A stretch of 48,732 nucleotides of DNA, taken from NCBI GenBank assembly GCA_017478105.1, contig JAFVEF010000022.1, positions 1 through 48,732 on the forward strand, in the 5' to 3' direction. Positions within the stretch are counted from its first letter, which is position 1. The number at the start of each line of letters is the position of its first letter. The stretch is from Bacilli bacterium. GTDB taxonomy: Bacteria; Bacillota_I; Bacilli_A; RF39; UBA660. The notes under the pieces are model-generated. The model was not told where the DNA came from, ran no database searches, and saw only the letters and a program-made list of their open reading frames with translations. The position numbers and the translations under genes are program-made. Below, one piece after another: positions 1-48,732 of this stretch.

Positions 1-1002
1 AAAATCATTTCCACCCATACTATCAAATTGAACTAAAAATATATTCAATTCCCAATGAGCAAAATATGTTGCATCTCCTGTAACTATTGAATCATTAACT
101 AATAATTTACCACCATCTTTAGAAGTAAACCATCCTAAAAAACTATAACCATCAAGACTACTAACAGGAAGTTCTCCCATAGCTTCCCCATAATTCTTCA
201 CTACAGAATTAACTTGACTGCCACCATTTGAATCAAAACTAATAGTATGCTTATGAGCTTCCCATCTAGCATAATAATCACGATTAGTATCAATAACAGT
301 ATCAGTAGTTAACATACTATCATCTGCCATATACCAACCCAAAAAATCATATCCTGTTCTAGTTGCACTAGGAACACTATTAAATTTAGAACCAGTTCTA
401 ACCGTATAACTCTTTTCTTTATTATTTGTTCCATTAGTATGTAATACAACTCGCGCAATATCTTCAAATCTAAATCTAAAATAATTATCATAGCTTCTAT
501 TACTAATATCATCACCAGTATAAAATATCTTTAAAGTAACATCTCTTTGTTCACCAGCTAAAATCATATCATTAACAGCTAACCCTTCAATTTGATAATT
601 AATATTACTATTAATATTAGAAGTATCAACTCCTAAAAAAGTTTGATTAGATGAAGTATCATTTTTAAAAGTAATCAAAAAAGATATAAAAGAATCTTTA
701 CTTTTACCTAAAATAACTTTACTAGTTAAAGTATCAGCCTTAGATATAGTTAATTTAGATTCTCCAGATGCATTATTATGTTCACTTAAAGAAACACTAT
801 CTGCATAAACACAATTACTATATTTCTTTTCTTCTACAGTACTGTTTTGATTATCAATTAACTTTAAAGTTTCAGAAGTACTATTATTATTAACCGCAAC
901 TTTATTATTACTACTATTTCTATTACTTAACGAAACAAGCAAAACAGTAATTCCTAAAGAAAAAACAATAAACGCAATAAACATTTTAACTCTAGTCGAC
1001 AT
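1..1002 (-). CDS. InlB B-repeat surface protein, C-terminus beyond window
   Basis: The reading frame is open from an ATG at 1002 to the window edge (334 codons, no stop), so the protein is cut at its C-terminus. The start follows AGGTGA and a TGATATACT extended -10 (1026-1031). Residues 7-27 form one hydrophobic anchor. Residues of about 70-190 look like a beta-sandwich with an 'F.ITFKN' strand. After that come Listeria-Bacteroides (InlB B / Flg_new) repeats, seen as three 'F.S.GG' strands and 'GY.FLGW' turns (for example GYDFLGWY and GYSFLGWF). This family is extracellular and usually adhesive or structural. The exact role is unknown. The repeat call is firm; the beta-sandwich relationship is inference. 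Confidence 0.8.
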   Translation of the reverse strand, partial: MSTRVKMFIAFIVFSLGITVLLVSLSNRNSSNNKVAVNNNSTSETLKLIDNQNSTVEEKKYSNCVYADSVSLSEHNNASGESKLTISKADTLTSKVILGKSKDSFISFLITFKNDTSSNQTFLGVDTSNINSNINYQIEGLAVNDMILAGEQRDVTLKIFYTGDDISNRSYDNYFRFRFEDIARVVLHTNGTNNKEKSYTVRTGSKFNSVPSATRTGYDFLGWYMADDSMLTTDTVIDTNRDYYARWEAHKHTISFDSNGGSQVNSVVKNYGEAMGELPVSSLDGYSFLGWFTSKDGGKLLVNDSIVTGDATYFAHWELNIFLVQFDSMGGNDF

Positions 1003-1058
1003 ACAATCACCTTATCCTCATAAAAAGTATATCATATTTATAAATAAAATAAATATTT

Positions 1059-1688
1059 TTATTTATAATTCATATAATTAAATCCCAATTTACTGTATAT
1101 ATTTCTAGCTCTAGGTAAACTAAATAATCTAGCTATTATCAAATTATAAATTTCATCAAATAAAACTAAACTCACTAATCCAATAGAAATAATTAAAAAA
1201 GTTCTCCTTTTCAAGTGTCTAGCTAAATAGATAAAAGCTGGGATCATGAGATATACAAGTATAAATGAAGATAGTCCAAAGAAAAACACACTTCTAAAGC
1301 AAACAAAACCATCTATGTTTAGAAAATTCCATATTTCAGTATTATAATCCCATAATCTTAAACCACCAAAGTATTTATAAATTACATAACCAGAAAAATA
1401 TTCTAAAACTCCAGTTGAGAAAAAAGCTATCAAAAATACAAGAAGTGGTTTTCTTTTGAATTTTCTAACTAATATCATAATCATAATTGCACCATAAGCA
1501 TAAATATTAATCCAAGGCAAGAAATTACCACCTTGCCAGTAAAACTTTTTCATACCAAAATTAATATAATAGAAGAAAAATTCATATATCCAACCAAATA
1601 ATCCACTTGCGACAATTGTTAAACAAAAAACACCTAATTTTTGCCATTTATCTAATACTATTTTATTATCTAAATAATCATTAAACAT
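1059..1688 (-). CDS. CmpB-like putative ABC transporter permease (PF06541 type) membrane protein
   Basis: A 209-aa polytopic protein with about five membrane segments. The N-terminal 'GWIYE', the central 'LEYFSGYVIYKYFGGLRLWDY' and the following 'NIDGFVCFRS' match the GW.YE / lEy.tg..l...fg...WDY / n..G.i.l pattern of the family annotated as 'putative ABC-transporter permease' (CmpB). The true transport role of that family is poorly established. I place the start at ATG 1688, preceded by AGAGG, rather than at the longer frame to 1763, because the longer form would overlap the upstream gene by 65 bases. It is last in the four-gene cluster 2784-1059. Confidence 0.75.
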   Translation of the reverse strand: MFNDYLDNKIVLDKWQKLGVFCLTIVASGLFGWIYEFFFYYINFGMKKFYWQGGNFLPWINIYAYGAIMIMILVRKFKRKPLLVFLIAFFSTGVLEYFSGYVIYKYFGGLRLWDYNTEIWNFLNIDGFVCFRSVFFFGLSSFILVYLMIPAFIYLARHLKRRTFLIISIGLVSLVLFDEIYNLIIARLFSLPRARNIYSKLGFNYMNYK

Positions 1689-1698
1689 AAAAACCTCT

Positions 1699-2025
1699 TT
1701 ATCTTTTCTTTCCATGTATTTCAATTTTCTCATCACTATGAGTAACATATGTAGCTTCATCAATCATAATTTTTTTTAAGAATTCTTTGTTTATTTCAAT
1801 ATTTCCTTTCTTTGAAACCTTACCAGGATAAGAGTTACCAAAGAAGTTTCTAGTTAAATATCTTTTTTCTTTAGAAGATATCTTCAATTCTCTAATATGA
1901 TTTAATACATTATTTGAAACTTTACTAAAATCATCTTTTCTATAAATAATAATAACATCTTTTTCTAAATGAATTACAACTTCTTCATCATGATAATCAC
2001 CTATATTAATACTATTATTTTTCAT
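1699..2025 (-). CDS. MraZ-like / AbrB-fold protein, short form
   Basis: A 108-aa protein whose second half, from about residue 54 (KRYLTRNFF...KVSKKGNIEINKEFLKK...THSDEKIEIHGK), follows the C-terminal half of MraZ: r.ftR.ff.ga.....dkqGRi.Ip..L...a.l...v...g...riEiw. The glycine and the 'IEI' end strand are kept. The first SpoVT-AbrB repeat, with its own DxxGR-type turn, is not recognisable, and the protein is about 35 residues shorter than usual MraZ. MraZ binds DNA and regulates the division and wall cluster, but no dcw genes are nearby. RBS AGAGG precedes the ATG. The gene begins just after the acetyltransferase stop. The family call is tentative. Confidence 0.45.
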   Translation of the reverse strand: MKNNSINIGDYHDEEVVIHLEKDVIIIYRKDDFSKVSNNVLNHIRELKISSKEKRYLTRNFFGNSYPGKVSKKGNIEINKEFLKKIMIDEATYVTHSDEKIEIHGKKR

Positions 2026-2027
2026 AT

Positions 2028-2588
2028 TTACCTCTTTAAATATTCATGCTTTGTAATAGAATAACAAACTAAATCACTTCTATTACCTAAGCTATCGACT
2101 ACTCTATCTCTTAATACTCCATCTTTTTTCATACCACATTTCATCATAACTAATCCACTATTTGGATTTAAAGAATAATGTTTTGCACATACTAAGTAAC
2201 AATCAACAACTGAAAATAAATAGTCAATTACAGCACTTAACGCTTCACTAGCATATCCCTTATGCCAGTATTCTTGAGAATAACAATACCCAACTTCACA
2301 TACTTCGGCATCTAAATCAACATTCACTACATCAATTGTTCCAATAACTGTCTTAGTATCTTTAACTTCAACTATCCAACGAAAAACATCATTTTTAATA
2401 TAATCCTCTTCCCACATTTTAAATAAATCATGTGTTTCTTCCATATCTTTATGAGTATTCCATGGCAAATATAAAGATACATTAGGATTACTACACCAAT
2501 TATTATAAGCATCCAAATAATCATCTACTTTTATTTTTCTAAGTAATAAACGTTCTGTTTCTAACTCTTTTGTACCAACTAAATTCAT
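2028..2588 (-). CDS. GNAT family N-acetyltransferase (RimJ/RimL type)
   Basis: Likely transfers an acetyl group from acetyl-CoA to an amine, either a protein N-terminus or a small molecule; the substrate is not predictable. The N-terminal 'LETERLLLRKIKVDD' is the standard opening of this group. 'VIGTIDVVNVD...EVCEVGYCYSQEYWHKGYASEALSAVI' is the central strand followed by the acetyl-CoA-binding Q/R-x-x-G-x-G/A region, here written YWHKGYASEA. I place the start at ATG 2588 (186 aa), directly after the upstream stop. A TTG at 2612 would add eight residues but would overlap the upstream gene. The pattern suggests translational coupling. Confidence 0.85.
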   Translation of the reverse strand: MNLVGTKELETERLLLRKIKVDDYLDAYNNWCSNPNVSLYLPWNTHKDMEETHDLFKMWEEDYIKNDVFRWIVEVKDTKTVIGTIDVVNVDLDAEVCEVGYCYSQEYWHKGYASEALSAVIDYLFSVVDCYLVCAKHYSLNPNSGLVMMKCGMKKDGVLRDRVVDSLGNRSDLVCYSITKHEYLKR

Positions 2589-2589
2589 A

Positions 2590-2784
2590 TTATCTTCTAA
2601 AACCTCTTTCAATTTTATAGTTATCTAAGTCAAATCCAAGTCTAACAGCAATTCTTACTAATTCTTCATTAGTTGCTCTAGTAACATCAGATAAATCAAT
2701 TAATGCAGCACCAAATCCTCCCGCAAAAAAAGCCCCTTGCAAAAACTCTTCTAAATCTCTTCTTAAACTATCATAATCTATCAT
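2590..2784 (-). CDS. 64-aa protein of unknown function
   Basis: A small soluble-looking protein I do not recognise. It has a charged N-terminus (DYDSLRRDLEEF), a short small-residue stretch (FFAGGFGAALID) and a second helix-like part (NEELVRIAVRLGFDLDNY). GGGGGA lies about six bases before the ATG, so it is probably translated. Its stop abuts the acetyltransferase start, which points to a shared transcript with the three following genes. Confidence 0.55.
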   Translation of the reverse strand: MIDYDSLRRDLEEFLQGAFFAGGFGAALIDLSDVTRATNEELVRIAVRLGFDLDNYKIERGFRR

Positions 2785-2826
2785 ATTTATTCCCCCAAAA
2801 CTAAGATTATTTTAACACAAAAAATA

Positions 2827-3939
2827 TTAAAAATGAATTAGTTTTTCATAAGATAAATTATTCTTACCAAAGTGTCCATAATTAGTCGTTTTTGAATATT
2901 TAAGATGTTTTAAATCTAAATAATCAATAATTCCTTTAGGACTCAAATCAAAATTATTAGTTATTTTTAACAATATTTCATCTTCTGAAATAGTATTAGT
3001 ACCAAAAGTATTTAAATAAATAGACAATGGTTGTTTTATTCCAATAGCATAACTTAAACCTACTTCGCACTTACGACAATATCCATTATATACTAGATTT
3101 TTAGCAATAAATCTTGCCATATAGCAAGCACTTCTATCTACTTTAGTAGGATCCTTACCAGAAAATGCCCCACCACCGACTCTAGCATACCCACCATAAG
3201 TATCTACAACTATTTTTCTACCTGTTACTCCACTATCTCCAAGAGGCCCTCCAATAACAAACCTTCCTGTTGGATTAATATATATTTTTGTATCACTATC
3301 AATTAAATTACTAGGTATAACATAACTAATTACTTTAGAATAAATTTCTTCTTTTAATTCCTTCAAATTCTTATCTTCCCTATGTTGAATTGAAATAACT
3401 ATATTTTCTATTCTTTTTGGAACACCATCAACATACTCAAAAGTAACCTCACTCTTACCATCACAACCTATCCCAGTAATAATACCTAATTTTCTAACCT
3501 TGGCAAGTCGCTTAGTTAATAAATGAGCATAATAGATGGCGATAGGCATATAAGTTTTAGTCTCATTTGTCGCATAACCAAACATTATTCCTTGATCCCC
3601 TGCTCCTCCTACTAAATCGTTAACTCCCCTAGCAATATCTAAAGATTGTTCTGATAAATTTATTATTACTTCACAACTCTTATAATCAATATCATAATCC
3701 TTTCCAAAATATCCCATATTTTTTATCGTTTTTCTTACTACTTTTTCAACATCAACAACACTTTTAGATGTAACCTCACCTGTTACAAACACCATTCCTT
3801 TCCCACAACATACTTCAATACCAACTCTAGAATTAATATCCCCCTTCAAATATTCATCTAATAAATTATCAGCAATCAAATCACATAATTTATCAGGATG
3901 TCCACAACAAACTGATTCAGATGTAAAAAACTCTCTCAT
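2827..3939 (-). CDS. metK: S-adenosylmethionine synthetase
   Basis: Makes SAM from methionine and ATP in the cytoplasm. The 370-aa protein carries the family signatures: 'SESVCCGHPDKLCDLIAD' near the N-terminus (ATP site, GHPDK), 'GGAGDQGIMFGYATNET' (the GAGDQG methionine/ATP motif) and 'GGGAFSGKDPTKVDRSA' (the P-loop-like GGGAFSGKD motif with its lysine). It is a little shorter than typical bacterial MetK (about 385-395 aa), mostly at the C-terminus. I choose ATG 3939, next to a strong AAGGAGGAG, over the longer frame to 3984, which runs into the terminator. Expression is controlled by the SAM-I riboswitch and terminator at 3971-4122, so this is a monocistronic feedback-regulated unit. Confidence 0.96.
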   Translation of the reverse strand: MREFFTSESVCCGHPDKLCDLIADNLLDEYLKGDINSRVGIEVCCGKGMVFVTGEVTSKSVVDVEKVVRKTIKNMGYFGKDYDIDYKSCEVIINLSEQSLDIARGVNDLVGGAGDQGIMFGYATNETKTYMPIAIYYAHLLTKRLAKVRKLGIITGIGCDGKSEVTFEYVDGVPKRIENIVISIQHREDKNLKELKEEIYSKVISYVIPSNLIDSDTKIYINPTGRFVIGGPLGDSGVTGRKIVVDTYGGYARVGGGAFSGKDPTKVDRSACYMARFIAKNLVYNGYCRKCEVGLSYAIGIKQPLSIYLNTFGTNTISEDEILLKITNNFDLSPKGIIDYLDLKHLKYSKTTNYGHFGKNNLSYEKLIHF

Positions 3940-3970
3940 AATTTTCTCCTCCTTCTTTATTACCAAGAAT

Positions 3971-4000
3971 GAAAAAAAGTTCATGAAAGCACATGAACTT
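3971..4000 (-). terminator. Terminator of the metK SAM-I riboswitch
   Basis: On the minus strand a nine-base-pair hairpin (arms 3977-3985 and 3992-4000, loop 3986-3991) runs into seven or more T. It sits between the SAM-I aptamer and the metK ribosome binding site, the expected place for the SAM-stabilised terminator. Confidence 0.9.
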
Positions 4001-4017
4001 AAACTATTAAAAAATAA

Positions 4018-4122
4018 TAATTATCATCCAAAGTACTTATACTCTGTCGGTATTAGCACCTAACTTAAATAGGTTGCTGTGGAGTCATAAAGCCGAATCT
4101 CTCGTCCACTCTTGATAACAAC
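4018..4122 (-). ncRNA. SAM-I (S-box) riboswitch aptamer
   Basis: The minus strand contains the conserved S-box blocks in order: TTATCAAGAG (4111-4120 region), CCACAGCAACC, AGGTGCTAA and the closing GGATGATAA. The first and last blocks can pair as the P1 stem. In this class SAM binding stabilises P1 and releases the terminator, switching off the gene downstream. Here that gene is metK, the SAM-producing enzyme. Confidence 0.95.
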
Positions 4123-4167
4123 TTAATTATAAAAAAAAAGAAATTAAAAAGCAATACTTTTTAATTC

Positions 4168-4752
4168 TTATTTATAGTATTTTTTATCTATTTTTTTACA
4201 AACAGGAACTTTTAATTGATCAGTAATAAAACTTTTATCTATAAAATATGGATGAGACATCTTGTTATAAGATATTTTACCTAAATGATCAACTCTAACA
4301 CCAGATTGATATTGTAACTCATCATATCCAAAATCTTTAGCCTCTAAAATTTTATCTAAAGAATGAAATTCAAAACCAAATTTTGCAAACATTTTTCTTC
4401 TAAACATTTCACTATCAAAATCATAATCAGCTAAATCATAAATAGAAACATTTATTGGTGAAAACATTCCAAATGGTAATGTGACACTTTTAGTATTTTT
4501 TAATGATTCTTTAGGAATAGAAGCTAAATAATCAGCAGCATCAGCTATTGATGAAACAATTTCTACTTTTAAAACTCTATCAATCATTTCTGAATCTATT
4601 AAAATATCTTTTAAAAATTCTAATTTTCGATAATATTTTAATCTGTCAACTCTTTTAGATCTTTCACTACGTAAATCTAAAAAATCACAACATTCATCAG
4701 CTTCAGATTCAAGAAATTTTATTACTTCGTCCCTATAATTAGTAAAATTCAT
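4168..4752 (-). CDS. Hypothetical soluble protein, 194 aa
   Basis: I do not recognise this protein. It is charged and has no signal peptide or membrane segment. The first half looks helical (NYRDEVIKFLESEADECCDFLDL, then RLKYYRKLEFLKDIL). The second half has 'TLPFGMFSPINVSIYDLADYDF' and a C-terminus rich in H, Y and K. Start ATG 4752 follows AGGGGG; the 13-residue longer form lacks a ribosome binding site. It is alone, transcribed away from the metK riboswitch's upstream side, with its own TGGTATAAT promoter. The 5' untranslated region is only about 20 bases and closely resembles that of the gene at 38593-39105. Confidence 0.6.
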   Translation of the reverse strand: MNFTNYRDEVIKFLESEADECCDFLDLRSERSKRVDRLKYYRKLEFLKDILIDSEMIDRVLKVEIVSSIADAADYLASIPKESLKNTKSVTLPFGMFSPINVSIYDLADYDFDSEMFRRKMFAKFGFEFHSLDKILEAKDFGYDELQYQSGVRVDHLGKISYNKMSHPYFIDKSFITDQLKVPVCKKIDKKYYK

Positions 4753-4776
4753 AACTATCCCCCTAAAACAACGTAT

Positions 4777-4805
4777 ATTATACCACATTATTTATAAAAT
4801 ATAAA
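4777..4805 (-). promoter_or_regulatory. Promoter with extended -10 for 4168-4752 gene
   Basis: TATAAT at 4777-4782 on the minus strand is preceded by TGG (an extended -10, TGnTATAAT). A weak TTTATA lies 17 bases upstream (4800-4805). The ribosome binding site begins about 12 bases after the -10. Confidence 0.65.
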
Positions 4806-4812
4806 GTAAAAG

Positions 4813-5538
4813 TTATACATTTTTTATTTTAGATAAGAAATTAATTAAATGCTCATCTTTCGGATTATCAAAAATATCTGAACTAGATCCATCAGCATGA
4901 ATAACACCTTCAGCCATAAAAATCACCCTATTACAGAAATTTTTAATAAAATTCATTTCATGCGAAACAATAAGCATAGTCATTCCATCATTCGCAATCT
5001 TTCGCATCAATTGAGTTACTTCCCCAATCATTTCTGGATCTAAAGCACTAGTAGGTTCATCAAATAATATTATTTCCGGCTTCATAATCAAAGTTCTAAT
5101 TATTGCCACTCTTTGTTTTTGTCCACCAGATAACTCATTAGGATAAAAAGAAGCTTTATCAAGTAAATCTATTTCTTTTAATAATCGCTTAGCCTCCACA
5201 GTAGCTTCTTCTTTAGTCATTACTTTTAAAAGAACTGGTGCCAAAATTATATTATCTAAAACAGTCATATTTTCAAACAAATTAAATTGTTGAAAAACCA
5301 TTCCAATCTTTCTTCTAATAACTTCTAAGTTATCATTATCTATTAAATCATCACCTTCAAATATTATATGCCCACTAGTTGGTTTTTCTAATAAATTAAT
5401 ACATCTTAAAAAAGTACTTTTACCACAACCACTAGGTCCAATAATTCCGATTATTTCCCCTTTTTCAACTTTAAGACTAATACCTTTAAGAACTTTTTTA
5501 TCAGAAAAATTTTTTTTCAAATTTTTAATCTCTAGCAT
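4813..5538 (-). CDS. glnQ: Polar amino-acid ABC transporter ATPase (GlnQ type)
   Basis: The cytoplasmic ATPase of an amino-acid importer, 241 aa, the usual length. The motifs are Walker A GPSGCGKST (about residue 34), the Q-loop in 'GMVFQQFNLF', signature LSGGQKQRVAI, Walker B IILFDEPTSALD and the switch histidine in VSHE. The sequence around 'QQFNLFENMTVLDNI' is typical of the GlnQ/HisP group. It overlaps the end of the fused binding-protein/permease gene by 14 bases, so the two form one complete importer. The substrate could be glutamine, cystine, arginine or another amino acid; sequence alone does not decide. Confidence 0.9.
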   Translation of the reverse strand: MLEIKNLKKNFSDKKVLKGISLKVEKGEIIGIIGPSGCGKSTFLRCINLLEKPTSGHIIFEGDDLIDNDNLEVIRRKIGMVFQQFNLFENMTVLDNIILAPVLLKVMTKEEATVEAKRLLKEIDLLDKASFYPNELSGGQKQRVAIIRTLIMKPEIILFDEPTSALDPEMIGEVTQLMRKIANDGMTMLIVSHEMNFIKNFCNRVIFMAEGVIHADGSSSDIFDNPKDEHLINFLSKIKNV

Positions 5539-6946
5539 GATTTAACCTCTCTTCCATAGTATTAAATACTTTTGTAAGAACCAAAGTAATTAAAAGATAT
5601 ATTAAAGCAACTAAAATTAGTGGAAAGAAATAATCATAAGTACGAGAAGCTATTATATCGGATGCTTTTGTAAGTTCAATAATTCCAATATATGCTCCAA
5701 CAGATGTTTCTTTAACTAAAGTAATAAATTCATTTCCTAAAGCCGGTAATATATTCTTTAAAGCTTCTGGTATTACAATCTTACTCATAACATAACGATA
5801 TGGTAATCCTAAAGCATAACCAGCCTCAATTTGACCTTTATCTACAGATTGAATACCAGCCCTAATTATTTCCGCTACATAAGCGCCACTATTAATACCA
5901 AAAGAAAGTATTCCTACTAAAACTATATTAACTTGTGCTGATTTAAAGATTACATAATAAATAATCATTAATTGTAGAATAACTGGCGTTCCACGAATAA
6001 CAGTAACATACCATTTTGCCAATAAATTAAGTATTTTGAGTTTTCCAGTATTACCATTAATATTTCTAATGATAGAAGCAATTCCTCCAAATAAAACACC
6101 TAAAATAACAGCCCCAATCGCAATTATAATAGTATTTATTATACCTTCTATAATATATTTATATCTACCATCATAAATTACACTATAATAAAACTTATCA
6201 ATTAAAGAATTTTTCTTACTAACATTTTCTTTAACTCCCATATGTTCAAGTAATGCCTCATCAATTGAACCATTTTCTTTCATCTCATCAATTACTTTAT
6301 TAGCAATAGATAATAATTTCTTATTTCCTTTTCTAACAACCATTCCATAATAATCAATAACCAAAGGTTCCTCTAGAATAACCATATCACTTGTAATTAA
6401 TTCTTTAGCAGGAACTTCATCCATAACTACCCCAGAAACTTTGTCATCGATTAAATCTTGAATTGCTGCTAAAAACTTCTTTTCACGGACAATTTTAACA
6501 GTTGGTACCTTTTCAGTTAAATAAGTATCAGCAACAGTTCCAAGTTGAACTGCAATCTTTTCATCACTTAACATTGAAGGACTTTTCAAATAACTATCTT
6601 TTTTTACAACAAGTACTTGCTTAGACTCCATATAATTATTAGTAAAATCTACTTCACGAGCTCGCTCATCTGTATGTGAAATACCAGCTGCACCTATATC
6701 ACTCTTTTTAGTTTTTACTTCATTTATAATTGAATCAAAAGCAACATCTTTTATTTTTAACTCCATCCCAAGTTCTTTTGCAATTCTCTTACAAATATCA
6801 ATATCTACTCCTACTATCTCTCCATTTTCATAGTATTCATAAGGAGCAAACCCAGCTTCTGTAACTAATACCAGTTCTTCTTTCTTTTTACCACACCCAC
6901 TTACCATTAAAATTAACAATAAAAGTATAAATATTTTCTTTTTCAA
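5525..6946 (-). CDS. Fused substrate-binding lipoprotein/permease of amino-acid ABC transporter
   Basis: One polypeptide (473 aa) combines the solute receptor and the membrane channel. Residues 1-18 are a lipoprotein signal ending in a 'VSGC' lipobox. Residues of about 22-245 form an SBP_bac_3 domain (EAGFAPYEYYENGEIVGVDIDI, later DIGAAGISHTDERAREVDFT). Residues of about 265-473 form a HisM/GlnP permease with the ATPase-contact loop (EAGYALGLPYRYVMSKIVIPEA) after 'SGAYVAEIIRAGIQSV'. Fusions of this order are known in Gram-positive GlnP proteins. I place the start at TTG 6946, with AGGA ten bases upstream. A GTG at 6955 would leave almost no spacing to that site. Confidence 0.9.
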   Translation of the reverse strand: MKKKIFILLLLILMVSGCGKKKEELVLVTEAGFAPYEYYENGEIVGVDIDICKRIAKELGMELKIKDVAFDSIINEVKTKKSDIGAAGISHTDERAREVDFTNNYMESKQVLVVKKDSYLKSPSMLSDEKIAVQLGTVADTYLTEKVPTVKIVREKKFLAAIQDLIDDKVSGVVMDEVPAKELITSDMVILEEPLVIDYYGMVVRKGNKKLLSIANKVIDEMKENGSIDEALLEHMGVKENVSKKNSLIDKFYYSVIYDGRYKYIIEGIINTIIIAIGAVILGVLFGGIASIIRNINGNTGKLKILNLLAKWYVTVIRGTPVILQLMIIYYVIFKSAQVNIVLVGILSFGINSGAYVAEIIRAGIQSVDKGQIEAGYALGLPYRYVMSKIVIPEALKNILPALGNEFITLVKETSVGAYIGIIELTKASDIIASRTYDYFFPLILVALIYLLITLVLTKVFNTMEERLNHARD

Positions 6947-7000
6947 AAGTACCACATCCTAATAACAATAATAACGCAAAAAGCAAAAAAATAAAAGACT

Positions 7001-7026
7001 AAAAAAAAGACTAGTTTCCTAGTCTT
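7001..7026 (-). terminator. Terminator after the arc operon
   Basis: Minus-strand hairpin with eight-base arms (7007-7014 and 7019-7026) and a GAAA-type loop, followed by a run of T (7001-7008 as A on the plus strand). It lies just past the stop of the antiporter gene. Confidence 0.9.
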
Positions 7027-7033
7027 AATAATC

Positions 7034-8524
7034 TTATAAGTACATCATTGCTAATGTTAAAATAACAATATTTACTACAGCAACTAAAAGAATTACTTTT
7101 GCTACCCATTTTAACCATGTAGTATATTGAACTTTAGCAAGTTCAAGTCCACCCATAATAGCTCCACAAGTTGGTGTAAATAGATTAACTAATCCATTAG
7201 CAGCAACCATTTCCATAACTGTTACTTCAACGGAAAATCCTAATCTATCTGCTAAAGAACCCATAATTGGAGTAGATAGTGAAGCAAGTCCACTTGATGA
7301 TGGAACAAGAATTGATAATCCAACATGTAAAATATAGTTAAGTGGTGCGAATACAACTTTAGAAACTCCACTTAAAGCATTAGCTGCATTATAAATAATA
7401 TAATTATCTAAATGAGTTTGTGTCATAAGTACTGAAGCACCTCTTGCAATCGCAATTACTAAAATAACTCCAACCATATCATCAGCACCATCAATAAATG
7501 TATCAACAAGTTCATGTTCACTCATTCTATTAACAACACCAATAATAATAGTCATTATTAAGAACCATAATGTTGATTCTTGGAAATACCATTGACCTAA
7601 AGGTAATCCCGTAATTGTTGAGAAGAATTTACCTTTTTCAAATAGAGTAATTCCAAAATCACCCCAAGGAATAAATCCAATAATCATAATAACAAAAGTA
7701 AATGCAAATAAAAGTAAAGTAACTTTTTGTTTTCCTGATAAAGCAACATTTTTCTTTTTTTGATCTTCTTTAGGAGCATAGAATTCTTCCATATCTTTCT
7801 TTTCTTGTAAACTTAAGAATGTAGAACCTTTCTTAGCAATAACTTTTTTTGCATATAACATTACAGCTAAAGTACAAATAATATAAGTTGTTAACCAAAG
7901 AATTATTCCAAGTCCTATGATAACAGCTTGATTTACTTCAACTCCTGCTGGTAATGAATCAATTGCTGCTCCAACAGCAAATGGATTTATTGTTGAACCA
8001 AGAACTCCAGATCCTGCTCCAAGTAATACGACTGCACTAGCAACTAAAGTATCCATTCCAGCCGCAACCATTGCAACACTAAGTATTGCATAAAAACCAA
8101 CCGTCTCCTCTAACATACCATAAGTAGTACCACCTATAGAGAAAATAAACATAAGAATTGGAATTAAAACTAATTCTTTTCCTTTTAATTTTTTAATTAA
8201 AACTTCAATTCCTGTTTCTAATGCCCCAGTTTTAGTTACTACTTTTAAAAATGCTCCAAGTATTAGAACGAATAAACAGATATCAATAGCATCTGAAAAT
8301 CCTAAAATTGGTGCTAGTAATGTTTGTGATAAAGTTGCACCAACAACTCCACTTCCATCAACTAAATTTTCCCCCTCAAAAACTGCTTCTGGCAAAAAGT
8401 GTGTAACAATTGCCAAAATAAATGTTAGAATCAAAATAATAGTAAAAGCTGAAAGTGTAAAACTTCTTTTTTGATTCTTTTTACGAGAAGTACGTTTACG
8501 AACTTCTTTTTCTGTACTTTCCAT
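7034..8524 (-). CDS. yfcC: YfcC-family antiporter, probable arginine/ornithine exchanger
   Basis: A 496-aa membrane protein with about 12 hydrophobic segments after a basic N-terminus rich in K and R. It belongs to the YfcC / C4-dicarboxylate anaerobic carrier group. 'GGTTYGMLEETVGFY' and 'PSSSGLASLSTPIMGSLAD' are its conserved loops, and 'NPFAVGAAIDSLPAGVEV' lies between them. Position decides the likely substrate: it is the last gene of arcA-arcB-arcC and ends at the operon terminator, where arginine users place their arginine/ornithine antiporter (ArcD). It is not the classical APC-type ArcD. The substrate is inferred from context and has not been shown. Confidence 0.85.
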   Translation of the reverse strand: MESTEKEVRKRTSRKKNQKRSFTLSAFTIILILTFILAIVTHFLPEAVFEGENLVDGSGVVGATLSQTLLAPILGFSDAIDICLFVLILGAFLKVVTKTGALETGIEVLIKKLKGKELVLIPILMFIFSIGGTTYGMLEETVGFYAILSVAMVAAGMDTLVASAVVLLGAGSGVLGSTINPFAVGAAIDSLPAGVEVNQAVIIGLGIILWLTTYIICTLAVMLYAKKVIAKKGSTFLSLQEKKDMEEFYAPKEDQKKKNVALSGKQKVTLLLFAFTFVIMIIGFIPWGDFGITLFEKGKFFSTITGLPLGQWYFQESTLWFLIMTIIIGVVNRMSEHELVDTFIDGADDMVGVILVIAIARGASVLMTQTHLDNYIIYNAANALSGVSKVVFAPLNYILHVGLSILVPSSSGLASLSTPIMGSLADRLGFSVEVTVMEMVAANGLVNLFTPTCGAIMGGLELAKVQYTTWLKWVAKVILLVAVVNIVILTLAMMYL

Positions 8525-8527
8525 TTA

Positions 8528-9469
8528 TTACTCTCCTCCTTTTATAATGGTTGTACCTGTTTTGCCATTTAATGCATCACGAGCTTTCTCTAAAGATGTA
8601 ATAATAGCCTTACCTTTATTAGAGTGTTCTAAATAATCAATACAAGCTTCTACCTTTGGTAACATAGAACCTGCAGCAAACTCTCCATTTTCTATATAAT
8701 GTTTAGCTTCATCAATAGTAATTTCATCTAAACTTTTTTCATTTTCCTGGCGGAAATTAATTTTTACTTGATCTATCGCAGTTAAAATAAGTAATATATC
8801 TGCCTCAATCTTACTAGCAAGCAAAGCACTAGTACGATCCTTATCAATAACGGCATCAACACCAGAATATCCACCTTCACCATCAGCAATAACTGGTATT
8901 CCACCGCCACCACATGTAACTACAATATTATGTTCTTCAATTAATTTTTTAATTGTTGCTAATTCGCAAATCTTTTTAGGTTTTGGAGATGCAACAACTC
9001 TTCTATATCCACGCCCAGCATCTTCTTTATAAATAAATCCACTTTCCTTAGCAAGTTTTTTTGCCATATCTTCAGAATAAAACTCACCAATTGGTTTAGT
9101 AGGATTAGAAAATCCAGGATCTTCAGGATCAACTTCAACTTGTGAAACAACAGTTACTACTCTTCTTCGCATATTGCGACTCTTAAATTCAGCTTCCATT
9201 GCTTGTTGCAAATGATAACCAATATAACCTTGTGACATAGCTCCACATTCTGCAAAAGGCATATCATCCTCTGTTGTAGTTGGATCAACATTCGCCATTG
9301 CATTAAAAATCATTCCTACCTGTGGACCATTACCATGAGTAATAACTACTTCATTTCCCATTTCAACTAAATCAACGAGACTCTTTGCCGTTGTTTTAAC
9401 AATTTCTAATTGTTCTTTAGGACTATTTCCTAAAGCATTTCCTCCTAATGCTACTACTATTCTACTCAT
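8528..9469 (-). CDS. arcC: Carbamate kinase
   Basis: Last enzyme of the arginine deiminase pathway: carbamoyl phosphate + ADP gives ATP, CO2 and ammonia. 313 aa, full length. The amino-acid-kinase fold is shown by '[10 protein letters not shown]' at the N-terminus, '[11 protein letters not shown]', 'CGGGGIPVI' and '[10 protein letters not shown]'. The start codon overlaps the arcB stop as ATGA, so translation is probably coupled. It is third in the arcA-arcB-arcC-antiporter operon. Confidence 0.96.
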
Positions 9470-10455
9470 CTTAATGTCTCCAACATAACTGCTTTAATAG
9501 TATGAAGTCTATTTTCTGCTTCCTCAAATACTCTTGATTGGCTTGACTCAAATACTTCATCAGTTACTTCCATTTCAGAAATACCATATTTTTCAAATAT
9601 CTCTTTTCCAATTGTAGTACCAGTATTATGGAATGATGGTAAACAATGTAAGAATATAGCATTTTTCTTACAATTATCTAAAACAGTCTTATTTACTTGA
9701 TATGGTTTTAATAAATTAATTCTCTTTTCCCATAAACTAGGATCTTCACCCATAGATAACCATACATCAGTATATAAACAATCGGCATCCTTCGTACCTT
9801 CCATGATATCTTCATAAAAATTAATTGTACCACCAGTTTCTTTACATATTTCTTGGCATGTTTTAACTAATTCTTCTTCAGGAACTAATTCCTTTGGTGA
9901 ACAACATGCAAAATGCATTCCTAGTTTTGAACAAATAACCATTAATGAATTAGCTACATTGTTTCTAGCATCACCACAAAAAACTAATTTTTTTCCTTTA
10001 ACACTTCCAAATTCTTCCATAACAGTCATTATATCAGCTAACATCTGTGTAGGATGAAATTGATCAGTTAAACCATTCCAAACTGGTACTTTAGAATAAT
10101 CTGCTAAACTTTGTACAATATCTTGTCCAAATCCACGATATTCTATTCCTTCATACATAGAAGCTAAAACTCTTGCTGTATCAGCAATTGTTTCTTTTTT
10201 ACCCATTTGAGATCCAGTAGGTCCAAGATATGTAACTCCCATTCCTAAATCTTTAGCAGCAACTTCAAAAGCACATCTAGTTCTAGTTGAATCTTTTTCA
10301 AATATTAAAGCAACTTGTTTGCCCTTTAAATAATCGTGTCTTTGTCCATTTCTTTTAAATTCTTTTAATTTCATGGAAACATGTAAAAGGTATTCAATTT
10401 CCTCAGTAGTATAATCTAACAACTTTAAGAAATCTCTTCCTCTTAAATCTACCAT
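9466..10455 (-). CDS. arcB: Ornithine carbamoyltransferase, catabolic
   Basis: Converts citrulline and phosphate to ornithine and carbamoyl phosphate in the arginine deiminase pathway. 329 aa. '[13 protein letters not shown]' holds the STRTR carbamoyl-phosphate loop, '[14 protein letters not shown]' the HPTQ motif, and '[13 protein letters not shown]' the HCLP active-site cysteine region. The gene overlaps arcA by seven bases and arcC by four, and it stops at TGA. The catabolic role is inferred from this context; no other arginine biosynthesis genes are in the window. Confidence 0.96.
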
Positions 10456-11696
10456 TCAACGTCCTCCCTTATAAGTGGCATACTCATACATCTTGGACCA
10501 CCACGTCCACGGGATAATTCAGCCCCATGAATTTCAATAACTTTAATTCCTTCTTGTTTTAATACTTCATTAGTTAAATTATTTCTGTCATATACAACAA
10601 CAACACCTGGTTCAATACATAAAGTATTAGATCCATCATTCCATTGTTCTCTTTCAGCACCAACTTTATCTCCTCCAGCACAAGGAATTAATTTAACTGG
10701 ATGATTTAAATATCTTTCTAGTATTTTATCAAGTGGTGCATTAATTTCTTTAACGATTAAATCTTCAAATGTTGTTGGATCAAAACCTTCAGTAATTTCA
10801 AATACTTGTAAAGTACCCATTATTCCTGGATGATATGTAAACGTATATTTATCAATTTGTGTAAATACAGTATCCAAATGCATAAATGCACGACTAGATG
10901 GAATATTAAAAGCTAAAACTGTATCAATCTTACAATCTAAGTTTTTAAAATAATTCTTTGCTAATTGATCAATTGCTTCAGGTTGAGTTCTTTGACTAAT
11001 ACCTATCGCAACAACATGATCATTTATATTTAATAAATCTCCACCTTCAGTATGCCATTCATAACTTCTATCATAATAACGACTTACATCACGAAAATCT
11101 GGATGATATTTAAAAATATATTCTGCATAAATTGTTTCACGATTTCTAGTTTCTGAATACATTTTATGTAAATCAATACCATTACCTACACTAGCAAAAT
11201 TATCTCTAGTAAAGTATAGGTTTGGCATTGGTGAAGCTATAAATTTATCTGGAGTTTGAACTACATCAACTAATGTCTTTTCAAAATCTCTCTTTTCATT
11301 ATAAATATCTCCAACTTGAATTCCTTCCATAGTTTGTAAAACTAATTGTTTTGGATCTTTAATATTATTTAAAAAGTTTCCTACTAACCTTTTATACTTC
11401 AAAGTGTTAATTCCTGCTTCTTCCATAAATTGTTTTATAAATTTAGCACGAACACCATCACTTTGTGCAATAACATCTGCCATTAAATCTTCTAAATAAA
11501 CAACTTCAACGCCGTTATCTTTTAAAGCTTGAGCAAATGCATCATGTTCTTTTTGTGCATCTAATAAAAAAGGAATGTCATCAAATAAAAGATCTTCTAA
11601 AGTATCTGGAGTTAAATTTAATAATTCATTTCCAGGTCTATGAAGTAATACTTTTTTTAATTTTCCAATTTCACTAGTAACATGTATACCCTTCAT
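10449..11696 (-). CDS. arcA: Arginine deiminase
   Basis: Hydrolyses arginine to citrulline and ammonia, starting a pathway that yields one ATP per arginine and raises pH. 415 aa, standard length. Family features are '[17 protein letters not shown]' at the start, '[17 protein letters not shown]', '[12 protein letters not shown]', '[12 protein letters not shown]' with its catalytic histidine, and the C-terminal '[15 protein letters not shown]' with the nucleophilic cysteine. First gene of the operon. GAGGAGG precedes the ATG and a clear promoter lies at 11728-11756. I see no ArgR or other regulator gene beside it. Confidence 0.97.
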
Positions 11697-11727
11697 CTTA
11701 TCCTCCTCTATTATCTATCATAAACTA

Positions 11728-11756
11728 ATTATACCACTAAAAAAATAAAAGTAAAC
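11728..11756 (-). promoter_or_regulatory. Promoter of the arc operon
   Basis: The minus strand has TATAAT at 11728-11733 with an upstream TGG (extended -10), and TTTACT/GTTTAC at -35 (11750-11756), 16-17 bases away. The ribosome binding site and arcA start follow about 30 bases downstream. Confidence 0.75.
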
Positions 11757-11757
11757 A

Positions 11758-11782
11758 TGAAAAAAAGCACCTACTGTGCTTT
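11758..11782 (-). terminator. Terminator after nfnB-like gene, spanning its stop codon
   Basis: Minus-strand hairpin with arms 11764-11770 and 11776-11782 and a five-base loop, then a T run. The gene's stop codon (11771-11773) lies in the loop. Confidence 0.85.
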
Positions 11783-13138
11783 ATTAACTTTATTAATTAT
11801 TTCTAATGCTGCCTTCTTACCAGCTTCCATTGCCAATATAACAGTTGCTGCTCCACTTACACAATCTCCACCTGCATAAACATTATCTAGTGAGGTCATA
11901 CCATCATCAACAACAATTAATCCTTTATCAGATAATTTAATATCAGAATGTTTTAAAGCTTCATGATTAGGACTTGTTCCAAGAGCCATAACAACCATAT
12001 CACAATCAACTACATGCTTACTATTCTCGTCCTCAGTAACACTACGTCTACCGTCTTCTCCAGCATCACCTAGTATCATATTAACAACTTCCATACCACA
12101 AACATTATTATCTTCATCTGCTAATATTTTTACTGGATTTTGTAATAAATCAAAAACAATGCCTTCTTCTTTAGCGTGCTCTACTTCCATTTTTCTGGCA
12201 GGTAATTCTTCTATACTTCTACGATACATTATATGAGCATCAACACCTAAACGCTTTAATGAACGAACTGCATCCATCGCCACGTTTCCTCCACCAATAA
12301 CATATGCTTTTTTAGCTTTTACTATAGGTGTTTTAGAATCATTTTTATATGCACCCATTAGATTTATACGAGTAAGTATTTCATTAGCTGAGAAAACTCC
12401 ATTACTATCTTCTCCTTCAATACCCATAAATCTAGGAAGTCCAGCACCAGTTCCTAAAAAGACAAAATCATATTCTTTTTGTAAATCAGAAATTGTTAAA
12501 CTATTACCAATTGGAACATCTAAATTAATCTTTACTCCAAGTTTTTCTAATCCTTCTACTTCTTTTAAAACAATACTTTTAGGTAATCTAAACTCAGGTA
12601 TTCCATAGGTTAAAACCCCACCTGCCTTATGTAAAACTTCAAATATAGTAACATCAAAACCTTCTTTTGCTAAATCTCCAGCACAAGTAAGACCACTAGG
12701 CCCACTACCAACAATCGCAACTTTATAACCATTTGCTTCTTTTTTAACAGTAGATAAAAGCTCATTTTTTAAAGCATAATCCGCAACATATCTTTCTAAT
12801 GATCCAATCGCAATTGCATCACTTTTAAATCCTTTTATACACATTGCTTCACATTGTTTCTCTTGGGGACAAACTCTACCACATACAGCCGGAAGAGAAC
12901 TAGATTTACTTATAACTTCATATGCTTTTTTTAAATCTTTATCCCTAATAGCTTTAATAAATTCTGGAATCATAATATTTACAGGACATCCTTTTACACA
13001 ACGAGGATTTTGACACTGTAAACATCTATTTGCTTCTCTTAAAGCCTCTTCATCATCATATCCTAATTCTACTTCACTAAAATTATTAACTCTTTCACTA
13101 GGATGTTGAACTCTAACTTTTACTTTTTCATCTTTCAT
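11771..13138 (-). CDS. NfnB/GltD-like FAD- and Fe-S-containing oxidoreductase subunit
   Basis: A 455-aa flavoprotein of the glutamate-synthase small-subunit family. 'CLQCQNPRCVKGCPV' and 'CGRVCPQEKQCEAMCIKG' bind [4Fe-4S] clusters. 'VAIVGSGPSGLTCAGDLA' is an FAD dinucleotide fold, 'AYVIGGGNVAMDAVRS' the NAD(P) fold, and 'VYAGGDCVSG' the C-terminal FAD motif. No large glutamate synthase gene is nearby. Instead its ATG overlaps (TAATG) the stop of an FAD/[2Fe-2S] protein gene, the arrangement of NfnAB/SudAB, which link NADH, NADPH and ferredoxin. I favour NfnB; a GltD-like role is the alternative. Confidence 0.85.
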   Translation of the reverse strand: MKDEKVKVRVQHPSERVNNFSEVELGYDDEEALREANRCLQCQNPRCVKGCPVNIMIPEFIKAIRDKDLKKAYEVISKSSSLPAVCGRVCPQEKQCEAMCIKGFKSDAIAIGSLERYVADYALKNELLSTVKKEANGYKVAIVGSGPSGLTCAGDLAKEGFDVTIFEVLHKAGGVLTYGIPEFRLPKSIVLKEVEGLEKLGVKINLDVPIGNSLTISDLQKEYDFVFLGTGAGLPRFMGIEGEDSNGVFSANEILTRINLMGAYKNDSKTPIVKAKKAYVIGGGNVAMDAVRSLKRLGVDAHIMYRRSIEELPARKMEVEHAKEEGIVFDLLQNPVKILADEDNNVCGMEVVNMILGDAGEDGRRSVTEDENSKHVVDCDMVVMALGTSPNHEALKHSDIKLSDKGLIVVDDGMTSLDNVYAGGDCVSGAATVILAMEAGKKAALEIINKVNKAQ

Positions 13139-13986
13139 TATTTTTCCTCCTTAGTTAATAATTTTTTCATTTCTTCAAATTTTTCTTTTTCTATATCACT
13201 ATAAGTTTTTAATCTTTTCATTACTAAGTCAAAATCAACTTTTGCCCCATCAAATTCAGGTCCATGTATACAAGCAAATTTAGGCTTTCCATCAACCATA
13301 CACCTACATGCACCACACATACCACTACCATCAACCATAATTGGATTCATACTAACAATGGTTTTAATATTATATTGTTTTGTAAGTTCACAAACACTTT
13401 TCATCATTATAACTGGCCCTATCGCAACAACAATATCATAGTCATTAATATATTTTTCCAAAATATCAGTAACTCTTCCTTTAGTACCAAAAGAACCATC
13501 ATCAGTTGCATATCTAATCTTAGAAGCAACTGCTTCAATTTCTTTTCTAATTAAAAATAGTGATGCATCTCTTGCTCCATATATAACATCAACATTTATA
13601 CCATGTTCTTTTAAATATTTTACTTGTGGATAAACAGGTGCAATACCAACTCCACCCGCAACATAACATATTCTTTTATCTTTATATTTTTCAGGTTCTA
13701 AACATATTTCATTAGGATTACCTAAAGGACCAGCAATACTAAATAAACTATCTTTAACCATAGATAATTCTAAAGTAGAAGCACCAACTACTTGATAAAT
13801 TAAATAAACAAGATCCTTTTCTCTATCAAAATCATAAATAGTAAGAGGAATTCTTTCACTATCTTCACTACTCATAACTATAACAAATTGTCCTGGTAAA
13901 CATTTCTTAACTACAAAAGGAGCTTCAACAACCATCAAATAAGAACTATCATTCAATTTTTTATTCTTTAAAACTTTATACATCAT
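13138..13986 (-). CDS. NfnA-like FAD/NAD-binding, [2Fe-2S] subunit
   Basis: Small partner subunit (282 aa) of the ferredoxin-NADP reductase / dihydroorotate-dehydrogenase electron-transfer type. 'GQFVIVMSSEDSERIPLTIYDF' is the FAD-binding barrel (RxPLT/S), 'YVAGGVGIAPVYPQVKYL' the NAD-binding motif, and 'MVDGSGMCGACRCMV...FACIHGPEFDG' the four-cysteine [2Fe-2S] site. Order and overlap with the downstream subunit match NfnA-NfnB, which bifurcates electrons between ferredoxin and NAD(P). Two adjacent ATGs (13986, 13983) share one GGTG-type site, so the exact start is uncertain by one codon. The upstream membrane protein gene ends ten bases earlier, so they are probably co-transcribed. Confidence 0.87.
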   Translation of the reverse strand: MMYKVLKNKKLNDSSYLMVVEAPFVVKKCLPGQFVIVMSSEDSERIPLTIYDFDREKDLVYLIYQVVGASTLELSMVKDSLFSIAGPLGNPNEICLEPEKYKDKRICYVAGGVGIAPVYPQVKYLKEHGINVDVIYGARDASLFLIRKEIEAVASKIRYATDDGSFGTKGRVTDILEKYINDYDIVVAIGPVIMMKSVCELTKQYNIKTIVSMNPIMVDGSGMCGACRCMVDGKPKFACIHGPEFDGAKVDFDLVMKRLKTYSDIEKEKFEEMKKLLTKEEK

Positions 13987-13996
13987 ATCACCAATC

Positions 13997-14743
13997 CTAA
14001 CTATTCTTCTTAAATAATTTAAATATTATATTTTGATCTATATTAAAAACAAAATAAAATAAACCAACAATTATACTAATTAAATCTAAATTTAAAAATA
14101 TTAAAAAGCTACATATAATACCTAAATATTTACTATAATCCATCTTCTGTTTATAACTATAAAGAGTATATCCCAGTAATAAAAATTGACCAACTACAAG
14201 TAATAAATCAACTATATTATTAAAATGAATTCTACCATTACTAATACCCATTATTACAATAAATATATTTAATACAAATACTATTCCCGTAACAATCATA
14301 GCTTTTTTTACAAAACCATTATCACTAATATCATTTTTAAACTCCACGGCAGGTCCCAATTCAATAGGAACAACTTCTTTGGTTTGAACAGGCTTAGTTA
14401 TAATATCTTTAATTAAATCAGACTCTTTCAAGGTAACTACTGGTTCCCATTTACTTCCAGCTGATGCAACAACTATTCCACAACAAACTATTAAACTATC
14501 GTTATTTACCATTGACCTAATACGTGGTCCATATAATCTTGCTGCTTCATATACTTCATTGTCATAGTTAAACATACTACCTTTGAAAAAAACTATTTTA
14601 TTATCAATTATATATCCTCTAACAATACTATCAAAATTAGATAAATCAAGTCCTAAAGATTCCATCCATTCTCTATGATCCATAGTATCATGAAAAACTA
14701 TCTTTACTTCTTTATTATATATTATAAATAATCCTCTCTTCAT
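13997..14743 (-). CDS. Membrane protein of unknown function with soluble N-terminal domain
   Basis: A 248-aa protein with a soluble N-terminal half of about 145 residues. It includes 'ARLYGPRIRSMVNNDSLIVCCGIVVASAGSKWEPVVTL' and is followed by about four hydrophobic segments (VIVTGIVFVLNIFIVIMG onward). I do not recognise a family. The start could be either of two adjacent ATGs (14746, 14743). The second has the better spacing to GGGTGG, and a TTG at 14755 is unlikely. It leads directly into the nfnA-like gene, so it may belong functionally with that pair, but nothing in the sequence proves this. Confidence 0.6.
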   Translation of the reverse strand: MKRGLFIIYNKEVKIVFHDTMDHREWMESLGLDLSNFDSIVRGYIIDNKIVFFKGSMFNYDNEVYEAARLYGPRIRSMVNNDSLIVCCGIVVASAGSKWEPVVTLKESDLIKDIITKPVQTKEVVPIELGPAVEFKNDISDNGFVKKAMIVTGIVFVLNIFIVIMGISNGRIHFNNIVDLLLVVGQFLLLGYTLYSYKQKMDYSKYLGIICSFLIFLNLDLISIIVGLFYFVFNIDQNIIFKLFKKNS

Positions 14744-14771
14744 CATACCACCCAATTATAATTATAAACTA

Positions 14772-14798
14772 AAAAAAATAGTATTTCTACTATTTTTT
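14772..14798 (-). terminator. Terminator after lepB, spanning its stop codon
   Basis: Minus-strand hairpin, arms 14775-14783 and 14788-14796 with a GAAA loop, then a T run. The lepB stop (14790-14792) is inside the arm. Confidence 0.85.
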
Positions 14799-15287
14799 AT
14801 TACCAAATCGACTAAATGGAAAAACTATTAAATTTGTTTTACCCTTTATTTGCTTTTTACTGAATTCTCCAAAGTAACGACTGTCTTTTGAATTTGTTCT
14901 GTTATCACCTAAAACAAAATAACCATTCTTTACTTTATAAGTAAAATCTTCAGTAACATCTTTTCCATATGGATCTTTAACTTGTTTACCATTTATATAC
15001 AATTTATTATTTTTATAAGATACTTCTTCTCCAGGTAAACCTATTATTCTCTTAACAATAGGTTCTCTGCCATCATCAACTACAACAATATCAAATCTTT
15101 TTACACCTTGAGTTCTAAAACCAATAATATTTAGTATCATTATATCTCCATCATGTAACGTAGAATACATACTACTACCATTTACTCTAATTGGACAAAT
15201 AACATATAATCTAATTAAAATTACAAATACTAATATAAAAACATAAGGTGTATATTCTTTAACAATTTTTTTCATTTTTGAATCCAT
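14790..15287 (-). CDS. lepB: Signal peptidase I (Ser/Lys type)
   Basis: Membrane-bound protease that removes signal peptides from secreted proteins. 165 aa. One N-terminal membrane segment (residues 14-30) is followed by the catalytic serine in 'VNGSSMYSTL' (Ser39) and the catalytic lysine in 'REPIVKRIIGLPGE' (Lys79). The C-terminal box 'NGYFVLGDNRTNSKDSRYFG' completes the family pattern. This is the bacterial Ser/Lys enzyme, unlike the Ser/His enzyme encoded at 40663-41820, so the cell has two types. It follows rplS, as in the usual Firmicutes order. Confidence 0.94.
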   Translation of the reverse strand: MDSKMKKIVKEYTPYVFILVFVILIRLYVICPIRVNGSSMYSTLHDGDIMILNIIGFRTQGVKRFDIVVVDDGREPIVKRIIGLPGEEVSYKNNKLYINGKQVKDPYGKDVTEDFTYKVKNGYFVLGDNRTNSKDSRYFGEFSKKQIKGKTNLIVFPFSRFGNKK

Positions 15288-15301
15288 AATTCAACCCCAT
15301 A

Positions 15302-15328
15302 TGAAAAATAAGGCTCATGGCCTTATTT
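15302..15328 (-). terminator. Terminator after rplS, spanning its stop codon
   Basis: Minus-strand hairpin with nine-base arms (15306-15314 and 15320-15328) and a short T tail. The rplS stop (15323-15325) lies in the upstream arm. Confidence 0.8.
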
Positions 15329-15667
15329 CTTTCCTCTTTCTTTAATACGATAAACTCCAGCCATACCTTTAAAGAATCCAAGTTTAGCACGTCTAACTTT
15401 ACCTTTGCGGATAACAGTGATTCCAGCTACTTTTGGGGAATTAATTGGGAATGTTCTCTCAACTCCAACTCCACTAGACATTTTACGTACAGTAAATGTC
15501 TCACTAACAGAAGAACCACGACGAGCAACAACTAAACCTTCATAGGCTTGGATACGTTCTCTTTTACCTTCAATAATCTTAACATCAACTCTAACTGTAT
15601 CTCCAACACGAAATTCAGGAATATTAGGATTAATTTGTTTTTCATTGATTTTATCAATAATATTCAT
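15323..15667 (-). CDS. rplS: Ribosomal protein L19
   Basis: Large-subunit protein at the 30S-50S interface. The 114-aa product shows the L19 pattern: 'PEFRVGDTVRVDVKIIEGKRERIQAYEGLVVARRG', 'FTVRKMSSGVGVERTFPINSP' and the C-terminal 'RRAKLGFFKG'. I choose ATG 15667, next to AGAGAGGAGAG, over the longer frame to 15793, which reads through the promoter. In most Firmicutes rplS directly follows trmD. Here four surface or unknown genes lie between the two, and rplS has gained its own promoter. Confidence 0.96.
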   Translation of the reverse strand: MNIIDKINEKQINPNIPEFRVGDTVRVDVKIIEGKRERIQAYEGLVVARRGSSVSETFTVRKMSSGVGVERTFPINSPKVAGITVIRKGKVRRAKLGFFKGMAGVYRIKERGKK

Positions 15668-15743
15668 AAGTTCTCTCCTCTCTATATATATTTCAAAATG
15701 ATCATAATCAAAAGATAAGCGGATCATTCCACTAACGAATATG

Positions 15744-15771
15744 ATTATATCATATTTTTGAAAAAAAGCAA
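15744..15771 (-). promoter_or_regulatory. Promoter of rplS
   Basis: The minus strand has TTGCTT (15766-15771), a 16-base spacer and TATAAT (15744-15749). The leader of about 70 bases contains a GGAATGATCC inverted repeat that could be part of an L19-type leader. I cannot confirm that RNA family from sequence alone. Confidence 0.7.
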
Positions 15772-15779
15772 CAAAAACA

Positions 15780-15805
15780 TAAAAAAAAGCCACCTTTCAG
15801 TGACT
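15780..15805 (-). terminator. Terminator after 15804-17459 gene, touching its stop codon
   Basis: Minus-strand hairpin AGTCAC/GTGGCT (15788-15793 and 15800-15805, one G-T pair) followed by eight T. The gene's stop (15804-15806) overlaps the upstream arm. Confidence 0.75.
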
Positions 15806-17459
15806 AATCTTCTTCATAAATAATATTTGTATCATCCCAATCTGCTGGTCTACCATTAACTACACTAAATTCTTCATTAGTAATGAATCCTAAAGTCTCA
15901 CCTGAACCAATATGCATCTTAAATCCTTGAGCTTTAGTAGGCATACCACCAAACATACCACCATAAGTTTGAATGTTTTCAAAATTTGCTTTACGAATAT
16001 CTAAATCTAATAAATTAGAACAGTTATAGAACATACCATCACAATGTAATAATTCTTCAGTTATGAAACTACTTAAATTTAATGATGTAAGGCCACTACA
16101 ATTTAAAAACATTTGACTCATATCAGTAACTTTACTAGTATCAAAACTACTTAAATCAAGAGTAGTTAATTTAACATCACCATTAAACATATCTTTCATA
16201 TTAGTAGCATTCTTAACATTAGCACCTTTTAAGTTCAACTCTTCTAATTGAGCTAATCCACCAAAAGCATATTCTAAGTTAGTAGCATAAGTTGTATTTG
16301 CAGCACTTAAATTCTTCAATACTGGAGCAACTCCATCAGTTAATTCCATAACAAGTCTAGCAACATCATAATTTGAAAAATTAAAACCGTTAATATTTAA
16401 ACTAGATAAATTTGGACAGCTACCAACAATTCCTTTAAAATTAGTAACTAAATTAGTATCAAAACTACTTAAATCCAAACTATTTAAATTAGCATCTCCT
16501 CTAAACATACCTTCCATAGAAGTTGTATAAGTTGTATCTAAATTATTATTAAATGAAATTTCTTCAACAGCAGGTACTGCAAATAAACTACTTGAATTTA
16601 CAGGAGCATATATAGCATATTTACTACCAATAGTTAATAATCCATCACTAACCCAAGCTTTAACACTTCCATCACCTAATTTAGAAACATCAACTGCTCC
16701 TTCAGGTAATTCTTGAACCTTAGAAATTACAATCTTATTATAACTATCAGTAACTAAATTTTTCCAATCATTACTTAAGAAACTTGCTTTGATTTTTAAA
16801 TCAGTATCAACACTAAAATTCATAGTAGCAGCTTCTGTTGCCTTAGTTATTACTGGTAGAGATACTGCAGCAAGTAAAACTAATACTAATAAACCATTCT
16901 TTTTACGTTTATAGAATACGTAAGAAACTCCACCAATTAAACTTATAAATAATATCATGTTCATTACATTATTTGCCGTACTAGGATTAATTAAAGTATT
17001 TGGCTTATCACTTAAATCAACTCTCATACTAACATGGTTTAAAGTACTATAAGTATCATTAGCATCTAAAGCATTCGCACTTGATAATTGATTTGCATAA
17101 CTAACACGTAAATAAACTGTATTTTCTTGTCCAGCTTCTAATAAAGGATCTCCTACTTCATAATCATATTTAACATTAGAAACTTGATTATTATCCGCAA
17201 TACCATCAATATAATAATTAACATCATCAGTATTCTTTAATGTTAACTTATATTTAATATAGTCTCCAACATCATAAAAATTAACATTAGAATTAACAGT
17301 TGTTCCAGAAACACTAGCTTCACCACTTACAACTACGTTTGGACTCTTTTCAACTTCCTCAATTCCTGTTAAAACTACTCCTTCACCTTCAGCATGTACA
17401 TTATAAACAGCAAAAATTCCAACTAAAACAATAAATAATAAATAAAATCTTTTTCTCAT
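15804..17459 (-). CDS. BspA-like (DUF285) leucine-rich repeat surface protein with internal membrane hairpin
   Basis: A 551-aa surface protein with an unusual two-part plan. Residues 1-23 are a signal peptide (cut near HAEGEG). Residues of about 40-155 form a beta-sandwich with the strand 'VGDYIKYKLTLKN'. Residues of about 158-185 look like a cell-wall sorting end: 'INPSTANN', a membrane segment and 'YKRKK'. Immediately after comes a second signal-like segment (GLLVLVLLAAVSLP). Residues of about 285-525 are BspA-type LRR repeats with 'LDLSSFDTSKVTDMSQMF' units, about six in all. BspA-like repeats mediate adhesion in other bacteria. The layout suggests a fusion of two secreted proteins. Confidence 0.8.
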   Translation of the reverse strand: MRKRFYLLFIVLVGIFAVYNVHAEGEGVVLTGIEEVEKSPNVVVSGEASVSGTTVNSNVNFYDVGDYIKYKLTLKNTDDVNYYIDGIADNNQVSNVKYDYEVGDPLLEAGQENTVYLRVSYANQLSSANALDANDTYSTLNHVSMRVDLSDKPNTLINPSTANNVMNMILFISLIGGVSYVFYKRKKNGLLVLVLLAAVSLPVITKATEAATMNFSVDTDLKIKASFLSNDWKNLVTDSYNKIVISKVQELPEGAVDVSKLGDGSVKAWVSDGLLTIGSKYAIYAPVNSSSLFAVPAVEEISFNNNLDTTYTTSMEGMFRGDANLNSLDLSSFDTNLVTNFKGIVGSCPNLSSLNINGFNFSNYDVARLVMELTDGVAPVLKNLSAANTTYATNLEYAFGGLAQLEELNLKGANVKNATNMKDMFNGDVKLTTLDLSSFDTSKVTDMSQMFLNCSGLTSLNLSSFITEELLHCDGMFYNCSNLLDLDIRKANFENIQTYGGMFGGMPTKAQGFKMHIGSGETLGFITNEEFSVVNGRPADWDDTNIIYEED

Positions 17460-17574
17460 AAACTATACACCTTCTATCTTACTAAATATATCATATCAAA
17501 AATCTCCAAAAATAACTATAATAAATTATTTTTTTTTAAATTATTAGACACCCTTTTACAATATTAAACACTAC

Positions 17575-18741
17575 CTATAAATCAACCTCTTTTAATACAT
17601 ATTTATATAATTTATCTATATCTTCCACAATAAACTCACTTTTAACATCATTTACTTTAGAATAAATAATAGCTTTCTCTAAAGTCTCACTTATCTTCAA
17701 CAATTCTTCAAAAGAGTTTATTTTAATTTCTCTTCTTTTTACATTAGATTTATACCCATCTCTTGTAGTAACAATAATATTATTATATTTACCAATAATT
17801 TCCTGTAATTTTTCTTGATACTTATCTTTTTTACCAACTACTTTTTTGACAAGATAAACTGTTCTTAATAAAACAATAAATAACATAACAGTAAGTACAG
17901 AAGCAATTATTGCGCATAATGAATTATATTTATTCCATTTATTTCCTCTTATGTATAACACTTCACTCTTCTTATCAGTAATACCCTTACTAATACTAAA
18001 ATTATTATTATTATTATTTAAAGGTACAGAAAGAGAAGCTGATTTTAAACCTTCATTTCCTTGAAAAACATATAAAACAACCTCTAAAGCCCCGGTATAT
18101 ACTCCATCATGATTAGAACAATATTCTATAAATGAATCATTATATTTATTATAATCTATAGTAGTACTAAACTCTTTTTTAAAAGTCTTTCTATTATTCA
18201 TACTAGTTGAATCAGTTAATATATCATCTTCATCATTATAAATGTTTTTTCCATAAGCATCATATATATTCAAAATACTAACTATTTTATAATCCGTCTT
18301 TAAAGACCACTTTTTATCATAAGTAGATAAATAATTAAAATGAAGACTTAAACTATCAATTAAATTACTATTATAATTTAAGTTTTCTCCTAAACACTCA
18401 CTCTTATCTTTTAAACAAACTTCATATTTTACATCACTATTTTCTGTATAATGAATTTCTTGATCAACAGTAACTTTCATTGCTTGAACAGAAAAATAAC
18501 AAATTCCAAAGAATAAAAATAATATAATTCCAATAAGTACTGTAACCCTTGTCTCAAAAGAAAAATATAGTCTTTTTTTAAAACTATTATTATAAAGAGT
18601 ATTATCTATTTCTAAATTATTAGCTAACTTAGAATCACTAATCTCTTTAGAAACATCAACTACTTTATTTTCACTTTTAATACTATTTAGCTCATCCAAA
18701 GTAGTAAAATTAAACTTATTTTTTCCCTTTTTATCTTGCAT
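17575..18741 (-). CDS. DUF5305-like two-pass membrane protein
   Basis: A 388-aa protein with a cytoplasmic N-terminus, membrane segment 66-87, an outside domain 88-274, membrane segment 275-297 and a cytoplasmic domain 306-388. The outside domain opens with 'IHYTENSDVKYEVCLKDKSEC' and continues 'LIDSLSLHFNYLSTYDKKWSLKTDY'. This fits the DUF5305 pattern (Y-E-V-L-K strand, then sheet with aromatic F.Y), a family often found with signal peptidase genes. The cytoplasmic domain resembles that of the protein at 39896-40654. The start is uncertain: ATG 18741 has GGTGAG close by, ATG 18756 has a weaker site. The function of the family is unknown. Confidence 0.6.
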   Translation of the reverse strand: MQDKKGKNKFNFTTLDELNSIKSENKVVDVSKEISDSKLANNLEIDNTLYNNSFKKRLYFSFETRVTVLIGIILFLFFGICYFSVQAMKVTVDQEIHYTENSDVKYEVCLKDKSECLGENLNYNSNLIDSLSLHFNYLSTYDKKWSLKTDYKIVSILNIYDAYGKNIYNDEDDILTDSTSMNNRKTFKKEFSTTIDYNKYNDSFIEYCSNHDGVYTGALEVVLYVFQGNEGLKSASLSVPLNNNNNNFSISKGITDKKSEVLYIRGNKWNKYNSLCAIIASVLTVMLFIVLLRTVYLVKKVVGKKDKYQEKLQEIIGKYNNIIVTTRDGYKSNVKRREIKINSFEELLKISETLEKAIIYSKVNDVKSEFIVEDIDKLYKYVLKEVDL

Positions 18742-18800
18742 TATCTCACCATCCATAGACAATACTTTCTATTCTATACAAAGTATAACACAATAAATAA

Positions 18801-18832
18801 ATAAAAAAAACTATTTATTATTAAAATAGTTT
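18801..18832 (-). terminator. Terminator after 18838-19311 gene
   Basis: Minus-strand hairpin with nine-base arms AAACTATTT/AAATAGTTT (18808-18816 and 18824-18832) and a T tail. It separates the rimM-trmD transcript from the DUF5305-like gene. Confidence 0.85.
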
Positions 18833-18837
18833 ATTTT

Positions 18838-19311
18838 TTAAAGTTCATTATATATTAAATATAAACCTAAATTTCTAAGCTCAATTTCTCTATCACTTAA
18901 ATTACTATATTTAAGAATCATTCTTTTAGAAGTATTTGGAGCTAAGACATCACCTTTTTTCACAACACTACCATCTAAATAAGATAATTCATACTGAACT
19001 TGTGACTTATCATATGAAAAATCATATACCATATCAGCAAGTTTCATAGAGACATTTCCATCATTCACAACAGTAAATTCATAATTAATACTATCATTTT
19101 TCTTATTAAAATTAATAAAATAATTATTCATAACAGTATTATCAATAGTAGGTTTAGTATAATTAGTATCTCCTACAACACTTACAGCTAAATCATCAAA
19201 ATATACATTAATAGTTTTCTTTAAATCATCACTTGAAGTATTTTGATATATTAAATAAAAAACTCCTATAAATATTAATACCCCACATACAATGTACCAA
19301 GTCTTTTTCAT
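18838..19311 (-). CDS. Membrane-anchored TasA/camelysin-like beta-sandwich protein (tentative)
   Basis: A 157-aa protein with one N-terminal membrane segment (residues 5-23) and an outside domain. The strand pattern 'NDSINYEFTVVNDGNVSMKLADM', then 'VQYELSYLDG...LAPNTSKRMILKYSNL' and the C-terminal 'LGLYLIYN', lines up by eye with the TasA-like protein at 41937-42482 ('GDFFEFTVDVENAGGIDAKL', 'YVNYTVTY', 'LNLTCSMNYVQ'). It begins 16 bases after the preceding coiled-coil gene, so it is probably on the trmD transcript. The family assignment is inference from pattern and needs a profile search. Confidence 0.5.
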   Translation of the reverse strand: MKKTWYIVCGVLIFIGVFYLIYQNTSSDDLKKTINVYFDDLAVSVVGDTNYTKPTIDNTVMNNYFINFNKKNDSINYEFTVVNDGNVSMKLADMVYDFSYDKSQVQYELSYLDGSVVKKGDVLAPNTSKRMILKYSNLSDREIELRNLGLYLIYNEL

Positions 19312-19327
19312 AACAATTCCCCTTTTT

Positions 19328-19783
19328 CTATAATGTTCTATTATTAGAATTAATATAATCCAAGTAACTTTCTTGTATTTCCATAAGTCTAATCATAGCT
19401 TCTTTTTTTAATTTAACTAGTTGTTTAGACATCTTTTCTAATTCTTTCTTTTTCAAATACTTACGATACTTTATTTTTATCTCTAAACGAAATTTCTCTA
19501 TTCTATTCAAAGCTTCTCTTAAACTATCACCTGTATCATCATCATCCACTAATAAATCAGTAAGTGTAAGAATAAGTTTATCATACTTTTTAAATACTTT
19601 TTTACTAACTATCGGATTAGCAAGCTTTTTATTAACTACTTCTATATCTGTAATTTCACTGTTATTTATTTTAAACCCTTTTCTCCGAGAAGCCATAATA
19701 AAACCTTCTATATTCTCTAACTGTTCTTTATCAACCAACTTATTTTTATTCTTATATTTCCTATCATTCACAATAGTATACAT
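19328..19783 (-). CDS. Coiled-coil protein of unknown function
   Basis: A 151-aa basic, soluble protein. From about residue 85 to the end it is continuous helix with a likely coiled coil (EALNRIEKFRLEIKIKYRKYLKKKELEKMSK is one continuous helical stretch by eye). The first part holds 'ENIEGFIMASRRKGFKINNSEI'. I recognise no family. AGGTGA precedes the ATG, and the gene starts 11 bases after the trmD stop, so it is co-transcribed with rimM-trmD and leads into the island of surface genes. Confidence 0.55.
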   Translation of the reverse strand: MYTIVNDRKYKNKNKLVDKEQLENIEGFIMASRRKGFKINNSEITDIEVVNKKLANPIVSKKVFKKYDKLILTLTDLLVDDDDTGDSLREALNRIEKFRLEIKIKYRKYLKKKELEKMSKQLVKLKKEAMIRLMEIQESYLDYINSNNRTL

Positions 19784-19794
19784 ATAATCACCTA

Positions 19795-20460
19795 CTAATC
19801 ATCTAATAAATCAGGTCTATTTTCCTTTGTAATTCTCAATCTTTCTTTTTCTCTATATTCGGATATTTTTTTATGATCTCCAGAAAGTAAAACTTCAGGG
19901 ACTTCCATTCCTTCATATACTCTAGGTTTTGTATATGTAGGATAATCAAGCAAATTATCATTAAATGAATCATTTAAATGAGATTCACTAGTAATTACTC
20001 CTGGAAGTAATCTTACTATTGAATCAACAAGAACCATTGCTGGAATTTCACCACCAGTTAATACATAGTCCCCTATACTAATTTCTGCATCACAAATACT
20101 TTTAATTCTCTCATCAAAGCCTTCATAATGTCCACAAATTAGTATTAAATGTTTTTCCTGGGATAAATCATAAGCCATTTTTTGCTTATATGGTATTCCA
20201 CTAGGTGATAAAAGTATTACTTTACTATCAGGTCCTTTTAAAGACTTAACACAATCAAATATTGGTTGAGCCATCAAAACCATCCCAGCTCCTCCACCAT
20301 ATGGAGTATCATCTACTTTATTATGAGGATCATTAGTATATTCTCTAAAATTAACCAAGTTAATAGATACTTTCTTATCATCAACTGCCCTTTTAATAAT
20401 AGATTCTAAAAATACCCCATTAAACATATTAGGAAATAATGTTAAAATATCTATTCTCAT
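19795..20460 (-). CDS. trmD: tRNA (guanine-N1)-methyltransferase
   Basis: Methylates G37 next to the anticodon, preventing frameshifts. 221 aa. The SPOUT knot appears as '[18 protein letters not shown]', '[15 protein letters not shown]' and '[22 protein letters not shown]', and '[13 protein letters not shown]' is the SAM/tRNA loop. ATG 20460 ([10 protein letters not shown]) is the standard start; the longer frame to 20481 lies inside rimM. Four bases separate it from the rimM stop. rplS, its normal downstream neighbour, has been displaced to 15323. Confidence 0.96.
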
Positions 20461-20464
20461 ATAA

Positions 20465-20947
20465 TCATTCCATTCCATCAATTAATTCTACTATAACACA
20501 TTTATTATTCTTATCAATCTTTTTTATCATAGGAGATTTAAAAGGTATCAATACCTCTTTATCAAATAAAACTCTAAGTATCTTATTATCCTTACTTGCC
20601 ATAAATATTTCTTTTATAATACCCTCTTTATCATTACATAATACTTTATAAGTAAGTAATTCTTCATCTAATATTTCATCATCATCTAATTTAATACTAT
20701 CTTTATAAACATATACATTTTTTTTCATCATAAATAATACTTCATTAATATTATTAAAACCATCAAATGTAACCATATCATAATTCTTATGAACACGATA
20801 ACTAGAAATACTATATTCTTTATCATCAATAACTAATTTATTACCAGGAAAGAATACCTTTTCTTTATACATAAAATCACTAAGTATTCTAACCTCACCT
20901 TTTATACCATGAGTAGATACAATTTTTCCAATAAATACCTTATCCAT
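20465..20947 (-). CDS. rimM: 16S rRNA processing protein RimM
   Basis: Assists 30S assembly and binds S19. 160 aa. The opening '[18 protein letters not shown]' is the RimM signature. '[19 protein letters not shown]' is the end of the first barrel, and '[19 protein letters not shown]' starts the PRC-barrel second domain, ending in '[14 protein letters not shown]'. It overlaps the upstream methyltransferase gene by eight bases and leads into trmD, the normal pairing. Confidence 0.93.
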
Positions 20948-21674
20948 CTAATCTCCCCAATTCATATAATAAAATACTACAAGCAATAGAAACATTCAAG
21001 CTTTCAACTTTAGAATTCATTTTTATATATAAATTATTATCACATAAATCAAGTATTTCAGAAGAAACTCCACTACCTTCATTACCCATAACTAAGGCCC
21101 AATACTTAGAAGGAGAAACTCTTCGTACATCAACACCATCCACAACATTAGTTCCATATACAATAAAATCTTTTTCATGTAACATATTTATAGTTTCTAT
21201 TATATCAGCATATACAATATTTATATGACAAAACATTCCTTGAGTAGATCTTAAAACTTTAGGATTATATAAATCTACTGAATTAGGTGATAACACAATA
21301 GTATCTACATTAAAACTAACACTACTCCTAATTATAGTTCCCAAGTTACCTGGATCTTGTATATTATCAAGTATTACTATTCTATTTCCAATAATAGAAT
21401 CATCTTTTTTTCTACACAAAGCCATAATAGCAGGAGGTGTATCTAAAGAAGATATTTTTTTCATAACATCATAACTAACATACATAACAGGTATATCATA
21501 ATTACAATTATAATCTTCTAAACAAATAACATTAATAACTAACCCAGATTTAAATACCTCTTCAACTAAATGTTCACCCTCTACTAAAAAAGTCCCAGTT
21601 AAATCTCGATATTTTTTCTTTTGTAATTTAACTAATTCTTTTACTTTATCATTTTCTAAACTAGTAATAACCAT
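20940..21674 (-). CDS. TrmH/SpoU family rRNA 2'-O-methyltransferase
   Basis: Cytoplasmic RNA ribose methyltransferase, 244 aa. The N-terminal substrate domain contains 'FLVEGEHLVEEVF'. The SPOUT knot motifs are 'VILDNIQDPGNLGTIIRSS' (motif 1), 'WALVMGNEGSGVS' (motif 2) and 'ESLNVSIACSILLYEL' (motif 3). The equivalent Bacillus gene, ysgA, lies between sspI and pheS, and here sspI and pheST are also close by. The start overlaps the stop of the metallopeptidase gene (TAATG). Confidence 0.92.
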   Translation of the reverse strand: MVITSLENDKVKELVKLQKKKYRDLTGTFLVEGEHLVEEVFKSGLVINVICLEDYNCNYDIPVMYVSYDVMKKISSLDTPPAIMALCRKKDDSIIGNRIVILDNIQDPGNLGTIIRSSVSFNVDTIVLSPNSVDLYNPKVLRSTQGMFCHINIVYADIIETINMLHEKDFIVYGTNVVDGVDVRRVSPSKYWALVMGNEGSGVSSEILDLCDNNLYIKMNSKVESLNVSIACSILLYELGRLDG

Positions 21675-22312
21675 TAAAACTCCTTCATTTCTTCTCTATA
21701 TTTTTTATAATTAGGAATATTTTCTCCTACTAAAGACCAAAAACCTCTAGAATGATCTCCATATATTAAGTGACTAAGTTCATGTACAATAACATAATCT
21801 AAATAAACAATATCTCTTTTAATAAGTTCTAAGTTAAGTGTTATAACATGAGTATTTACATTACAAACACCCCATCTACTAGTCATTTTACGTATTCTAA
21901 GACTAGGTATTGGAATATTTCTTGAAAAATTATCAATCCAATAATTAAATCTCTCAGTAAATAAAACTTTAGCCTGTTTTTTATACCATTTATCAACATC
22001 AAAATCATGATTCATATAAACTTTATTTCCAGCAAAGGAAATATCTTTATTATCACAATAAATAACTACATATTGATTACCCAAATAATTAAATCCCCTA
22101 TTATTAGATATTTTTTTTTCTTGAAAATCAATCATATCACAAATCTTATCATAATTATCTTTAATAAGCTTAATTATAAAACTATTAGGAGTTAAATATC
22201 CAGTAGTAACTGTAACACATAAGTCTTTTTTTACTCTAATATATGTATTCTTTTGACCTCTCTTTTTATCTACAACAATCTTATATTCTTTTCCGTTATA
22301 ATCAAATTGCAT
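21674..22312 (-). CDS. YgjP-like (M48-related) metallopeptidase
   Basis: A 212-aa protein of the YgjP/DUF45 family. 'VIVHELSHLIYGDHSRGFW' carries the zinc ligands His177 and His181, the catalytic Glu178 and the third ligand His187. 'RKMTSRWGVCN' upstream is the family's other conserved block. The biological substrate is not known for this family. Start ATG 22312 has AGGTGG eight bases upstream; the longer frame to 22345 lacks one. First gene of a run into the rRNA methyltransferase, rimM and trmD. Confidence 0.88.
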   Translation of the reverse strand: MQFDYNGKEYKIVVDKKRGQKNTYIRVKKDLCVTVTTGYLTPNSFIIKLIKDNYDKICDMIDFQEKKISNNRGFNYLGNQYVVIYCDNKDISFAGNKVYMNHDFDVDKWYKKQAKVLFTERFNYWIDNFSRNIPIPSLRIRKMTSRWGVCNVNTHVITLNLELIKRDIVYLDYVIVHELSHLIYGDHSRGFWSLVGENIPNYKKYREEMKEF

Positions 22313-22347
22313 ATTATCCACCACCTCTATTTTACAATAAATCATAA

Positions 22348-22377
22348 GAAAAAGAAATAGAATAAAATATCATATTA
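22348..22377 (+). promoter_or_regulatory. Possible sigma-G type promoter of sspI
   Basis: GAAAA at 22348-22352, then exactly 18 bases, then CATATTA at 22371-22377. The sigma-G consensus is GHATR-18-CATWHTA, so only one base differs. Caveat: the same bases read on the other strand as TATAAT (22374-22379), which could serve the divergent metallopeptidase gene. Confidence 0.35.
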
Positions 22378-22406
22378 TAAATCATAATAACTATAGGAGG
22401 AATAAT

Positions 22407-22634
22407 ATGGATAATAGTATAAGACATCATATAATTAATAATTTTCAAGGAGATGACTTTAACACTCTAAGAAAAGCAATAGATGAATCAGTAAAAACAA
22501 AAGAAGAAGTAAATCTTCCAGGACTGGGAGTATTTTTAGAAATTATTTGGGAAAATTCTACTCAAGAATTAAAAAATGAAATGATAGAAATAATAAGAAA
22601 AAGAGTAAAAAAAGGTTTAGATGAAAACATCTAA
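22407..22634 (+). CDS. sspI: Small acid-soluble spore protein, SspI family
   Basis: A 75-aa protein that matches Bacillus SspI along its length: 'RHHIINNFQGDDFNTLRKAIDESV' against R-H-x-I/V-x-x-N, then the family core 'LPGLGVFLEIIWEN', then 'KNEMIEII'. SspI is a minor protein of the dormant spore core made under sigma-G. It is one of only two plus-strand protein genes here, preceded by AGGAGG at six bases. Its neighbours, an rRNA methyltransferase gene and pheST, are also its neighbours in Bacillus. This implies a sporulating ancestor or a spore-forming organism. Confidence 0.85.
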   Translation: MDNSIRHHIINNFQGDDFNTLRKAIDESVKTKEEVNLPGLGVFLEIIWENSTQELKNEMIEIIRKRVKKGLDENI

Positions 22635-22646
22635 ACCTTTTTCTCT
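22611..22646 (+). terminator. Strong terminator inside the end of sspI
   Basis: A thirteen-base-pair hairpin (arms 22611-22623 and 22628-22640, AAAA loop) followed by T-rich TTCTCTATT. The upstream arm encodes the last residues of SspI and the stop codon (22632-22634) lies in the downstream arm. Confidence 0.92.
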
Positions 22647-22700
22647 ATTATGTTCAAAATCATAATATTAATAAAATCTTCCATATATCTTTAAAAACTA

Positions 22701-22724
22701 AAAAAGAGAATAATTCTCTTTTTT
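22701..22724. terminator. Bidirectional terminator between serpin and sspI
   Basis: Ten-base arms AAAAAGAGAA/TTCTCTTTTT (22701-22710, 22714-22723) flanked by A and T runs on both sides, placed between converging genes. Confidence 0.8.
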
Positions 22725-22726
22725 AT

Positions 22727-24391
22727 CTATTTTACAATTGGTTCGTAAACAGTACCAGTAAACCATACTTCTCCAGTAGCTTTATCACGAATTAAATACA
22801 TATATGGTTTATCAAAAGTAACATCAATATTTTTTACAGGTACTTTAAATAAATGTTCAAAATAAGGACCTCCTGCTGCACCAAATCCTCCCATAGCAGT
22901 TGCAGCTGAAGCTTTAATACCATCATTAGAAAACTCAATATTAGCTTTATGCTTTACATCACCAATATATTGTTTTTCTCCATCACCAAGCATCTTAGTA
23001 AGATTTGCTTTATTGACATCAAAAACATCTTTAATTCCCAATTTTTGTAAATCTTCCATTAGACTTAATTCATATTCAAATTTAAAGAATGGAATAAATC
23101 CTCTAATTCTAGTAACATAACCTTCTTCAAAACTATCAATATTAACTACTTTTAACTTATTAATAATATCATTTAATTCTTTCTTATTTGTATTCTTAAC
23201 AAAATCAACAAGTGGAAGAGTCTTTGGCATAATACCTATGTATTGTAAGTTCATTCCCTCATACTCTTGTAAATCTTTCGCAAATACTCTTACATTATCA
23301 TCCTCATGTAGAGAAAAATCAGTTGAATTTGCACTTTTACCATAATTTTTATTCAAATCATCAATAAAATCAACAATAAACTCTTCATAAGGAGGATCAT
23401 TTTTTCCATCCTCAGATTTTAACCATTCTTCATATTCAGGTTTAATAATTTCTTTTATTTTATCTTCCCCTAAATCTTTTACTATGTCATATTTATTAAA
23501 ATCAGCTAAAACATGAGCTCCTTTAGTTTTTTCTTTTCCATTAAAAACATTTTTACTATCATATCTTTCATAGAATTCATCTTCAGATGAATAAGGATAT
23601 TCAGTAACACTATAATATCTATCTGCATCATCTTCAAGTTTTTCATGTAAATAGGATATACCATATGTTCCACCACCAACACAAGGTATTTTATGATCAG
23701 TTGTACAGTGAATTTGATTTGTCCAATTCATATCGATTGCTAAAGCATTAACTAAATAGAAATTAGCATCTTTTACTTTAGAATCATCTACTAAGTTTTC
23801 AATTAATTTAAATGTTTTACCACTTACCCAATTATTAATAGTGCTAGCATCATTAAATTCATCATAAACAACTTCAGCACCATATTTATTTGTCAATTTA
23901 GTAGTATAATCACTTAAAATATTCTCCTTAAAAGTATTTCTAATAAACATTGCATTCGCAAAACTCATATGATCATTATTAGGATAACTCTTTGCAACAT
24001 AATCACCAATAACCGCATCTAACTGTTTTTTAGTCTCACCACTTGCTCCTTCCGCAAGTATCTCAAGTGCATATTTAATAGATAATGGACTATATACTTT
24101 ATTCTTTTCTTCATTTTCAAGTTTCATAAAATATAAATCAAAATCTTCTAAAGAGTTTCCTGATATACGATATTCAGACTTATATTCTTTATTATCAGTC
24201 TTAGCCTTTTCAGGTTTAACTTTATTTTGATTAAGTAGATAAAAACCTCCCAATGATAAAACACAAAGTAAAACAACTCCAACCACAACCCCAACTAATA
24301 CTTTTTTCTTATTTTTACCACCAGTAGTTGAAACATTCTGTTCTGTCTGTTCTAAAACATTTTCATTTTTTATTTTCTTGTTTTCTTCCAT
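22727..24391 (-). CDS. Membrane-anchored serpin-type protease inhibitor
   Basis: A 554-aa protein: cytoplasmic tail 1-30, membrane segment 31-53, and an outside serpin domain. 'NKVYSPLSIKYALEILAEGASGETKKQL' is the serpin N-terminal helix and hinge. 'NLQYIGIMPKTLPLVDFV' and 'RGFIPFFKFEYELSLMEDLQKLGIKDVF' are the shutter and breach region. The reactive loop starts near residue 489 with small residues (GIKASAATAMGGFGAAGG) and ends before 'FDKPYMYLIRDKATGEVWFTGTV'. The domain is longer than usual because of an acidic insert after residue 230. The likely role is inhibition of host or competitor proteases at the cell surface. GTG 24397 is a worse start than ATG 24391. Confidence 0.9.
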   Translation of the reverse strand: MEENKKIKNENVLEQTEQNVSTTGGKNKKKVLVGVVVGVVLLCVLSLGGFYLLNQNKVKPEKAKTDNKEYKSEYRISGNSLEDFDLYFMKLENEEKNKVYSPLSIKYALEILAEGASGETKKQLDAVIGDYVAKSYPNNDHMSFANAMFIRNTFKENILSDYTTKLTNKYGAEVVYDEFNDASTINNWVSGKTFKLIENLVDDSKVKDANFYLVNALAIDMNWTNQIHCTTDHKIPCVGGGTYGISYLHEKLEDDADRYYSVTEYPYSSEDEFYERYDSKNVFNGKEKTKGAHVLADFNKYDIVKDLGEDKIKEIIKPEYEEWLKSEDGKNDPPYEEFIVDFIDDLNKNYGKSANSTDFSLHEDDNVRVFAKDLQEYEGMNLQYIGIMPKTLPLVDFVKNTNKKELNDIINKLKVVNIDSFEEGYVTRIRGFIPFFKFEYELSLMEDLQKLGIKDVFDVNKANLTKMLGDGEKQYIGDVKHKANIEFSNDGIKASAATAMGGFGAAGGPYFEHLFKVPVKNIDVTFDKPYMYLIRDKATGEVWFTGTVYEPIVK

Positions 24392-24419
24392 AAACACTCT
24401 CCTTACCCTAAGGATAGCA

Positions 24420-24449
24420 CAAAAAAAGAGATAAATCTATTTATCTCTT
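24420..24449 (-). terminator. Terminator after pheT, spanning its stop codon
   Basis: Minus-strand hairpin with ten-base arms (24426-24435 and 24440-24449), loop TAGA, then seven T. The pheT stop (24437-24439) overlaps the loop. It separates pheT from the serpin gene. Confidence 0.9.
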
Positions 24450-26806
24450 AATTCAGCATTATGAGTTGACACAACCTTGTCAATTATCTTATTAAAGATA
24501 ACCATAACCTCTTCATCAGTTAAAGTATGGTCAACACCATTGAAAGATAATGAAAAAGCAACACTCTTCTTATTAGAATCTATTTTATCTCCTTCATAAA
24601 TATCAAATACAGAAACAGTTTGTAAAGTTTTATTAGAAGCTTTTTTAATAGTATTTATAACTTCAGATACATCCAGTTTCTTATCTATTATAAATGCCAT
24701 ATCTTTTTCAATACTTGGATATTTAAATGCTTCCTTATATTTTAATTTAGAAGTTTTTCCATATAAACTATTTAAATTAAGTTCAAATACATAAATATCT
24801 TTCTTAGTAATATTAGGATGAACTTTTCCTACAATACCTATCTTCTTTCCATCTAATATTATATTTGCCCCTACTCCAGGATGTAGGTCACTACAATCAC
24901 TTCTTATAAAACTATAACGACCATTATATCCCATATAATCTAGTAAATTTTCTAAAATACCTTTTACTACATAAAAATCAACTTTCATAGATCCTTGCCA
25001 AGTATTAGTTAAATAATTACCAGTTAATAGTCCACATATTTTAGTAATTTCATCATAGTTAGTATCATATGTTTTCGCAATTTCATAGATTGAGATATCA
25101 CTAACTCCACGAGCTTTATTATACTCATATACATTCATTAAAGATGGAATAAGTGTTGTTCTTACAATACTTTTATCAAGACTCATTGGATTAGGTAAAT
25201 GTACTTGACTTCTATCTTCATAAATAAACTTAGAAGCCATTTCAGGACTAACTAATGTATATGTTTTTACCTCAGTTAAACCTAAAGTACGAAGTCTTTT
25301 ACTAACCATCTTACGATATTTAACATCACCAATATATTCTCCTCTTCTAACACTAACAGTTGGAACAGAAGAAACAATATTATTATAACCATATAATCTT
25401 CCAATTTCTTCCGCAATATCGTTAACATTACAATCAATATCAAGTCTACGTCTTGGAATAGTTACTGTAAATACACCATTTTTATATTTAAATGGAAAAT
25501 CTAATCTATCTAATTCCTTCTTCATATCATCCTCAGATATTTTCATACCAAGAATTTGATCTACATCACTTGCTTTAAATGATAATACTTTATCTTCATG
25601 ATTTTCATTATCTACTAGAATATAACCATCTAAAACTTCCGCACCAGCATATTTTTCTAGTAAATGACAAGCTCTCTTAGAAGCCATTTCTGTATATTCA
25701 AAAGATAATCCTTTTCCATATCGAATAGAAGCTTCACTAGGTAAATCTAACTTACGTGATGTATACCTAATAGATACTGGATCAAATATTGCTGATTCAA
25801 TTAAAATATTTTTAGTATTTTCATCTACCTCAGTATTTTCACCACCCATAACTCCGGCAATACAAACTGATTTTTTACCATCAGTAATTACAATATCATC
25901 ACTATCTAAAACTCTTGTTTTTCCATCTAAAGTAACAATTTCTTCTTTATCTTTAGCATCCCTAACAACAATTTTATCTCCTAATTTATCTTTATCAAAG
26001 AAATGAAGTGGTTGTCCAAATTCAAGCATAACATAATTAGAAATATCTACTACGTTATTAATAGGCCTCATTCCTGCTGCCAGTAATCTTTTTTTAATAA
26101 ATTCAGGAGATTCTCCAATTTTTACATTACGAACTTCTCTAGCCATATAATAACTACATTTACTAGTTTTTACTTCTAACTTGAAATGATCATTTATTTT
26201 TTCTTTAATAGTTTTAAACTCAAGACTAGGTAAAGTTACTTTTCTATTTAAAATACATGCAATCTCATAAGCAAATCCAATATGGTAATAGCAGTCATTA
26301 TTACGATGTTTATGAATATCTAAATCATATAAAGTATCATCCAAACCTAAATAAACAAGAGGATCTTCTCCAACAGGAGCATTATCATCTAATTCTTCTA
26401 TACCTTTACTATAGTTTTCTTCAGTTTTCTCTTCTAAACCAAGTTCAAATAAAGCACAAATCATTCCACAAGATTCTACTCCACGAATCTTACTTTTTTT
26501 AATTTCAAAATCACCCGGAAGGATTGAACCAACTTTCGCAACTATTACTTTTAAGCCTTCTTTAACATTAGGAGCTCCACATACTATTTGTAATTCTTCA
26601 TCACCTACATCTACCACACATATATGTAAATGATCACTATCAGGATGATCAGAAACACTTAGTATTTTACCAATTACTAAATTATCAATATGATGAGTAA
26701 CAACTCCTTCAACATTAATTCCTGCTTTAGTAATTTTTAATGCAAGTTCATTAACATCTTGATCTTTAATATCAATGTAGTCTCCTACCCAATTTAAACT
26801 AATCAT
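24437..26806 (-). CDS. pheT: Phenylalanyl-tRNA synthetase beta subunit
   Basis: Beta chain of the alpha2-beta2 enzyme that charges tRNA-Phe. 789 aa, full length. The order is: tRNA-binding OB domain of about 40-150 (HPDSDHLHICVVDVG, IVCGAPNV), the B3/B4 editing domain including 'PINNVVDISNYVMLEFGQPLH', the B5 domain with 'IPRRRLDIDCNVNDIAEEIGRLYGY', and a C-terminal anticodon-binding FDX-ACB domain (YPSIEKDMAFIID). The start overlaps the pheS stop (TAATG). Expression is governed by the Phe T-box at 28504-28713. Confidence 0.97.
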   Translation of the reverse strand: MISLNWVGDYIDIKDQDVNELALKITKAGINVEGVVTHHIDNLVIGKILSVSDHPDSDHLHICVVDVGDEELQIVCGAPNVKEGLKVIVAKVGSILPGDFEIKKSKIRGVESCGMICALFELGLEEKTEENYSKGIEELDDNAPVGEDPLVYLGLDDTLYDLDIHKHRNNDCYYHIGFAYEIACILNRKVTLPSLEFKTIKEKINDHFKLEVKTSKCSYYMAREVRNVKIGESPEFIKKRLLAAGMRPINNVVDISNYVMLEFGQPLHFFDKDKLGDKIVVRDAKDKEEIVTLDGKTRVLDSDDIVITDGKKSVCIAGVMGGENTEVDENTKNILIESAIFDPVSIRYTSRKLDLPSEASIRYGKGLSFEYTEMASKRACHLLEKYAGAEVLDGYILVDNENHEDKVLSFKASDVDQILGMKISEDDMKKELDRLDFPFKYKNGVFTVTIPRRRLDIDCNVNDIAEEIGRLYGYNNIVSSVPTVSVRRGEYIGDVKYRKMVSKRLRTLGLTEVKTYTLVSPEMASKFIYEDRSQVHLPNPMSLDKSIVRTTLIPSLMNVYEYNKARGVSDISIYEIAKTYDTNYDEITKICGLLTGNYLTNTWQGSMKVDFYVVKGILENLLDYMGYNGRYSFIRSDCSDLHPGVGANIILDGKKIGIVGKVHPNITKKDIYVFELNLNSLYGKTSKLKYKEAFKYPSIEKDMAFIIDKKLDVSEVINTIKKASNKTLQTVSVFDIYEGDKIDSNKKSVAFSLSFNGVDHTLTDEEVMVIFNKIIDKVVSTHNAELRDK

Positions 26807-27855
26807 TATTCTTCATCCTCCCTATCAAATACTTGCGTTTCTCTTAAATCCGCATTATAGAAAGTACGAATATCATTTATATCATACTTCATCATTGCAA
26901 GTCTTTCTGCACCAAAACCAAATGCAAATCCACTCCATACCTCAGGATCATAACCACTCATACGTAATACATTAGGATGAACAACTCCAGCACCCACAAC
27001 AGTTACAAATCCTGTGTGTTTACATACATTACATCCATGTCCACCACAATTAACACATGTTATATCAACTTCAACACTTGGCTCTGTAAATTGATAATAA
27101 CTAGGTCTAAATCTTGTTTCTATCTTATCCCCAAATAAACGTTTAAATAAAACATCCATTGTTCCTTTTAAATCACTTAAACTAATATTCTTATCAACAA
27201 GTAATCCTTCTATTTGCATAAATTGATGTGAATGAGAAGCATCATCATCATCTCTACGATATGTTTTACCTGGACATATCATTCTAATTGGAACCTCACC
27301 TTTTCCTTTTAACATAGTACGTACTTGTACTGGTGAAGTTTGACTTCTTAAAAGTATCTCTTCTCCTTCAATATAGAAAGTATCTTGAGCATCTCTTGCA
27401 GGATGACCTTTAGGAATATTCAACATTTCAAAATTATATTTATCCTCTTCTATTTCTGGTCCATCTACTACATCATATCCCATAGATAAGAAAACTTCTT
27501 CTACTTCTTCAATAACTTTTTCCAAAATATTAGGAGCTCCTACATTAATCTTAGTAGAAGGTAAACTAATATCTATAGCTTCATTTTCTAATCTCTTATT
27601 TAATTCTATTTTTTCAATTTTCTCTTTCATAGAATCATAATAATCATTAAATATAGTTCTTAGTTCATTTACCTTCATTCCAAATTCTTTTTTATCTTCA
27701 TTAGGAATATTCTTAATTTCACTATTTAACTCAGTAATTAAACCTTTTTTTCCTAAATATTTAACTTTTAAATCATTTAATACATTAATATCACTAATAT
27801 CTACTAAATCCTTTTCAAAAGTCTTTCTTATTTCATCAAATCTCTTATTTTCCAT
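26806..27855 (-). CDS. pheS: Phenylalanyl-tRNA synthetase alpha subunit
   Basis: Catalytic alpha chain, 349 aa. An N-terminal coiled-coil arm (residues 1-90) binds tRNA. The class II core shows 'LLRSQTSPVQVRTM' (motif 2 area), 'GKTYRRDDDDASHSHQFMQIEGL', and 'GFAFGFGAERLAMMKY' (motif 3). It is second in the T-box operon behind a HAD phosphatase gene and overlaps pheT by one base. Confidence 0.97.
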   Translation of the reverse strand: MENKRFDEIRKTFEKDLVDISDINVLNDLKVKYLGKKGLITELNSEIKNIPNEDKKEFGMKVNELRTIFNDYYDSMKEKIEKIELNKRLENEAIDISLPSTKINVGAPNILEKVIEEVEEVFLSMGYDVVDGPEIEEDKYNFEMLNIPKGHPARDAQDTFYIEGEEILLRSQTSPVQVRTMLKGKGEVPIRMICPGKTYRRDDDDASHSHQFMQIEGLLVDKNISLSDLKGTMDVLFKRLFGDKIETRFRPSYYQFTEPSVEVDITCVNCGGHGCNVCKHTGFVTVVGAGVVHPNVLRMSGYDPEVWSGFAFGFGAERLAMMKYDINDIRTFYNADLRETQVFDREDEE

Positions 27856-27864
27856 AATTACCTC

Positions 27865-28491
27865 CTAATATATATCCATTATTTTATTTAATCTTTTTAT
27901 TTTTACTAAAGAATCACTATGTTTATTTTCTTTATCATATAGAATTGACTCCATACCTAAACATCTAGGTCCTATATAATCTTTCTCTACATTATCCCCT
28001 ATAAAAACACATTCTTCAACAGGATAATCTCCCATAGCCTGATAATATGCTTCTTTATGTGGTTTTAAAAGTACATCTCCAGTATAAAGATCATCTAAAT
28101 AATCTATAATTCCAGATCTCATTAATCTATTTCTTTGTGTTTTCTCAAACCAATTAGTAAGACAAACAACACTATTACCTTTAGTTTTAAGATAATCAAG
28201 TACTTCAAAAACATCTTCTTCATACTTATCTTTCATAAAACCAACACACTCAATCCAACCATCAATTATATCTTCATTGAATGGTAACCCACTCTTCTTA
28301 GATAAAAAATGACTAAGTAAATCTTTTTCATATTTTATATGACTATTTTCATATTGATCTAAATACTTAGGTATATTATGGTTAAACTTAACTGCTTTAT
28401 TACCAAAAACATCATAGAAGTATTCATGTTCAATACTATAATCCCCAGACAACATAGTCCCATCTAAATCAAATATAAATCTTTTTTTCAT
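27865..28491 (-). CDS. HAD-superfamily hydrolase
   Basis: A 208-aa soluble phosphatase-like protein. Motif I is 'FIFDLDGTMLSG' with the nucleophilic Asp, motif II is near 'VVCLTNW', motif III is the lysine of 'LLKPHKEAYY', and motif IV is 'CVFIGDNVEKDYIGPRCLGM'. The substrate cannot be told from sequence. It is the first gene after the Phe T-box terminator and ten bases before pheS, so its expression follows phenylalanine charging. That may be a genuine functional link or simple hitch-hiking. Start ATG 28491 has GGGGGA four bases upstream; TTG 28503 is unlikely. Confidence 0.88.
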   Translation of the reverse strand: MKKRFIFDLDGTMLSGDYSIEHEYFYDVFGNKAVKFNHNIPKYLDQYENSHIKYEKDLLSHFLSKKSGLPFNEDIIDGWIECVGFMKDKYEEDVFEVLDYLKTKGNSVVCLTNWFEKTQRNRLMRSGIIDYLDDLYTGDVLLKPHKEAYYQAMGDYPVEECVFIGDNVEKDYIGPRCLGMESILYDKENKHSDSLVKIKRLNKIMDIY

Positions 28492-28503
28492 AAAATCCCC
28501 CAA

Positions 28504-28713
28504 AAAAAATAACCATGATATAAGGACGAATTATTCGCGGTACCACCTTATTTCATAGTTATAAACTACACACTTATATCTTTTAACGCAAGAAATACGC
28601 TTACTATTAATAAGAACTCAAAGGCGAATTCATAAGATCATTATTAAGTATTCTCACCAACCATACTCTCTCTGAAATAATAAATCAAATTACTACTCCT
28701 CATCACAGTCAAT
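28504..28713 (-). ncRNA. T-box leader, phenylalanine specific
   Basis: The minus strand carries the T-box sequence AGGTGGTACCGCG (28536-28548). A terminator follows in which AACTATGAAATAAGG pairs with CCTTATATCATGGTT and runs into eight T. The upstream part of about 165 bases has room for Stem I, and a TTC triplet (28626-28628) lies in the context GAATTCGCC, which suits a Phe specifier. Uncharged tRNA-Phe should stop termination and turn on the HAD-pheS-pheT operon. Confidence 0.93.
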
Positions 28714-28719
28714 ATGTAA

Positions 28720-28748
28720 ATTATATCACTAATTAAAAGAAAGTACAA
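28720..28748 (-). promoter_or_regulatory. Promoter of the pheST operon
   Basis: The minus strand has TTGTAC (28743-28748), a 17-base spacer and TATAAT (28720-28725), placing the transcript start just ahead of the T-box. Confidence 0.8.
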
Positions 28749-28751
28749 ATA

Positions 28752-29351
28752 TTATTGCTTTTTATAAGATAATACTTTCCCTTTTACATCATTATAAGAA
28801 CGTTCAAGTAAATTAATATCCCTATATTGAATACCACTTATTCTACCAGGAATATCATCCATATATCTTTCAATGAAGTCTTCTCTATATTCTCTACAAG
28901 CCTGAACCATATCATGCTGTTCAAGTAATACTTTTAAGTTATTATTATTTCTATTTTTAAAAACAAATAGTAATCCATCAACTAAAATATCATTCAACTC
29001 ATTAATTTCATTAAGCCCATCAAAATATTTAACTATTTTATAACACTCACTATATAAATCAGTAGAATCATCTATCTTTTTTATACAAAACTTACTAAAA
29101 GAATATATAATCTTATCACGAAAAGAAATATTATCCTCTTCTAATATAGATTTATTAGTAATTAAAAACAATTTTTCAAGCATATATTTCCATTCAGTAT
29201 TATCTAGATCAATATCTTGGTCTAATTTAGTACTTATTCTTCTAAATTCAACTTGATTTATTATATATTTATAATAATCAACATTTCTTGATGAAATAAA
29301 ATAGACCTTTTCATCATCAGATAATTCATCAAATATAACTTCTAAATTCAT
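28752..29351 (-). CDS. Hypothetical acidic protein, 199 aa
   Basis: I recognise no family. It is soluble, largely helical and acidic, with 'NLEVIFDELSDDEKVYFISSRNVDYY' at the start and a later 'QHDMVQACREYREDFIERYMDDIPGR'. It follows frr by seven bases and so is probably its last operon partner. The upstream edge of the Phe T-box promoter lies just beyond its stop, and no clear terminator hairpin is visible there. Confidence 0.55.
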   Translation of the reverse strand: MNLEVIFDELSDDEKVYFISSRNVDYYKYIINQVEFRRISTKLDQDIDLDNTEWKYMLEKLFLITNKSILEEDNISFRDKIIYSFSKFCIKKIDDSTDLYSECYKIVKYFDGLNEINELNDILVDGLLFVFKNRNNNNLKVLLEQHDMVQACREYREDFIERYMDDIPGRISGIQYRDINLLERSYNDVKGKVLSYKKQ

Positions 29352-29358
29352 TTTTAAA

Positions 29359-29907
29359 TTAAACAGTTAATAAATCCTGTTCCTTTCTCTTAAGTAATTC
29401 TTCTGTTTTTTTATTATAATCATTTACTAAATCTTGAATTTCTTTTTCCATACCCTTTTCAATATCTTCAGGTAAATCAGCTTTTTTAACTTCTTCTAAA
29501 CCTTCATGTCTAATATTTCTAATTGATACTTTACAATCTTCACTAATAGCTTTTACTTGTTTAGCAAGTTCTTTTCTTCTTTCTTCAGTAAGCTCTGGAA
29601 TAACTATTCTAATTGTTTCTCCATCATTACCAGGATTATATCCCAAATTAGATGTAAGAATTGCTTTTTCAATAGCTCCTAAAGAACTTTTATCGAAAGG
29701 CTTAATAAGCAATTGTCTAGCTTCAGGAACAGAGATTGTTGCTAACTGTTTAAGTGGAGTCATACTTCCATAATATTCAACCATAACTCCATCTAAACTA
29801 GAAGGATTAGCTCTACCAGCTCTAACAGTAGCAAATCTCTTTTCCAAATTTTCAATGGCTTTATCCATTTTATCAGTAACATCTAAAATAATCATTTCAC
29901 TATCCAT
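29359..29907 (-). CDS. frr: Ribosome recycling factor
   Basis: Releases ribosomes from mRNA after termination, together with EF-G. 182 aa, the standard length. 'KRFATVRAGRANPSSLDGVMVEYYG' and 'TPLKQLATISVPEARQLLIKPFD' are the family blocks; 'LTEERRKELAKQVKAISED' and the helical C-terminus complete the tRNA-like shape. In most bacteria pyrH (UMP kinase) lies between tsf and frr. Here two tail-anchored proteins lie there instead. Confidence 0.97.
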   Translation of the reverse strand: MDSEMIILDVTDKMDKAIENLEKRFATVRAGRANPSSLDGVMVEYYGSMTPLKQLATISVPEARQLLIKPFDKSSLGAIEKAILTSNLGYNPGNDGETIRIVIPELTEERRKELAKQVKAISEDCKVSIRNIRHEGLEEVKKADLPEDIEKGMEKEIQDLVNDYNKKTEELLKRKEQDLLTV

Positions 29908-29946
29908 AAATTAATCACTCCTTATAACATTATAATATAATAAATA

Positions 29947-30852
29947 CTAATATGTACATACATAAACAATAAGCGCAATTAAAGCAATTACTAAAAGTAC
30001 AAATATAGCATATAAAATATTAATAACCCATTTAAATATCTTATCACTTAAAGAATAATTTTTCTTTTCAGTAACTTCTAAATTATTACTAACATCCTCT
30101 TCTTTATTATCCTCAAAATTAGTAATAATAACTTCATGTTTTTCCAAAACTTCTTTATCAGAATCTTTATCATATAAAGAACGTAATTCATCAACCAACT
30201 CATCATATTTAGTAGTTTCCAAATCAGATGATTCCAAAGAAGTATCATTTTCATCTAATTCATTATCACTAGCTTCAATATCTACAAAAACATCAGTATC
30301 TTCACTTATCTTATCATCATTAGATTCCTTATAATCACTAGTAATATCTTCAACTATATCATCTACTTTAGATTGTAAAGATTGCTTATCATCTTCTTCA
30401 GTAATATCATCAACTATATCTTCTTTAGAATGTAAAGGAACATCTTCTTCTCTGGTAATATCCTCTTCTAATTCTTTAGCTTTTTCATCTAAAACTTTTT
30501 CTTCTTCAAAAGAAAACTCTTCAACTTTACTAGTATCTTCTAAAGTATAATCTTTAATAATTTCATCTATAGCTTTTTCTTTTTCAATGCTTTCTTGAAT
30601 ACTCTTCTCTTTTTCTAAAATAACTTTAGAAACAGGTTTCTTTTTTCTAGTATACTTTCTCTTAGTATTCTTAACATTACTAGTAGAAGTCTTTTTAGAC
30701 GTAGTTTTCTTATAAGTAGTTTTCTTATAATTAGTATTTTTAGTATTATACTTATTATTCTTCTTCTTTTTAGTACTAGTCTTTTTACCAGTAGAAGACT
30801 TCTTTAATTGTGCATTAATTTTCTTAATATTTTTATTAGAACTCTTAGCCAC
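29947..30852 (-). CDS. Tail-anchored protein with basic N-terminus and acidic middle
   Basis: A 301-aa protein of low complexity. Residues 1-75 are rich in K, T, S and N (for example TTYKKTTSKKTS). Residues 76-270 are strongly acidic. Residues 276-299 form one membrane segment (ILYAIFVLLVIALIALIVYV). With no signal peptide and a C-terminal anchor, most of the protein should be cytoplasmic. The basic head could bind nucleic acid or ribosomes; that is inference only. The start is GTG 30852, with AGGGGA seven bases upstream, and a TGTTATAAT promoter (30879-30884) lies just ahead. Confidence 0.6.
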   Translation of the reverse strand: MAKSSNKNIKKINAQLKKSSTGKKTSTKKKKNNKYNTKNTNYKKTTYKKTTSKKTSTSNVKNTKRKYTRKKKPVSKVILEKEKSIQESIEKEKAIDEIIKDYTLEDTSKVEEFSFEEEKVLDEKAKELEEDITREEDVPLHSKEDIVDDITEEDDKQSLQSKVDDIVEDITSDYKESNDDKISEDTDVFVDIEASDNELDENDTSLESSDLETTKYDELVDELRSLYDKDSDKEVLEKHEVIITNFEDNKEEDVSNNLEVTEKKNYSLSDKIFKWVINILYAIFVLLVIALIALIVYVCTY

Positions 30853-30914
30853 AATAACATCCCCTTATATGCGCTTATATTATAACAAAATCACAAAAAT
30901 TTCAAGCATTTTTA

Positions 30915-31277
30915 TTATGAGAAAAACAAAAACAAAAATACAAAGATAAATAAAATAAACCCTATAACCACTAATAACAATACCTCATCAAATATAGATT
31001 CATCTTCCTCTTCAGTATTTTTAGTTACTTGAACATCACTTTTAGCATCATAAGAAACCTTTTCAATATCATTTTTTATAGTATCTTCTAAACTCTCTTC
31101 TTGATGCTCTTCTACAATTTCATCAAGTTTATTAATTTTTTTAGTATCCCCATCATCATAAGCATATTTTCTATCAATAATAACTTCTTCCTTATTATCA
31201 TCATATACTTCTTTTTCACAATCTAGAAGACTTTTTATCTGCTCATCAATTTTTTTATCAACATTATTTGTTCTCAT
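30915..31277 (-). CDS. Small tail-anchored acidic protein
   Basis: A 120-aa protein: an acidic, helix-forming soluble part (residues 1-95, for example EEHQEESLEDTIKNDIEKV) and a C-terminal membrane segment very rich in F and L (residues 98-120). It has the same plan as the next protein at 29947-30852 but no basic head. RBS AGAGG precedes the ATG. I recognise no family. Both genes occupy the usual pyrH place between tsf and frr. Confidence 0.55.
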   Translation of the reverse strand: MRTNNVDKKIDEQIKSLLDCEKEVYDDNKEEVIIDRKYAYDDGDTKKINKLDEIVEEHQEESLEDTIKNDIEKVSYDAKSDVQVTKNTEEEDESIFDEVLLLVVIGFILFIFVFLFLFFS

Positions 31278-31310
31278 AAGAATACCTCTAATTAATAGTA
31301 TATCAAACTA

Positions 31311-31340
31311 TAAAAAAAAGTGTACAATTTCTGTACACTT
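31311..31340 (-). terminator. Terminator after tsf
   Basis: Minus-strand hairpin with perfect nine-base arms AAGTGTACA/TGTACACTT (31318-31326 and 31332-31340) followed by eight T. Confidence 0.92.
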
Positions 31341-31358
31341 AAATATGTTAATTGACAA

Positions 31359-32249
31359 CTAATTAACTGCATTCATTTGAGCTGCTACTTCTTCAGCAAA
31401 GTTTTCTTGGCGTTTTTCAATTCCTTCTCCTACAGCAAATCTAACCATAGAAATAATTTTACCACCATTATTCTTTACATAAGTTCCAACACTAACTCCT
31501 GAATCTTTAATAAAATCTTGTTCTTCTAAACAAATTTCTTTAAAGAATTTAGAAAGTCTTCCAGTAGCCATTTTATCTAAAATATCATCACTCTTAGATG
31601 CATTCTTTGGATCATTTTTAATTTCAGACTTAATCATTTCTTTTTCATGTTCTACTAAATCTGCAGGAACTCCATCACGATTAACACTAGTAGGATTCAT
31701 AGCACAAGCTTGCATAGCAACATCTTTTGCTACTTCACTATTAGCACCTTCAAGTACAACAATAGTACCGATTTTACCACCAAGATGTTTATAAGTTCCA
31801 AAAACACAAGAATCTTCTTTAACAACTTTTTCAAATCTTCTAAAGCTTAACTTTTCACCAATTTTAGCAGTTAAAGCAACTAACTTATCATTAATAGTTT
31901 CTCCATTATCTGAAATATTTAAAACATCTTCACAAGTTTTAACATCATTTTTCATAATTTGATCAACTAAATAATCAACAAAACCAGTAAATTCACTGTT
32001 TTTAGCAACGAAATCAGTTTCACTATTAACTTCAACCATTACTGCTACATTACCTTCTTCTTTAATTTGGCATAATCCTTCTGCAGCAATTCTAGACTCT
32101 TTCTTAGCAGCTTTAGCAATACCCTTTTCACGTAACCAATCTATAGCTTTATCCATATTACCTTCGCATGCTTCTAAAGCCTTTTTACAATCCATCATTC
32201 CTGCCCCTGTTTTTTCTCTTAAATCTTTTACATCACTTGCTTTAAACAT
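31359..32249 (-). CDS. tsf: Elongation factor Ts
   Basis: Nucleotide exchange factor for EF-Tu. 296 aa. The N-terminal UBA domain reads 'VKDLREKTGAGMMDCKKALEAC', followed by the EF-Tu-contacting 'EVNSETDFVAKNSEF'. Two dimerisation sub-domains follow, with 'VKEDSCVFGTYKHLGGKIG'. ATG 32249, five bases after AGGAG, is chosen over the longer frame to 32303. A weak hairpin at 32286-32307 separates it from rpsB. Confidence 0.96.
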   Translation of the reverse strand: MFKASDVKDLREKTGAGMMDCKKALEACEGNMDKAIDWLREKGIAKAAKKESRIAAEGLCQIKEEGNVAVMVEVNSETDFVAKNSEFTGFVDYLVDQIMKNDVKTCEDVLNISDNGETINDKLVALTAKIGEKLSFRRFEKVVKEDSCVFGTYKHLGGKIGTIVVLEGANSEVAKDVAMQACAMNPTSVNRDGVPADLVEHEKEMIKSEIKNDPKNASKSDDILDKMATGRLSKFFKEICLEEQDFIKDSGVSVGTYVKNNGGKIISMVRFAVGEGIEKRQENFAEEVAAQMNAVN

Positions 32250-32279
32250 ATTTTTCTCCTCCAAAACAATATTTATAAA

Positions 32280-32307
32280 TAAAAGGGAAATGGAGAAAAC
32301 CACTTCC
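32280..32307 (-). terminator. Weak terminator or attenuator between rpsB and tsf
   Basis: Minus-strand hairpin GGAAGTGG/CCATTTCC (32286-32293 and 32300-32307, one G-T pair) followed by CTTTTATTT. It may lower tsf expression relative to rpsB. Confidence 0.5.
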
Positions 32308-32320
32308 TTAAAAGTTAAAA

Positions 32321-33322
32321 CTATTTTGTTAAAGCTTCAACTAATTCAGCTTTCTTCATTGTAGAATAACCCTTAATTCCTTCTTCTTTTGCTTTTGCTT
32401 TTAAATCAGCTAATGTTAATGAACTTAAATCTTCTTCTACAACTTTCTCTTTCTTCTTTTCTACTTTAACCTCTTTTTTAACTTCTTTCTTTTCAACAAC
32501 TTCAGAAGCTTTTTCTACTTTTTCTTCTTTTTCTACTTTCTCAGTTTTTTCTTCTTTCTTTACTTCTTTCTTTTCAACCTTTTCAGTAGACTCTTCTTTT
32601 TCAGGTTTCTTATCTTCTTCACTAATATAATCAATTACTTCACAACCAGTTTCTTCAGCAATTGCATTAGTAAGAACACCAATTAATAATTTAACAGAAC
32701 GAACTGCATCATCATTTCCAGGTATAACATAATCAACCATATCAGGATCGCAATTAGTATCTACAACACCAAATACAGGTATTCCTAAGATACGTGCTTC
32801 CTTAATAGCAATTTCTTCTTTACGAGGGTCAACAATAACCATAGCTTGAGGCATTCTCTTCATTTCACGAATTCCTCTTAAGTTTTTGTTTAATTTATCG
32901 TATTCTTTTTTAATTTTAATTACTTCTTTTTTAGGTAATGCTTCAAAAGTACCATCAGTTTCCATTTTTTCAATTTCTTCCATTCTACGAATTCTAGAAC
33001 GAATAGTTTTGAAATTAGTTAAAGTACCACCTAACCATCTTTCATTAACAAAGTACATATTAGTACGTACTGCAGATTCTTCAGCAGCTTCTTGAGCTTG
33101 TTTCTTAGTACCTACAAATAATACTTTACCTTCATTTTTAGCAATTTCTTTCATTGCTTCATAAGCTTCTTCTAATTTTTTAACAGTTTTTTGTAAATCG
33201 ATAATATAAATATCATCTCTTGTAGTAAAGATGTATTCCTTCATTTTTGGATTCCATCTTCTTTTTTGATGTCCAAATTGAACACCAGCTTCTAATAAAT
33301 AATTCATTGATACAACAGTCAT
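32321..33322 (-). CDS. rpsB: Ribosomal protein S2 with extended C-terminal SAP/Rho-N-like domain
   Basis: Small-subunit protein needed late in 30S assembly. Residues 1-230 are ordinary S2: '[22 protein letters not shown]', '[17 protein letters not shown]', '[14 protein letters not shown]', '[21 protein letters not shown]'. Residues of about 233-298 are an E/K/V-rich linker, and residues of about 299-333 form a small helix-loop-helix ([15 protein letters not shown]...[12 protein letters not shown]) of the SAP/Rho-N type. At 333 aa it is about 80 residues longer than usual. AGGAGA precedes the ATG. The tail resembles that of L20 encoded next door. Confidence 0.95.
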
Positions 33323-33408
33323 TTTTAAATCTCCTTTTCGTTTAATCTTCTATTAGCTTCTAAAACCAATCACCTAACGGCACTAGATTAGTAAATTCAC
33401 TAATATGC

Positions 33409-34059
33409 TTATTTTTCTAAAGCCTTAATAATTTCAGCTTTTTTCATACCAGTAACAGATATTTTCTTCTTTTGAGCAACTTTCTTTAACTCTTCTACTG
33501 TCATCTTAGCATAATCTATTTTTTCTTTAACTTCTTTTTTAACCTTTTTAACTTCTTCTTTTACTTCAGCCTTTACAGTTTCTTTTTTAGCTTTTACTGT
33601 TTTTTTAACTTCTTTAACTTCTTTTTCTACTGAAGCTTTCTTAGTAGCTAATTTGTTAATAGTTACTTCATTTGTAGAAGTTTCTTTTTCAGGTTTTACT
33701 TTACCAGCTTTTCCATCCTTAGCAACTTTAACTAATTCACTAAATGCTTTTGGATTATTAATAGCTATTTCACTTAACATCTTTCTGTTAACTAAAACAC
33801 CTGCTTTATTTAATCCTTCAATAAATCTAGAATAAGAAATATCATTTAATCTACAAGCAGCATTAATTCTTGTAATCCATAATTTTCTGAAATCTCTCTT
33901 CTTTTGTTTTCTATCTCTAAAAGCATATTGTCCAGAATGCATTAATTGTTCTTTAGCTGATTTATATAATCTATGCTTACTTCCAAAATAGCCTTTAGCT
34001 TGTTTTAATACTTTATTATGACGAGCTTTTGTAACTGCCCCATTCTTTACTCTTGCCAT
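33409..34059 (-). CDS. rplT: Ribosomal protein L20 with extended C-terminal SAP/Rho-N-like domain
   Basis: Early-binding 50S assembly protein and usual repressor of its own operon. Residues 1-117 are normal L20: '[26 protein letters not shown]', '[24 protein letters not shown]', '[24 protein letters not shown]'. It then continues for about 100 residues, double the usual length of about 118: a K/E/V linker, then '[19 protein letters not shown]' and '[12 protein letters not shown]', a small helix-loop-helix like the S2 tail. Last gene of infC-rpmI-rplT; no clear terminator hairpin is visible before rpsB. Confidence 0.95.
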
Positions 34060-34081
34060 TTATAACTCCTCCTTCAATTGA

Positions 34082-34267
34082 TTAAATAATATTCTTTAAT
34101 CTATTTTGATCTGCCTTACTTAGACTAGATCCCTTTCTACAGCTTCTATTAAAGCTTGCGCTTTTTGAACCAGTATTATGTCTACTTCCTGGTTTACCAA
34201 TTTTAACGTCGTTTTTACGTTTCTTAAATACCTTTGCAGTACCTTTATGTGTTTTAATTTTTGGCAT
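34082..34267 (-). CDS. rpmI: Ribosomal protein L35
   Basis: Small 50S protein, 61 aa. It has 'KIKTHKGTAKVFKKRKNDVKIGKPGSRHNTGSKS' with the usual K-T-x-x-x-x-x-K start, and the C-terminal 'LSKADQNRLKNI'. It lies between infC and rplT, the standard order, with a strong GGAGG before the ATG. Confidence 0.95.
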   Translation of the reverse strand: MPKIKTHKGTAKVFKKRKNDVKIGKPGSRHNTGSKSASFNRSCRKGSSLSKADQNRLKNII

Positions 34268-34285
34268 AATAATTTCCTCCTTCTA

Positions 34286-34816
34286 TTATTTGTCTTTCTT
34301 TGGCGCTAATAACATAGTCATAGTTTTACCATCTAACTTAGGACTTTGTTCTACATCTGCATAATCTTTTACTCTGTCAGCAAAACGATTTAATACTTCA
34401 CTACCCAATTCAGTGTGAGCCATTTGTCTACCCTTGAAACGAATAGTAAGTTTAATTCTATCGCCCTTTTCAAGATATTTTGTTGCATTTCTAAGTTTAG
34501 TTTCGAAATCTCCAACATCAATAACAGGTGATAAACGATACTCTTTAAGTTCAGACATGTTTTTCTTTTGCCTTTTTAAAGCTTCTTTTTGCTTTTTGTT
34601 TTTTTCATAACGGTATTTATTATAATCCATTACTTTACATACAGGCGGATTAGCATTTGGACTTATTAAAACTAAATCAAGTGCTGCATAACTAGCTAAA
34701 GTACGTGCATCTTGAATAGATTTAACTCCAACTTGTTCTCCATTAGGTCCAATTACTAATACTTGTTGAACCTTTATTTGATCATTAATCAACATGTTAT
34801 TATTATCCTTTGCGAT
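34286..34816 (-). CDS. infC: Translation initiation factor IF-3, probable ATC start codon
   Basis: Keeps 30S free of 50S and checks the initiation codon. 176 aa. The N-terminal 'INDQIKVQQVLVIGPNGEQVG', the middle 'ALDLVLISPNANPPVCKVMDYNKYRYE' and the C-terminal 'KGRQMAHTELGSEVL' are typical. The best start is ATC at 34814-34816: GGAGGTG lies exactly six bases upstream and the protein then begins close to the family's usual point. The in-frame ATG at 34831 has its start inside that ribosome site. Non-AUG starts (AUU, AUC) are a known feature of infC and allow self-regulation. Controlled by the leader at 34817-34973. Confidence 0.95.
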   Translation of the reverse strand: MAKDNNNMLINDQIKVQQVLVIGPNGEQVGVKSIQDARTLASYAALDLVLISPNANPPVCKVMDYNKYRYEKNKKQKEALKRQKKNMSELKEYRLSPVIDVGDFETKLRNATKYLEKGDRIKLTIRFKGRQMAHTELGSEVLNRFADRVKDYADVEQSPKLDGKTMTMLLAPKKDK

Positions 34817-34973
34817 ACCTAACACCTCCATAAAATAAGAAAAGCAGATATAGAAACCTATATCCACTAAAAAACCATAAATATTAATATATCTATCTCG
34901 GCCTTTTACCTATTGCCATTTCCCAAGAAAGGCTAATCAGGTGGATATAAATCTCTTTCCTTTTTTCTCGACT
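34817..34973 (-). ncRNA. Leader of the infC-rpmI-rplT operon (L20-type attenuator)
   Basis: The minus-strand leader contains a terminator hairpin (arms 34847-34853 and 34858-34864 followed by GCTTTTCTTATTTT). The start of that hairpin, GTGGATATA (34859-34867), is exactly complementary to TATATCCAC earlier in the leader (34941-34949). The two pairings exclude each other, the layout of an attenuator. The operon and position match the Firmicutes L20 leader, in which L20 binding favours termination. Confidence 0.75.
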
Positions 34974-34979
34974 AGATAT

Positions 34980-35008
34980 ATTTTATGCATAAAAGACTTA
35001 TTTGTCAA
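34980..35008 (-). promoter_or_regulatory. Promoter of infC-rpmI-rplT
   Basis: The minus strand has a perfect TTGACA (35003-35008), a 17-base spacer and TAAAAT (34980-34985), just past the end of the preceding gene. Confidence 0.85.
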
Positions 35009-35018
35009 CACTTTTTTA

Positions 35019-35729
35019 CTAATTTGGCAAAGAAATATTATTATCCAATCCAACATCAGTAAAGGTAATTGTCATATATTCTTTTTCACCAACATTGATA
35101 TCAAATTGATAGCCAGTATTATTACCAGTAAATAATACTTTTTCATATAAACCAAACGAATTAAAATTATTATCAGTATGTTCTAATTTAAAATCACCTA
35201 AATAAACAAGATTAGATAAAGAATTAACATATTTAGTAATCGGTTCATCAAAAAAAGTAATTGTATAATATGAATGTTCTTCTTCATGAACAACCGTTTC
35301 ATAAACATCAAATAACTGTTTTAAATAATAAATAAATGGTTCATTATTAACACTTTTAGTAGAATAATTATTATCATTATTTTCATAATATAACTTATTA
35401 GAATAATCTAAATAATTTGAAACATTTTTGTTATCTAAAACAACATCAATCTTTTCTATATTATCAGAGTGATAAATAATTAAATGTTTTTCTTTTTTAC
35501 CGCTATATAAATCCAAATATAAAGTATACTTTTCAGAGGAAAGAGAATCGATAACAGATTCTATCTCTTTTTGTAAATCATTTTTAGGTATAACACTTAA
35601 ATCCTCTTTTTCCTCTTTTTTATCCGCTTTAATATTATCTTTTATAATATTATATCCTATGCATAACAAACCTAAAAAAATGGCTATTTGTATAATACAT
35701 ATTAATAGAACAACACGTTTTTTTTTCAT
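35019..35729 (-). CDS. Single-pass membrane protein, partner of the giant prepilin gene
   Basis: A 236-aa protein with a basic start (MKKKR) and membrane segment 7-26 (VVLLICIIQIAIFLGLLCIGY), then an outside domain with a K/E-rich stalk and mixed strands ('KYTLYLDLYSG', 'EEHSYYTITFFDEPITKYV', 'EYMTITFTDVG'). No family recognised. It begins 11 bases after the prepilin stop, so the two are almost surely co-transcribed; a role in pilus anchoring or assembly is a guess from position. ATG 35729 has AGGGGTGA at the right distance; GTG 35738 does not. Confidence 0.6.
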   Translation of the reverse strand: MKKKRVVLLICIIQIAIFLGLLCIGYNIIKDNIKADKKEEKEDLSVIPKNDLQKEIESVIDSLSSEKYTLYLDLYSGKKEKHLIIYHSDNIEKIDVVLDNKNVSNYLDYSNKLYYENNDNNYSTKSVNNEPFIYYLKQLFDVYETVVHEEEHSYYTITFFDEPITKYVNSLSNLVYLGDFKLEHTDNNFNSFGLYEKVLFTGNNTGYQFDINVGEKEYMTITFTDVGLDNNISLPN

Positions 35730-35740
35730 TAAAATCACCC

Positions 35741-38512
35741 CTAATTAAATCTATATCCATAAGCACAAGTATTATGTCCCCAGCAACAAGAATTATATGT
35801 GCAATCATTCACTGTATACGAACAAGGATCCCAATAAGATGTTGTGGTTGTTATCGTCTTTCTACAACCATGACAACACTCATTACTAGAAATATATTGG
35901 TGATCACAATAGAACATATCGACACATCCGGCATAGCACTTATATCCATTATAATTAAATCCATGAGCACCAAGTGATACTATCCATATGTCATCAATAG
36001 TAGTTGTTGTATTATATTTTGTTTCCCCACGACAAGAATAAGGACTACCAGTACAACATGAACTAGCTCGACAAGTATTTTCTCCTGAATAACAACTAAT
36101 ATATGTTACACTTCTCCGGTTACTTCTCGTCAAGCCAGCATTGTTTACACAAGTTAATGAAACCGAACCTCCACTAACAGTAGTAGATACACGAGATTGT
36201 CTTACACCTGATTGGGGATCGGAACAATCAACATACGCTTCACGCTGATTATATCCAGTAGGTTTAACTGCACTTATTTCAGGAGCTGTTTTATCTATTT
36301 TAACTGTTTGGTTTGCAGGACATTTTTTTGAATTACCTGCATTATCATATACCGTTCCAGGGCTTTGATTTGTTAAATTAAATGACACATCAGGATAATA
36401 TAGCTTATATACATTACCAGCAGAATATGTAGTTTTTATTTTATTAGAATCTGAACCACTTCCATTCTTACATCCACTAGTTGCATCTGAACAAGTACCT
36501 TTTAAAGTAATATTATTAGGTGTCCAACCACCTCCACCACTTGAAGTACAATTAGGTGCCACCGTATCAACCCATATATTCGCAGGAGTAGGATATGGAG
36601 TACAATTCATCGCAACATCACATGCCTGATATGTAATTGTTGATTTACCATTAGCTTCAATATTTCTATATGTACCAACCTTGTTTTTCTCATTAGTAGT
36701 TGCTCCAGTTGTAGTATAACGATAAGAAACTTTACTTAAATTATCAGTAGAACCACTAGGAATTGTAAATACTCTATATTTACTCCATGTCCCTGGAGAA
36801 TAAGTACTTAATCCATCACTCTTATTAGGTCTTGTATCATTATTTTTCCATTTATAATATCCAATTGTTGGAGCAGTTGGTCTAGTATAATCAATATTTG
36901 CTTCTATCTTATAAACTGTTTTATTACCAGCCTTATCTTTAACAGTTAATTCACCATATCTCATACCTTCTTGAGTAAAGTATACAATCAACTTATCACT
37001 TCTGATTCCACAATTATTATGAGTCATATCAAGTCCTTGATCATAATTTTTAGAGAAACCATCAGGATTATTTACATCTACTTTTTTATAATCACCAGAA
37101 CTACTACTCTTAATATTTTTCTTATTAGTTTTCCATGTTAGAGAAGATAAATGAATACCATCAGTAACTGTTATTTCATAAGCAACTCCCTTAGGAAACT
37201 TTTCATTAAACCACCCATTTTGTAAATTAGCTTTACTATTATATGCATTATAACCAACACTTACAGTAGCATGATTTGTATTATTTGATGTTTTTATTAC
37301 ACTATCTGCAAATAATCCATCCCCTTCTTTTCCACCATCTTTTGCTTTATAAGCCTGAATAGTTACTTTAGGAGACGTTCTATCTACAAATACTTTAACT
37401 CGACAACTATTTTCCACATAATTCATGTCACATACAGAACTATTTTGTAAATAATCATCACTGATACTTTTATTACCGGCATTATCTCTTACTTGAACAT
37501 AAGCATATTCCGCTTCTTTTTGATAATCATTTGGCCAAGTCATAGCAAACTTATCACGAATACATCCACTACCTTCACCATCATTACACATCATAACAAT
37601 AGTACGTTGTTCACTTGATAAACTATTTTTATTAATCCATTCGTTAACTTCTTCCCCATTTGAATCAAGCTTACAAGTAGGAGGCGTTGTATCATGATAT
37701 ACGCCAGATTTATCTGAAGAACCATTAGTTTCATCACCTGTACTAAATATTTGTGAAGCTACACCACCTTCAGAGTTTCTTACATTAACCTTTAAAACTA
37801 ATTCAGTTGCTGTTGTAATATCAACATATTCACTTAAAGGTTTATCAATATGTAAAACTGCTTCATTATTAGCACTTAAACTTCCTGAAGAATATAGCTC
37901 CCGTTCTTCTTCATTATCTCTAACAGATATAGTAAAATTATATCCCTCAATCTTAACTTTTTTATTTTCACTACTTACTTCATCTTTTGATCCATAAATA
38001 GTAATTTTTAGTCTAGCTGAAGATACATTTTGAATAGCACCATCTTTAATAACCAAATTACTTTCATCTGAACTTGTAAATTTTGCTTCAACACGAGGTT
38101 CATTTTTTGCAGATTCACTTTCCCTCGTTTCACTACCACAATATAAATATGCAGTATATTTATAATCACTCTTAGACTTCTTTACTACTTTTACATAAGA
38201 CTCTTTCATACAAGATTCGCCTTTGCCATTCTTAATATCCGATTTCAAATAATTATTACTTCTTAAAGTACTAGCACTTACTTCATTAGATTCACCTATT
38301 TCTTTAGGTAATTCACTTCTATTTTCAGCATAATAACTTTGTGCAGCCATCAATAGCATATTCTTACTATGTGAATCAGAATCTTTTTTACTACGATTTA
38401 TAAGTCTAGTAACTGATACAATAGCAATTAAAGAAATAATACCAAGTATTAAAATTGCCCCTAATAGTTCAATCATTGAAAAACCTTTTTTATTATTCTT
38501 TACAAAGTTCAT
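35741..38512 (-). CDS. Giant type IV prepilin-like surface protein with Ig-like repeats and Cys-rich end
   Basis: A 923-aa protein beginning with a class III signal: 'KKG' then 'FSMIELLGAILILGIIS' (Gly at -1, Phe +1, Glu +5), the substrate of prepilin peptidase. Ordinary pilins and pseudopilins have about 100-170 residues. Here the helix is followed by Ig-like segments marked by 'DTTPPTC', 'VDRTSP', 'YTRPTAP', 'VDTVAPNC' and 'DKTAPEI', many ending in '(D)NAGN'. The last 115 or so residues hold about 16 cysteines, several in pairs. The form suggests an adhesin exposed on a pilus or at the membrane. No prepilin peptidase, pilus ATPase or other com genes are in the window. Confidence 0.88.
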   Translation of the reverse strand: MNFVKNNKKGFSMIELLGAILILGIISLIAIVSVTRLINRSKKDSDSHSKNMLLMAAQSYYAENRSELPKEIGESNEVSASTLRSNNYLKSDIKNGKGESCMKESYVKVVKKSKSDYKYTAYLYCGSETRESESAKNEPRVEAKFTSSDESNLVIKDGAIQNVSSARLKITIYGSKDEVSSENKKVKIEGYNFTISVRDNEEERELYSSGSLSANNEAVLHIDKPLSEYVDITTATELVLKVNVRNSEGGVASQIFSTGDETNGSSDKSGVYHDTTPPTCKLDSNGEEVNEWINKNSLSSEQRTIVMMCNDGEGSGCIRDKFAMTWPNDYQKEAEYAYVQVRDNAGNKSISDDYLQNSSVCDMNYVENSCRVKVFVDRTSPKVTIQAYKAKDGGKEGDGLFADSVIKTSNNTNHATVSVGYNAYNSKANLQNGWFNEKFPKGVAYEITVTDGIHLSSLTWKTNKKNIKSSSSGDYKKVDVNNPDGFSKNYDQGLDMTHNNCGIRSDKLIVYFTQEGMRYGELTVKDKAGNKTVYKIEANIDYTRPTAPTIGYYKWKNNDTRPNKSDGLSTYSPGTWSKYRVFTIPSGSTDNLSKVSYRYTTTGATTNEKNKVGTYRNIEANGKSTITYQACDVAMNCTPYPTPANIWVDTVAPNCTSSGGGGWTPNNITLKGTCSDATSGCKNGSGSDSNKIKTTYSAGNVYKLYYPDVSFNLTNQSPGTVYDNAGNSKKCPANQTVKIDKTAPEISAVKPTGYNQREAYVDCSDPQSGVRQSRVSTTVSGGSVSLTCVNNAGLTRSNRRSVTYISCYSGENTCRASSCCTGSPYSCRGETKYNTTTTIDDIWIVSLGAHGFNYNGYKCYAGCVDMFYCDHQYISSNECCHGCRKTITTTTSYWDPCSYTVNDCTYNSCCWGHNTCAYGYRFN

Positions 38513-38566
38513 AACATCACTCCATCTTACATATAATAATTATAAAACAAAATAATTAAAAGAACA

Positions 38567-38591
38567 ATAAAAAAAGAGTATAAAATACTCT
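38567..38591 (-). terminator. Terminator after 38593-39105 gene
   Basis: Minus-strand hairpin AGAGTAT/ATACTCT (about 38574-38591) followed by seven T. Confidence 0.75.
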
Positions 38592-38592
38592 A

Positions 38593-39105
38593 TTATTTTT
38601 GAATTAGTTTTTTCTTTTTAGAACTTTTTTTAAAATTGTTAAAACCAGTAATTTTAGAACAATAAAATTGATATAAATCATCATATTTAACTACTTGATT
38701 ATTATCAATTAAATAATTTCTAAATTCAATAAAACTTTTAAAGAAATTCTCAACATATTTGAAATTATCATTATAATTAGCATAAATAAAGCTATCATCA
38801 TTCTTGTCAAAAGAAATTGTATATGATTCTCTATATTTTCTCTTAAATGTTGCGATATGACAATACTCTTCAGGTATTTTATAATCTTCTAAAAGAAAAC
38901 CATTCATTTTTTGAATAGATTTATATAATTCTTCAGTTTTATCTTTTGGACAACAAACTAAAGAGTAATAACCATCAAGTCCTTTTTCATTTTTCAAATT
39001 AACTGGAACATAAACAGATTCCCACTCACCTTCATTATAATAAGAACATATATCCCCTGTTAATGAAGAAACATTAAAAATACTTAAACTATTTCTATCT
39101 TTCAT
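38593..39105 (-). CDS. Hypothetical protein, 170 aa
   Basis: Not recognised. Soluble, with several Y/F-rich strands ('YYSLVCCPKDKTEELYKSIQKMNGFLL', 'ESYTISFDKNDDSFIYANYND') and a very basic C-terminus (KKSSKKKKLIQK). It is a single-gene unit with a TGTTATAAT promoter, a very short leader, AGGGGGA as ribosome site and its own terminator. Promoter and leader are strikingly like those of the gene at 4168-4752, though the proteins do not look alike. Confidence 0.58.
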   Translation of the reverse strand: MKDRNSLSIFNVSSLTGDICSYYNEGEWESVYVPVNLKNEKGLDGYYSLVCCPKDKTEELYKSIQKMNGFLLEDYKIPEEYCHIATFKRKYRESYTISFDKNDDSFIYANYNDNFKYVENFFKSFIEFRNYLIDNNQVVKYDDLYQFYCSKITGFNNFKKSSKKKKLIQK

Positions 39106-39127
39106 AATATCCCCCTAAACACGACAT

Positions 39128-39136
39128 ATTATAACA
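39128..39136 (-). promoter_or_regulatory. Extended -10 promoter of 38593-39105 gene
   Basis: The minus strand has TGTTATAAT (39128-39136), about 12 bases before the AGGGGGA ribosome site. No convincing -35. Confidence 0.6.
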
Positions 39137-39159
39137 TAAATACTATAAAAATTCAATTG

Positions 39160-39843
39160 CTATTTACATATGTCAATAAAATAATCTATTATTTTTTTTG
39201 AATTCTCATCAAAATCATAACTTATTTCAGGATGCCATTGTATCCCTAATACAAATTTTTTATTCTTCATCCACATAGCTTCAATATATCCATCACTAGA
39301 TTTACAACATACATCAAAATAGTCATTTGAGCTAACATGAAATCTATGAAAACTATTAACCATAATAGATTCTTTTTTAAGAATATCATATAATAAAGAA
39401 TCTTTTTTAATTACTACCTCATGAGACAATAAATCATCTGATTCTTGAAAATGATTAATATCTGTACCATTAGGATAAACTTTAAAATCATCCTTGTAAC
39501 AACTCATTAATTGCATTCCAAGACATATTCCAAGAGTCGGTATATCTCTTTTAATACATTCCTCAAGTAAATACTTATCAAAAGGAGTTATCTTAAATCC
39601 ACCTGGAAAAATTACCCCATCTACCATATTTAGATATTTATCAATATTTTTTTTATCTTCCTCTGATAATTCATTAAATTCATTATACCTAGTATCAGAA
39701 TAAAAAACATCCTGAACTTGAACAATAGGTATAATAAATCCTCCTGCTTTTTGAATCGTTCTTCTAATACGTTCCCCTAAATATAAAATAGGTCTTCCAT
39801 CATTCAAATGACTATATTTCAAAGGAATACCAATAATACACAT
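39160..39843 (-). CDS. Class I glutamine-amidotransferase-like hydrolase (peptidase C26, PuuD-like)
   Basis: A 227-aa cytoplasmic hydrolase. 'DGVIFPGGFKI' is the oxyanion region, 'PTLGICLGMQLMS' has the nucleophilic Cys, 'VNSFHRFHV' is the C26 'NSxHxQ' block (here NSFHRFH), and 'VLGIQWHPEIS' has the catalytic His and Glu. The family cleaves gamma-glutamyl bonds, as in gamma-glutamyl-GABA hydrolase; the substrate here is unknown. AGGTGG precedes the ATG, and a TGATATAAT promoter lies at 39860-39868. Confidence 0.88.
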   Translation of the reverse strand: MCIIGIPLKYSHLNDGRPILYLGERIRRTIQKAGGFIIPIVQVQDVFYSDTRYNEFNELSEEDKKNIDKYLNMVDGVIFPGGFKITPFDKYLLEECIKRDIPTLGICLGMQLMSCYKDDFKVYPNGTDINHFQESDDLLSHEVVIKKDSLLYDILKKESIMVNSFHRFHVSSNDYFDVCCKSSDGYIEAMWMKNKKFVLGIQWHPEISYDFDENSKKIIDYFIDICK

Positions 39844-39867
39844 AAAACCACCTAGAATTATTATATC

Positions 39868-39897
39868 AAAAAAAAATATGTCCTAAACATATTTTTT
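39868..39897 (-). terminator. Terminator after 39896-40654 gene, touching its stop codon
   Basis: Minus-strand hairpin with eleven-base arms AAAAAATATGT/ACATATTTTTT (39871-39881 and 39887-39897) and a T tail. The stop (39896-39898) overlaps the arm. Confidence 0.88.
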
Positions 39898-40654
39898 ATA
39901 AAATCTCAGAATCAACATTAGAAGAAATAGAACTAACTTCAGGAGTTTGAACATCTTCAGTAGTTTCTACCTCTTTTGAAGTATCATCAAAAACTTCATT
40001 ACTTGTATTGGAAATATCTGATTTTATCTCATCATTTTCTTTTTCAGCAGAAGATACTTCTTGCTTATTTTGAAGCTCATCTAATTTCCTAATAGGAGAT
40101 ACTTTATAACTTTTCTTATTAGATAACTTAACAATAGTTGTTCTTTCAATATCCCTTAACATTTCAGCATCCATCTCTTCAATGTTTTTACCACGTATTC
40201 TAGATTCTCTAATCTCTATTTCAATCGGAGATGTTACATCATCATTAACTTTTTCAACATAAACATAAGCTTCTTTTTCATCTAAAAGTACAAATGAACA
40301 AGATTCAGTTTGTTTTAAATAACAAATAGGTTTACGTATTTCTAATTGAGCATCTACTAAATCATCAATTGTTTCAACTAGTATTACATTTTTACCATCT
40401 AATCTAGGAACACTACTACTCTTAACTAAAATAGAATCATAAGTATTTAAAATTCTTTTTACAGTAGATTCATATACTTTAACAGGATCATTTCCATATA
40501 TGAAATTACCTATCCCAAATACAGCTAATACAAAAGCTACAGTAAATAAGAATATCGCATATTCCATTAGTGATTTATTTATTAAGATAACTCCAATTAT
40601 AATACATAGAAGAGATAATCCTAAAAATATAATACCCTTTAAATTCTTTTTCAT
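39896..40654 (-). CDS. Two-pass membrane protein sharing the cytoplasmic domain of the DUF5305-like protein
   Basis: A 252-aa protein: membrane segments 7-25 and 31-53, then a cytoplasmic domain of about 58-136, then a long acidic, S/T-rich tail. The domain ('YESTVKRILNTYDSILV', 'ETIDDLVDAQ', 'KPICYL', 'SFVLLDEKEAYVYVEKV') lines up with residues 306-388 of the protein at 17575-18741 ('YQEKLQEIIGKYNNIIV', 'NSFEELLKIS', 'KAIIYS', 'EFIVEDIDKLYKYVLK'). The outside domain of that protein is missing here. It follows the SipW-type peptidase by eight bases, so it probably acts with it. Function unknown. Confidence 0.6.
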   Translation of the reverse strand: MKKNLKGIIFLGLSLLCIIIGVILINKSLMEYAIFLFTVAFVLAVFGIGNFIYGNDPVKVYESTVKRILNTYDSILVKSSSVPRLDGKNVILVETIDDLVDAQLEIRKPICYLKQTESCSFVLLDEKEAYVYVEKVNDDVTSPIEIEIRESRIRGKNIEEMDAEMLRDIERTTIVKLSNKKSYKVSPIRKLDELQNKQEVSSAEKENDEIKSDISNTSNEVFDDTSKEVETTEDVQTPEVSSISSNVDSEIL

Positions 40655-40662
40655 AAAAACAC

Positions 40663-41820
40663 CTACCTCTTTTTAAACATCTCGCTCAACCAAATAGTTG
40701 GATATGCAATAAATGGAACTCTAAGTTTAATTACACCTTTTACATGATCTCTAGGAACTATATAATTATCAGCACCATTATTCGCATCACCCTTTGTTAA
40801 GTAAGCTTCTTTATTTTTATATGTCTGCAATTCATGAATTCTATGAACAATAGTTATTTTATCTTCCTTATATGCAATAATATCCCCAACTTTAAGCTTT
40901 GTATTCTTATTAATCTTTTTAATAATAACAGCATCGCCTCTATTTATATTAGGACTCATTGAACTAGATCCAATACCAATCATATAATGAGGGAAAAATC
41001 CAGATATTAAAGCTGCAAGTGTAACAATAACTATTGTAGTTGGTATATCTAATATACTAAATTGATAAGTTTCAAATACATGTTCAACTTTATGAGTTCT
41101 TTCATCGACCAAAGTAAAACAATGAATATAAATTAATAATGGTAATGCAATAAGTATCATTGAATTTAAATACTCACCAATATTAGGTAATATAGGAACA
41201 ATAATAAAATAAGTATCCATAACCAATCTATAAATAAGTGGTACTCTATATCCAGAATGATAACATAAATAAGACATTACAAGATTCTTTATAATTACAG
41301 GCAATATAATAGTTGCAAAAAGTGAAAATACAGATGCAAGACTACTATAATCAACACTACGCGCTGTAATCATTATTTCAAAAAAAGCTAAAAGTAATGA
41401 AAATAATACTAAAAATATTTTTTTATCTCTATTTGCCCAAATAACTACATATCTTATTCCTTCAACAAATAGAATTACCATGACAGGTGCAAATAAATTA
41501 TCAAACAGTGTAGTAAAAGACCTTGAATAAGCGTTTCTTAAAAATCCAATAATGAAACCAAGCCCATACATTATTAAAAAGGCAAGTCCCAAGTACAACA
41601 CTACTACACGCAATAAATTTTGGCTCATATAGCCTATTTTATCTTTTCTAATTCCTAGTAAAATTATTGATAATCCAAATACAACCACTAAAAAAGAAGC
41701 TGTAATTAGACTTGAATATTTCATAAAATTACTAAAAATAAAGAATTTATAGACTAGTGTATATGCCAAAATTAAAAAACATATTAAATAATTTTTTAAC
41801 ATTCTTTTACTTTTAAACAT
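40663..41820 (-). CDS. sipW: SipW-type (Ser/His) signal peptidase I with multi-pass N-terminus
   Basis: A 385-aa membrane protease of the ER/archaeal kind. The last 104 residues are the catalytic domain: 'GSSSMSPNINRGDAVIIKK' with the serine (Ser287), 'KLKVGDIIAYKE', 'ITIVHRIHEL' with histidine (His326) in place of the bacterial lysine, and 'YLTKGDANNGAD'. Before it lie about 270 residues with some seven or eight membrane segments, far more than in Bacillus SipW. SipW enzymes process TasA-family proteins; such a gene lies directly upstream. ATG 41820 after AGAGGG is the better start. Hairpins at 41840-41925 lie ahead of it. The symbol is by type only. Confidence 0.88.
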   Translation of the reverse strand: MFKSKRMLKNYLICFLILAYTLVYKFFIFSNFMKYSSLITASFLVVVFGLSIILLGIRKDKIGYMSQNLLRVVVLYLGLAFLIMYGLGFIIGFLRNAYSRSFTTLFDNLFAPVMVILFVEGIRYVVIWANRDKKIFLVLFSLLLAFFEIMITARSVDYSSLASVFSLFATIILPVIIKNLVMSYLCYHSGYRVPLIYRLVMDTYFIIVPILPNIGEYLNSMILIALPLLIYIHCFTLVDERTHKVEHVFETYQFSILDIPTTIVIVTLAALISGFFPHYMIGIGSSSMSPNINRGDAVIIKKINKNTKLKVGDIIAYKEDKITIVHRIHELQTYKNKEAYLTKGDANNGADNYIVPRDHVKGVIKLRVPFIAYPTIWLSEMFKKR

Positions 41821-41839
41821 AAATACCCTCTTACTTATT

Positions 41840-41925
41840 CTTTGTAATTTTATATGCCTACTATCTAAATAATAAACATATAAAATTACAAAGTAACTAC
41901 CAAATTGGTAGCTTACTTCGTAATT
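41840..41925 (-). promoter_or_regulatory. Two mutually exclusive hairpins between tasA-like and sipW-like genes
   Basis: On the minus strand segment B (about 41877-41901) can pair upstream with A (41907-41925), forming an 18-bp stem with one flaw followed by TAATTTTATATG. It can also pair downstream with C (41840-41856), where CATATAAAATTACAAAG is a perfect 17-base match. C lies just before the sipW ribosome site. The layout resembles an attenuator or a stability element. Confidence 0.7.
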
Positions 41926-41936
41926 ATTCTTTTTAA

Positions 41937-42482
41937 TTATGCTTGAACATAGTTCATTGAGCAAGTTAAATTTAAAGTTTCTGGTTCTTCAGGTAATTGA
42001 CTAGCATCAATATCTCTCTTAAATTCAACTCTAACTTTATATTTTTTAGTAGCACCACCGTGAGCAAGAGAATCATTTACTGCAGGAGCAGTATTATCTG
42101 CATAAGTAACAGTATAATTAACATAGTTAGCTTGAGTACTACTAACTCCACTAATTGTTGGAACAGCGCCTAATTTAGCATCAATTCCCCCAGCATTTTC
42201 AACATCAACAGTAAATTCAAAGAAATCACCAGGTTGATTTAAAGTAATAGCATAAGAAATATTTAAATTATCTGCTGCTATTGTTGGAGCTGTAGTAGGA
42301 GTAACACTACCTGTAGTTGTAGCAATACTGTCAGCCTTAAATCTAACATTCCATGATGCACTATTAATAGTAGAAGTACCAGTTATGTTTAAAGTTGAAC
42401 TTAAAGCTGCATAACCAACTGTAACTCCTAATAATAATAACAATAATACTAAAACACTTATACTCTTCTTTCTCTTTTTCAT
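41937..42482 (-). CDS. TasA/camelysin-like secreted protein with SipW-type signal peptide
   Basis: A 181-aa protein. Its signal region is typical of SipW substrates: a basic start, 'SISVLVLLLLLLGVTVGYAALSSTLNITG', with a cut after GYA and the 'TLNITG' strand following directly. The mature part is all-beta: 'ASWNVRFK', 'PGDFFEFTVDVENAGGIDAKL', 'YVNYTVTYAD', 'KKYKVRVEFKRD', and a C-terminal 'LNLTCSMNYVQ'. TasA proteins build extracellular fibres and camelysin is a related surface protein; fibre formation here is not shown. ATG 42482 has AAAGG nine bases ahead. A strong promoter precedes it and sipW follows. Confidence 0.85.
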   Translation of the reverse strand: MKKRKKSISVLVLLLLLLGVTVGYAALSSTLNITGTSTINSASWNVRFKADSIATTTGSVTPTTAPTIAADNLNISYAITLNQPGDFFEFTVDVENAGGIDAKLGAVPTISGVSSTQANYVNYTVTYADNTAPAVNDSLAHGGATKKYKVRVEFKRDIDASQLPEEPETLNLTCSMNYVQA

Positions 42483-42527
42483 TATTTCCATCCTTTCTTA
42501 AGACACTTTTTTCTATCTTATAAAAAA

Positions 42528-42556
42528 ATTATAATAAACTTATTAAACAATTGCAA
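42528..42556 (-). promoter_or_regulatory. Promoter of the tasA-like/sipW-like operon
   Basis: The minus strand has TTGCAA (42551-42556), a 17-base spacer and TATAAT (42528-42533). The leader is about 40 bases long. Confidence 0.8.
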
Positions 42557-42587
42557 TAGATAAAACAACTTTTTTTGTCTAAATGTA

Positions 42588-42619
42588 AATAAAAAGTGTA
42601 ATATAGTTATTACACTTTT
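42588..42619 (-). terminator. Terminator after glyS
   Basis: Minus-strand hairpin with perfect twelve-base arms (42592-42603 and 42608-42619), a four-base loop and a T-rich tail, directly after the glyS stop. Confidence 0.92.
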
Positions 42620-42620
42620 A

Positions 42621-43991
42621 TTAAAAACTAATTTTTTCTTCTATATATTTTACTACATCCTCAATTTTTAAAGTTATTTGTTCCATAGTATCACGATCAC
42701 GTATTGTAACTACACCATCATTCAAAGTATTATCATCTACCGTAATACAAAAAGGTGTTCCACAAGCATCTGCTCTTCTATAGCGTTTTCCAATACTTCC
42801 ACTTTCATCATAACTTGACATAAAATACTTTGAAAAATAATTATATAATTCACTAGCTTTTTCTGAATGATATTTCTTTTGTAAAGGTAAAACACATACT
42901 TTATAAGGAGCTAAATAAGGATGAAATTTCATAATTTCACGACTCTCCCCATTTTCAAGTTCTTCTTCACAGTATGAATTATCTAGAATTGCAAGTACTA
43001 ATCTGTCACAACCAACAGTAGATTCAATAATATAAGGAATATACTTCTCATTTGTAACAGGGTCAAGATACATTTGAGAAACACCAGAATATTCTTGGTG
43101 TCTACTCAAATCATAATCTGTTCTATTATGAGTACCATTTATTTCTCCCCATCCAAAATTAAATTGATATTCTATATCACAAGCTTCTTTAGCATAATGA
43201 GCTAATTTTTCATGATCATGATATCTAAGTTTACTTTCAGGTATTCCTAAATCAACAAAATATTTTTTCGCATATTCTTTAAAATAAGCATATAATTCAC
43301 TATCTGTACCCTCTTTACAGAAAGTTTGATATTCCATTTGTTCAAACTCAATTGTACGGAATGTAAAATTACCAGGAGTTATTTCATTACGAAATGCCTT
43401 TCCAATTTGTCCTATACTAAAAGGTAGTTTTGCACGCATTGTTCTTTGAACATTTAAAAAATTAACATACTCACCTTGAGCATTTTCTGGTCTCAAATAA
43501 ACCTTATTTTTACCATCTTCGACTACTCCTCTATGAGTTTCAAACATTAAATTAAACTGTCTAATATCAGTAAAATCACATGATCCACACTTAGGGCAAG
43601 GAACTTTTTTCTCTTTTATATAATTTAACATTTCTTCTTGTGTCATACCATCAGCATGACTATTAGGATCATATTCTTCAATTAAATTATCGACACGATA
43701 ACGAGATTTACAATGACGACAATCTATTAAAGGATCAGAAAAACTACCAACATGACCAGAAGCTTCCCATACTCTAGGATGCATCAATATAGCTGCATCA
43801 ACCTCATAAGCATTACTTCTTTCTTGAATAAATCTTTTTCTCCAAGAATCCTTAATATTATTTTTTAACCTACTTCCTAAAGGACCATAATCCCAAGTAT
43901 TCGCAAGACCTCCATATATTTCACTACCTTGAAAAATAAATCCATATTGTTTACAATAATTTACTAATTTTTCCATCGTTAACTTTTCCAT
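42621..43991 (-). CDS. glyS: Glycyl-tRNA synthetase, single-chain dimeric type
   Basis: Charges tRNA-Gly. At 456 aa it is the alpha2 enzyme found in many Gram-positives, archaea and eukaryotes, not the alpha2-beta2 glyQS form. 'KQYGFIFQGSEIYGGLANTWDYGPLG' opens the catalytic core. 'CRHCKSRYRV' and 'CPKCGSCDF' supply zinc-type cysteines. 'KVYLRPENAQGEYVNF' is motif 2 and 'VGCDRLVLAIL' motif 3. The C-terminal anticodon domain includes 'VCVLPLQKK' and 'RRADACGTPFCITVDD'. AAGGAGG precedes the ATG. Regulated by the short T-box upstream. Confidence 0.97.
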   Translation of the reverse strand: MEKLTMEKLVNYCKQYGFIFQGSEIYGGLANTWDYGPLGSRLKNNIKDSWRKRFIQERSNAYEVDAAILMHPRVWEASGHVGSFSDPLIDCRHCKSRYRVDNLIEEYDPNSHADGMTQEEMLNYIKEKKVPCPKCGSCDFTDIRQFNLMFETHRGVVEDGKNKVYLRPENAQGEYVNFLNVQRTMRAKLPFSIGQIGKAFRNEITPGNFTFRTIEFEQMEYQTFCKEGTDSELYAYFKEYAKKYFVDLGIPESKLRYHDHEKLAHYAKEACDIEYQFNFGWGEINGTHNRTDYDLSRHQEYSGVSQMYLDPVTNEKYIPYIIESTVGCDRLVLAILDNSYCEEELENGESREIMKFHPYLAPYKVCVLPLQKKYHSEKASELYNYFSKYFMSSYDESGSIGKRYRRADACGTPFCITVDDNTLNDGVVTIRDRDTMEQITLKIEDVVKYIEEKISF

Positions 43992-43998
43992 AAATAAT

Positions 43999-44129
43999 CC
44001 TCCTTAAAACAAAAAAATCTAGAATATATAAGGACGAATATTACTCCGCGGTTCCACCTTATTTATTCTAGAAGAATCATCTCAACAATATACTGCTCGA
44101 GGCTTTCCACACCCGTCATCACACTTATG
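43999..44129 (-). ncRNA. T-box leader of glyS, unusually short
   Basis: The minus strand has the T-box sequence AGGTGGAACCGCG (44047-44059). A long terminator follows, in which TCTAGAATAAATAAGG pairs with CCTTATATATTCTAGA (one mismatch) and runs into seven T. From the predicted transcript start (about 44129) to the T-box there are only some 70 bases. They include the hairpin CTCGA...TTGAG, so there is little room for a normal Stem I, and no GGC triplet is present. Confidence 0.85.
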
Positions 44130-44135
44130 TACCTA

Positions 44136-44164
44136 ACTATAATAACTTTTTTGAATATTGTCAA
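44136..44164 (-). promoter_or_regulatory. Promoter of glyS
   Basis: The minus strand has a perfect TTGACA (44159-44164), a 17-base spacer and TATAGT (44136-44141). This position fixes the short T-box leader. Confidence 0.85.
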
Positions 44165-44182
44165 GAAAAAAAACTAATTTAA

Positions 44183-44875
44183 TCATGATAATTTTTCTGG
44201 TTCACTATAATCTTTTCCCTTTAAATCTATTAAAGCTTTCTTAAGTACTAAATTAGTTTTTAACATTCCACTTTCTTTATCCTTAATAATTTCAGTATCA
44301 ACAATGTTTTCAATATTTTTAAAACCATCTATTACTTTTCCAAATGCAGCATAATTATCATCTAAGTGACTTGCTTTATCTAAGCAAATAAAGAATTGAC
44401 TTCCTGCTGAATCATTATCCTGACTTCTTGCCATTGAAACAACCCATTTTTCATGTTTCAAATCATTATCAAATCCATTTTGCTTAAATTCTCCCTTAAT
44501 CATATAACCAGGTCCACCAGTTCCAGTACCATCTGGATCTCCACCTTGTAAAACAAAACCAGGCATTAATCTATGAAAAGTATTATTATCATAAAAACCA
44601 TTTCTTATTAAACTAATAAAATTATTAACCGTATTAGGTGCTTTATCAGGATATAATTCTATAACTACCGAACCATATTTTTCTATATATAAAGCAGCTA
44701 CTGGATTATCAGTATCATAATTTAAAGATGCCTCATTACCATCAATATTATAACTAATACCAAGTAAATCTTCACTAACCTTACTATCGTCATCTTTTTT
44801 AGAAATAAAACTACTTAAAACAAATAATATAACAATTACACTTAAACCTAAAATCAATAAAGTTTTATTTTTCAT
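44183..44875 (-). CDS. Cyclophilin-type peptidyl-prolyl isomerase, membrane anchored
   Basis: A foldase that speeds cis-trans isomerisation of proline bonds. 230 aa. Residues 5-24 are an uncleaved anchor or signal segment, so the enzyme probably acts outside the membrane. The cyclophilin domain starts near residue 60 and has 'FHRLMPGFVLQGGDPDGTGTGGPGY', 'VSMARSQDNDSAGSQFFICLD' and 'YAAFGKVIDG'. These are the active-site Arg/Phe/Gln and substrate pocket regions. It overlaps the preceding FAD protein gene by 11 bases. It may help fold the many secreted beta-rich proteins, but this is inference. Confidence 0.93.
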   Translation of the reverse strand: MKNKTLLILGLSVIVILFVLSSFISKKDDDSKVSEDLLGISYNIDGNEASLNYDTDNPVAALYIEKYGSVVIELYPDKAPNTVNNFISLIRNGFYDNNTFHRLMPGFVLQGGDPDGTGTGGPGYMIKGEFKQNGFDNDLKHEKWVVSMARSQDNDSAGSQFFICLDKASHLDDNYAAFGKVIDGFKNIENIVDTEIIKDKESGMLKTNLVLKKALIDLKGKDYSEPEKLS

Positions 44876-46274
44876 TTTTTTTCATCCTTTCAATAATATC
44901 TCGAGCCGCAACAATACCAGTTGCAGCAGCAGTAACTATATTACCAGCTTTTCCCCCTCCATCGCCAACAAAATACACACTAGAATTAGCTAATTTAAAT
45001 TTATTATTAGTTTCAATCTCATTAGAGAAAAACTTAATCTCTGGACCATATAATAATGTATCATCATTATTTACTCCCGGAATTATTTTATCCAATGTCT
45101 CCAACCCTTCTAAAATATTAGTAATAATACGATGTGGTAATATTAAAGCTAAATCTCCTGCTACACAATCTTTTAATGTAGGTTCAATAAATCCTTTTCT
45201 AAGACGATGCCATTCACTTCTTCTACCACTTTTTAAATCTTTCAATGATTGTATTATAGGTTTTCCATCTCCTAAAACATTCGCAATTCTTGCTATACTT
45301 TCACCATATAATCGTGTATTAGTAACAGGCTGTGTTAAATTAACTTTTGAAATAAAAGCAAAATTAGAATTATTACTCTTTATATCTTTTAAAGCATGAC
45401 CATTAACACAAATAAATCCATAATAGTTTTCTTTCGCAACAAAACCACCTGGATTAGTACAGAATGTTCTAATCTCATCACCATAAGTCTTTGTCTTTAT
45501 AAATATAGTTGGATCATATATAACATCAGTAATTTCTTCAAGAATTTCTTTTCTAACCTCAACTCTAACTCCTATTTCAATACTTTGTGACAAGTATGAA
45601 ATACCATATTTATCAGCTAATTCTTGAACCCATTTTGCTCCTGTTCTACCAGGTGCAACTATAACATTCTTCGCAACTAAATCATTCTTTTTACCATTTT
45701 TTTCATAAGTAATAACGTTTTTATCTTCCTTAAGAGAATTAATATCTAAAACATTTGCTCGTTCAACTAATTTTACTCCCTTATTCTTTAAAAAATCGCA
45801 TATTCCTTGTATATACATTGGAAGATGATCACTACCTAAATGTTTTTGTTTAATTAAAAGTAATCTAGCTCCTGCAATTGCAACTTTCTTCTTTATAACT
45901 TCTGCTTCATCTAAATTTGAAGGATACACTTTCGCATCCATACCAAAACTAGTAAATATCTCTTCTGTCTCATCAATTAGTTTATTCGCAGCAGATTCAC
46001 TCATATATTTAGTCAAATCACTTTTTCCAAGTTTAGGAATAAAATTCAATTTACCATCAGAAAAAGTACCAGCTCCTCCATATCCAGCTAAAATAGAACA
46101 TGGATTACAATTTTGACAAGGAATTCCATTTTTATTCATTGGACAAACTCTTTTCTTTACATCAAATCCTTTATCCAATAAAACAACTTTTAAATTTTCA
46201 CATTTTGTAACTAACTCATATGCACTAAATAGTCCCGCAGGCCCAGCCCCAATTATTGCTACATCATAATTCAT
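44865..46274 (-). CDS. FAD-dependent oxidoreductase (COG2509 type)
   Basis: A 469-aa flavoprotein. 'YDVAIIGAGPAGLFSAYEL' is the FAD fold at the N-terminus. 'CPMNKNGIPCQNCNPCSILAGYGGAGTFSDGKLNF' is the cysteine-rich stretch typical of these 'NAD(FAD)-utilising dehydrogenases'. 'VIVAPGRTGAKWVQELA' and the C-terminal 'YFVGDGGGKAGNIVTAAATGIVAARDI' close the FAD site. The reaction is not known for the family. It is first in a two-gene unit with the cyclophilin and lies back-to-back with the metallophosphoesterase gene. Confidence 0.9.
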   Translation of the reverse strand: MNYDVAIIGAGPAGLFSAYELVTKCENLKVVLLDKGFDVKKRVCPMNKNGIPCQNCNPCSILAGYGGAGTFSDGKLNFIPKLGKSDLTKYMSESAANKLIDETEEIFTSFGMDAKVYPSNLDEAEVIKKKVAIAGARLLLIKQKHLGSDHLPMYIQGICDFLKNKGVKLVERANVLDINSLKEDKNVITYEKNGKKNDLVAKNVIVAPGRTGAKWVQELADKYGISYLSQSIEIGVRVEVRKEILEEITDVIYDPTIFIKTKTYGDEIRTFCTNPGGFVAKENYYGFICVNGHALKDIKSNNSNFAFISKVNLTQPVTNTRLYGESIARIANVLGDGKPIIQSLKDLKSGRRSEWHRLRKGFIEPTLKDCVAGDLALILPHRIITNILEGLETLDKIIPGVNNDDTLLYGPEIKFFSNEIETNNKFKLANSSVYFVGDGGGKAGNIVTAAATGIVAARDIIERMKKNEK

Positions 46275-46363
46275 ATTTACTCACCAAATTAATAATAACA
46301 TAAAACTAACAAAAAAAATAATTACTTTACATATTTTTATGATAAAATGATTATGGTGATAAT

Positions 46364-47287
46364 ATGACACGTGAAGAACTAAATGAAGATATTCAAAAAG
46401 AAATTATAAAAGAAGAACGTCAAGCCAAAATAAAAAAAATTATTAAGATGACTTTTAAATATACTTTAATATTAATACTAGCATTAACCGCTTTCTTCTC
46501 ATATAATTCATTTATCGCAACCAAAAAAATTAAAGTAAGAGAATATCGAATTAAGAATCAAAAAATACCAGATAGTTTTAATGGTACTAAAATAATTCAA
46601 TTTAGTGATTTACATCTAGGAACTACTATGCAAATAAAAGACTTAAATAATTTAATTAAACTAATAAATGAAAGAAAACCAGATTTAGTAGTTTTTACTG
46701 GAGACTTAATTGAAAGTAATCACAATTTAGAATCTAAAGAACAAGAATCTTTAATCAAAAAATTAAAAAATATAACCGCAACATTAGGTAAATACGCCAT
46801 ATTAGGAGATGAAGATACAGAAAAAATATCTACAATATTTAATCAAAGTGATTTTACAATATTACGTGATGAATATGACTTGATCTATAAAAATAATAAT
46901 GAAAGTATTTTACTACTTGGATTATCATCATCATTATCAAACAAACAAGATATAGAAAAAGCTTATAGTTATTTTAGAGAAGAAACACATAATAGTAACA
47001 TTTTCACAATTTCTCTACTTCATGAACCTGACTCAGTAGATAATATTATTTCAAGTTATCACTCAGATTTGTTTTTAGCCGGTCATTCACTTAATGGAAG
47101 TGTCCGTATACCTTTTTTTAATTATTCTATAATAAAACCAAATGGTGCTAAAAAGTATTACCAAGACTATTACAAATTAAATGATTCTGAATTATATATT
47201 TCAAGTGGTTTAGGATCAAAAACAGGAATAAGATTATTCTGTAGACCATCAATTAATTTCTATCGATTAACAAACAAAAGTGCTTAG
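46364..47287 (+). CDS. Membrane-anchored metallophosphoesterase with altered metal site
   Basis: A 307-aa protein with a basic, helical N-terminus, one membrane segment (residues 33-51) and a calcineurin-like domain of the YkuE kind. Present are 'QFSDLHLG' (Asp82, His84), 'FTGDLIES' (Asp114) and 'SLLHEPDS' (His220). The usual GNHD motif reads GDED (148-151), and the usual GHTHGG reads GHSLNG (240-245), so one histidine ligand is missing. It may be a weak or re-purposed enzyme. A TGATAAAAT -10 precedes the ATG. Confidence 0.88.
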   Translation: MTREELNEDIQKEIIKEERQAKIKKIIKMTFKYTLILILALTAFFSYNSFIATKKIKVREYRIKNQKIPDSFNGTKIIQFSDLHLGTTMQIKDLNNLIKLINERKPDLVVFTGDLIESNHNLESKEQESLIKKLKNITATLGKYAILGDEDTEKISTIFNQSDFTILRDEYDLIYKNNNESILLLGLSSSLSNKQDIEKAYSYFREETHNSNIFTISLLHEPDSVDNIISSYHSDLFLAGHSLNGSVRIPFFNYSIIKPNGAKKYYQDYYKLNDSELYISSGLGSKTGIRLFCRPSINFYRLTNKSA

Positions 47288-47304
47288 TAATTAAGCACTC
47301 TTTT
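47279..47304. terminator. Bidirectional terminator spanning both stop codons
   Basis: Arms AGTGCTTA/TAAGCACT (47279-47286 and 47292-47299) with T runs on both strands. The stop codons of the two converging genes (47285-47287 and 47291-47293) lie within it. Confidence 0.88.
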
Positions 47305-48271
47305 TATATATTTTAATTGTATTAACTTTTTTATTTCCTAACAATATTTCAGCTTTGCCTGCATTATTATTATTTAAAGTTTCTTTATACATCTTAATTA
47401 AAACAGATACATTTTCAACTTCATCAGATTTTAATGGATAATAATAATCTTTTTTTATATAAAACCCATATAAACTATTTTTATCTAAAATTAAATATCG
47501 ATTGTATTTTCTATATACTTTATTATAGATACTAGTATGATTAGAATAAATATCATTATCATATAAACTCACAACACTAACAGTCATATTATTTTTTTTA
47601 GAATAAGAAACTAAAGATTTCTTTGCCCTAGGTGTATATCCGTTTTTTCCACCTACACAATATTTATATTTGTTTAGTAAACTCATTCTGTTATACCAAA
47701 TATATGTTTTTACTGATGATTTACAAGAATATTTCTTAGTAGAAATAATTTTTCTATATGTTTTATTATTATAAGCATAACGACTTAGTAAACTCATATC
47801 ATAAGCAGTTGAATAATTTTTTGTTGAATCATCTAATCCATGACAATTTTCAAAAGACGTATTTTTCATACCTAATTCTTGAGCTTTTTTATTCATAAGG
47901 TAAACAAATGATTCCTCACTACCACAAAGATTAACTGCTAAAGTTATTGCGGCATCATTTCCACTTCTAAGCATTAAGCCATAAAGTAAATCAATCACTT
48001 TCATTTCTTCTCCAACACTTAAATATATATTAGTACCATACATCTTAACTACTTCTTCACCTACAACAATCTCTTTGTTTAAATCAAAGTTTTCTAAAAC
48101 AACAAGACACGTCATTATTTTTGTGGTTGATGCGATAAGTCGCTTTTTATTAATATTACTACCTTCTAACACTCTACCCGAATCAATATCAACTGCGATA
48201 TATTCACTAGATAAAGCATAACAGTTATTAACAAAAGAAAACAATAAAAGAAACAAAACAATTTTTTTCAA
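47291..48271 (-). CDS. D-alanyl-D-alanine carboxypeptidase (DacF/PBP5-like) with KNG in place of KTG
   Basis: Trims the terminal D-alanine of peptidoglycan stem peptides outside the cell. 326 aa. Signal peptide 1-19 (ends CYA). The penicillin-binding motifs are SxxK as 'ASTTKIMT' (Ser48, Lys51), SxN as 'RSGNDAAIT' (Ser103, Asn105), and the third box as 'GGKNGYTP' (Lys209-Asn-Gly211), where Thr would be usual. It is somewhat shorter than DacF and lacks an obvious C-terminal amphipathic anchor. The start is probably TTG 48271, with AGGTGA at good distance; GTG 48280 overlaps that site. It shows that the cell makes peptidoglycan. Confidence 0.9.
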   Translation of the reverse strand: MKKIVLFLLLFSFVNNCYALSSEYIAVDIDSGRVLEGSNINKKRLIASTTKIMTCLVVLENFDLNKEIVVGEEVVKMYGTNIYLSVGEEMKVIDLLYGLMLRSGNDAAITLAVNLCGSEESFVYLMNKKAQELGMKNTSFENCHGLDDSTKNYSTAYDMSLLSRYAYNNKTYRKIISTKKYSCKSSVKTYIWYNRMSLLNKYKYCVGGKNGYTPRAKKSLVSYSKKNNMTVSVVSLYDNDIYSNHTSIYNKVYRKYNRYLILDKNSLYGFYIKKDYYYPLKSDEVENVSVLIKMYKETLNNNNAGKAEILLGNKKVNTIKIYKKSA

Positions 48272-48318
48272 AAAAATCACCTATAATAATAATTATGAAA
48301 AAACAAAAATAATAATTA

Positions 48319-48347
48319 CAAAAAAACTAATCAATCAAGATTAGTTT
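48319..48347 (-). terminator. Terminator of the tRNA cluster
   Basis: Minus-strand hairpin with nine-base arms AAACTAATC/GATTAGTTT (48324-48332 and 48339-48347) and a T tail, just after the last tRNA. Confidence 0.92.
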
Positions 48348-48356
48348 AAATCAAAC

Positions 48357-48433
48357 TGGTTGGGAAGACGGGATTTGAACCCGCAACCCCTTGGTCCCAA
48401 ACCAAGTGCTCTACCAAGTTGAGCCACTTCCCA
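48357..48433 (-). tRNA. tRNA-Pro (anticodon TGG)
   Basis: Full cloverleaf on the minus strand: acceptor arms TGGGAAG/CTTCCCA, anticodon stem CTTGG/CCAAG with loop TTTGGGA (anticodon TGG), T-loop TTCAAAT. The 3' CCA is encoded (48357-48359). Confidence 0.97.
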
Positions 48434-48438
48434 ATATA

Positions 48439-48515
48439 TGGTGCGCCCGAAGGGATTCGAACCCCTGACCTTTTGGTTCGTAGCCAAACACTCTATCCAA
48501 CTGAGCTACGAGCGC
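48439..48515 (-). tRNA. tRNA-Arg (anticodon ACG)
   Basis: Minus-strand cloverleaf: acceptor arms GCGCTCG/CGGGCGC, anticodon stem TTTGG/CCAAA with loop CTACGAA (anticodon ACG, normally edited to ICG), T-loop TTCGAAT, encoded CCA. Confidence 0.97.
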
Positions 48516-48544
48516 AAGGCAACTTATCAGTTTATACAAAAAAA

Positions 48545-48620
48545 TGGTGGCTCCAGCGGGAATCGAACCAGCGACACAGGGATTTTCAGTCCCTTGCTCT
48601 ACCGACTGAGCTATGAAGCC
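48545..48620 (-). tRNA. tRNA-Phe (anticodon GAA)
   Basis: Minus-strand cloverleaf: acceptor arms GGCTTCA/TGGAGCC, anticodon stem AGGGA/TCCCT with loop CTGAAAA (anticodon GAA), T-loop TTCGATT, encoded CCA. It is the ligand expected for the Phe T-box at 28504-28713. Confidence 0.97.
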
Positions 48621-48623
48621 AAA

Positions 48624-48700
48624 TGGCGGTTCCTACGGGACTCGAACCCGCGATCTTTTGCTTGACAGGCAAACTTGTTAACCAGCTGCACCAAGGAACC
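48624..48700 (-). tRNA. tRNA-Asp (anticodon GTC)
   Basis: Minus-strand cloverleaf: acceptor arms GGTTCCT/AGGAACC, anticodon stem TTTGC/GCAAA with loop CTGTCAA (anticodon GTC), discriminator G as expected for Asp, encoded CCA. Confidence 0.97.
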
Positions 48701-48703
48701 TAT

Positions 48704-48732
48704 TGGTTGCGGGGAGAGGATTCGAACCTCTG
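48704..48732 (-). tRNA. tRNA 3' part at window edge, probably initiator tRNA-Met
   Basis: Only the T-arm (AGAGG TTCGAAT CCTCT) and the 3' acceptor arm CCCCGCA with A and CCA are inside the window. An A at the last acceptor position after CCCCGC is the hallmark of initiator tRNA (C1-A72 mismatch), and fMet-Asp-Phe is a common Firmicutes order. The anticodon is outside the window. Confidence 0.75.

Follow-up and report, generated by a model that had tools for sequence, protein, structure and literature searches.

The 48,732-nucleotide stretch of DNA analysed here (contig JAFVEF010000022.1 of a Bacilli bacterium, GTDB order RF39; hereafter, the window) carries a gene for an unusually long serpin. 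An earlier note, made from the sequence, had placed a membrane-tethered serpin between sspI and pheT, and both neighbours were borne out by profile matches (Table 1). The 554-aa protein matches the Pfam family Serpin (PF00079) with an E-value of 2.2e-45 and 155.9 bits against a curated cut-off of 27, and the alignment runs in two stretches (profile 15-169 and 215-370) that are interrupted by an insert. An AlphaFold2 model was computed from 22 sequences, the window protein and its relatives, and gave a mean pLDDT of 80.6 and a pTM of 0.76; the body and the insert are well predicted, and the loop at residues 494-508 is undefined. The predicted model adopts the serpin fold, with a Z of 35.2 over 343 aligned residues and an rmsd of 2.9 against antithrombin (1r1l), and a Z of 32.2 against tengpin (2pee). 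Residues S101, S104, N215, W223, and H481 show at least 90% conservation across the 22 aligned rows of the window serpin and its relatives, and we take them to be the shutter and breach residues that correspond to S53, S56, N186, W194, and H334 of antitrypsin. A FliL identity of the reading frame was rejected, as it scored 22.9 bits against a cut-off of 179 and the match was confined to the N-terminal anchor.

Together, the profile match, the resemblance to solved serpins, and the single predicted N-terminal helix uphold the reading of a membrane-tethered serpin. The charges that flank the helix are alike on both sides, so we infer the outward orientation of the serpin domain from the cysteine pairs described below and from the family. 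Membrane anchoring of prokaryotic serpins, such as Clotm-serpin 3, is already known (PMC8233489 and PMC6718151); these proteins share the anchored location with the window serpin, and the available parts of their descriptions mention no insert or loop brace.

Table 1. Position of the serpin gene, its parts, and its neighbours in the window.
Feature	Residues	Position	Strand	Basis or remark
sspI, neighbour		22407..22634	plus	PF14098, 1e-18; TIGR03092, 59.1 bits over cut-off 58.35
pheT, neighbour		24437..26806	minus	Pfam; pheS adjoins
Long-type serpin gene	554 aa	22727..24391	minus	ATG at 24391, stop codon 22727-22729
Single transmembrane signal-anchor helix (predicted)	32-56	24224..24298	minus	Predicted model
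Extra region	224-366 (143 aa)	23294..23722	minus	39-43 aa in the ordinary type
Cys229-Cys237 pair of the s4C hairpin, probably a disulfide	229, 237	23681..23707	minus	Of 32 relatives, 26 have both, 5 have neither, 1 has one alone
Inserted helical hairpin	303-350	23342..23485	minus	Holds the covarying cysteine in 13/39 relatives
Reactive loop, hinge to P3'	489-508	22868..22927	minus	Model (494-508 with pLDDT <50) and alignment
Extra C-terminal loop half (PYFEHLFKVPVKN)	509-521	22829..22867	minus	Confidently placed in the model

The long type with its insert and lengthened loop half

Serpins were found in 30 of the 59 genomes searched, including 25 of the 35 other genomes of the same genus, and the earlier remark that serpins are sparse in bacteria therefore does not describe this genus. 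Two classes can be told apart: ordinary serpins (~420 aa), present in 14 of the 36 same-genus genomes, and the long type (about 530-640 aa), present in 24 of the 36 (one copy being a fragment). A profile search of 395 genomes of the class returned full-length long-type matches (E <1e-180 against the long-type profile) in eight genomes from seven genera, all in the window's family; the remaining 24 genomes with a match gave partial, ordinary-serpin matches only. The window serpin is a member of this lineage-specific long-type subfamily.

The region that matches residues 224-366 spans 119-157 aa in 41 long-type rows versus 39-43 aa in 18 ordinary rows; the short rows also include a 19th, L052, which is a truncated long-type serpin. 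The ~100 extra residues sit between strand s3A and the B-sheet, bounded by a strand that ends at residue 223 and a strand that starts at residue 367. In the model, they form an enlarged hairpin, presumably s4C-s3C since the strand names were assigned by comparison with the antitrypsin topology, and a helical hairpin at about residues 303-349. The acidic insert that had been noticed after about residue 230 was found to start near residue 224 and to be mildly acidic, with 30 D/E and 16 K/R in residues 224-350. Searched by itself, the insert matched no Pfam family, and its best match among the PDB sequences reached only an E-value of 0.28. A second difference concerns the P' half of the loop, which has 14-19 aa in the long type versus 7-10 aa in the ordinary serpins (rows having it), and residues 511-520 of the window protein have a mean pLDDT of 90. 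The insert and the longer P' half occur together in every long-type member.

Tengpin of Thermoanaerobacter (PDB 2pee/2pef), also a bacterial serpin and the top Foldseek match with 25% identity over 335 aligned residues, differs in that its 387-residue chain aligns without the 100-residue insert and with an ordinary P' loop half. The ordinary ~420-aa serpins of the same genus share the anchoring style and the fold family of the long type, but they have no insert, a shorter P' half, the canonical hinge GTKAAAVT, and a variable loop core. A published tree of prokaryotic serpins (groups S, T, and U) is reported to have dropped sequences more than 25% over the median length as well as non-conserved insertions (PMC8233489), and a serpin of 554 aa would probably not have passed these filters. 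Among the literature entries returned by our searches, judged at the level of the entry, no fitting serpin insert, C-sheet insert-loop coupling, loop disulfide, or rumen serpin was found. On these comparisons, the protein is an ordinary kind of serpin, and the proposed braced design of its bait loop looks new.

Hinge, cleavage site, and conservation of the reactive loop

The loop rich in small residues to which the earlier note had pointed, SAATAMGGFGAAGG, begins at residue 495, and the canonical 17-residue count from P17 puts P1-P1' at A505-A506, both small as claimed. The hinge is compatible with inhibition: P15 Gly and P12 Ala are present in 32 of the 32 complete long-type relatives, P10 Ala and P8 Thr are each found in 31, and the small residues at P12-P9 are retained. 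It departs at P17 Asn, P14 Ile, and P13 Lys from the consensus ExGTEAAAA given for P17-P9 of inhibitory serpins (PMC8233489).

Apart from a few deviations, the loop core (P5-P1) has the form GGxG-Ala/Ser, and it is no more variable than the rest of the protein. The mean pairwise identity of the long type is 0.649 in P5-P1 versus 0.555 in the whole protein, whereas the corresponding values for 11 ordinary serpins of the genus, a count that excludes five incomplete or distant ones, are 0.218 and 0.46. Where both types are found in one genome (nine genomes), identities are 0.63 in the loop core and 0.64 in the body for the long type, as against 0.25 and 0.47 for the ordinary type. The loop core equals or exceeds the body in 18 of the 36 genome pairs for the long type and in 3 of the 36 for the ordinary type; these figures contrast two gene families and are not a selection test. 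A P5-P1 segment more variable than the body, as would be expected of host-directed gut serpins with a fast-evolving loop, was not found in the long type, and the fixed loop core speaks mildly against a host arms race. Since the core is conserved, the target is probably constant and accepts small P1 residues (Ala/Ser).

These data bear on the proposal that the anchored serpin inhibits a host digestive or neutrophil elastase and thereby shields the cell in the gut, which we consider unlikely. The P2 Gly, present in 30 of the 32 relatives, is not a classical elastase choice, and the loop core is conserved in the long type but variable in the ordinary serpins of the same genomes. The small P1 and P1' residues are the one pointer to elastase inhibition itself, and the named relatives come, according to their titles, from rumen, goat, sheep, and rabbit gut assemblies. 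A precedent is provided by the siropins of Eubacterium siraeum, serpins of a human gut bacterium that likewise have a small-residue hinge, which are reported to inhibit neutrophil elastase and proteinase 3 (PMC5127057). They differ from the window serpin in that inhibition of human proteases has been demonstrated for them, the comparison being one of description and not of sequence, and they are reported to leave porcine pancreatic elastase uninhibited (PMC5127057); hence, gut origin does not predict that activity.

A further possibility, which we regard as quite doubtful, is that the long type is a non-inhibitory serpin whose braced loop acts as a binding or structural element, like HSP47 or ovalbumin. 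The conserved loop core with its unusual glycines, the P14 Ile and P13 Lys, and a possible disulfide tether would suit such a role, and HSP47 chains are among the fold matches, alongside many inhibitory serpins. However, P15 Gly, the small P12-P9 residues, and P8 Thr are retained almost without exception, and the loop is predicted to be disordered instead of packed. One outlier, the long-type serpin of locus L068 (4492-6183), has a degenerate hinge and loop (LKAAEYSSSKIKKESSC) and is perhaps no longer inhibitory, which illustrates what a loss of inhibition might look like.

Cysteine coupling and a possible brace of the loop

In 39 complete long-type serpins, we compared the presence of a loop cysteine near P3' with that of a cysteine in the helical hairpin; the incomplete rows L049, L052, and L076 were excluded from these and from the loop counts. 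Both cysteines are present in 13 proteins, both are absent from 26, and in no case does one stand alone. The association has a Fisher p of 7.8e-9 on the first 32 serpins with kinship ignored. On a tree built without the two cysteine columns, each position changes seven times and the two change together, and all six independent supported pairs agree with the coupling (sign test, p 0.031). Two of the cysteine-pair cases belong to other genera (L109 and L113). Past the anchor, only five cysteines in all 39 proteins lie outside residues 224-350 and the loop. The window protein itself is without the hairpin-loop pair and has only Cys229-Cys237. In the model of a cysteine-bearing relative (L047), the loop has a pLDDT below 50, so the hairpin-loop contact is not confirmed by that model.

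Because the cysteines are coupled, the insert probably touches the bait loop, through a disulfide in some members; the pairs also fit an outward-facing serpin domain. It is highly improbable that the coupling reflects chance and kinship and that the insert is an independent decoration of the surface. The tree does hold just seven changes, and 14 of its 38 inner branches are poorly supported, but 39 of the 39 proteins agree, the pairs arise at several distinct places on the tree and extend to two other genera, and the insert is never seen without the longer loop.

The reading that we favour, and to which we would give an even chance, is that of a membrane-anchored, outward-facing inhibitory serpin with the C-terminal half of its loop docked on the added hairpin. 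A protease would cut the bait loop near A505-A506, and the N-terminal loop half would insert into sheet A, dragging the trapped protease along as in the standard serpin mechanism. The lengthened C-terminal half would dock onto the helical hairpin at the end of the C-sheet, and a disulfide near P3' would secure it in some relatives. Such a brace could fix the loop geometry, give the protease a second contact surface, and hinder the release of strand s1C, without which a serpin cannot pass spontaneously into the inactive latent form. More tentatively, the lineage-specific insert might clamp the C-terminal loop half by packing in most members and by the disulfide near P3' in a third of them, block the latent transition, and preset the loop for one constant cell-surface protease, with perhaps a redox switch in the cysteine-bearing members. 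Serpins need a mobile bait loop, so a built-in holder of one half would be unexpected and informative on how the metastable state is guarded.

Judging from the loop sequences, the most likely targets of a serpin braced in this way would be proteases encountered at the surface of the bacterium's own cells or those of its kin; a host enzyme that evolves fast would be less likely. Subtilases are present in 9 of the 39 genomes of the genus and papain-like proteases in 21 of the 39. One or the other occurs in 20 of the 22 genomes with the long type versus 4 of the 11 without it (Fisher p 0.002), a union chosen after both single results were known (subtilase, p 0.21; papain-like, p 0.024). When kinship was allowed for, about 3.7 pairs were for and 1.0 against, out of 7 (sign p 0.375), on a 33-genome tree that excludes G009, G016, and G024, for which no YgjP locus was found or retrieved, as well as G429, G430, and G431. 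Neither a subtilase nor a papain-like protease was found in the window's own genome, which is 86% complete and encodes two HtrA-like proteases. Trypsin-family proteases are present in 39 of the 39 genomes of the genus, so no association with the long type can be tested for them. Some genomes of the genus encode large subtilases (L118-L121), and the four looked at are all signal-anchored. With fixed-loop and variable-loop serpins in the same genomes, a housekeeping target can be distinguished directly from an arms race.

The pheT-YgjP gap as a cargo slot

The long serpin lies in the gap between pheT and YgjP, around sspI, in at least 13 of the 33 same-genus genomes examined, once as a fragment at a contig end; the true number may be higher because some of the loci are at contig ends. 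Another nine of the 33 have it at a different place, and one genome has two long serpins in tandem at this site (L056). Genomes without the long serpin at this site have different signal-anchored proteins or an ABC transporter gene there, or an empty gap, and pheT is in some cases replaced by another gene. Since the occupants vary across genomes, the gap is better described as a cargo slot than as the site of a single recent insertion. The earlier suggestion that the gene was gained among conserved neighbours, in connection with life on a host, is not supported by this variable slot, and a recent acquisition was rejected: the G+C content of the gene equals that of the window (0.277 vs 0.279), and the long type is found in 24 of the 36 same-genus genomes and in seven genera of the family. 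A mobile or phage origin was likewise rejected, as there was no plasmid match, no viral-contig relative, and one weak match to a phage record, covering 30% of the query. This record (L143; MT835777.1 8739-15254), an unverified phage entry from human faeces, matches serpin residues 58-225 with 30.6% identity. A dedicated partner gene was also rejected, because no neighbour outside the pheT slot recurs in more than about three loci.

The slot corresponds to positions 21674-24437 of the window and to loci L100-L105 and L128-L142. A frequent occupant is a signal-anchored protein of ~280 aa that begins MKKRxxxSEIExAK, one copy of which was scanned and had no Pfam match. The pheST genes beside the slot are a divergent version (~30% identity, L058) or are absent, with HAD or frr adjacent, in L058, L068, L074, L116, L117, and L142; a divergent pheT is found elsewhere in the genomes G001, G015, and G029. 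The YgjP matches of G010, G015, and G023 (L139, L142, and L105) contain in-frame stops, which means that either the gene or the extended match is interrupted in these genomes. Elsewhere in the window, positions 35741-38512 encode a protein of 923 aa that has a cysteine-rich C-terminus and, at its N-terminus, a prepilin-type methylation motif (PF07963).

Follow-up and report, generated by a model that had tools for sequence, protein, structure and literature searches.

Background

In eukaryotes, the relative of the Ser/His signal peptidase works in a four-subunit complex, in which SPCS3 is a lumenal beta-sandwich subunit and which also has transmembrane-hairpin subunits with cytosolic domains; the prokaryotic Ser/His enzymes, to our knowledge, are taken to consist of one subunit. 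In the tapA-sipW-tasA operon of Bacillus subtilis, the gene of the SipW peptidase is located beside that of TasA (PMC9674648). Here we analysed a stretch of 48,732 nt from the genome of a Bacilli bacterium (contig JAFVEF010000022.1, assembly GCA_017478105.1; hereafter the window), which contains a cassette that likewise pairs a SipW-type Ser/His peptidase with a TasA-like exported protein. Unlike tapA-sipW-tasA, this cassette is without TapA, its peptidase has an extra membrane domain, and a DUF5305 protein has been added. In a PDB search, the TasA-like genes match AbpX and not TasA, and AbpX of the archaeal bundling pili (AbpA/AbpX) is the best solved match of the Bacilli TasA-like profile. 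With the taf clusters of Haloferax, which belong to the haloarchaeal Tat-fimbriae (tafi), it has DUF5305 and a signal peptidase (in the taf clusters, signal peptidase I) in common.

DUF5305 is catalogued as Pfam entry PF17231, which records no function for the family shared with the 252-aa protein of the cassette. We found no functional description of DUF5305 in the open-access literature; the original taf and Abp papers lie outside that scope, and a mention of DUF5305 among the fimbria genes may already be contained in them. Both the link of DUF5305 to signal peptidases and a variant of the family without ectodomain appear to be undescribed in the accessible literature. The features of the window on which our analysis is based are compiled in Table 1.

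Table 1. Location and properties of the features discussed in the text (positions refer to the window)
Feature	Position	Strand	Properties
Short DUF5305 protein, 252 aa	39896..40654	-	TM hairpin, cytoplasmic alpha/beta domain, genus-specific conserved segment, variable acidic tail
Two membrane helices of 252-aa protein	40496..40642 (about residues 5-26, 30-53)	-	predicted N-in/C-in hairpin, few residues outside
Shared cytoplasmic domain, 252-aa protein	40247..40486 (about residues 57-136)	-	alpha-beta-beta-alpha-beta-beta-beta
C-terminal acidic/hydrophobic peptide DSEIL	39899..39913	-	family consensus [DE]x[VI]E[VIL][LI]
Multi-TM Ser/His signal peptidase, SipW/Sec11 type, 385 aa	40663..41820	-	from ATG 41820 (most likely start)
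Catalytic codons of the peptidase	Ser 40960-40962, His 40843-40845	-	
RNA hairpin, attenuator-like	41884..41925	-	between TasA-like and peptidase genes; MFE -22.1 kcal/mol, z -5.3
TasA-like/AbpX-like exported subunit, 184 aa	41937..42491	-	SipW-type signal region; conserved in cassette
Long DUF5305 protein, 388-395 aa	17575..18762	-	cytoplasmic N-tail, TM1, beta-sandwich ectodomain, TM2, cytoplasmic domain
Shared cytoplasmic domain, 395-aa protein	about 17578-17826	-	same domain as in 252-aa protein
TasA-like protein, 157 aa	18838..19311	-	upstream of long DUF5305; E 7e-8 with a profile trained without this protein
551-aa protein	15804..17459	-	downstream of long DUF5305; weak TasA-like segment (E 1e-3), PARCEL/DUF285 repeats (DUF285 E 3e-25)
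151-aa protein, helical, predicted cytoplasmic	19328..19783	-	directly after trmD, upstream of long DUF5305

Results and discussion

Two DUF5305 proteins with a common C-terminal domain

The ORFs of the 252-aa and the 395-aa protein are both real and are located on the minus strand of the window. A sequence-only reading had proposed, from a motif alignment made by eye, that the two proteins share a homologous domain; this alignment is correct (YESTVKRILNTYDSILV / YQEKLQEIIGKYNNIIV, and so on). BLASTP found no significant match between the two proteins over the relevant region, a Smith-Waterman alignment of the two domains scored above all 2000 shuffles (z 5.4), and phmmer gave a domain E-value of about 0.002 in a set of four sequences. 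Two full-length paralogs encoded in the same genome (397 aa, G000:C59; 449 aa, G000:C53) link both proteins. The 252-aa protein matches their C-terminal parts in BLASTP, with E-values of 6e-9 to 2e-5, depending on the direction, for the C59 paralog and of 5e-7 for the C53 paralog; the 395-aa protein matches the former over 360 residues and thus nearly its full length (5e-31) and the latter at 1e-9. Because these paralogs bridge the two domains, and because the alignments of short and long forms match each other with an hhalign probability of 99.3 (E 9.5e-21), homology as claimed previously can be considered established. The direct pairwise evidence is weak; the transitive evidence and the strong similarity of the profiles are decisive for this conclusion from sequence comparison.

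The 252-aa protein matches positions 116-217 of the 217 positions of PF17231 (E 3.6e-12) and with 46.6 bits exceeds the curated cut-off of 29; the full-length architecture, which includes profile positions 1-115, is not present. Compared with the full model, the short form thus consists of the C-terminal half only and is without ectodomain. Searched alone against Pfam, the 395-aa protein does not match PF17231 and joins the family through its paralogs and the profiles; among the 36 aligned long forms, 30 match PF17231 at an E-value of 0.01 or better. The Pfam cut-off is thus reached by the 252-aa protein and not by the 395-aa protein formerly described as DUF5305-like. The 252-aa protein is a truncated DUF5305 variant, and the shared domain is the C-terminal part of DUF5305. 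It is thus already catalogued and not new, contrary to the earlier view of an undescribed domain.

Architecture and topology

The AlphaFold model of the 252-aa protein (without Met1) contains two adjacent helices (H4-25 and H29-52), and this hairpin is followed by the domain at high confidence (pLDDT 94-97 for most blocks), by a helix modelled with declining confidence and by a tail without order. For the long form (395 aa; mean pLDDT 82.6) the model consists of a disordered N-tail, TM1, a beta-sandwich of about 170 residues, TM2 and the elements H-E-E-H-E-E-E, whose order after the second membrane helix is identical in both models. The arrangement of the long form is the one architecture of the family. 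The two helices are separated by a median of 8 residues in short forms versus 199 in long forms. In both forms, enrichment of Lys and Arg on the N-terminal side of TM1 and the C-terminal side of TM2 indicates that both protein ends are most likely cytoplasmic; the location of the shared domain in the cytoplasm, assumed previously, is thus supported by the positive-inside rule. One DUF5305 protein with a C-terminal fusion to MshEN, a regulatory domain of the cytoplasm, points to the same topology. An observation to be considered here is a DUF5305 protein (L169 3489-6188, genome G109) with DUF285 repeats C-terminal to the domain called cytoplasmic, which could be a fusion, could have arisen in the assembly or could call the topology into question.

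Foldseek searches of the cytoplasmic domain against the PDB yielded nothing at an E-value of 0.001 or better. VIA-align matches to chains of the histidine kinase DesK (Z up to 8.0, rmsd 5.3, 123 aligned) mostly reflect the membrane hairpin, and we therefore assign no fold to this domain. For the ectodomain, VIA-align ranked RbmA, a scaffold protein of biofilms, first, with a Z of 8.6 that is only middling (rmsd 2.5 over 105 aligned residues). Specific relatives of the ectodomain (RbmA, transglutaminase, ASF1, GH2; Z 7-8.6) were rejected, as the fold is a generic Ig-like sandwich.

Pairing with a membrane-enlarged signal peptidase

The peptidase of the cassette matches TIGR02228 (E 3.2e-24; 85.6 bits, cut-off 51.85), and together with its Ser/His dyad this places it in S26B (Ser/His, SipW/Sec11). 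Ser335-Met336, His374-Arg375 and Asp residues (numbering of the 433-aa ORF) are invariant, and the peptidase profile also matches human SEC11C (E 3.6e-18); with the SipW equivalog NF046067 the protein reaches 57.8 bits, below the cut-off of 190. The ORF as called begins with TTG at 41964 and overlaps the TasA-like gene (41937-41964). The true start is most likely the ATG listed in Table 1, which follows GAGGG and is consistent with the relatives.

We surveyed the neighbourhoods of 101 DUF5305-domain genes in 100 fetched regions, in which genes were called by iterated local profiles. An enlarged Sec11/SipW-type peptidase gene is located directly upstream and on the same strand at 69 of the 101 genes, with a median gap of 6 nt between peptidase and DUF5305 genes. 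Within three genes of DUF5305, a peptidase match is found in 84/101 cases, a count that takes in the ordinary LepB genes of the trmD-rplS context, and a TasA-like gene in 80/101. Among the matches listed in the genus, 68 of 71 TIGR02228 peptidases of at least 360 aa are encoded within 2.5 kb of DUF5305, in contrast to 2 of 73 peptidases shorter than 360 aa (Fisher 1.6e-34, which overstates independence, as the genomes are related and the counts non-independent). The check proposed by the sequence-only reading, whether the domain occurs beside Ser/His peptidases and TasA-like genes, is thus strongly positive, and the neighbourhoods support its suggestion that both domains belong to one system with these genes.

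With a probability of roughly one half, we infer that DUF5305 interacts with a dedicated Ser/His peptidase as its accessory subunit in the maturation of TasA/AbpX-like fibre proteins. The membrane and cytoplasmic parts of DUF5305 would dock on the enlarged membrane domain of the peptidase, which would make the cytoplasmic domain the obligate part for coupling; its role in coupling or sensing, as proposed previously, remains inferential. In dedicated operons, the probable task of the ectodomain is to retain freshly cleaved subunits until they are assembled into the fibre. The form without ectodomain would pair with a peptidase whose substrates are numerous dispersed TasA-domain proteins, for which no dedicated assembly site would be needed. 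The adjacency of DUF5305 and peptidase genes can alternatively mean shared regulation. This is also part of a possible, though rather doubtful, explanation according to which DUF5305 is a TapA-like anchor or nucleator of the fibre, whose ectodomain closes off the TasA-like filament at its base through donor-strand complementation, whose C-terminal domain merely anchors the protein, and whose proximity to the peptidase reflects co-regulation. The beta-sandwich ectodomain with a scaffold protein as its best match (RbmA, at the middling Z of 8.6) and the many TasA-like genes flanking DUF5305 are consistent with such an anchor, but it leaves unexplained why the cytoplasmic domain stays when the ectodomain is lost, and why DUF5305 is paired near-exclusively with the membrane-enlarged enzyme and not with SipW-like peptidases in general.

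The long copy at the trmD locus

The gene of the 395-aa protein is located in the context of a trmD-rplS housekeeping operon. Long copies linked to trmD form a clade (support 99/87) and, the copy of the window included, are mostly without an enlarged peptidase next door. A peptidase encoded at 14790-15287 near the long copy was rejected as evidence for the system, because the gene order identifies it as an ordinary LepB-type enzyme after rplS. For the 395-aa copy, the neighbour that would point to membership in the system is thus only the TasA-like one. The earlier statement that each DUF5305 gene adjoins a TasA-like gene is correct for the 252-aa gene in that the 184-aa gene belongs to the same cassette, with the peptidase gene in between; for the 395-aa gene it is correct for the upstream 157-aa gene, and marginal for the downstream 551-aa gene. 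The 151-aa protein is kept in 15 trmD-linked loci, including the window. The cytoplasmic N-tails of the trmD-linked DUF5305 proteins contain a conserved KFNFVTxDE stretch (KFNFTTLDEL in the window, about 18650-18740).

Origin and conservation of the short form

In the domain tree, 22 short forms constitute a single clade (support 100/95; the two divergent short forms L057 and L058 are unplaced), which is nested among long forms adjoining peptidases. This indicates that the short form arose by loss of the ectodomain, and a single loss would be the simplest history consistent with the tree. DUF5305 is present in all 36 genomes of the genus to which the window belongs, and 20 of 296 genomes sampled from the class, mostly from other genera of the same family, exceed the Pfam cut-off; the form without ectodomain was found in the genus of the window only. 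Among the named relatives, MAGs from rumen and intestine predominate, with the labels Bacilli, Erysipelotrichaceae or Bacillales; the contig scan that yielded them was seeded with the short-form alignment, and the long forms are poor in conserved stretches.

The short-form cassette follows glyS in most species (gene identity by eye). Of the divergent short forms, L058 is located between glyS and other genes with no peptidase in reach, and L057 at a contig end and not beside a peptidase. Short forms have 37 invariant residues and an added conserved segment (KTTIVKLSNKKSYKVSPIRK), and their C-terminus ends in a short peptide, whose strict core [VIL]E[VIL][LI] occurs within the last 15 residues of 18 of 24 short forms, compared with 1.0 expected from shuffles; the DSEIL ending of the window copy is a variant that misses this core. 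One might regard the short form as a decaying, non-functional remnant of the long form, as the whole ectodomain has been lost. This is very improbable and largely refuted by conservation: the gene is intact in about 20 species, the invariant residues and the additional segment have been retained, the C-terminal peptide is conserved beyond a variable linker, and the position after glyS is nearly constant.

TasA-like proteins and dispersed candidate substrates

A profile of 39 upstream genes, which takes in the 157-aa copy of the window, matches AbpX (archaeal bundling protein X) in the PDB (E 4e-4). With the curated TasA and TapA models, one of the 39 TasA-like neighbours reaches TIGR04087 (TapA; E 0.006), and none matches the other models at E 0.01. 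The hairpin between the TasA-like and the peptidase gene is the only terminator-like site in the region 38500-42750, and at 27 of 40 loci the equivalent gap likewise folds, with z values below -2. Its position between the two genes would allow synthesis of the substrate in excess.

The genome of the window contains 44 matches to the TasA-like profile. Twenty dispersed TasA-like proteins show a median of 42% identity and 125 bits with the 184-aa protein of the cassette, far more than with the TasA-like proteins of long cassettes (18-40 bits). Matching TasA-like proteins number a median of 11 per genome in the core short-form clade versus 0 in the other genomes (p 9e-5; the genomes are related and the counts non-independent). 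Exceptions are G027, with 25 such proteins and no short form found (the genome is 86% complete), and G007, in which the short form is present and no such protein was found. This suggests that surface proteins encoded at dispersed sites are processed by the short-form cassette.

One of the dispersed genes is the target of a diversity-generating retroelement (L219, G000:C21:14000-21500; template 4277-4406, variable copy about 4648-4777). The 3' end of the gene of the TasA-domain protein L198 (C21:17800-20300) differs from the 130-bp template at 18 sites, 17 of which are template adenines. Beside it are an Avd-like ORF of 133 aa and a reverse transcriptase whose coding sequence is distributed over two frames. 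Of the other dispersed TasA-domain proteins, about a dozen have tails that vary in a similar way (WWLRSA...GVSPAFRI or ...CSVSGL...CDW). Another reverse transcriptase (RVT_1, E 1e-19; L218, G000:C25:22921-23595) is encoded at a contig end, next to a small ORF and to a protein of 765 aa that has a SipW-type signal region. In addition, the window encodes a 923-aa protein (35741-38512) whose N-terminus (GFSMIELLGAILILGIISLIAIVSV) is like that of type IV pilins and whose extracellular part is long.

DUF5305 in haloarchaea and a possible role in sensing

Annotated DUF5305 proteins are encoded on six haloarchaeal plasmids. On four of these, the gene of a signal peptidase I adjoins DUF5305 or lies at a distance of one gene; on two Haloferax plasmids, DUF5305 and signal peptidase I are located at opposite ends of a TafE/TafF cluster. 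The Haloferax clusters are Tat-fimbria (taf) genes, and the cluster of H. larsenii, the one scanned, also contains TafA and TafC. The haloarchaeal and Bacilli DUF5305 profiles align over the ectodomain and the C-terminal domain (E 1.2e-7). A DUF5305 match on a contig of 59% GC in a Bacilli bin (L145), which may be a misbinned archaeal contig, served solely as a search query and as a member of the haloarchaeal alignment. Unlike the Haloferax plasmids, the genome of the window has no tafi cluster as judged by TafE, for which no match was found, and profile comparison revealed no similarity between Taf proteins and the TasA-like proteins of Bacilli.

In some haloarchaeal loci, DUF5305 adjoins response-regulator, STAS or HTH genes. 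In a single Bacilli genome from outside the taxonomic family of the window (G237), a protein (L146 4837-6774) combines DUF5305 with a C-terminal MshEN domain (E 7e-10). MshEN is a cytoplasmic regulatory domain that binds c-di-GMP (PMC5013675); in the G237 protein, the RLG arginines of the motif described there are replaced in both motifs. The fusion might represent a nucleotide-sensing version of DUF5305. These observations, together with the conserved C-terminal peptide of the short forms and the KFNFVT-like N-terminal stretch of the trmD-linked long forms, would fit a transmembrane sensor, whose ectodomain reads the state of the envelope or fibre and whose cytoplasmic domain or tails pass this information to the cell interior by means of the conserved short peptides or of fused regulatory domains; the short form would then be a signalling stub. 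We consider such a sensor unlikely, as DUF5305 is without kinase, cyclase or other output domain, the MshEN fusion was seen once and with altered motifs, and no regulator gene is found consistently near DUF5305 in Bacilli.

Comparison with the eukaryotic signal peptidase complex

The catalytic subunit of the eukaryotic signal peptidase complex (Sec11, SPCS1, SPCS2, SPCS3; PMC13385932) is Sec11-like, as is the peptidase of the window. SPCS3 and the transmembrane-hairpin subunits together resemble the long and short DUF5305 proteins, a likeness of topology only: profile searches of PDB sequences listed no homology to SPCS1-3 at E-values up to 10, and no sequence link of DUF5305 to known peptidase-complex subunits was found. 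Extending the proposed role as accessory subunit, we tentatively suggest that DUF5305 might be the prokaryotic counterpart of an accessory subunit of the signal peptidase complex, that Bacilli and haloarchaea might thus have a multi-subunit enzyme, and that the short version might be a general exporter-processor for TasA-domain surface proteins, at least one of which is diversified by a retroelement.

Conclusions

As a family of unknown function that is paired almost exclusively with the membrane-enlarged peptidase, and this in two domains of life, DUF5305 is a concrete candidate partner of this enzyme. The natural loss of the ectodomain tells which half of DUF5305 is indispensable, and the haloarchaeal copies are found in genetically tractable hosts, in which the role of the family is directly testable.
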